A stretch of DNA of 28,243 nt from SAR202 cluster bacterium Io17-Chloro-G7. GTDB lineage: Bacteria; Chloroflexota; Dehalococcoidia; UBA3495. The DNA is taken from positions 1 through 28,243 of the forward strand of contig MUCU01000001.1 of NCBI GenBank assembly GCA_002817055.1, in the 5' to 3' direction. Position numbers and translations under genes: made by a program. The notes beneath the pieces are model-generated. The model was not told the origin of the DNA and made no database searches. It worked only from the letters and a program-made list of their open reading frames with translations. This document shows positions 1 to 28,243 of the stretch, one piece after another. Every line of letters begins with the position of its first letter. Positions within the stretch are counted from its first letter, which is position 1.

Positions 1-1150
1 ACCACTGAACAAACATCGGCATTACTACGTGCACATAGTCCTCGGAGTCGGTGGGCCGGAACACTCCGGGGCTTGAGGAAGACGTTGTTTCCAAGGCTAC
101 TTTTCCCTTTTCAAGGACGGTCAACACGTCCATAAGGTAGCGGCTGTTGAATGCGATCTTGCCCTCATCGCCCTCTATCGCCTCGGCATCAACTTCGTCT
201 TGGTTGTCTCCCACTTCCTCGGATTTGGCGGATATAATTACTTTCCCATTGCCTCCGCCGCCGTTGGAAGGCACCAACTCCAAGCGGATTATGTTGCTCC
301 CGTCTCGAGCGAATATGGCTGCCGTTCGCACCGCTCGCAAAAGAGCAGGCAAATCCAAGATCGCCCTGGTATCGTGCCGCTCTGGAATTAGTTGCTCGTA
401 GTTGGGGAAGGCCCCCTGTAGCAACTGGGAGACCACTTCAACAGTTTCCGCTCCCCGTATCCGGAACATTACTTGTCCCTTGGCAGGCGTCGTCATTATG
501 TCAACCGGTTCTTCTTGATCGCCCAGTAAGCGGTTTAACTCGTTCAAAGTGCGGGCCGGGATAATGACCTTAATCTCCGACTCCACCGGCGATTGCAAGG
601 CCCCATGGTGGACAGCCAACCGAAAGCCGTCGGCGGCCGCCAAGCTAAATCGGTCGCCTTCCAACTTCAATTCAACGCCGGTCAGCACCGGTCGGGACTC
701 CTCCGTGGCGGCCGCAAAAGCCACCCTGGCAATCGCAGCCTTAAGTACCGCAGCGTCAACTTGGGCCGCCACGCCATCGTCGACCGTGGGAATTGGCGGA
801 AACTCATTGGCATCCGTTCCGTGGATAGTAGCCTTGGACCGCTCACCTTGAGAAAGCTGAAGAACCCCGGAACCAGGTTGGATTTCCAAGTCTATTTGGT
901 CGTTGGGCAATGAACCAACGAACTCGGTTAAGAGGCGTGCTGGCACAGTAATCGCGCCTTCCTCTTCGATCCTCGCTCCGGTCCAAGTGGTAATGGCAAT
1001 TTCCAGGTTGGTGGCGGAAAGCTTGAGCATAGACTGGTCCACGCTCAACAATACATTCTGCGTGACCGGAAGCGTCGCCCGGGTTGCCACAGCGCGGCCC
1101 ACAATGGCCAGACCTCGGCTGAGGTTCTCTTGCAGGCATGAGAGTTTCAT
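1..1150 (-). CDS. dnaN: DNA polymerase III beta subunit (sliding clamp), 3' end cut by window
   Basis: The minus strand is open from an ATG at 1150-1148 to the window edge, 383 codons. The N-terminus reads MKLSCLQENLSRGLAIVGRA, typical of DnaN. The last residues seen, VVMPMFVQW, match the usual C-terminal VxPM(R/F) motif, so only a few codons are missing. DnaN forms a dimeric ring around DNA and tethers polymerase III and other enzymes that bind the clamp. The body shows the expected three-domain pattern, including an ARLLTEFVGSLP-like and a GFRLAVH-like stretch. The gene is divergent from the AlaX gene across a 521-bp gap. No dnaA is visible here. Confidence 0.93.
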   Translation of the reverse strand, partial: MKLSCLQENLSRGLAIVGRAVATRATLPVTQNVLLSVDQSMLKLSATNLEIAITTWTGARIEEEGAITVPARLLTEFVGSLPNDQIDLEIQPGSGVLQLSQGERSKATIHGTDANEFPPIPTVDDGVAAQVDAAVLKAAIARVAFAAATEESRPVLTGVELKLEGDRFSLAAADGFRLAVHHGALQSPVESEIKVIIPARTLNELNRLLGDQEEPVDIMTTPAKGQVMFRIRGAETVEVVSQLLQGAFPNYEQLIPERHDTRAILDLPALLRAVRTAAIFARDGSNIIRLELVPSNGGGGNGKVIISAKSEEVGDNQDEVDAEAIEGDEGKIAFNSRYLMDVLTVLEKGKVALETTSSSSPGVFRPTDSEDYVHVVMPMFVQW

Positions 1151-1493
1151 TTATGAATCCCCTTGTAAGCTCGTATCAAAATTAGGGCCGCTCAAAACCA
1201 GGTCCGGCCAATGTTGGGAACTGGAAGGCGCCGTGACTGGGAAGAGCACCTAATATAGGCCGCCTGCTACGACATGGCGGAATTTTGGTTCCCTATTATT
1301 GCACCCATGCTTTCCAAAAACAACTTATGTTAATGGCAATTTAGGTGCCACGTTAGGTGAGCTGTGTGCCTCTATTCACAGCTTGGATACTCCGATCCAG
1401 CGGTCGACAAACATCCGAATCCCCGCAAATCCAATTTCTTGCCGTTGACGGCTCCCCCTGAGGTCGGGTTACGCCTGCGATGGGAATTATCTC

Positions 1494-1502
1494 TGATATA
1501 AT
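1494..1502 (+). promoter_or_regulatory. Candidate extended -10 promoter element
   Basis: TGATATAAT matches the extended -10 consensus (TGnTATAAT) exactly. No good -35 lies 17 bp upstream, which is tolerated for extended -10 promoters. It would drive the AlaX gene with a leader of about 165 nt. Confidence 0.4.
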
Positions 1503-1572
1503 ACCCATCGTTCCGCCAGCCCATTCTGCCGGTCAGAACCGAAGGGGATGTGCCCGCAGAACACGATTCAAT

Positions 1573-1598
1573 TAACAAAGTCTGGTAACAAAGTCTGG
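1573..1598. repeat. 13-bp perfect tandem repeat
   Basis: The unit TAACAAAGTCTGG occurs twice in direct succession (1573-1585 and 1586-1598), about 75 bp upstream of the AlaX start. It is one of several short tandem duplications in this window. Whether it is an operator or only a replication-slippage scar cannot be told from the sequence. Confidence 0.8.
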
Positions 1599-1671
1599 TA
1601 ATACTGACTGGCCCTATACTAGGCGGCGATTCGCATCCTCCGGAGCCTGGTTATTCGACCCGAGGTACCCA

Positions 1672-2394
1672 ATGACCGAACTCTTGTTTCACGATGATAG
1701 CTACCTCAAGGAATTTCAGGCCACCGTGACCGAACAGGTGGAGGGCGGCGCCGTTTTGGACCGCAGCGCCTTTTACATCGGCGGTGGTGGCCAGCCGTGC
1801 GATACCGGCGTCCTGATCCACGACGGCCATGAGCACATTGTTACCAAGGTCAGCCGCAAGGACGGTAAAATTGTGCATCAGATTCAAGAGTCGGGTCCAA
1901 TATCCTTGGCTACCGGTCAAAACGTGACCGGCAGGATAGATTGGGACAAACGCCATCTGCTTATGCGGACTCACACGGCCTTGCACATCCTCTGTGGCGT
2001 GGTCTGGCGCGATTACGGAGCTAAGGTCACCGGCGGCGACATGCGCCCGGGGGAGGCGCGGATGGACTTCGAGTTGGAGCACATGACCGCCCAATTCGCT
2101 GAGGAAATCGAAGAGAAAATAAACTATGAGGTTGCGGTGGCCCGGGACGTGCTGGTGGGCAATCTATCCAGGGAAGAAGCCGACCGGACTCCGGACCTGA
2201 TCCGCACCAAAATAAACCTCCTCCCAGCAAATATACGGGAAGTGCGCACCATAGACATCCTTGGCTTGGACATCCAAGCCGACGGTGGCACCCACGTGGC
2301 CAACACCCAAGAGGTGGGGGTCATTCGGGTGGTTGGCCGCGAAAGCAAGGGTAAAATCAACAAGCGGCTGCGCATCGGGCTGGCGGAAGTTTAG
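1672..2394 (+). CDS. AlaX-type alanyl-tRNA editing hydrolase
   Basis: This 240-residue protein matches the free-standing editing domain of alanyl-tRNA synthetase, which deacylates mischarged Ser- or Gly-tRNA(Ala) in the cytoplasm. The N-terminal part has the FYIGGGGQPCDTG motif (about 35-46). The first half of the zinc site is H101-T-A-L-H105. The second half, normally CGGTH (CxxxH), reads D204-G-G-T-H208, so the Cys ligand is Asp. I recall DGGTH variants in other AlaX proteins, so this need not mean loss of function. The ATG start has GAGG six bases upstream (1662-1665). There is no ligase or anticodon domain. The macro-domain gene follows on the same strand. Confidence 0.88.
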   Translation: MTELLFHDDSYLKEFQATVTEQVEGGAVLDRSAFYIGGGGQPCDTGVLIHDGHEHIVTKVSRKDGKIVHQIQESGPISLATGQNVTGRIDWDKRHLLMRTHTALHILCGVVWRDYGAKVTGGDMRPGEARMDFELEHMTAQFAEEIEEKINYEVAVARDVLVGNLSREEADRTPDLIRTKINLLPANIREVRTIDILGLDIQADGGTHVANTQEVGVIRVVGRESKGKINKRLRIGLAEV

Positions 2395-2461
2395 ACCTCA
2401 GATGCCAACCCGCACCGCCCCTCTAACTAAGTCCAGGTTAACCACAAATAAGAGTCCCATA

Positions 2462-3343
2462 ATGGAAAAATTAGACGAATTCGACGAATCCGGCCAGAGC
2501 AAGAACTATATCTCGTTAGACCAAGAGGTATTGCGTGCCAGAGAGTACGCAAAAGAAGAAGAAACCGACATTCTAATCCGGGTTGGTTGGGATGAACTTG
2601 TTTGGGAAGAGAACGATAAGCATCATAACGAGGATTCCTACAGAGTAGTGTTGCGATTTCGCCGCCCGGTCCACGGGTTCAAAGAAGAAGAAACCGGCCA
2701 TAAAGAATTTATATTCGATCTTTTAGGCAACCTACTTTACCAGCCACAGGTATTAGCTTGGCCTCAGACCGTCACTCCATCACGGGGTAAATCGATGGGA
2801 CACAACTCTTCAAATCGGCTTGCGGTGGTGCAAGGCGACATTACCGAGGAGAAAGCAGGCGCGATTGTTAACGCAGCCAACAACTCGCTGTTGGGCGGAG
2901 CAGGCGTTGATGGGGCTATCCATCGGGCCGCGGGTCGCCAACTATTGGAAGAGTGCCGTGGTTTAGGCGGCTGCCCAACCGGTGAGGCCAAAATCACCCG
3001 CGGCTACAACCTTCCAGCGACATGGGTAATCCACACGGTAGGTCCCGTGTGGAGCGGAGGCAGTCAAGGCGAAGCCGATCTGCTGGCCAACTGTTACCAG
3101 CGCTGCCTGGCATTGGCGAAGGAATATAATCTTCAGACCATCGCATTCCCGGCCATCAGCACCGGGGCTTATCGGTTTCCAATGGAGCTTGCGACGCGCA
3201 TAGCAGTCAGAGAGGTTTCAAATTTCCTCAAGGCTGATTCGTCGCAGGGTGATTCTTCGATACAACGAGTCACTTTTGTGTGCTTCAACCACGAAGCGGA
3301 TTCGGCATATACTGCCGCGGTTCGGGAGTTGGTCGATGGTTAA
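2462..3343 (+). CDS. Macro-domain protein with extra N-terminal domain
   Basis: The protein has 293 residues from the ATG at 2462; an in-frame ATG at 2402 would add 20. Residues about 120-293 form a macro domain, shown by VVQGDITEEKAGAIVNAANN and GGAGVDGAIHRAAG. Such domains bind ADP-ribose and commonly hydrolyse O-acetyl-ADP-ribose or ADP-ribosylated proteins. Residues 1-110 form a separate acidic domain that I do not recognise, with the patterns ILIRVGWDELVWEE and FIFDLLGNLLYQPQVLAWP. No stop or frameshift separates the two parts. The Shine-Dalgarno of either start is weak, and an internal start at 2796 could also yield the macro domain alone. The end overlaps hyuA by 8 bp. Confidence 0.82.
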   Translation: MEKLDEFDESGQSKNYISLDQEVLRAREYAKEEETDILIRVGWDELVWEENDKHHNEDSYRVVLRFRRPVHGFKEEETGHKEFIFDLLGNLLYQPQVLAWPQTVTPSRGKSMGHNSSNRLAVVQGDITEEKAGAIVNAANNSLLGGAGVDGAIHRAAGRQLLEECRGLGGCPTGEAKITRGYNLPATWVIHTVGPVWSGGSQGEADLLANCYQRCLALAKEYNLQTIAFPAISTGAYRFPMELATRIAVREVSNFLKADSSQGDSSIQRVTFVCFNHEADSAYTAAVRELVDG

Positions 3344-5345
3344 AACCGTCGTCGGCATTGATGTCGGTGGCACTTTCACCGACATTGCGATCCTCGAAGA
3401 TGGCCAACTCAAGGTTCACAAACTACCCTCAACTCCCGACGACCCGTCACTGGGAATCATGCAAGGCGTTGCGGAAACCGGTGTAAAAGAAGCCAACTTC
3501 GTCCACGGCTCCACTGTGGCCACCAACGCTCTCCTAGAAGGAAAAGGCGCACGCACCGCTCTGGTCACTACCCTAGGTTTTGAGGATGTGTTGGAAATCG
3601 GTCGCCAAGCGCGCACAGAGCTCTACAACCTGAATATAGACCGGGCGCCTGCGCTTGCCCCTTGGGAGCTTCGTTTCGGTCTTGCCGAGCGGGTCGATCA
3701 CACCGGGACCATTATTGAAGACCTCACCCCAGAAGCGCTGGAAACCCTCACTGCTCTTCTGGAAGAATCTAAGGTTGACGCTATTGCGGTGTCATTCCTG
3801 TTCTCCTTCCTAAATCCGGCCCACGAAGAGATGGTGTTAAACGCCCTCCAACGGTTGCCGGGCCCACCTTTCATTTCGATTTCCAGCCGGGTATTGCCCG
3901 AATTTCGGGAGTACGAGCGAACCAGCACCGTGGTGGTGAACTCCTATGTGGGCCAGCTTATGGAGCGCTACCTGAGCGGACTGGAAAAGTCCCTGGGTAA
4001 AGGACTGCGGATTATGCAGTCTTCCGGAGGCAGTATCACTGCGGGCTTGGCGTCGGAGCAACCGGTGCGGACCATACTGAGCGGCCCCGCCGGAGGCGTG
4101 GTCGGCGCATTTTATACCGCCGTCGAAGCGGGCTACCCCGACATCATCACTCTGGACATGGGAGGCACCTCAACCGACGTTTCCCTTTGTCCTGGCGCCA
4201 TTAAAGAGAGTACCGCTTCAAATGTTGGCGGTTATCCCATTGGCGTCCCGATGATCGAAATTCACACAGTTGGCGCAGGCGGCGGCTCCATCGCCAGGGT
4301 GGACAGCGGCGGAGCGCTGGTGGTTGGACCCCAATCAGCGGGCGCTGACCCCGGCCCAGCTTGCTACGGCAAAGGAGACCAGATCACCGTCACCGACGCT
4401 AATCTGATTTTGGGCCGTTTGCGCCCGGACCGCTTTCTGGGCGGTAGGATGGAACTGGACCGGCAACGTTCGGAAAGATTGCTGAAAACCCTGGCTTCCC
4501 AGATTGGCCTCTCCACAACGGATGCGGCACTGGGCATTCAGCGGGTAGTAAACGCCAACATGGAACGTGCCATCCGCACAATTTCCCTGGAACGGGGTTA
4601 CGACCCCCGCTTGTTTACCCTGGTGCCCTTCGGTGGCGCTGGCCCAATGCACAGTTGCGAGTTGGCCCAAGAGTTGGGAATACCCAGAGTGCTGGTCCCT
4701 GCCCGGCCGGGAATCCTATCAGCCTTTGGGGTGGCCATCGCCGACATCGTCAAGGATTACTCAAGGACAGTGATGCTGCGCGGGGAAGATGTGAACCGGG
4801 CCAGGCTCGAAGAAGAGTTTCACGGCATGGAAGGTCTGGCCCGAGAGGAATTGCGTGGGGAGAGCCTGCCCGCCGCAGAAATGGTAGCACGGCGATTTTT
4901 GGACGCTCGTTACGTGGGCCAGTCCTTCGAGTTGACCATCGACTATCCCTCCGATACGGGCCGGGCCAATCTGGAGCGTTTCATCAGGGACAGCTTTTAT
5001 AAGGCACATCTCCGCCGGTTCGGTTATGCCGACCGCCGGGAACCCATAGAAATAGTGAGCCTTAGATTAAAACTGGAATTGGAGATGGAGAAGCCGCAAA
5101 CGACCGCCCAGCCAGTAGGGAGTCCTGACCCTTCATACGCAAAGATCGGAGAGGCGGAGGTGGTCTTTAGCTCCGGCTCTGCCAACACACCTTTGTACGA
5201 CAGAGAAAAGCTGAGTAGCGGAGCCCAAATTCAGGGACCGGCTCTGGTGATCCAGATGGACACGACCGTCGTGGTCTCGCAGGGTTGGGGCGGAGCGGTG
5301 GACCCCTACGGGAACCTGATTTTGGAGCCGGAGGCGCAGCCATGA
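3336..5345 (+). CDS. hyuA: Hydantoinase/oxoprolinase family subunit A
   Basis: This 669-residue protein is the usual length for HyuA. It carries the ASKHA-fold phosphate-binding motif GIDVGGTFTDIAI near the N-terminus, the central HGSTVATNALLEGKGART, and later DMGGTSTDVSL and FGGAGPMH. Family members hydrolyse hydantoins or 5-oxoproline with ATP, or act as carboxylase subunits (acetone, acetophenone); the substrate cannot be read from sequence. I chose the ATG at 3336 because GGGAG lies seven bases upstream and homology begins at once; the frame is open 29 codons further upstream. Its partner hyuB lies 1.5 kb downstream, beyond the DUF2283 and PIG-L genes. The stop overlaps the next start as ATGA. 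Confidence 0.92.
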   Translation: MVKTVVGIDVGGTFTDIAILEDGQLKVHKLPSTPDDPSLGIMQGVAETGVKEANFVHGSTVATNALLEGKGARTALVTTLGFEDVLEIGRQARTELYNLNIDRAPALAPWELRFGLAERVDHTGTIIEDLTPEALETLTALLEESKVDAIAVSFLFSFLNPAHEEMVLNALQRLPGPPFISISSRVLPEFREYERTSTVVVNSYVGQLMERYLSGLEKSLGKGLRIMQSSGGSITAGLASEQPVRTILSGPAGGVVGAFYTAVEAGYPDIITLDMGGTSTDVSLCPGAIKESTASNVGGYPIGVPMIEIHTVGAGGGSIARVDSGGALVVGPQSAGADPGPACYGKGDQITVTDANLILGRLRPDRFLGGRMELDRQRSERLLKTLASQIGLSTTDAALGIQRVVNANMERAIRTISLERGYDPRLFTLVPFGGAGPMHSCELAQELGIPRVLVPARPGILSAFGVAIADIVKDYSRTVMLRGEDVNRARLEEEFHGMEGLAREELRGESLPAAEMVARRFLDARYVGQSFELTIDYPSDTGRANLERFIRDSFYKAHLRRFGYADRREPIEIVSLRLKLELEMEKPQTTAQPVGSPDPSYAKIGEAEVVFSSGSANTPLYDREKLSSGAQIQGPALVIQMDTTVVVSQGWGGAVDPYGNLILEPEAQP

Positions 5346-5644
5346 AGCGTCGCTATTACGCTGATACCGACTCACTATACATCGAGTTGTCAGACAAACC
5401 TAGCGTAGACTCGCGTGAAGTCGCGCCCGGGATTGTCATCGATTTCGACGCTAACAAACAGATTGTAGGAATTGATATTCAAAAGGCAAAGAAGTTGGCG
5501 AATCTTTCCGATCGTGATCAGGTATTGTTGTCGAAACCTGAAGAGCTTAGCGAAAAGGGCATTGAAGGCCTCTTAGCGGGTGAAGACGAAATAGAAAAGG
5601 GGGAATGGGTAGCGTGGGAGGAAGTCTTACGAAAAGATGTATGA
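5342..5644 (+). CDS. DUF2283 family protein, probable antitoxin
   Basis: This 100-residue protein opens with the DUF2283 signature: YYADTDSLYIEL, then a VAPGIVIDFDANKQIVGIDI strand pair. The family is small and often sits beside toxin-like genes. Here the next gene is a RelE/ParE toxin remnant that overlaps by 8 bp, which supports an antitoxin role. The C-terminal 45 residues are acidic (EELSEKGIEGLLAGEDEIEK), as expected for a toxin-wrapping tail. The start overlaps the hyuA stop (ATGA), so it is probably translated by coupling. With the toxin broken, the gene may be an orphan. Confidence 0.8.
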   Translation: MKRRYYADTDSLYIELSDKPSVDSREVAPGIVIDFDANKQIVGIDIQKAKKLANLSDRDQVLLSKPEELSEKGIEGLLAGEDEIEKGEWVAWEEVLRKDV

Positions 5645-5911
5645 AATCCGGCTTTCACGCTGTGCGAATCGTTACTATCAACGGGTTGACCGAAACACAG
5701 CGCGAAGGCTAGACAGATGCTTTGAAGATTTGAGAATAAGTCCGTTGAGTTGAACCCATGTGAGACCCATCCAAGGGAGGCCGGGACTCTATCGTTACCG
5801 TGTTGGCGATTTGAAGGTGTTATTTACCACAGAACAAGATCAGCAGAACAAGATCAGCCCATCTTGTGGATACCTGAGATTGGACCTCGGCGTAATATTT
5901 ACAATTCGTAA
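5637..5911 (+). pseudogene. RelE/ParE-family toxin, broken by a stop and a 14-bp duplication
   Basis: Reading from the ATG at 5637 gives MYEIRLSRCANRYYQR and a helix-rich stretch to RISPLS, typical of the RelE/ParE toxin N-terminus. An in-frame TGA at 5751-5753 interrupts it. The same frame resumes with VRPIQGRPGLYRYRVGDLKVLF, the family's beta-sheet core. A perfect 14-bp tandem duplication (5831-5858) then shifts the frame. Deleting one copy restores a classic ending, ILWIPEIGPRRNIY, and a TAA at 5909-5911. The toxin therefore carried two lesions and is most likely dead. The TGA is not at a cysteine position, so selenocysteine is not a reasonable reading here. Confidence 0.87.
5831..5858. 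repeat. 14-bp perfect tandem duplication inside the toxin remnant
   Basis: AGAACAAGATCAGC occurs at 5831-5844 and again at 5845-5858. Fourteen is not a multiple of three, so the second copy causes the frameshift. This is a direct record of a small duplication that inactivated a gene. Confidence 0.95.
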
Positions 5912-5955
5912 ATCGGCGCCGGGCGACAATCCTGGACAAAATATGGAGACCCAAA

Positions 5956-6831
5956 GTGTCATCAATTCTCCAGGATCTATCACAACTAACTGTCTTAAAC
6001 GTCTTTGCCCACCCCGACGACGAAGGGTTCGGGTCCGGGGGCGTATTGGCAATGCTGACTGCCCGTGGCGCCCGTGTGATCATGGTGTGCGCTACCAACG
6101 GCGAAGTCGGCGAAATTAGCGACCCGTCCCTGGCCACGCCGGATAACTTGGGTCAGGTGCGGCAGGAAGAGATGCGCCGGGCCGGGGAGGTAATCGGCGC
6201 CACCGACCTCAGGTTTCTAGACTACCGGGACTCCGGCATGGACGGCACGGAAGATAATAACCATCCCGACAGCCTGAACCAAGCAGCTCCGGAGGAGGTG
6301 GTGGAAAAAATAGTCGCTTTGATCCGAGCGTTCCGGCCCGATGTGGTGATGACCCACGACCCCACCGGTGGCTACGGGCACCCTGATCATATCGCTATTT
6401 ACCGTCACACCGATCACGCCTTTAGGGTGGCGGGTGGCCCTGAATTCCCCAACGCAGGCGAACCGTGGACTCCGAGTTTGCTGTACTACGTCTGTTTCCC
6501 TCGAAGCAATTTCAAGAAAATATGGGAAACGATGCTGGAACTGGGCATCAAACCACCCTTTGCCAGCGAGATACTGGATAAGGTTGGTTCGCCGGACCAA
6601 GATGTAACCACCGTCGTCGACGCCAGCAGTCACGTGGATACAAAAATCGCGTCGTTAGAGTGCCACCGTACTCAGATTGATGTGGGTGGACCCTTCGAGC
6701 GGCTTCCCCAAGACTACATGAGAGAGATTATGGGCACCGAGTATTTCACGTTGGCGGCCTATCCGCCGGGAGATGCCAATGCTGACTTGTTCGCTCAGGT
6801 GTTTCCTAACGGTAAGATCATCAGCGGATAA
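5956..6831 (+). CDS. PIG-L/LmbE family deacetylase
   Basis: This 291-residue protein has the PIG-L zinc motif AHPDDE (18-23) and the downstream HPDH of the active site. The family removes acetyl groups from N-acetylglucosamine-type substrates, as in MshB and BshB of low-molecular-weight thiol synthesis, but many members have other or unknown amide substrates. The GTG at 5956 is the chosen start because GGAG lies seven bases upstream and the hydrophobic first strand (LTVLNVFAHPDDE) follows. It sits between the toxin remnant and hyuB, on the same strand and with a short gap to each, so a link with the hydantoinase-like pair is possible but unproven. Confidence 0.9.
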   Translation: MSSILQDLSQLTVLNVFAHPDDEGFGSGGVLAMLTARGARVIMVCATNGEVGEISDPSLATPDNLGQVRQEEMRRAGEVIGATDLRFLDYRDSGMDGTEDNNHPDSLNQAAPEEVVEKIVALIRAFRPDVVMTHDPTGGYGHPDHIAIYRHTDHAFRVAGGPEFPNAGEPWTPSLLYYVCFPRSNFKKIWETMLELGIKPPFASEILDKVGSPDQDVTTVVDASSHVDTKIASLECHRTQIDVGGPFERLPQDYMREIMGTEYFTLAAYPPGDANADLFAQVFPNGKIISG

Positions 6832-6848
6832 CCGAGCAGAGGTTCAAA

Positions 6849-8501
6849 ATGGCTGTAGACCCAATAAGCCTGGAGGTCTTCAAAAATATGTTCATTTCCG
6901 TCTCGGAAGAGATGGGGGTGGCGCTGCAGCGGACGTCTTACTCGCCCAACATTAAAGAGCGGCGAGACTTTTCTTGCGCCGTATTTAATCCTAAAGGCGA
7001 AATGATAGCGCAGGCCGCGCACGTGCCGGTGCACTTGGGCGCAATGCCTTCTTCAGTCCGAGCGGCGTTAGAAGTGTTTCCCAATGGGTTACGCTCCGGA
7101 GACATGGTCATCCTGAACGACCCATACTTGGGCGGGACGCATCTTCCGGATATTACCTTGATCGCTCCCGTATTCGTGGAAATCCCCCCATCCCCCTTTA
7201 ATAAAGGGGGAGAAAGGGGGATTTCAAAACAACTTGCTGGCTTGGTCGCCAACCGGGGACACCACGCCGACGTTGGCGGCATGACCCCAGGATCGATGCC
7301 CTTGTCCACCGAGTTGTACCAGGAAGGGACGATAATTCCTCCTATCAAGTTGGTCCGGGGCGGACGGGTTAATCAGGAAATAATCCAACTAATCTGCCGG
7401 AACTCCCGAACTCCGGAAGAACGCAAGGGCGACCTGGCAGCCCAAATGGCGTCCATACGCGTCGGTGAGAAGCGACTGCAGGAAGTGGTCCAGAGATACG
7501 GGATGGCCGACACCCACGAGCATATGTCGGCGATACTGGACTATTCGGAAAGGGTAACCCGCCTGGCAATCCAGAGCATCCCCGACGGCACATATAAAGT
7601 GCTGGACTACATGGACGACGACGGACTGGCAGACCAGTTGGTGCCGATAGCCGTGGCCGTAACCGTAGACGGCGACGAGCTAACATTGGACTTCACCGGC
7701 ACGTCTCCTCAACGCCCCGGATGTATTAACGCCCCTGCCGCAGTCACCATGTCCGCTTGTTTATACGTGATCCGGTGCTTGGTGGGGGATGATGCACCGG
7801 CCAACCAAGGCTGCTTGCGCCCAGTGCATATCATTACGCCCAGAGGCACTTTGTTGAACCCGGAGCCCCAGCGAGGAGTGGCCGGAGGCAACGTGGAGAC
7901 CTCCCAGCGGATTACCGATGTGCTGCTGGCTGCCTTTGCCCAAGCGCTGCCCGAGTTTATTCCTGCGGCAAGCCAAGGGACCATGAACAACATGATTATC
8001 GGCGGCCATGACCCCGTTCGGGAAAGACCTTACGTATATTACGAGACCATCGGCGGCGGCATGGGCGCACGGCCCACCAAGGATGGCATTTCAGGCATCC
8101 ATACCCACATGACCAACACCATGAACACGCCCATCGAAGCCATGGAGTTCGCTTTCCCCCTTAGGCTTAAACGCTATGCCCTGCGCCGAGGGTCTGGAGG
8201 CGACGGAAAGTACAAAGGCGGCGACGGCATGATCCGGGAGGTGGAGTTCCTTGCCCCGGCAAGGGTTACCCTACTCTCCGAGCGTCGCAAGCTCCCCCCG
8301 CCTGGGTATCACGGTGGGCACGATGGGCAAGCCGGAGAAAATGTGTTGCTTCGGGGCGGCTATGAAGAGGTGCAGCTGGCTGGCAAAGAGATACTGGATG
8401 TTGAGGCTGGCGACATTTTAAGCATGCGCACCCCTGGAGGCGCAGGCTGGGGCGCTCCCGGTGCTCCCGGTGCTCCCGGTGCTCCCGAAGAAGGCGAATA
8501 A
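6849..8501 (+). CDS. hyuB: Hydantoinase/oxoprolinase family subunit B
   Basis: This 550-residue protein is a normal-length HyuB. Hallmarks are the N-terminal DPISLEVFKNMF, the SYSPNIKERRDFSCAVF region, LNDPYLGGTHLPD, NRGHHADVGG, and a glycine-rich C-terminal half with GGGMGARP and RGGSGG-type patterns. It partners HyuA in ATP-dependent ring opening or in carboxylation. AGAGG (6838-6842) precedes the ATG by six bases. Two oddities stand out. Residues 111-126 are encoded by a palindromic repeat (7179-7225) that interrupts the loop between the IAPVF strand and LAGLVANRGHHAD. The C-terminus has a 9-bp repeat giving GAPGAPGAPGAP. The reading frame survives both. Confidence 0.92.
   Translation: MAVDPISLEVFKNMFISVSEEMGVALQRTSYSPNIKERRDFSCAVFNPKGEMIAQAAHVPVHLGAMPSSVRAALEVFPNGLRSGDMVILNDPYLGGTHLPDITLIAPVFVEIPPSPFNKGGERGISKQLAGLVANRGHHADVGGMTPGSMPLSTELYQEGTIIPPIKLVRGGRVNQEIIQLICRNSRTPEERKGDLAAQMASIRVGEKRLQEVVQRYGMADTHEHMSAILDYSERVTRLAIQSIPDGTYKVLDYMDDDGLADQLVPIAVAVTVDGDELTLDFTGTSPQRPGCINAPAAVTMSACLYVIRCLVGDDAPANQGCLRPVHIITPRGTLLNPEPQRGVAGGNVETSQRITDVLLAAFAQALPEFIPAASQGTMNNMIIGGHDPVRERPYVYYETIGGGMGARPTKDGISGIHTHMTNTMNTPIEAMEFAFPLRLKRYALRRGSGGDGKYKGGDGMIREVEFLAPARVTLLSERRKLPPPGYHGGHDGQAGENVLLRGGYEEVQLAGKEILDVEAGDILSMRTPGGAGWGAPGAPGAPGAPEEGE
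7179..7225. repeat. 47-bp palindromic repeat inserted in hyuB
   Basis: Two arms rich in C5TTTA and TAAAG5 face each other, bounded by GAAAT and ATTTC. They form a long imperfect inverted repeat with few mismatches. Short palindromes of this CCCCCTTTA/TAAAGGGGG kind are dispersed repeats in many bacterial genomes. Here the element is in frame and adds about 15 residues. Only one copy is in this window. Confidence 0.8.
8452..8487. repeat. Four 9-bp tandem units at the 3' end of hyuB
   Basis: The unit G(C/T)GCTCCCG is repeated four times in frame and encodes repeated Gly-Ala-Pro. The tract is close to the stop, so it probably forms a flexible tail and is likely to vary in copy number between strains. 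Confidence 0.9.
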
Positions 8502-8509
8502 AGCTGGGG

Positions 8510-9010
8510 ATGAATCTGGCCCGTATCTTACTGGCCCATATCTTAGTAGTTCTGGCCTTCAGCCTAGCTCTGGCGGCTTGCTCCGGCGGCAGCCCCAATG
8601 TTGAAGATTTGTTGCTGGGGATCGACGACTTTCCACGAGGCGAAGTCACAGAGTCCAATCCTTTGTCGACCGTGACGCCTCAGGGCGTTTCCGCTGTCCA
8701 AGTCGATTTATCGGGACCGGACTTCACTCTGAACCAGAGCATTGTCATGTTTCAGACCCAAGCGTCGGCGCTGTCCGTCCTGGCGGGGATAAAGCAGGAC
8801 CAATTGACCCAGACCGTTCTTCCCGCTGATACCAGCCGGTTCGAAGACAGTACCGAATTCATGTTCGAAACTCGGGGAAATCAGGAATTCTTGACCCAAT
8901 TCTTCGTGGAAGGGTTAGCTCTGGTTAAAGTGACGATTTCCGGCCCCCGAGCACCCGAGCTACTGCCGGTGTACGCCGAAAAAGCACGCTCGAAAGTCAG
9001 CGGCCAGTAG
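8510..9010 (+). CDS. Small predicted lipoprotein, function unknown
   Basis: The 166-residue product begins with a signal peptide (LARILLAHILVVLAFSLAL) and a lipobox ending LAAC, with Cys24 as the predicted lipidated residue. The mature part has no domain I recognise; it contains FMFETRGNQEFLTQFF and ends in a charged tail. It should be an exported, membrane-anchored protein. The start is 8 bp after the hyuB stop, so it is probably the last gene of that run. The Shine-Dalgarno is poor (GGGG directly before the ATG). It converges on the BNR-repeat gene. Confidence 0.75.
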   Translation: MNLARILLAHILVVLAFSLALAACSGGSPNVEDLLLGIDDFPRGEVTESNPLSTVTPQGVSAVQVDLSGPDFTLNQSIVMFQTQASALSVLAGIKQDQLTQTVLPADTSRFEDSTEFMFETRGNQEFLTQFFVEGLALVKVTISGPRAPELLPVYAEKARSKVSGQ

Positions 9011-9149
9011 TTGGTGACGGCAAACCCGCTTAGAGCGTATCCAGCGGACGGCAAGCAGGCTCACTCCAATCCGTCGACGTAATCCGGGAGAGACGGACTC
9101 TGGAAGAATGAAAGTTTCTTAGCATAGTCGGAGGAAATGGCGCCAGTTA

Positions 9150-10280
9150 TCAGGGTGCGATAGCCGTCTCCACCGACAAGATTGGCGGCAGGTTGTCCCA
9201 CAGCAAGTCCCAGCTTTCCCCGCCGTCCTTGCTGTACCAGAGCTGGCCCGTGGCCGTACCTACATAAATGCCGCAAGGGTCCAAAGCATCCGTGGCCAGT
9301 CCCTCCCTCAGCACATGCGTGTAGGCGTTTTGTTGAGGCAGCCCCTTGCTCAAAGGCGTCCGATCACGGCCCCCGTTGCGGCTGCGGAAGACCCGGAATT
9401 TGGCGTCCGTGACGTAACGCAGACCGCCACCCACCCTGTCCACCGTTGCTTCATCTTCGGGAATCACGTATATGGTGTCTGGGTCTTGGGAGTGGATTCC
9501 CAACACGAAGCCGAACCTGGATGGCAAATCTCCGGTGATATCGGTCCAATCGTCCCCCGCTGAGTCGCTGCGGAACACTCCGCAGTGATTTTGCTGGTAC
9601 ACCACCTCAGGTTGCGACTTGTGGATCAGCACCTTGTGCGGGCATTGGCCGAACTCGGGGAACGGGTCAGGCAGAAAGTCGGCTCTGACCCCCTGATTCT
9701 TGGTATGCCAGCTTTCCCCGCCATCGATGGTACGGAACACGCCAACGGCGGATATGCCGACCCAAGACCGTTCTAAATTTGTTGGGTCGAGCACTATGCT
9801 ATGTAGACAAAGGCCTCCCAAGCCCGGCTGCCAATCGGCGCGTGTCGTGTGTTTGGAAAGGCTGGAAACCTCGTACCAATTCTTGCCGCCGTCTTCGCTC
9901 TTAAACAAGGCCGCTGGGTCCACGCCAACGTAGACGGCTCCTGGTTCGGCGTCCCGGCCCGGCTCCACGTGCCATAGATTCTTTACCGTGGGGCCGCCAT
10001 CGCCGGAGAATTTGGGCTGAGTCTCGGCGCCGGACCAAGATAAGCCCAGATTATCGCTGAATTGGATTTCGGGACCCCAAATCATGTTGTTCGAGGCAGC
10101 AATAATGCGGCCTCCTTCCCTGGGGTCGAAAACCATATGAAACACTTCACTGCCGGGGCAGCAAGGTCCGGCGATAGACCAGTTCTTCCGTGCTTGGTCA
10201 CTGTTTAATAAAAATGCGCCCTTTCTCGTGCCCAACAGGATCAAAACATCGCCTTTCTTAGCGCTCGATTCGGAAGTCAC
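9150..10280 (-). CDS. BNR/Asp-box repeat beta-propeller protein (sialidase-like fold)
   Basis: This 376-residue protein has repeated Asp-box motifs SxDxGxxW: SDNLGLSW, SEDGGKNW, TIDGGESW, SDSAGDDW and SKDGGESW, plus degenerate copies. These mark the blades of a propeller as found in sialidases, Vps10-type and photosystem-assembly proteins. No sialidase catalytic Arg triad or FRIP motif is obvious, so an enzymatic role is not supported. There is no signal peptide, so it is probably cytoplasmic. The GTG start at 10280 is supported by AAGGAG (10289-10294) eight bases upstream. The gene is alone on its strand and ends 139 bp from the convergent lipoprotein gene. Confidence 0.85.
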   Translation of the reverse strand: MTSESSAKKGDVLILLGTRKGAFLLNSDQARKNWSIAGPCCPGSEVFHMVFDPREGGRIIAASNNMIWGPEIQFSDNLGLSWSGAETQPKFSGDGGPTVKNLWHVEPGRDAEPGAVYVGVDPAALFKSEDGGKNWYEVSSLSKHTTRADWQPGLGGLCLHSIVLDPTNLERSWVGISAVGVFRTIDGGESWHTKNQGVRADFLPDPFPEFGQCPHKVLIHKSQPEVVYQQNHCGVFRSDSAGDDWTDITGDLPSRFGFVLGIHSQDPDTIYVIPEDEATVDRVGGGLRYVTDAKFRVFRSRNGGRDRTPLSKGLPQQNAYTHVLREGLATDALDPCGIYVGTATGQLWYSKDGGESWDLLWDNLPPILSVETAIAP

Positions 10281-10288
10281 TGCAATTT

Positions 10289-10294
10289 CTCCTT
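10289..10294 (-). promoter_or_regulatory. Ribosome binding site fixing the GTG start of the BNR gene
   Basis: AAGGAG on the minus strand lies eight bases before the GTG at 10280, which supports this non-ATG start. Confidence 0.7.
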
Positions 10295-10458
10295 AACAAG
10301 ACTGAAGAGTGTCCATCCTCAATATCCTGATAATGTCGTATTCCAATCGCTAAGAAGCCAAGCATTGGGGGATGAAAAGCGCCAGCAACCGGATTGAGCA
10401 AATGATATACGAGATTGTGGTTGCAGAACAGTTAACTAGGATTGCTATTTTTTGACCC

Positions 10459-10487
10459 GTGCCAGATTTACTGAAATGTCGTATAAT
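10459..10487 (+). promoter_or_regulatory. Candidate promoter for the DUF1059-like gene
   Basis: A perfect TATAAT (10482-10487) lies 17 bp after GTGCCA (10459-10464), a 4/6 match to the -35 consensus. The predicted transcript starts about 65 nt before the ATG at 10560. The strength rests mainly on the -10 element. Confidence 0.45.
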
Positions 10488-10559
10488 TGTCCCGCTTCAA
10501 ACAAAATTACCGGGGTTGTGGGCCAAGGGGTGCACAGCCAAAGTAAGGAGATAATCGCT

Positions 10560-10760
10560 ATGGTAAAGTACGCCCGTTGCAACGCGCTGCTGTCATTGGC
10601 ACTAGATGAATCAGGACAGGCCTGCCGATACATGTCCAAGGCCGACACGGAAGACGCCGTCTTGGAAGACATGAGCAATCACATGACTTCGGTCCACCAA
10701 GTCGACCCAGGGGAATTGGTATTGAACATACGAGCCTCGACGAAGACCACCCGCAAGTAG
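10560..10760 (+). CDS. Small DUF1059-like protein
   Basis: This 66-residue protein has a Cys-rich start (YARCNALL, then ACRYM) followed by an acidic helix and paired histidines (SNHMTSVH). This resembles the DUF1059 pattern of Cys, acidic helix and HxxxxH, and suggests a small metal-binding protein; the molecular role is unknown. AAGGAG (10545-10550) lies nine bases upstream of the ATG. The C-terminus is basic (STKTTRK). The gene is monocistronic: it has its own promoter candidate and ends 110 bp before a strong terminator. Confidence 0.62.
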   Translation: MVKYARCNALLSLALDESGQACRYMSKADTEDAVLEDMSNHMTSVHQVDPGELVLNIRASTKTTRK

Positions 10761-10869
10761 TCTCCTCGGGCCTGATGGAAACTGATTGTTGGCGCTAAAG
10801 GAACCGGTGGACCGATATTGTGGATACTGCAGCGCCTTTGCCCGAACCGGTTCATAGAACAACAGCCCT

Positions 10870-10906
10870 AAAGAAAAAACCCCGTGGAAATCGGGGTTTT
10901 TTCTTT
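10870..10906. terminator. Strong bidirectional Rho-independent terminator
   Basis: Left arm 10870-10884 and right arm 10892-10906 are perfect 15-bp complements around a 7-nt loop. The core is CCCCG/CGGGG, flanked by an A-rich tract on the left and a T-rich tract on the right. It can therefore stop transcription from the DUF1059-like gene (+) and from the Lin0512 gene (-). Confidence 0.93.
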
Positions 10907-11023
10907 ATCCGAATAGCTGTACGGCTCCTAATATCGACCCCCGCACCCGAAAAACAAACTCGATTGCAACCCATGCCTTTGGGTCACGGATTATTTGTTA
11001 GGAGCAACTTGCCTAGGCTGATC

Positions 11024-11368
11024 CTATTTGCCGTCGTCGAAAAGAACTATAACCGCAGCGTTTGCGATCACCATTGCGTCGGTGCCATCTTCATTGGGCA
11101 CCTCCAGCCCGCCCGAGACAGATTTCACCGTGGCGGTGCCGTGGGGCAAAATCGCCGCCACCGCAGCACTATCCACCGCTCCCGGATTGGGCACCCCAAT
11201 CGTCACTTCCACCTGCATGTCATCGGCGGTCTTGCCCAACAAACGCTGAAACCCCAGGCTGCTGTGGTGTATGGCATCGAACACGGCACGGGTGGCGGCA
11301 GCGGTGTAGTTGCGACCGTGAACATCGACACCCATCCCCATCTCCATGATGCATCTTACAAGGGCCAT
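11024..11368 (-). CDS. Lin0512 family protein
   Basis: This 114-residue protein opens with MALVRCIMEMGMGVDVHGRNYTAAATRAV, cut here into its two hallmarks MEMGMGVDVHG and TAAATRAV. It continues with VEVTIGVPNPGAVD and ends with the VIANAAVIVLF strand, all features of the Lin0512 family. The structure is thought to be a small alpha/beta fold and the function is unknown. TGGAGG lies about ten bases before the ATG. The terminator at 10870-10906 lies downstream. The regulator upstream (11539-12672) is on the same strand with a 170-bp gap, so they may or may not be co-transcribed. Confidence 0.82.
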   Translation of the reverse strand: MALVRCIMEMGMGVDVHGRNYTAAATRAVFDAIHHSSLGFQRLLGKTADDMQVEVTIGVPNPGAVDSAAVAAILPHGTATVKSVSGGLEVPNEDGTDAMVIANAAVIVLFDDGK

Positions 11369-11538
11369 AGCTTTCGAACCTCCAGATAGGATTATTTTGG
11401 GCCGGGACTTAGATTGAGCAATGGACTCGAATAAAGGACTCTTCAGATTTTTTAGAAACTTGCTCTGAACGTCCCTCCGAACCCCCGAATTAGACCCCAG
11501 ATGAAACGCTCAGTCAAGGCACCCCGGTTAATTTCGGA

Positions 11539-12672
11539 TCACGCCGCTGTCCGGCCCATGTCAGACACATCGTAGCCGCCCAGCGCTTCCACCCGGCGGC
11601 GCAGGCCAGGATTACGTAACAAGTCCAGCAAGGCCTGCACTCCGGGCTCGTTCAGCAAATGATTAGGGATTACCAAGTCGTATCTCTCTTCTTCCAGCGG
11701 CGCAAATCCCATTCCCAATGCCGAAGCGGCCACTTGCACGCCTACTCCGGCGTCGGCAATCCCCGCCGCAACTGCCCCGGCAACCGCCAGGTGCCCCGAG
11801 GCGTCGCGGTCGTATCCCTCCACCGCATCCTCAGGGATTCCATGGGAGTTCAACAGGCGGTCCAAGAGAGACCGGCTACCCGAGCCGGATTCCCGGTTTA
11901 CTATGCGAACCCCCGGCCGGGCTAGGTCGTCGACATCGAAGATTTTCTTGGGGTTGCCCGGCATTACAATCAGCCCTTGTTGCCAAGAAGCGAAGGTTAC
12001 CAAGACGCAGGGAAAGGGGACCAAGCGGCGGACCCATGAGCGGTTGTATTCGCCGGTCACGTCGTCGCGCAAATGGCAACCGGCCACATGGGCCTCTCCC
12101 AACGCTAGGCCGGTGAGGGCCTTGTAGCTGCTCTCCTCAGATGAAACCAGCCTGACGCCGCGCCGGCCCAGCCATGGCTCCAGCAACGCCATTGCGGGGT
12201 CGCAACCAAGAATGCTAAGGCCAGGCGATTCTAATTCGGCTTCGTCGAAGGGCCGTACCGTCACTTGTGATGCGCCCACTGGACTCGGCAGTATAACTCC
12301 CTCGGCATCGGCTAAAGAGTGCCTGGCTGCCGAAGGGCCGATTACCGGTCGGGCCCACAGTCGACCGCCCACCCGCCAAAGCCTGGCCCGCTGAGGTTGG
12401 AATGGAGCGCCTATGTGCTCACCAACCGTAGTGCCTCCAATGAGCTGCGCTTTGGTATTTTGCGGCTGGCCGCCAGCCAGAGAGAATAGCTCGTCTACTT
12501 GAGTCCCCAGTGCTCGAGCCAGGCGCAGCGCAACTTCGGTCGACGGCACCGATTTACCCGACTCAACGGCTAAATAGGCCTGGCGGCTTATGCCTGCCAT
12601 CGCGGACAGCTCTTGTTGGGAACGCCCAGCATCCCGGCGAAATTGGCGAAGATTATTTCTCAGTGACGTCAC
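11539..12672 (-). CDS. XRE-type HTH regulator with periplasmic-binding-protein-like (molybdate-type) domain
   Basis: The 377-residue protein starts with an XRE helix-turn-helix (about 1-65: RSQQELSAMAGISRQAYLAVESG). A large domain resembling a solute-binding protein follows (about 85-370). It contains AGCDPA- and VNRESGSGSRSLLDRLL-type motifs, as in regulators that fuse a DNA-binding head to a molybdate/tungstate-binding-like sensor. It is cytoplasmic, with no signal peptide. Such regulators often sit by mod genes, and modABC lies downstream on the opposite strand with the MerB-like gene between. The GTG at 12672 overlaps a TGACGTCA palindrome. A likely role is to sense an oxyanion and control the divergent unit, but the ligand is an inference. 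Confidence 0.87.
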   Translation of the reverse strand: MTSLRNNLRQFRRDAGRSQQELSAMAGISRQAYLAVESGKSVPSTEVALRLARALGTQVDELFSLAGGQPQNTKAQLIGGTTVGEHIGAPFQPQRARLWRVGGRLWARPVIGPSAARHSLADAEGVILPSPVGASQVTVRPFDEAELESPGLSILGCDPAMALLEPWLGRRGVRLVSSEESSYKALTGLALGEAHVAGCHLRDDVTGEYNRSWVRRLVPFPCVLVTFASWQQGLIVMPGNPKKIFDVDDLARPGVRIVNRESGSGSRSLLDRLLNSHGIPEDAVEGYDRDASGHLAVAGAVAAGIADAGVGVQVAASALGMGFAPLEEERYDLVIPNHLLNEPGVQALLDLLRNPGLRRRVEALGGYDVSDMGRTAA

Positions 12673-12965
12673 GTCGTCATTCTCTTGCCATTGCTTTGTT
12701 ATTCATCCGTCGGTGTTTAGTTTGTCGAACCATGCAATGCGCTGCCCTGCCGTTCCAAGTGAAGTCTTGGGTTTAATTAGCCTTCCCGGTCGGATTGCGC
12801 TGACTTGGCCAGTTCGTCGGCTTGAACAATTCGAGCCTCTGCCACCTCACACCTAGCAGATTCGCGAATTGCGTCGTTTATAAAATACGCTGTACTTGTC
12901 AATATATCAAGTTTATTTTACAATCCTCCAGGCAATTGCCCCCAAGTTTTCGGATGGAGGCCAAC
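12673..12965. other. Divergent regulatory region between the regulator and the MerB-like gene
   Basis: There is no coding evidence in these 293 bp. It holds the promoter at 12896-12924 and the dyad around it. Confidence 0.6.
12896..12924 (+). promoter_or_regulatory. Good sigma-70-type promoter of the MerB-like/mod unit
   Basis: TTGTCA (12896-12901) and TACAAT (12919-12924) each match consensus at 5 of 6 positions, with an optimal 17-bp spacer. The predicted start of transcription is near 12931, about 35 nt before the ATG at 12966. Five-bp inverted arms (ACTTG ... CAAGT, 12894-12912) enclose the -35 and spacer and could be an operator for the divergent regulator. Confidence 0.75.
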
Positions 12966-13613
12966 ATGGCTGACTTAGCGATACTGGACAATGCTTTCCG
13001 GATAATCATGGCCCGAATGGTGCAAACCGGCCAAGGGCCTCATTACACCGAGTTGGCCGCCGACCTGGGGGTTCAGATTGAAGAAGGAAGGCTGATCCTC
13101 CACGAGTTGATTGACACCGGAATCCCTGCCTGGCTGCATCCGGGGACGGACTACATCGCATCCTTCCCACCGTTCAACAACCTGCCGACCCAATACCGGA
13201 TCACCGCCGGCGGCGAGCAGAAATGGTTCGCCCAGTGAGGGTTTGAGTCGCTGGCAGTTTGCTGGCTTTTTCCCGGACAAACGGTATCAATCAATGCGCC
13301 TTGCTTGGATTGCGGAGATCCTATTGCCCTGGAGATGATGGACGGCCAAGTCCTTTCCGCCGATCCAGCGGGTATCTTTGGCTACACTCCCGCCGCGCTT
13401 GGAGTGGGAGCAACCGAAGGCCGCCCCCACCGTTGAGCGGAAATGAACCTCTTCCGGTCGGAAGAGCACGCCAGAAACTGGAATGGATTCAACTACGACT
13501 TTGTCGAACTACTGCAACCCTTGGATTATTGGGTGGAAAGGTTTAGCGCGCCCACTTTCCGGGAACGGGGCGCACCAGACTACATTTCCCGACGGGCTTC
13601 GGGGAACCTCTAG
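12966..13613 (+). CDS. MerB-like (alkylmercury lyase family) selenoprotein with two selenocysteines
   Basis: Read through two UGAs, the frame gives 215 residues with no frameshift; classical MerB has 212. The first 90 residues form the MerB helical and strand core, ending ASFPPFNNLPTQYRI and QKWFAQ. The first UGA is codon 91 and sits where MerB has catalytic Cys96 (Cys-Ala-Leu-Asp; here U-G-F-E). The second is codon 157 and sits at Cys159, in U-A-E-M-N-L-F-R-S-E-E-H. Cys113 in APCLDC fits MerB Cys117. MerB Asp99 is Glu94. Each UGA has a SECIS-like hairpin 11-12 nt downstream. GGAGG lies six bases upstream of the ATG. MerB cleaves carbon-mercury bonds; with no merA or merR nearby, this enzyme may have another substrate. 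It lies 42 bp ahead of modA. A pseudogene is the main alternative and is much less likely. Confidence 0.85.
13236..13238 (+). other. In-frame UGA, predicted selenocysteine 91
   Basis: The codon follows KWFAQ and precedes GFESLAVCWLFPG. The same position in MerB is Cys96, in C-A-L-D-T-L followed by L-F-P, so the register is set on both sides. Downstream sequence keeps family similarity in the same frame. Confidence 0.85.
13250..13266 (+). promoter_or_regulatory. Candidate bacterial SECIS hairpin for Sec91
   Basis: GCTGGCA (13250-13256) pairs with TGCTGGC (13260-13266) over 7 bp, two of them G-U pairs, around a GUU loop. The loop starts 18 nt after the UGA, within the 16-37 nt window known for bacterial SECIS, and has a G at its first position. 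The stem is weaker than that of Sec157 because of its tandem G-U pairs. Confidence 0.65.
13434..13436 (+). other. In-frame UGA, predicted selenocysteine 157
   Basis: The codon precedes AEMNLFRSEEHARNW. In MerB, Cys159 precedes N-H-V-H-F-F-A-S-A-E-D-A, so Met-Asn-Leu-Phe aligns with Val-His-Phe-Phe. The codon therefore lands on the second catalytic Cys. Confidence 0.87.
13449..13466 (+). promoter_or_regulatory. Candidate bacterial SECIS hairpin for Sec157, GGUC loop
   Basis: CTCTTCC (13449-13455) pairs perfectly with GGAAGAG (13460-13466) over 7 bp around a GGTC loop. The loop begins 19 nt after the UGA and the stem 12 nt after it. The GGUC apical loop is the one recognised by SelB in the E. 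coli fdhF SECIS. This is the strongest of the three candidates. Confidence 0.85.
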
Positions 13614-13655
13614 TCGGCACGATTTTTTGCGTCCTAAGAGCCTGTCTTTATACAC

Positions 13656-14654
13656 ATGATAGAGTTGACTTGCCCAAAGGCGATTCGAGCAAGATCTGGA
13701 CATGCCTGGAGGAGCGATCCAATAATTCAGCGTTGGTTTCAATCGATAAAGGCATCCTGTCGATTAGTCTTGGGAGCCATTTTCCTGTCCGGGTTAGTCG
13801 CCTGTGCCTCTTCGGGTGACAGAGAAACTCTGACTGTGTTTGCGGCTGCGTCCCTGATGGAAACGTTCACCGAGGTAGCTAGCGCCTTCGAGAAGGAGCA
13901 TCCGGAAGTTTCGGTAATATTGACCTTCGACGGCAGCCAGCGACTCAGGCTCCAACTGGAACACGGAGCTAAAGCCGATCTATTTGCTTCGGCAGATGAA
14001 CGGCAGATGGACCTGGCTCAAGAGTCGGGCCTGCTTGGCGGTGAAGCCGTCCCATTCACTGCTAATACCCTGGTTGTGGCCGTGTCTGCGCAAGCAGGTG
14101 CGGAAGCAGGGAGGTCCCACACCGGAGCTACCATCCATTCCCTGAAGGACTTGGCCGGAGAGGACGTGAAGCTGGTCTTGGCCCATCCTGAGGTGCCCGC
14201 TGGCCGTTACGCCCTGGCCGTAATCAATTCCCTGGCAGCTGACCCAGAGTTTGGGCCCCAATATTCGGCTCAGCTTTTAGCAAATATCGTTTCCCAAGAA
14301 CCCAACGTTCGAGGCGTGCTGCAAAAAGTGACCTTGGGAGAGGCGGACGCAGGCTTCGTTTATGCGTCCGACCTGAGGTCGATTGACAATATTTTGGCGC
14401 TTGCGGTGCCAACCGAAGCCAACGTGGCTGCAGTCTACCCGATTGCAGTATTACTTGACGCAGTTGAACTAGAGTCCGCCGAGTTATTTATAAGTTTTCT
14501 GACTTCGCCCCGCGGCCAAAAGATTCACCAAGACCACGGCTTTAACGGTTTGGATTCTCCTAACGAACCAACTTCAAACAGCGGTGCGAATAACCTCCGC
14601 ATGAGAAACCGGTTCGCCGGGCCGAGATTGTCCCACGGATCAAGGGAAGGCTGA
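13656..14654 (+). CDS. modA: Molybdate ABC transporter substrate-binding lipoprotein
   Basis: This 332-residue protein has a hydrophobic stretch and a lipobox ending LVAC (Cys50), so the mature protein is anchored outside the cell membrane. The mature part is a ModA-type binding protein: TVFAAASLMETFTEV, then GADLFASAD-like, then GRYALAV and AGFVYASD. These regions bind molybdate or tungstate in the family. The residues before the signal peptide are long (about 30) and there is no Shine-Dalgarno before the ATG at 13656, so the true start may be elsewhere. It is 42 bp after the MerB-like gene and its stop is followed two bases later by the modB start. Confidence 0.9.
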   Translation: MIELTCPKAIRARSGHAWRSDPIIQRWFQSIKASCRLVLGAIFLSGLVACASSGDRETLTVFAAASLMETFTEVASAFEKEHPEVSVILTFDGSQRLRLQLEHGAKADLFASADERQMDLAQESGLLGGEAVPFTANTLVVAVSAQAGAEAGRSHTGATIHSLKDLAGEDVKLVLAHPEVPAGRYALAVINSLAADPEFGPQYSAQLLANIVSQEPNVRGVLQKVTLGEADAGFVYASDLRSIDNILALAVPTEANVAAVYPIAVLLDAVELESAELFISFLTSPRGQKIHQDHGFNGLDSPNEPTSNSGANNLRMRNRFAGPRLSHGSREG

Positions 14655-14656
14655 AA

Positions 14657-15484
14657 TTGGCCTTTAGTATGCGACGCCGGTTCTTCGCCCAACCGTCGGC
14701 GGCAGTTGGCGTGGGCGGCGGAGCCACGCTGTTGTATGTGGCATTCATCGGGTTGCCGGTGGTGGCTTTGCTCATTAAGGCCGCTCAACAGGAGAGTTTT
14801 TTCTCCAGTTTGACCAGCGGCCCGGCCTTGACCGCCATGCGGTTATCTCTAATTTCCAGCGCCATCAGTATGGTGGTCATTGTGTTGGTGGGCACACCAT
14901 TTGCTTACCTGTTGGCCCGGAGCAGGTCGCCTTTGCTGAGGCTGGTGGACGCATTGGTTGAACTGCCATTGGTAATGCCACCGGTGGTGGCAGGGGTGGC
15001 CATGTTGATGGCCTTCGGGCGACGCGGCTTTTTAGGACCCCCCCTGGAGGACCTGGGCATCACCCTGCCATTTACCACGGCCGCAGTAATCCTGGCCCAG
15101 ATATTTGTAGCGTCACCCTTTTTCGTCAGGTCCGCCAAGTTAGGATTCCAATCCGTGGCCACCGACCATGAGGACATTTCCCGGACCTTGGGCGTGTCTC
15201 CTTGGTGGACGTTTTGGCGGGTCACGATCCCCTTGGCCGCTCCGTCGCTTCTCACCGGGCTCGCCCTATCATGGGCTCGAGCGATATCGGAGTTCGGCGC
15301 CACAATCATGTTCGCCGGGAACCTTACGGGCAAGACCCAAACAATGCCGTTGGCCATCATGAGCGCCATGGAAACTAGCCTAGACACCGCCTTGGTGTTG
15401 TCTGTATTACTAATATTGGGGTCTTTGACAATTTTAGTAATATTGGGCATTTTTGCTCGTCGGCAATGGCAGGGAACCGCGTGA
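14657..15484 (+). CDS. modB: Molybdate ABC transporter permease
   Basis: This 275-residue membrane protein has about six hydrophobic segments and the EAA loop of ABC permeases near residues 170-200 (HEDISRTLGVSPWWTFWRV). It forms the channel for the substrate delivered by ModA. I chose the TTG at 14657, two bases after the modA stop, because GGGAAGG is six bases upstream. An ATG at 14669 is the alternative. It overlaps modC. The length is slightly above the usual 225-250 for ModB, mostly at the N-terminus. Confidence 0.93.
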   Translation: MAFSMRRRFFAQPSAAVGVGGGATLLYVAFIGLPVVALLIKAAQQESFFSSLTSGPALTAMRLSLISSAISMVVIVLVGTPFAYLLARSRSPLLRLVDALVELPLVMPPVVAGVAMLMAFGRRGFLGPPLEDLGITLPFTTAAVILAQIFVASPFFVRSAKLGFQSVATDHEDISRTLGVSPWWTFWRVTIPLAAPSLLTGLALSWARAISEFGATIMFAGNLTGKTQTMPLAIMSAMETSLDTALVLSVLLILGSLTILVILGIFARRQWQGTA

Positions 15485-16641
15485 GCCACGGTTGGGTCCA
15501 CTGCCGTATCGGAAGTTTTGAATTGGAGGCTAATTGGAGCATTGAGCCGGGGGAGGTGCTTGTTCTTTTTGGCCCTTCCGGCTCCGGCAAGACCTCTACC
15601 CTTCGGGCCATTGCTGGCTTGCTACAACCTCAAAGAGGACACATAGAGATAGGCGGTCGCGTGGTCTACGATAGCGATAGTGGCCTGAGCATGCCGACCC
15701 ACCGCCGGAGAGTGGGTTACCTGACTCAACGATATAACCTATTTCCCCATCTAAATGTGGTCAGGAACATCGCTTATGGCCTCAAGTCTTGGACTTCCGC
15801 GGCCGCCGGCGAGCGAGTACGGGAACTAATTGAAGTGCTGCGCCTAGACGGTTTGGAGCAGCGGCGGCCATGGGAATTATCTGGAGGCCAGCAGCAACGG
15901 GTGGCTCTGGGCCGGGCCTTGGCGCCCAACCCTGAATTGCTTTTGCTAGACGAGCCATTTGCGTCTCTGGACATGGAACTCAGGCGTATTTTCCGGAGAG
16001 AGCTAAGATCGACATTGGCAGAGTCTAACGTCCCTGTGCTTCTGGTTACCCACGAACGGGAGGAGGCACTGGCATTGGCTGATTCAATCCAAGTGATAGA
16101 CCAAGGCAAGGTTCTGGCTCAAGGAAACCCTTTGGATGTTCTGGGGCAACCAGGGCAGGAAAGGGTGGCCAACCTAGTCGGGGTGGAGAACATGTTCCAA
16201 TTGACCATTGAAAGCCGCAATCACCCTGATGGCACTATGGTTTGCGTGGGAGGCGGATTAAGGATCGAAGTCCTTGTGGATGCCGGCGCAGCCGGTGCTC
16301 CTAGGCAGAATGCGTCCCGTTTAACCACCGGTCCAGTAGGGGTAATTGAGCCGCCTACCGGAAAGGGCGAAAGCGTGACCGTTGGCATCAGGGCTTCGGA
16401 TATCATACTTTCCCACCAGGATATCCGGGGGTCCACGGCCAGAAACCGGCTGCCTGGAGTGGTGACCGACGTGGAGTTGATGCCGCCGGGATACCAGGTT
16501 ACGCTGGATTGCGGACAGCCCTTTCGCTGCCAAATCACGGGAGCAGCCTTGGACGAGATGAGTATCCGCCCCGGAATGGACTTGTGGGCCGTATTCAAAG
16601 CTTCATCCTGCTTCCTGGTAGAAGCTAGCGCCAACACGTGA
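15466..16641 (+). CDS. modC: Molybdate ABC transporter ATP-binding protein with C-terminal TOBE domain
   Basis: This 391-residue protein carries Walker A GPSGSGKT (36-43), the ABC signature LSGGQQQR (138-145), Walker B LLLLDEP (158-164) and the H-loop His196. The remaining 170 residues contain an oxyanion-binding-type TOBE region (GIRASDIILSHQD, then VVTDVELMPPG). It supplies ATP-driven import with ModA and ModB. It overlaps the modB end by 19 bp from the ATG at 15466. A GTG at 15481 forms a tight GTGA overlap with the modB stop and may be the true start. Confidence 0.93.
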   Translation: MAGNRVSHGWVHCRIGSFELEANWSIEPGEVLVLFGPSGSGKTSTLRAIAGLLQPQRGHIEIGGRVVYDSDSGLSMPTHRRRVGYLTQRYNLFPHLNVVRNIAYGLKSWTSAAAGERVRELIEVLRLDGLEQRRPWELSGGQQQRVALGRALAPNPELLLLDEPFASLDMELRRIFRRELRSTLAESNVPVLLVTHEREEALALADSIQVIDQGKVLAQGNPLDVLGQPGQERVANLVGVENMFQLTIESRNHPDGTMVCVGGGLRIEVLVDAGAAGAPRQNASRLTTGPVGVIEPPTGKGESVTVGIRASDIILSHQDIRGSTARNRLPGVVTDVELMPPGYQVTLDCGQPFRCQITGAALDEMSIRPGMDLWAVFKASSCFLVEASANT

Positions 16642-16749
16642 CGCAAACGGATGAGCCTGTACAGTGTGGCTGCTTATCTAACCCTCCTATACACTCCTCC
16701 AGGCGGTGAATTAGTTGTCTAGCCTTCATAAACATCGGCCCTCCGCAAT

Positions 16750-16781
16750 CGCCCTAGCTACCACACGCCCTAACTACCACA
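16750..16781. repeat. 16-bp tandem repeat
   Basis: CGCCCTAGCTACCACA (16750-16765) is followed directly by CGCCCTAACTACCACA (16766-16781), with 15 of 16 bases identical. Confidence 0.85.
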
Positions 16782-17066
16782 CCATGATGCCACGGGAATC
16801 CCGTCAGGCCGCATCCGGATTGAACCCTCTTATGAAAAACCGCTACAATTGGATACCAGTCATCCCCGCGGACACCAGACAACCTCGGAAACCCGACATC
16901 GGTCAATTATCTCGACAACTGGCTGACACCAAAGAAAGCCAACAGGGCAGGGGTACCCATTTAACCACTATTTGCGCCGATAGGTTGCTCATAATGACAA
17001 TGGAGCCTTCCTCACTATCCTCGGCGGTGGGCAGCCTGTGGCCACTTGATGCACCGGAACAATGAT

Positions 17067-17092
17067 CCCGGACAATAAACCCGGACAACAAA
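17067..17092. repeat. 13-bp tandem repeat before ubiD
   Basis: CCCGGACAATAAA and CCCGGACAACAAA (12 of 13 identical) lie head to tail, ending ten bases before the ubiD ATG and next to its ribosome binding region. Confidence 0.8.
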
Positions 17093-17101
17093 GGCGGTGG
17101 A

Positions 17102-18559
17102 ATGAAATTTACTGACCTTCGTGCCTTCGTGGCTTTTTTGGAAAAGAAAGGAGAGCTGCGCCGGATTAAAACGCCGGTCAGTTGCGAGTTGGAAATCACC
17201 GAAATCGCAGACCGGGTGGTCAAGAGTGGCGGTCCAGCCCTTTTGTTCGAGAATGTTACCGGTTACGACATGCCGGTGTTAATCAACATGTTCGGTACCG
17301 GTCAACGTATGGCTTGGGGCTTGGGCGTGGATAACCTCGACGAACTTGTGGGACGGATTGAAGACCTACTGCAGCTAATGCATGGGCCTCCGCAAGGGTT
17401 GGTTAACAAGCTGCGCACCTTGGGCCAACTGGTTCATCTGGGCTCGTTTCAAGCCAAGACCGTCGGCAGCGCCCCTTGCCAGGAGGTTGTGATTCAGGGC
17501 GATGACGTCGACCTGTCGCGATTACCGGTGCTTAAATGCTGGCCGATGGACGCTGGACCGTTCATAACGCTGCCGTTGGTAATTACCCGGGACCCAGAAA
17601 CCGGCGTGCAAAACTACGGAACATACCGTATGCAAGTGTATGACCGCAATACCACCGGGATGCACTGGCAGACCCACAAGGTGGGCACTCGCCACTACCG
17701 TCTGACCGGGGAAATGGGCGGAGACCGCCTTCCGGTAGCTGTAGCCTTGGGAGCAGACCCTGCGACCATCTGGACAGGGTCCGCGCCGTTGCCACCGGAC
17801 ATGGATGAAATGACCGTGGCTGGTTTCCTGAGGGAAGACGGAGTTGATCTGGTCAAAGCCAAGACGGTGGACCTGTTGGTTCCGGCCCAGGCGGAGATTG
17901 TTTTAGAGGGTTACGTTGTGCCCGGAGAGGAGCGGGTTGAAGGGCCATTTGGAGACCACACCGGGTATTATTCCATGGCTGACCCATATCCGGTTTTCCA
18001 TGTTACCTGCCTAACTCGCAGGCGGAACCCAATTTATCCGGCTACAATCGTGGGGCGCCCGCCCATGGAAGATTATTGGATGGGGAAGGTAACCGAACGC
18101 CTTTTCCTGCCCACGCTCAAGCTAGTTTTGCCTGAAATTGTGGACATCAATATGCCAGCCGAGGGGGTGTTCCACAACCTGGTAATTGTGTCGATAAAAA
18201 AAGAGTTCCCAGGTCACGCTCGCAAGGTTATGCACGGGCTGTGGGGCTTGGGCTTGATGAGCCTGGCCAAGACCATTGTGGTAGTTGACCATTTTGTGGA
18301 CGTGCAGAATCCATCGGAGGTTGTCTGGCGAGTCACCAACAACATCGACCCCGCTCAAGACCTGGTGATTACCCAAGGGCCCATCGACGACTTGGACCAT
18401 GCCTCGCCAACTCCCAAATACGGCAGCAAGGTGGGCATCGACGCCACTCAAAAGGGACCGTCGGAGGGGCGCCTGCGGGAGTGGCCGCCGGATATTTTAA
18501 TGGATCCGGATATCCGAAGCCTCGTGGATAGCAAGTGGAGCGAGTACGGTATCGAATAA
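17102..18559 (+). CDS. ubiD: UbiD family prenyl-FMN-dependent decarboxylase
   Basis: This 485-residue cytoplasmic enzyme matches UbiD along its length: LRRIKTPV, EITEIADRVVKSGGPALLFE, then the active-site region ERVEGPFGDHTGYY (277-290, ExP with Glu280 and Pro282), TGRPP-like VGRPPMEDYW, and the C-terminal SKVGIDATQKGP. UbiD enzymes decarboxylate aromatic or unsaturated acids using prenylated FMN made by UbiX, which is encoded in this cluster. In a genome with futalosine-route menaquinone synthesis, the likely substrate is a 1,4-dihydroxy-6-naphthoate-type prenylated acid; this is an inference. GGCGGTGG precedes the ATG. Confidence 0.93.
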   Translation: MKFTDLRAFVAFLEKKGELRRIKTPVSCELEITEIADRVVKSGGPALLFENVTGYDMPVLINMFGTGQRMAWGLGVDNLDELVGRIEDLLQLMHGPPQGLVNKLRTLGQLVHLGSFQAKTVGSAPCQEVVIQGDDVDLSRLPVLKCWPMDAGPFITLPLVITRDPETGVQNYGTYRMQVYDRNTTGMHWQTHKVGTRHYRLTGEMGGDRLPVAVALGADPATIWTGSAPLPPDMDEMTVAGFLREDGVDLVKAKTVDLLVPAQAEIVLEGYVVPGEERVEGPFGDHTGYYSMADPYPVFHVTCLTRRRNPIYPATIVGRPPMEDYWMGKVTERLFLPTLKLVLPEIVDINMPAEGVFHNLVIVSIKKEFPGHARKVMHGLWGLGLMSLAKTIVVVDHFVDVQNPSEVVWRVTNNIDPAQDLVITQGPIDDLDHASPTPKYGSKVGIDATQKGPSEGRLREWPPDILMDPDIRSLVDSKWSEYGIE

Positions 18560-18819
18560 CCTCTCCCCACAGCCTGAGACAAGTTTCCCGCCTAGCGCTA
18601 ATCCAAGTTCCAGCGTGCTGCAATCGGGCCGGTATTCCCACGGTATTTGTATATTATCAAGCAACTCGATTCCGGCCGGAGGCTCGGCAAGCAAACGGTT
18701 TGTGATCTGACACGAGGATCGGAGCGTGGGGTATCATGTATAAGGTGATCGACGTCTATACATTCCATATGGCGTCGCTCGGCGGCCCGGCAATCCGCTT
18801 GATCACTAGATAGGACGAA

Positions 18820-19716
18820 ATGGCACGAACCGCTGTACAAAGCGCTGTAGCCTTTCCCCGTACGTTGGTAGTCAAGACACCGATATATCTTGCATCCATC
18901 CGTGTTTGGGAGTCGCTATACGCCGCTCCCTTTGCGTACATCGGTATGTTATTGGCAGCGGATGGTTGGCCTGGCTGGAGCACTTTTATCTGGATAACTG
19001 TGGCTCTCTCCGGCGTTCGAACGCTGGGCATGTCGGCCAACCGGTTGGTGCACGCAAAAGAGGATGCGGCAAATCCTCGGACTATGAACCGGCACATGCC
19101 CCGGGGATTGCTGAAAACCAAAGAAGTCTGGGGCATGATGCTGGTGTCGACGGGTATATTCATGTACGCCGCCTCCCAGCTAAATGGCTTGGCTTTGGCT
19201 TTGGCCCCGGTAGCTGCCGCTTACGTAGTCCTTTATTCTTATGCCAAATATCACACTTGGGGCTGCCATTTCTTCCTAGGCTGGGCGTTGGGAATTGCCC
19301 CCTCCGCCGCCTGGATTGGAGTCACAGGGAGGCTTGACCCGGAGGCCGCTCTTTTGTCCTTTGCCGTGGCGACTTGGGCTGGCGGGTTCGATGTGGTATA
19401 CGGTTGCGCCGACCTGGATTTCGACAAGCAATACGGCGTCTACTCCCTGCCCAAAAGGTTTGGCATCGCAGCCGCCCTTTGGGTGACTAAAATCATGCAC
19501 CTGTTCTCAGCGCTGGCCCTGTTGGCAGTCGGTCTCTGGCTGGACCTGGGATTTTATTATTTCATTGGCTGGGCCATCGCCGTATTGTTGCTGGCTTTCG
19601 AAAACACTTTGGTAAGGGCTAGTAACATGTCCAAGCTCCACTCGCCGTTCTTTAAATACAACAGCCTCATCTCGATGCTGCTGTTGATTTTCACTATTCT
19701 GGCCGTGGCCGCTTAA
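18820..19716 (+). CDS. ubiA: UbiA family prenyltransferase
   Basis: This 298-residue integral membrane protein has about eight hydrophobic segments and attaches a polyprenyl chain to the aromatic head of a quinone precursor. The first Asp motif, normally NxxxDxxxD, reads N74-R-L-V-H78-A-K-E-D82 and is followed by NPRT (85-88). The first Asp is thus His. The second motif is intact: D198-L-D-F-D202 in YGCADLDFDKQYG. The substitution is odd because these residues hold Mg-pyrophosphate. AGGA precedes the ATG. It lies 260 bp after ubiD and 6 bp before ubiX. Confidence 0.9.
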   Translation: MARTAVQSAVAFPRTLVVKTPIYLASIRVWESLYAAPFAYIGMLLAADGWPGWSTFIWITVALSGVRTLGMSANRLVHAKEDAANPRTMNRHMPRGLLKTKEVWGMMLVSTGIFMYAASQLNGLALALAPVAAAYVVLYSYAKYHTWGCHFFLGWALGIAPSAAWIGVTGRLDPEAALLSFAVATWAGGFDVVYGCADLDFDKQYGVYSLPKRFGIAAALWVTKIMHLFSALALLAVGLWLDLGFYYFIGWAIAVLLLAFENTLVRASNMSKLHSPFFKYNSLISMLLLIFTILAVAA

Positions 19717-19722
19717 TTCCAC

Positions 19723-20307
19723 ATGTCGGTAATAGTAGGCATTACAGGAGCCAGTGGTTCCGTCCTAGCGTTAAACACAGTGGACGAGTTGCTAAAAAGG
19801 AACGTGGCAACAGCCGTTGTTTGCTCCAACAGCGCCAGGCTTGTGTGGCTGGACGAGCTTGAGACTCCCTTCAACGAAACCCTGGTGGAATGGCAGGAAA
19901 ACCCAAACTTTAGTTTTTACTCGGCCAACGACATGCGGGCGCCCATTGCCAGCGGAACCCATCCCGCCAAGGCAATGGTGGTCGTTCCCGCAAGCATGAA
20001 CACCATAGCCTCAATAGCCCACGGCATCACCAGTCATCTGGTGCACCGGGCTGCCGATGTTTGCTTGAAAGAAAGGCGACGCTTGGTCGTTGTGCCCCGG
20101 GAAACACCACTCAACAACACTCATCTGGAGAACATGTTGACGTTGAGCAGGCTAGGGGCCGTGATCCTGCCGCCCGAACCTGCCTTCTACTTGAAACCCC
20201 AAAGTGTGGATGACATCGTCCGCTTCGTGGTGAACCGCATAATGGTCGCCTTAGACGTTGATGAAGCGCTACCGGAAGAATTTCGGTACGAAGAAAAGGG
20301 AAGCTGA
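19723..20307 (+). CDS. ubiX: Flavin prenyltransferase UbiX
   Basis: This 194-residue protein begins with the flavin-binding loop GITGASGS (6-13). It also has the ASGTHPAKAMVVVPASM-type stretch and the HRAADVCLKERR-RLVVVPRETPL motif of UbiX. It makes prenylated FMN for the UbiD decarboxylase encoded upstream. The pair in one operon-like run is a standard arrangement. The stop overlaps the start of the next gene by 1 base (TGATG), so translation is probably coupled. Confidence 0.94.
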   Translation: MSVIVGITGASGSVLALNTVDELLKRNVATAVVCSNSARLVWLDELETPFNETLVEWQENPNFSFYSANDMRAPIASGTHPAKAMVVVPASMNTIASIAHGITSHLVHRAADVCLKERRRLVVVPRETPLNNTHLENMLTLSRLGAVILPPEPAFYLKPQSVDDIVRFVVNRIMVALDVDEALPEEFRYEEKGS

Positions 20308-20660
20308 TGAGAATTACCTATATTAACGGGACGGTCCGGGGTCCTGCTGGAATCGAAGCGGAAGTAAATCTGCTTATCGACAGCGGCGCAACCTACTCAT
20401 TGCTGACCCACAGTGCCTGGGAAGCCATTGGCCTCGTTGCTAAGAGGGAGATGATTTTTACGCTTGCCGACGGCGCGACTGTGCAGCGTAGAATTTCCGA
20501 ATGCTACCTGATGCTACCCCAAGGGGGAACCCACACGCCAGTGATTTTAGGTGAGGCCGATGACGAGGCTCTCTTAGGCGTGGTCACGTTGGAAGAGTTG
20601 GGTCTGTTGTTCAATCCCTTTAACCGCACGCTCCAACCTATGCCGATGATGTTAGCCTGA
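20307..20660 (+). CDS. Clan AA aspartic-protease-like protein
   Basis: This 117-residue protein has the retropepsin-like active-site signature LLIDSGATYSLL, with Asp-Ser-Gly-Ala (about 26-31), then strands ending in LLGVVTLEELGLLFNP, the family's second hallmark. One domain per chain implies an active homodimer. Proteins of this size are common in bacteria, and their targets are largely unknown. It is locked into the quinone cluster between ubiX (1-base overlap) and ubiE (4-bp gap), which suggests co-expression. A role in turnover of a membrane enzyme is possible but unsupported. Confidence 0.85.
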   Translation: MRITYINGTVRGPAGIEAEVNLLIDSGATYSLLTHSAWEAIGLVAKREMIFTLADGATVQRRISECYLMLPQGGTHTPVILGEADDEALLGVVTLEELGLLFNPFNRTLQPMPMMLA

Positions 20661-20664
20661 CCCC

Positions 20665-21384
20665 ATGGCGCAGCTCAAGGGCGAGGCGAAACAAGAGTAC
20701 GTTGCCGAACTGTTTGCCCGCATAGCCGGCCGCTATGATTTGATGAACGACCTTATGACCTTTGGGCAGCATCGGCGGTGGAAACGACATACTGCTCGTA
20801 TTACGGCCCAAGGCCTTGAGGGAATGTCGTTAGACATAGCCACCGGTACGGGAGACTTGGCGCGGGCCCTTTCCCGCCAAACGGGGATTGAGCACTCGAT
20901 CGGATTAGACCTTCTGCCGGAGATGATTTCCCGAGGCTATGCCAAGACCCGTTCCCAAGGACTGGCGTTAAACACTACGATGATGCTGGGCGACGCTCTT
21001 CGGTTGCCCTTCCCTGATGGATCCTTTGCTTGCGCAACCGCAGGTTTCAGCCTACGCAACATGCCGGATATCAAAGCCGCTCTGAGCGAGATGGTGCGGG
21101 TGGTTAGGCCCGGCGGAAGAATTACAACTCTTGAGCTGTCCCCGATGGGATCCGGCCTCAAATCTGACGTTTTTCGGTTCTGCTTTCACCGTTTGGTGCC
21201 ATTAATGGGTCAAGTAGTAACCGGAAACAGGGCCGCATATACATACCTGCCCCAATCGGTCGACTACTTCTTGGAAGCCGACCGGTTGGCCTCAATATTC
21301 CAAGAACTCGGTTTGGAAGGCGTAGGCTACCGGCGCATGGGCATAGGTACCGTGGCCTTGCACTGGGGTCAGCGGCCACAATAG
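20665..21384 (+). CDS. ubiE: UbiE/MenG-type quinone methyltransferase
   Basis: This 239-residue SAM-dependent methyltransferase matches UbiE: VAELFARIAGRYDLMNDLMTFGQHRRWK, cut here into RYDLMNDLMTFG and RRWK. The SAM motif is DIATGTGDLA (57-66), and the post-motif region has TTLELSP and YLPQSVDYF. It methylates demethylmenaquinone or the benzoquinone equivalent, the last step of quinone synthesis. It closes the ubi cluster. The ribosome binding site is weak. Confidence 0.93.
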   Translation: MAQLKGEAKQEYVAELFARIAGRYDLMNDLMTFGQHRRWKRHTARITAQGLEGMSLDIATGTGDLARALSRQTGIEHSIGLDLLPEMISRGYAKTRSQGLALNTTMMLGDALRLPFPDGSFACATAGFSLRNMPDIKAALSEMVRVVRPGGRITTLELSPMGSGLKSDVFRFCFHRLVPLMGQVVTGNRAAYTYLPQSVDYFLEADRLASIFQELGLEGVGYRRMGIGTVALHWGQRPQ

Positions 21385-21403
21385 CGCTCAAGCTCCAGTA
21401 AAG

Positions 21404-21435
21404 TTAATGAACCTTAAAATTAATGAACCTTTTTC
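21404..21435. repeat. Degenerate 16-bp tandem repeat
   Basis: TTAATGAACCTT recurs at 21404-21415 and 21420-21431, with a period of 16 bp. The second copy also begins a weak inverted repeat (TGAACC 21424-21429 with GGTTCA 21451-21456). No T-run follows, so a terminator is not supported. Confidence 0.6.
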
Positions 21436-21565
21436 GGATTCCGGACAAAGGGTTCACCTTGTCCAGCCATCGCAATTGGGATAAACTGATAAGGCGATTT
21501 AATGATTTCAACCGTCGGTTGTTATTTCATTAACGAATCAAAATAAATTGGCCTCAGGGTTACCG

Positions 21566-22645
21566 ATGATCTCAGTATTCGACAAATTAGATTCAGTCCT
21601 CCATCGCTACCAGGAGATTGAGGAATCCATGGCCAAGCCTGAAGTGGCAGTAGATTTCGAGAAAGTTCAGGAGTTGGCCAAAGAGCGGGCTTCCTTGGAA
21701 GGACTGGTAGAAATATCCCGGCGGCATCGCATTTTGAGCGCCGAGCGCAAGAGCCTCGAGGAATTGGTGAGGGAGGAAACCGACCAGGAAATTACCCAGA
21801 TGGCCCGGGAGGAATTGGCCCAGGTCGAAACCAAGTTAGCAGTCCTGAGCGAAGAGTTGAAGCTGGCTCTGCTGCCCAAAGACCCCAACGATGACAGGAG
21901 CGTTATCGTGGAAGTACGAGCGGGTACAGGGGGCGCCGAAGCCTCCCTCTTCGCCAGCGATCTATACCGCTCCTACACCCGTTACGCTCAGATGAACAAC
22001 TGGAAAGTGGATGTCATGGACACCAGCCCGTCTGATCAAGGCGGGTTCAACAAAATCGTGTTTGAGATCCAAGGCAAAGGGGTTTTTAGTCGGCTCAAGT
22101 ACGAGCGGGGCGTTCACCGGGTACAGCGGGTGCCGGATACCGAGACTCAGGGCCGAATTCACACCTCCACAGCCACCGTTGCGGTCCTTCCCGAAGCGGA
22201 TGAAGTAGAGGTCAAGATCAGCCCCGACGACCTGCGCATCGACATTTTCCATGCCGGGGGTCACGGCGGCCAGAACGTGAACAAAGTAGCAACGGCAGTG
22301 CGCATCGTATACGAACCCACCGGGTTAACCGTTGTTTGCCAGGACGAGAGGTCTCAATTCAAGAACAAACAGCGGGCCATGGCCATGATGCGAGCCAAAA
22401 TATTTGAACTAGAGCAGGAACGTCATGCGGCCGAAATTTCCCAGGACCGGCGTTCTCAGGTCGGCGCCGCCGAGCGGTCCGAAAAAATCCGGACCTACAA
22501 TTATCCACAAGACAGGATAACCGACCACCGCATAAATTCCAGCTTCCACGACATGCCGAAGATCATGGACGGCGGACTAGACATCATAATCAACCAACTC
22601 ACTACGTGGGAGCAAGCCAAGCTGCTTGAGGGTGGTCTGGCCTAG
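21566..22645 (+). CDS. prfA: Peptide chain release factor 1
   Basis: This 359-residue protein is RF1: the PxT stop-recognition motif is PDT (190-192) in RVQRVPDTETQGRIHTS, and the catalytic GGQ lies at 234-236 (GGHGGQNVN). RF1 reads UAA and UAG only, so it would not compete for the in-frame UGAs described here; RF2 would. The ATG at 21566 is preferred because AGGG precedes it and homology starts there; a TTG 18 bp upstream is in frame. The next gene is prmC, 15 bp downstream, its usual partner. Confidence 0.95.
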   Translation: MISVFDKLDSVLHRYQEIEESMAKPEVAVDFEKVQELAKERASLEGLVEISRRHRILSAERKSLEELVREETDQEITQMAREELAQVETKLAVLSEELKLALLPKDPNDDRSVIVEVRAGTGGAEASLFASDLYRSYTRYAQMNNWKVDVMDTSPSDQGGFNKIVFEIQGKGVFSRLKYERGVHRVQRVPDTETQGRIHTSTATVAVLPEADEVEVKISPDDLRIDIFHAGGHGGQNVNKVATAVRIVYEPTGLTVVCQDERSQFKNKQRAMAMMRAKIFELEQERHAAEISQDRRSQVGAAERSEKIRTYNYPQDRITDHRINSSFHDMPKIMDGGLDIIINQLTTWEQAKLLEGGLA

Positions 22646-22660
22646 CCCGGACCACCAGCG

Positions 22661-23530
22661 ATGGCAACCCTCCGCGAAGTTATCCAGAACACCCATCGGG
22701 TCATTGAAGCTGCGAGTATCCCCGACTCACGCTTGGAAGCGGAAGTCATGGTGATGAACGTGATGCGCATGCCCCGGCAGGACATCTTCTCCAATCAGGA
22801 GAACGAAGTAACGCCTCAGCAAGAACGGGATCTGGCTGCTATCGTCGAGCGGCGGCTGACCCGTGAGCCCCTGGCCTACATTCTGGGCATCCGTGAGTTC
22901 TACGGAATAAACCTGCTGGTGAACTCGAACGTCTTGATCCCACGTCCCGAGACCGAAAACCTGGTCGAGCATGCCCTGTTCATGGCCCTGATGGGTATGG
23001 AGACTACCGAGTTGGTGATCGCTGACGTGGGCACTGGAACAGGCGCCATTGCCATTACCTTGGCTATACACATGCCCGGTGCGCGTATCTACGCTTTCGA
23101 CAACGACGACGCTGTATTGGACGTGGCGGCGTATAACATCCGGTCCCATAACGTGGCTGACCGCGTTACGCTGGGCAAGGGCGATCTTCTGGAGCCGCTA
23201 CGGGAACCAGTGGACTTGATTGTTGCCAACCTCCCCTACATCCCTACATCCCGAATACCCACCTTGCAACCGGAGATTCAGTGGGAACCGATAGGCGCAC
23301 TGGACGGTGGCGAAGACGGTCTCGACCCGATACGCCGGTTGCTTTCTCAAGCGGCAAGCAAGGTAAAAGAGCAAGCGACCATCTTGTTGGAACTGGACCC
23401 GGAGCAAGTCCCGGCGGTGGAGGAGTTGGCCAAACAGCATTTCCCCCAGGCCACCACCAGCGTAGAGCAAGACCTGGCCCACCTAAACCGGATTTTCGTG
23501 ATCAGCCTGTCAGGGGAAGGAGATCTCTAG
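22661..23530 (+). CDS. prmC: Release factor glutamine methyltransferase
   Basis: This 289-residue protein has the PrmC N-terminal helical domain and a SAM-binding motif ADVGTGTGAIAI (121-132). The catalytic NPPY motif reads NLPY (190-193). It methylates the GGQ glutamine of release factors, which fits its place directly after prfA. It ends 22 bp before the convergent thioredoxin-NHL gene; no terminator hairpin is visible in that gap. Confidence 0.94.
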   Translation: MATLREVIQNTHRVIEAASIPDSRLEAEVMVMNVMRMPRQDIFSNQENEVTPQQERDLAAIVERRLTREPLAYILGIREFYGINLLVNSNVLIPRPETENLVEHALFMALMGMETTELVIADVGTGTGAIAITLAIHMPGARIYAFDNDDAVLDVAAYNIRSHNVADRVTLGKGDLLEPLREPVDLIVANLPYIPTSRIPTLQPEIQWEPIGALDGGEDGLDPIRRLLSQAASKVKEQATILLELDPEQVPAVEELAKQHFPQATTSVEQDLAHLNRIFVISLSGEGDL

Positions 23531-23552
23531 GGATTTTCCTTCAGTCGACCCT

Positions 23553-25088
23553 CTACAACCCCGTCAATTCCAGAGTGGTGACGTCCGACCCATCCAGTTC
23601 GGCTACCCGAATGGCATGGTTATTAGTATCCGCGATGTAGATTTTGCCGTCGGCAATGCTCAGGCCACTGGGCTCGGAGAACGTGGCCTGATTTCCGGGA
23701 CCATCCTGGTGGCCCGAGTTACCCGTTCCCAAGAGAGTGAAGGCGCTGCGAGTGACGGGCAGCACCCTTTTTATCTTGTGGTTGTAAGTATCGGCAACGT
23801 ACAGCGTGCCATCGAAAAAGGTAATTCCGATGGGGTGTTGGAGCCGGACGTTATGGGTCATTCCATCTTTGTCGCCGAACACGAAGAGGTCCAATCCCAC
23901 CACGGTCCTGACTTTCCCCAACAGGTCCAAGTCTGCGCCGCGAATAGAACTGGTCTCGCTGTCGGCGAAGTAAAGCTTTTTGCCATCGGTGGTGATGCCA
24001 CTTGGTTGGGCTAGGGTAGCCGTCGCTAAGGGACCATCGATAATCGATTCACGACCGCTGCCTGCGTAGGGCCCTACCGTTCCATCGGCCAGGTTCAGTG
24101 ACCACAGTTGGTGTATGCCCGCCATGGCGATATACAACGAGCCATCATGGAAAGCCAGGTCCCAGGGTGAACTTAGAGCCGTGGTCCGACTAGGTCCTGG
24201 TCCTTCCAGGGGAAATCCTTGCTGGCCGGTTCCTGCAATCGTCTCCACAGTCTTGGCCGCCAAGTCGACCTTTCGAATGGCGTGGCTCTCAGCATCGGCT
24301 ACGTACAGGATGTCATCCACCAAGACCATCCCCTGAGGATGGTTGAATGCGGACGAAGCGTAGCTGCCGTCGGCTAACCCCTCTTCTCCGGAACCGATTA
24401 CGTCTTTTACGTCACCGGTCAGAGAGGTTATCACCAATCGGTTGTGATTGGAGTCGGCTATGAACAGGCGATCGCCAGGGGCGTCTGCCACCACTTTGCC
24501 TGGGAAAAACAAGGGTGTGTCAGGACGCTTTCCCGGAGCCAGTTTGAGTGCTTTACGGTCCAGCCATCCCGATGCGTCAAACTCGGCAACCATTTGACCG
24601 AGCATGCTGTCGAAGGTCTCGTAGGTCATCTCTCCCTCGTGTTTGCCGATGACCTTACCCTGCGGGTCGATAAACATCAACGTGGGCCACGCCCGGCAAG
24701 CGTACTGCTGCCAAACTTGAAAGTCCGCGTCATTGATTACCGGATGCTCCAATTCATAGCGCTGGACCGCTTTGGCCAGGTTGCCGGCATCCTTCTCATT
24801 GGGGAACTTTGCGGAGTGGACTCCAACAACGGCCAACTCTGTGGCGAACTTCTTTTCCAGTTTCCGCAACTGCGGAAAAATGTGCAAACAGTTCACTCAA
24901 CAGTAGGTCCAAAAGTCCAGGATCACCACCTTGCCTCGCAACTGGGCCATGGTGATTGGCGCTTCAGTATTCACCCATTCTAGCCCCGTGGGAAACTCGG
25001 GAGCATTGGTCTTGCCAGCGAATGATTGTGCGGCCATCAGTACCTCGGGTAAAAGCTTTGAGCATTCAGCCATCAGAGGTGGCTCCAT
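23553..25088 (-). CDS. Thioredoxin-NHL repeat selenoprotein (UxxC)
   Basis: Read through one UGA, the frame gives 511 residues. The N-terminal part is a thioredoxin-fold domain: [14 protein letters not shown], then U64-V-N-C67, then [13 protein letters not shown], and the cis-Pro loop [12 protein letters not shown] (Pro135). Homologues of this NHLRC2-type architecture have FWTYCCINC, so the UGA sits on the first Cys of CxxC. The C-terminal part (about 190-505) is a six-bladed NHL propeller with repeated LYVADxxxHAIR and [18 protein letters not shown] units. Sec in UxxC is known in other thioredoxin-fold proteins. The start is uncertain: ATGs at 25088, 25073 and 25037 are in frame, and the last has GAGG five bases upstream. 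The jelly-roll gene is 21 bp upstream. No signal peptide is visible, so it is probably cytoplasmic. Confidence 0.86.
24861..24878 (-). promoter_or_regulatory. Candidate bacterial SECIS hairpin for Sec64
   Basis: On the minus strand, TTTCCGC pairs perfectly with GCGGAAA over 7 bp around an AGTT loop, with G at the second loop position. The loop begins 25 nt after the UGA, within the 16-37 nt window for bacterial SECIS elements. Confidence 0.75.
24897..24899 (-). other. In-frame UGA, predicted selenocysteine 64
   Basis: TGA lies between FWTYC and [10 protein letters not shown] on the minus strand. The family has a Cys here, and the two halves of one domain flank it in the same frame. Ordinary gene calling would split the gene at this point. 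Confidence 0.87.
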
Positions 25089-25109
25089 AGCGGATAGCTG
25101 ATCGCTGGG

Positions 25110-25619
25110 TTATTCGATCGCCAGGGTCGCGTAGCGGATGAAGATCGTGCCCACGGGTTCTCCAAAGGGGGCGTTACAGACCATGATTGCTATGGTGTGT
25201 TTGGTTCCCGGGACGGCCTCTTCTGCCACCAGAATCCTCTTTGGCGTGTTGTTGCCGGTAATCACCCATTTGTCCCGGTCTATGTGACCGTCGATATAGA
25301 CCTCGCCATAGTTGTCTACATTAGTCTCGAACCAGACCCGCTTTCCCGCTACGTCCTGGCCCTTGGCCTGCTCCGGGATTGTTACGTTTAGCCGGTACCA
25401 GGCAAAGGTGAAACCAACGGAGCGTCGTTCCTGGATGTCTCCATCCTTTTCCCATGCGGAGTCGTCGTAATCTGGAAGCCTCGCATCAACAGCCCTAAGC
25501 TCCGCCACCAAGCCCTGATTGGGCTCACCGGGAACCAATCCGGGTGCTATGCGCCAACCGGTGGCGCCCAATACCGACAGGTCGGCGGAATTTTCCAGGT
25601 CAAGAGCTAGTCTTACCAT
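25110..25619 (-). CDS. Galactose-binding-like (jelly-roll) domain protein
   Basis: This 169-residue protein is a single beta-rich domain resembling the sugar-binding domain of family 2 glycoside hydrolases. It contains YDDSAWEKDG, then FTFAWYRLNVTIPEQ, RVWFETNVDNYGEVYIDG and TPKRILVAEEAV, the usual sequence for that fold. No catalytic domain is attached, so it may bind carbohydrate or serve as a partner protein. It lies 21 bp upstream of the thioredoxin-NHL gene on the same strand, so the two are probably co-transcribed. Confidence 0.75.
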   Translation of the reverse strand: MVRLALDLENSADLSVLGATGWRIAPGLVPGEPNQGLVAELRAVDARLPDYDDSAWEKDGDIQERRSVGFTFAWYRLNVTIPEQAKGQDVAGKRVWFETNVDNYGEVYIDGHIDRDKWVITGNNTPKRILVAEEAVPGTKHTIAIMVCNAPFGEPVGTIFIRYATLAIE

Positions 25620-25795
25620 GTATCCTCCTGAATCTTAGTGCTCTCCAGAATTTTGGGTACCCTGCGGTCTTTAGGTGTCTGCGATCAGGCTTCGCGTGTA
25701 TCAGATTCGGATTAGTTCAAGCGCCGGCCCAAGGCGATGCCCTGACCGGCGCATCGAAGCTGAGCTGTCCGCTAGGTGCGATGTTGACGGCCTAA

Positions 25796-26521
25796 CTATC
25801 CCTTTAAATGGGTCGCGAAGAACTCTAGAGTGCGGGGCCAAGCGGCGTCGGCGGCCTCCTTGTGGTGCCTATCGGGGTTGGTATAGTCCATGAATGCGTG
25901 ACCCGCCCCTTCGTAGGAGTGGAAAGTATGCTCTTTGCCCAACCGGGTCAACTCGTTGTCAAGGGTAACCATATCTTCGGGTGACGGATTACCGTCGGTG
26001 GCCCCGAAGTGGAACAGCATGGGGCAGTTGATGCCACTGGTCAAGTCAAATGGTGTCTGAGTCGTATCGCCCCAAGGCAGCATTATATGACCACCGTAGA
26101 ATGGCACTGCCGCTTTAAAGATCGGATTGGTGGCGGCCATAAGCCAGGTTATCCGGCCGCCCATGCAAAATCCGGTGACGCCGATTCTCTCATTGTCCAC
26201 GGCCGACTGGCCTTTTAGGAAGTCAACGGCTGCGTTCATGTCGGCAATGATGTCTGGGTCATTCAGGTGGTCCAAACGGCCCATGACAGGGCCAGCCATG
26301 ACCTCCTCGGAATAGCGGTGGAACAAGTCGGGCACGACCGCCACGTAGCCTTCCTCGGCAAGTTGGTCGGCCATCTTTTTGTCGAACTCGTCAAGGCCAC
26401 CGATGTGGAAGGCAATAACAACTGCTGGATGGGGCCCAGAGCCGCTGGGTATGCTGGCGTACATCGCCATGTCATGGCCGTTTACATTCAACGTGTCTGT
26501 AAAACTTGGCATAGGTTGCAA
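25796..26521 (-). CDS. Dienelactone hydrolase family protein
   Basis: This 241-residue alpha/beta hydrolase has the nucleophile motif GFCMGG with Cys119, then Asp176 in GATDGNPS and His208 in GAGHAF, the Cys-Asp-His triad of dienelactone hydrolases. The enzyme opens lactone or ester rings; the exact substrate is unknown. There is no signal peptide. The annotated ATG is at 26521 and an ATG at 26509 is an equal alternative. The gap to the upstream aminotransferase (152 bp) carries a 16-bp tandem repeat, so the gene probably has its own promoter. Confidence 0.9.
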   Translation of the reverse strand: MQPMPSFTDTLNVNGHDMAMYASIPSGSGPHPAVVIAFHIGGLDEFDKKMADQLAEEGYVAVVPDLFHRYSEEVMAGPVMGRLDHLNDPDIIADMNAAVDFLKGQSAVDNERIGVTGFCMGGRITWLMAATNPIFKAAVPFYGGHIMLPWGDTTQTPFDLTSGINCPMLFHFGATDGNPSPEDMVTLDNELTRLGKEHTFHSYEGAGHAFMDYTNPDRHHKEAADAAWPRTLEFFATHLKG

Positions 26522-26617
26522 TCTCCTAACAGATTTATGGTTCCGAAATTCTCTTTTCTGATTGGGGTCGAATCGTTGGGCTTATTCACGCCTGGTTATC
26601 GATTCGAGGCATTCATA

Positions 26618-26649
26618 CGGGTGGTAATCCCGCCGGGTGGTAATCCCGC
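26618..26649. repeat. 16-bp perfect tandem repeat upstream of the dienelactone hydrolase gene
   Basis: CGGGTGGTAATCCCGC is repeated at 26618-26633 and 26634-26649. Each unit is partly palindromic (CGGG at one end, CCCG at the other). It lies between the aminotransferase stop and the hydrolase start, where an operator or a terminator could be. Confidence 0.85.
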
Positions 26650-26673
26650 AGGAATATATACCTGCAGCTTGCC

Positions 26674-28008
26674 CTAGACCAAACCCTCAGCTCTCATAGC
26701 TGTCAACGTGTTTTGGAACGCTTCCAGGGTCCGGTCAATCTCCTGCTCTTTGTGGGTTGCCGATACCAGGAAGCAATCCCTGCCCATAATATCCACACCC
26801 AGGTTCTGAAGCCCCCGTTTCATTCCGGTGGTTGCGGCCGAGGCAATAGTTTCGCTGATTTTAAAGTGGGGCATGGTGCAGATTTCCCGATCACAATCAC
26901 AGTCGGCCAGCACCACATGGATCATAGAGGCAATGCCGTGGGCGTGACCCGCAACCTCCATTTTGCCGAAAAGCTCGTTGATGCCAGTCTTGAGCCGCAC
27001 CGCCATTTCGTCGGCCTGATGGTTTATGGGTTGACTGGCAATCATTTCCAAAGCCACAGCTCCAGCCGCCGCCGACAGCGGATTGGCGTTGAAAGTACCC
27101 GGGTGATAGACCCGGTGGGTATTGTCCCAGCTCGGGTCTCCACGCTGAGCGATCATATCTATTATCTCGGCTTTTCCGCCAACCGCACCCCCTGGCAGTC
27201 CACCGGCCACGATTTTGGCTAAGGTCGTCAGGTCGGGGGTGATGCCGTACCGGACTTGGGTGCCGCCGGGGGAAGCGCGGAACCCAGTGACTACCTCGTC
27301 AAAAATTAGCACAACGTCATGTTGCGCCGTCAGTTCCCGCAAGCCTTTTAAGTAGTTGGGGACATCGAAGGGCAACTGGCCGAAATGGGCGCCGGTAGGC
27401 TCCAAGATTAGCCCCGCAATGTCATTATCCCCGTTTAATGCGTCCTCCACCGCCGACAAGTCGCCAGAGGGGACTATAACCATGCTGGCCCAGCTTTCGG
27501 TCGGTATGCCGGGTGCTGAACGGTCGGACCCGGCCATGGCGTAGTCGTGCCAACCATGGAAGTGGTCTTGAAGCTTGATTATTTTGTTCCGCCCGGTGTA
27601 AGCGCGGGCCAGACGCATGGCCATCAAGGTGGCTTCTGTGCCGGAGCTGTGGAACCGCAATTTCTCGACGGAAGGGAATAGGGCTTTGATGGCTTTGGCC
27701 CAGCGCATTTCCTCGTCGGTGGATGCGCCCAAATGGGTGCCCCGGAGGATCTGTTTCGACACCGCTTCGGCAATTGCCGGGTGCGAGTGTCCCAGGATCA
27801 AAGCTCCGTGGCCGGACACATAGTCCACATACTCGGAGCCGTCCACATCCCACTTAAGCGGTCCTTCCCCATGGGTCATGAACAATGGAAATGGCTGAGC
27901 ATAGCGGGAGTCGTGGGTGACTCCGCCGGGGAAAACTTTGGTGGACTCGTTGTAGCGCTGTGCTGACCCTGGGTGTTTGGCGATGTAATCTTCCAAAATA
28001 GATGGCAT
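26674..28008 (-). CDS. Class III PLP aminotransferase, glutamate-1-semialdehyde aminomutase-like
   Basis: This 444-residue protein has the fold-type I signature: FHSSGTEATLMAMRLARA, DHFHGWHD, the PLP-Asp motif LIFDEVVTGFR (Asp237) and the Schiff-base Lys265 in TTLAKIVAGGLPGGAVGG. The overall match is to the HemL-like group. HemL-like paralogues also act as omega-aminotransferases, and since no other tetrapyrrole gene is nearby I would not assume heme synthesis. An unusual Cys-rich stretch, DCDCDREIC, occurs near the C-terminus. Confidence 0.88.
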   Translation of the reverse strand: MPSILEDYIAKHPGSAQRYNESTKVFPGGVTHDSRYAQPFPLFMTHGEGPLKWDVDGSEYVDYVSGHGALILGHSHPAIAEAVSKQILRGTHLGASTDEEMRWAKAIKALFPSVEKLRFHSSGTEATLMAMRLARAYTGRNKIIKLQDHFHGWHDYAMAGSDRSAPGIPTESWASMVIVPSGDLSAVEDALNGDNDIAGLILEPTGAHFGQLPFDVPNYLKGLRELTAQHDVVLIFDEVVTGFRASPGGTQVRYGITPDLTTLAKIVAGGLPGGAVGGKAEIIDMIAQRGDPSWDNTHRVYHPGTFNANPLSAAAGAVALEMIASQPINHQADEMAVRLKTGINELFGKMEVAGHAHGIASMIHVVLADCDCDREICTMPHFKISETIASAATTGMKRGLQNLGVDIMGRDCFLVSATHKEQEIDRTLEAFQNTLTAMRAEGLV

Positions 28009-28184
28009 GAAGCCTCCTGTGGCCGGACCTGGCTGTTAAGAAAAATGGAGAGTAGCGGCGGACCGTCACCTGGCCGACGTAAGCCTGAAAAACAATGCAG
28101 CTATTTTAGCGTCTCGGCGGCCTTTCCGCTACAGGCGGCGCCCTATTACAGGGCAATCGCGTCTTAATGGCAATTTGAAATTTG

Positions 28185-28192
28185 TATAAAAT
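28185..28192 (+). promoter_or_regulatory. Candidate -10 region for the gene at the window end
   Basis: TATAAAAT contains a good -10 (TATAAA or TAAAAT) about 36 nt before the ATG at 28228. The matching -35 is poor. Confidence 0.3.
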
Positions 28193-28227
28193 AGTAGCCA
28201 TCATGATGGAATTGGGGAGGGGTAGTG

Positions 28228-28243
28228 ATGGTTGAGTCGACGG
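28228..28243 (+). CDS. Start of an unidentified gene, cut by the window
   Basis: Only five full codons are visible (MVEST). The call rests on GGGGAGGGG (28214-28222), a strong ribosome binding site five bases before the ATG, and the upstream -10 candidate. The product cannot be named. Confidence 0.4.

Follow-up and report, generated by a model that had tools for sequence, protein, structure and literature searches.

A MerB-like gene with in-frame UGA codons at both catalytic cysteine positions, a predicted double selenoprotein from a SAR202 bacterium

The DNA analysed here (the window) is a stretch of 28,243 nucleotides from the SAR202 cluster bacterium Io17-Chloro-G7. On its (+) strand, at 12966..13613, lies a gene that begins with ATG, ends with TAG and encodes 215 residues when two in-frame UGA codons are read through, which bears out the initial annotation of an intact MerB-like frame split at codons 91 and 157. 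Reading the sequence, we noted a GGAGG motif resembling a ribosome-binding site at 12956..12960 (+), 5 nt upstream of the ATG. The UGA codons occupy 13236..13238 (codon 91, hereafter site 1) and 13434..13436 (codon 157, site 2) on the (+) strand, and neither is adjoined by a Cys codon; we predict that they specify selenocysteine (Sec91 and Sec157). UGA is also the terminator of 9 of 24 other open reading frames (ORFs) that we picked in the window, indicating that it has not been reassigned genome-wide. The gene is followed after 42 nt by three (+) strand genes of molybdate-transporter type: a ModA-type substrate-binding protein (13656..14654; 127.3 bits against TIGR01256, cut-off 62.5), a ModB-type permease (14657..15484; 200.1 bits against TIGR02141, cut-off 182.6) and a ModC-type ATP-binding protein (15466..16641; 264.9 bits against TIGR02142, just below the cut-off of 285.05). 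On the (−) strand, a divergent regulator with HTH and PBP_like domains (PF01381 and PF12727) is encoded at 11539..12672, and a Lin0512-family gene, 80–98% identical in five relatives, sits beside the cluster at 11024-11368.

MerB, the organomercurial or alkylmercury lyase (PF03243; structures 3f2f and 5c17), uses two thiolates to take the metal and Asp99 to protonate the carbon. The window protein scored 55.5 bits against the PF03243 superfamily profile, above the curated cut-off of 27, and its predicted structure model has the MerB fold. A phmmer comparison with solved MerB (3f2g) placed residue 91 on Cys96, Glu94 (codon at 13245..13247, (+) strand) on the catalytic Asp99, and residue 157 on Cys159, so that both metal-binding positions and the acid position are in register. 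The two UGAs thus pair with Cys in the catalytic columns of MerB, as had been proposed from the motif register. The window gene nevertheless departs from MerB in having UGA at both Cys positions, Glu in place of Asp99, and molybdate-type neighbours. It fell far below the NCBIfam MerB equivalogs (26.5 bits versus a cut-off of 193, and 21.4 versus 200), and it lacks the residues expected of a MerB equivalog, with UGA at the Cys96 and Cys159 positions and Glu94 at that of Asp99. Across 51 non-redundant rows of our alignment, Glu occupies position 94 in 47, and Asp is confined to the 4 paralogues L087, L111, L112 and L113, so that an acid is present in all 51.

One scan of genome contigs yielded a first set of 27 related loci, 26 of which cover site 2. 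All 26 have TGA there, while at site 1 TGA is found in 6 (L001, L002, L003, L006, L019 and L020) and TGC in 21; this recurrence upholds the earlier argument that two nonsense mutations had not struck these codons by chance. By their record titles these loci are all from metagenome-assembled genomes, of SAR202, other Chloroflexota, Acidimicrobiia, Rokubacteria, Nitrospinota, Alphaproteobacteria, Burkholderiales, a Deltaproteobacterium and others. Genome searches with alignment A1, in which some genomes overlap with the first scan and a close copy is defined by E<1e-60, recovered 13 close copies in 12 of 294 genomes from the class of genome G002 (11 with two TGAs, 2 with one), 6 in 5 of 198 genomes from the class of G008 (4 with two, 2 with one), and 10 in 7 of 50 genomes from the family of G001, all with two; no close copy from these three groups was free of TGA. 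We left out five loci that duplicate others; L019 does not include site 2, and L023 has an N in the downstream hairpin. L080 and L087 fall outside the set handled by our motif script, and L087 was included in the later codon, pair and residue counts. Site 1 is TGA in 28 of the 51 non-redundant rows and Cys in 23, and the 50 rows that extend to site 2 all have TGA there. Within the matched region of the 51 rows, no stop occurs outside the two TGA positions except for one TAG in L021, at residue 11. Four loci, L087, L111, L112 and L113, are diverged second double-UGA copies in genomes that have another copy as well (G002, G003, G540 and G001).

The variants that the initial annotation proposed to look for were found in part. 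Related genomes have the combinations UGA/UGA, TGC/UGA and, once, TGT/UGA, and Cys at both sites occurs in four proteins besides the query among the database matches listed, where it is known from protein only. The converse pairing, UGA at site 1 and Cys at site 2, was absent from the related genomes and database proteins that we compared. A quick tree of 55 rows with 16 open forks required at least 5 changes between Sec and Cys at site 1 and at least 4 at site 2. The database comparison comprised 121 rows, being the query and the 120 matches listed of 675. Among these listed rows, 79 stop short of site 2, the break falling exactly at that site in 77, and 78 of the 79 have Cys at site 1. Gene callers truncate these genes at the UGA, so the family is easy to miss. 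Trp occupies both sites in a further 37 of the 121 listed rows, and the Cys/Trp combination occurs in none. For all 37 Trp/Trp entries among the matches listed, the longest contig in the source cluster measures 971-2713 bases, and our reading is that they are TGA/TGA genes translated with code 4 by a gene caller on short contigs. TGG is never found at either site in the genome homologues, which have TGA or Cys codons there. In one listed match, P0019, site 1 is Gly and the protein stops at site 2, which may be a real change, an error or a code-25 reading.

Downstream of each UGA we identified a hairpin that is a candidate bacterial SECIS. Such elements are described as having a 3-9 nt loop with G in its first two positions, a 4-16 bp stem, an energy limit of -7.5 kcal/mol and a spacing of 16-37 nt in a review (PMC13188914). 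Both hairpins fall within the limits for stem, loop and spacing, and the conserved UGA replacing homologues' Cys that marks bacterial selenoproteins is found here as well. Hairpin 2 (13449..13466, (+) strand) starts 12 nt past UGA157 and has a 7-bp stem (CTCTTCC/GGAAGAG), a GGUC loop at 13456-13459, a UGA-to-loop spacing of 19 nt and an energy of -9.1 kcal/mol when folded alone, beyond the -7.5 limit. Of the 49 rows whose DNA is complete in this region, a GU loop sits on 7 pairs in 42 and on 6 pairs in 6; L087 has 7 pairs and the loop GATC. The codons that make up hairpin 2 are nearly frozen: Leu162 is CTC in 49/49 rows, Phe163 TTC in 47/50, Arg164 CGG in 42/47, Ser165 TCG in 49/49, Glu166 GAA in 42/45 and Glu167 GAG in 45/47, whereas in other columns with at least 90% amino-acid identity the top codon accounts for a fraction of 0.31 to 0.87. 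In 23 distinct, hand-picked sequences, 96.3% of cells were paired, compared with 46-61% when the stem was slid. Changes to both partners of a pair affect two pairs and five cells; in three of these cells (L022, L024 and L025) Glu is replaced by Lys. The number of both-side-changed pairs was matched by 28 of 500 shuffles and the covariation score by 0 of 500. L096 carries a one-sided change by which a pair is lost. In the Cys homologues L081-L083 and L089, 3 to 6 of the 7 pairs can form at this place and GU is at loop positions 2-3 in none, with L083 having it at 1-2.

Hairpin 1 (13250..13266, (+) strand) has a 6-bp stem that includes two G-U pairs, a 5-nt AGUUU loop at 13256-13260, and 17 nt between UGA91 and the loop. 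Six pairs with GU in the loop are present in 28 of 28 rows with TGA at site 1 and in 3 of 23 rows with Cys, although rows are related by descent, and the hairpin counts at both sites are thus not independent. This hairpin is weak, at -6.5 to -6.9 kcal/mol alone and -8.3 with flanks relative to the limit of -7.5, and over 45 nt of the window a different fold has the lowest energy.

Similar signals recur in more distant MerB-like groups. L084 (1342-1986, (−) strand), L088 (1351-1980, (−) strand) and L099 (1459-2124, (+) strand), the last grouped with L100 and L101, have Cys at site 1, Asp at the place of Asp99 and TGA at site 2; in all five loci the site 2 hairpin is the same or nearly so, with 6-7 pairs. 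Two other distant loci, L086 (1483-1926, (+) strand) and L092 (1447-1821, (−) strand), have TGA at both catalytic positions together with the canonical Asp. Downstream of every one of these four TGAs is a hairpin with complete pairing, and three of the hairpins have a GGUC loop.

We then considered whether the genomes that carry the gene encode the machinery for Sec insertion. SelA, SelB and tRNA-Sec all gave strong matches in 23 of the 26 genomes behind the first loci, a count in which the genome of L022 is left out. Among the others, G001, the genome of the nearest locus L001, has SelB without a full SelA or a strong tRNA-Sec; G006 has SelB and a fragment of SelA, along with a borderline tRNA match, right at the cut-off, that we did not count; and G019 has tRNA-Sec only. 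In 19 further carriers all three components were found in 15, with tRNA-Sec and SelB in G541 and G194, tRNA-Sec only in G314 and SelA only in G540. Altogether, 38 of 45 carriers have all three components and all 45 have one or more. SelA is in any case frequent in the carrier groups (196/294 genomes in the class of G002, 134/198 in the class of G008 and 43/50 in the family of G001), and the co-occurrence therefore adds little specificity; within the class of G002, its presence in 10/12 carriers as against 196/294 genomes is uninformative.

The order regulator, MerB-like gene, ModA, ModB, ModC was found in 5 of 11 loci compared (L001, L120, L121, L122 and L124). We did not find it in the remaining 6; two of these loci, L019 and L020, break off inside the MerB-like gene or shortly after it. 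We predict that in the window's clade the MerB-like gene heads an operon with a ModABC-type transporter. Relative to L001, ModA is 59% and ModB 87% identical, making ModA the faster diverging of the two. ORF clustering, which relied on crude ORF calling that included shadow ORFs, gave no neighbour family common to most of 28 loci, and Pfam scans of 20 nearby genes chosen from 104 picked returned assorted families. No mer genes or SAO operon neighbours were among the five nearest window genes scanned (the ModABC-type genes, the HTH/PBP regulator and the Lin0512-family gene), and MerA was above its cut-off in 9 of 45 carriers. In G340 (locus L125), a MerA with an N-terminal heavy-metal domain (7441-9276, (−) strand) lies about 3.2 kb from a double-UGA copy (12044-12658, (+) strand), an arrangement that we noticed in G340 only; a short-chain dehydrogenase and a PIN-domain gene lie between them. 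In G443, a MerR-family regulator (L126:7632-8126, (+) strand) is about 330 nt upstream of a double-UGA copy; it has Cys residues near its C-terminus and is below the cut-off of every equivalog listed. The proximity of MerA and of a MerR-family gene offers hints of a mercury link. Beyond MerA in L125 is a DUF3179 gene, and DUF3179 is a family that the review lists among selenoproteins (PMC13188914).

Selenium in MerB-like proteins has precedents. The table of that review includes SaoL, a MerB-like protein with one Sec in a CU motif, and names the SAO ABC-transporter parts SaoB, SaoP and SaoX (PMC13188914). As described there, SaoL (NF040728, of the SAO selenoprotein operon) resembles the window protein in being MerB-like, a predicted selenoprotein and set in an ABC-transporter context, but its single Sec lies in a CU doublet, whereas the window gene has two UGAs with no Cys codon beside either. 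The transporter also differs, being ModABC-type here, and the window ModC scored 133 against a SaoA cut-off of 360. We tested the window protein for SaoL membership and rejected it (35.6 bits versus an equivalog cut-off of 140); none of eight relatives scanned reached that cut-off either (21.7-55 bits), three scanned members of the distant Cys/TGA group scoring 41-55. A 2020 list of predicted selenoproteins includes an 'Organic mercuric lyase MerB2' (PMC7435645), which is likewise a Sec-containing MerB homologue, the list's passage on it giving neither the number nor the place of its Sec. The same review table has two metal-linked entries with two Sec, MbdU and a UxxU metal-binding protein (putative mercuric reductase) (PMC13188914), which parallel the two predicted Sec and the putative metal link of the window protein and are set apart as other families by name. 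In the literature searched, where the work of Haft and co-workers is represented through the review, no MerB-like protein was described as having Sec at each of the two catalytic positions. Within that literature, the claim of novelty for a diselenol MerB-fold enzyme therefore stands for the two-Sec arrangement and not for Sec in a MerB-like protein as such, which these sources already list in SaoL and MerB2.

The UGAs at the MerB Cys positions, kept in relatives together with their hairpins, suggest that the cell likely makes a MerB-like enzyme with two selenium atoms. We regard Sec at site 2 as practically certain and Sec at both sites as highly probable. Each UGA would be decoded by SelB and tRNA-Sec through the hairpin starting 12-13 nt downstream. 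In-frame stops under the standard code could also be those of a decaying merB with two nonsense mutations, but the same codons are shared by dozens of genomes, 50 of 51 rows have no other stop, the protein is conserved past each UGA and the hairpin codons are nearly frozen, and we rejected a pseudogene as having a negligible chance of being correct. The conserved frame and the site 2 signal likewise led us to reject the reading of UGA as a stop and nothing else. Genome-wide reassignment of UGA to Trp or Gly would fit the 37 Trp/Trp rows among the database matches listed, none of them Cys/Trp; those entries are, however, confined to clusters with short longest contigs, the carriers have Sec machinery, TGA terminates other window ORFs and TGG is absent from both sites in genome homologues. 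We rejected reassignment too, and its likelihood is likewise minimal. Less remote, but still very unlikely, is that Sec is inserted at site 2 only, the site 1 UGA acting as a stop or being poorly read through, so that the N-terminal part alone is made or expression follows the availability of selenium. The far stronger signal at site 2, the weakness of hairpin 1 and the Cys at site 1 in 23 of 51 rows would fit this. On the other side are the placement of TGA at exactly site 1 in 28 rows, with at least 5 Sec/Cys changes on the tree, the open frame conserved past site 1 and the GU-loop hairpin in all 28; moreover, were translation to stop at site 1, conserving a signal for Sec at site 2 would serve no purpose.

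What the protein does is less firmly indicated. We infer a metal role, and our preferred explanation, to which we give a probability of about 0.58, is that both UGAs are Sec and form a diselenol active site that binds a soft metal and cuts a carbon-metal bond. The selenolates of Sec91 and Sec157 would take the metal in place of MerB's thiolates, and Glu94 would give a proton to the leaving carbon as Asp99 does in MerB; candidate substrates are organomercury, organotin or another organometal. Organometal lyase chemistry, taken by itself, seems to us somewhat better than an even bet. Mercury and other soft metals are held far more tightly by selenium than by sulfur, and this strong grip makes product release a real problem for a lyase, which might be relieved by a metal-removing partner, by another metal, or by a role in binding rather than cleavage. 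Such a role is the most serious competitor, though we think it doubtful: a double selenoprotein that is no carbon-metal lyase and acts as a metal chaperone, a sensor partner or a diselenide redox protein, tied for instance to the ModABC-type transporter. It draws on the regulator-MerB-ModABC order in 5 of 11 loci, on Glu rather than Asp99 in 47 of 51 rows, on the low frequency of MerA and on the tight grip of selenols on mercury. Against it, all three catalytic positions are retained (Sec or Cys, Glu or Asp in 51/51 rows, and Sec), the canonical Asp is present in distant double-UGA relatives, a search for the Mod genes came up empty at 6 of 11 loci (two of which end within or just past the MerB-like gene), and MerA and a MerR-family regulator lie near double-UGA copies in G340 and G443.

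If the lyase reading is correct, it would add a new twist to microbial attack on metal-carbon bonds. Selenium at both metal-binding positions would revise the limits on MerB turnover and product release, and a MerB-like enzyme with two selenium atoms could indicate an overlooked organometal sink. More tentatively, a widespread and so far unrecognised family of selenium-dependent diselenol lyases of the MerB fold may degrade organometals, such as methylmercury, in marine and soil bacteria, most of which have no recognisable MerA; the second catalytic position would then stay Sec across phyla while the first alternates between Sec and Cys. As an instance of recoding the gene is unusually clean, with two recoded UGAs in one small protein and a SECIS candidate in codons that are nearly frozen across phyla. 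A CLDC motif in the window protein places Cys at residues 113 and 116 (13302-13313). Cys113 is present in 51 of 51 rows and Cys116 in 38 of 51, and the pair could possibly supply further metal ligands.
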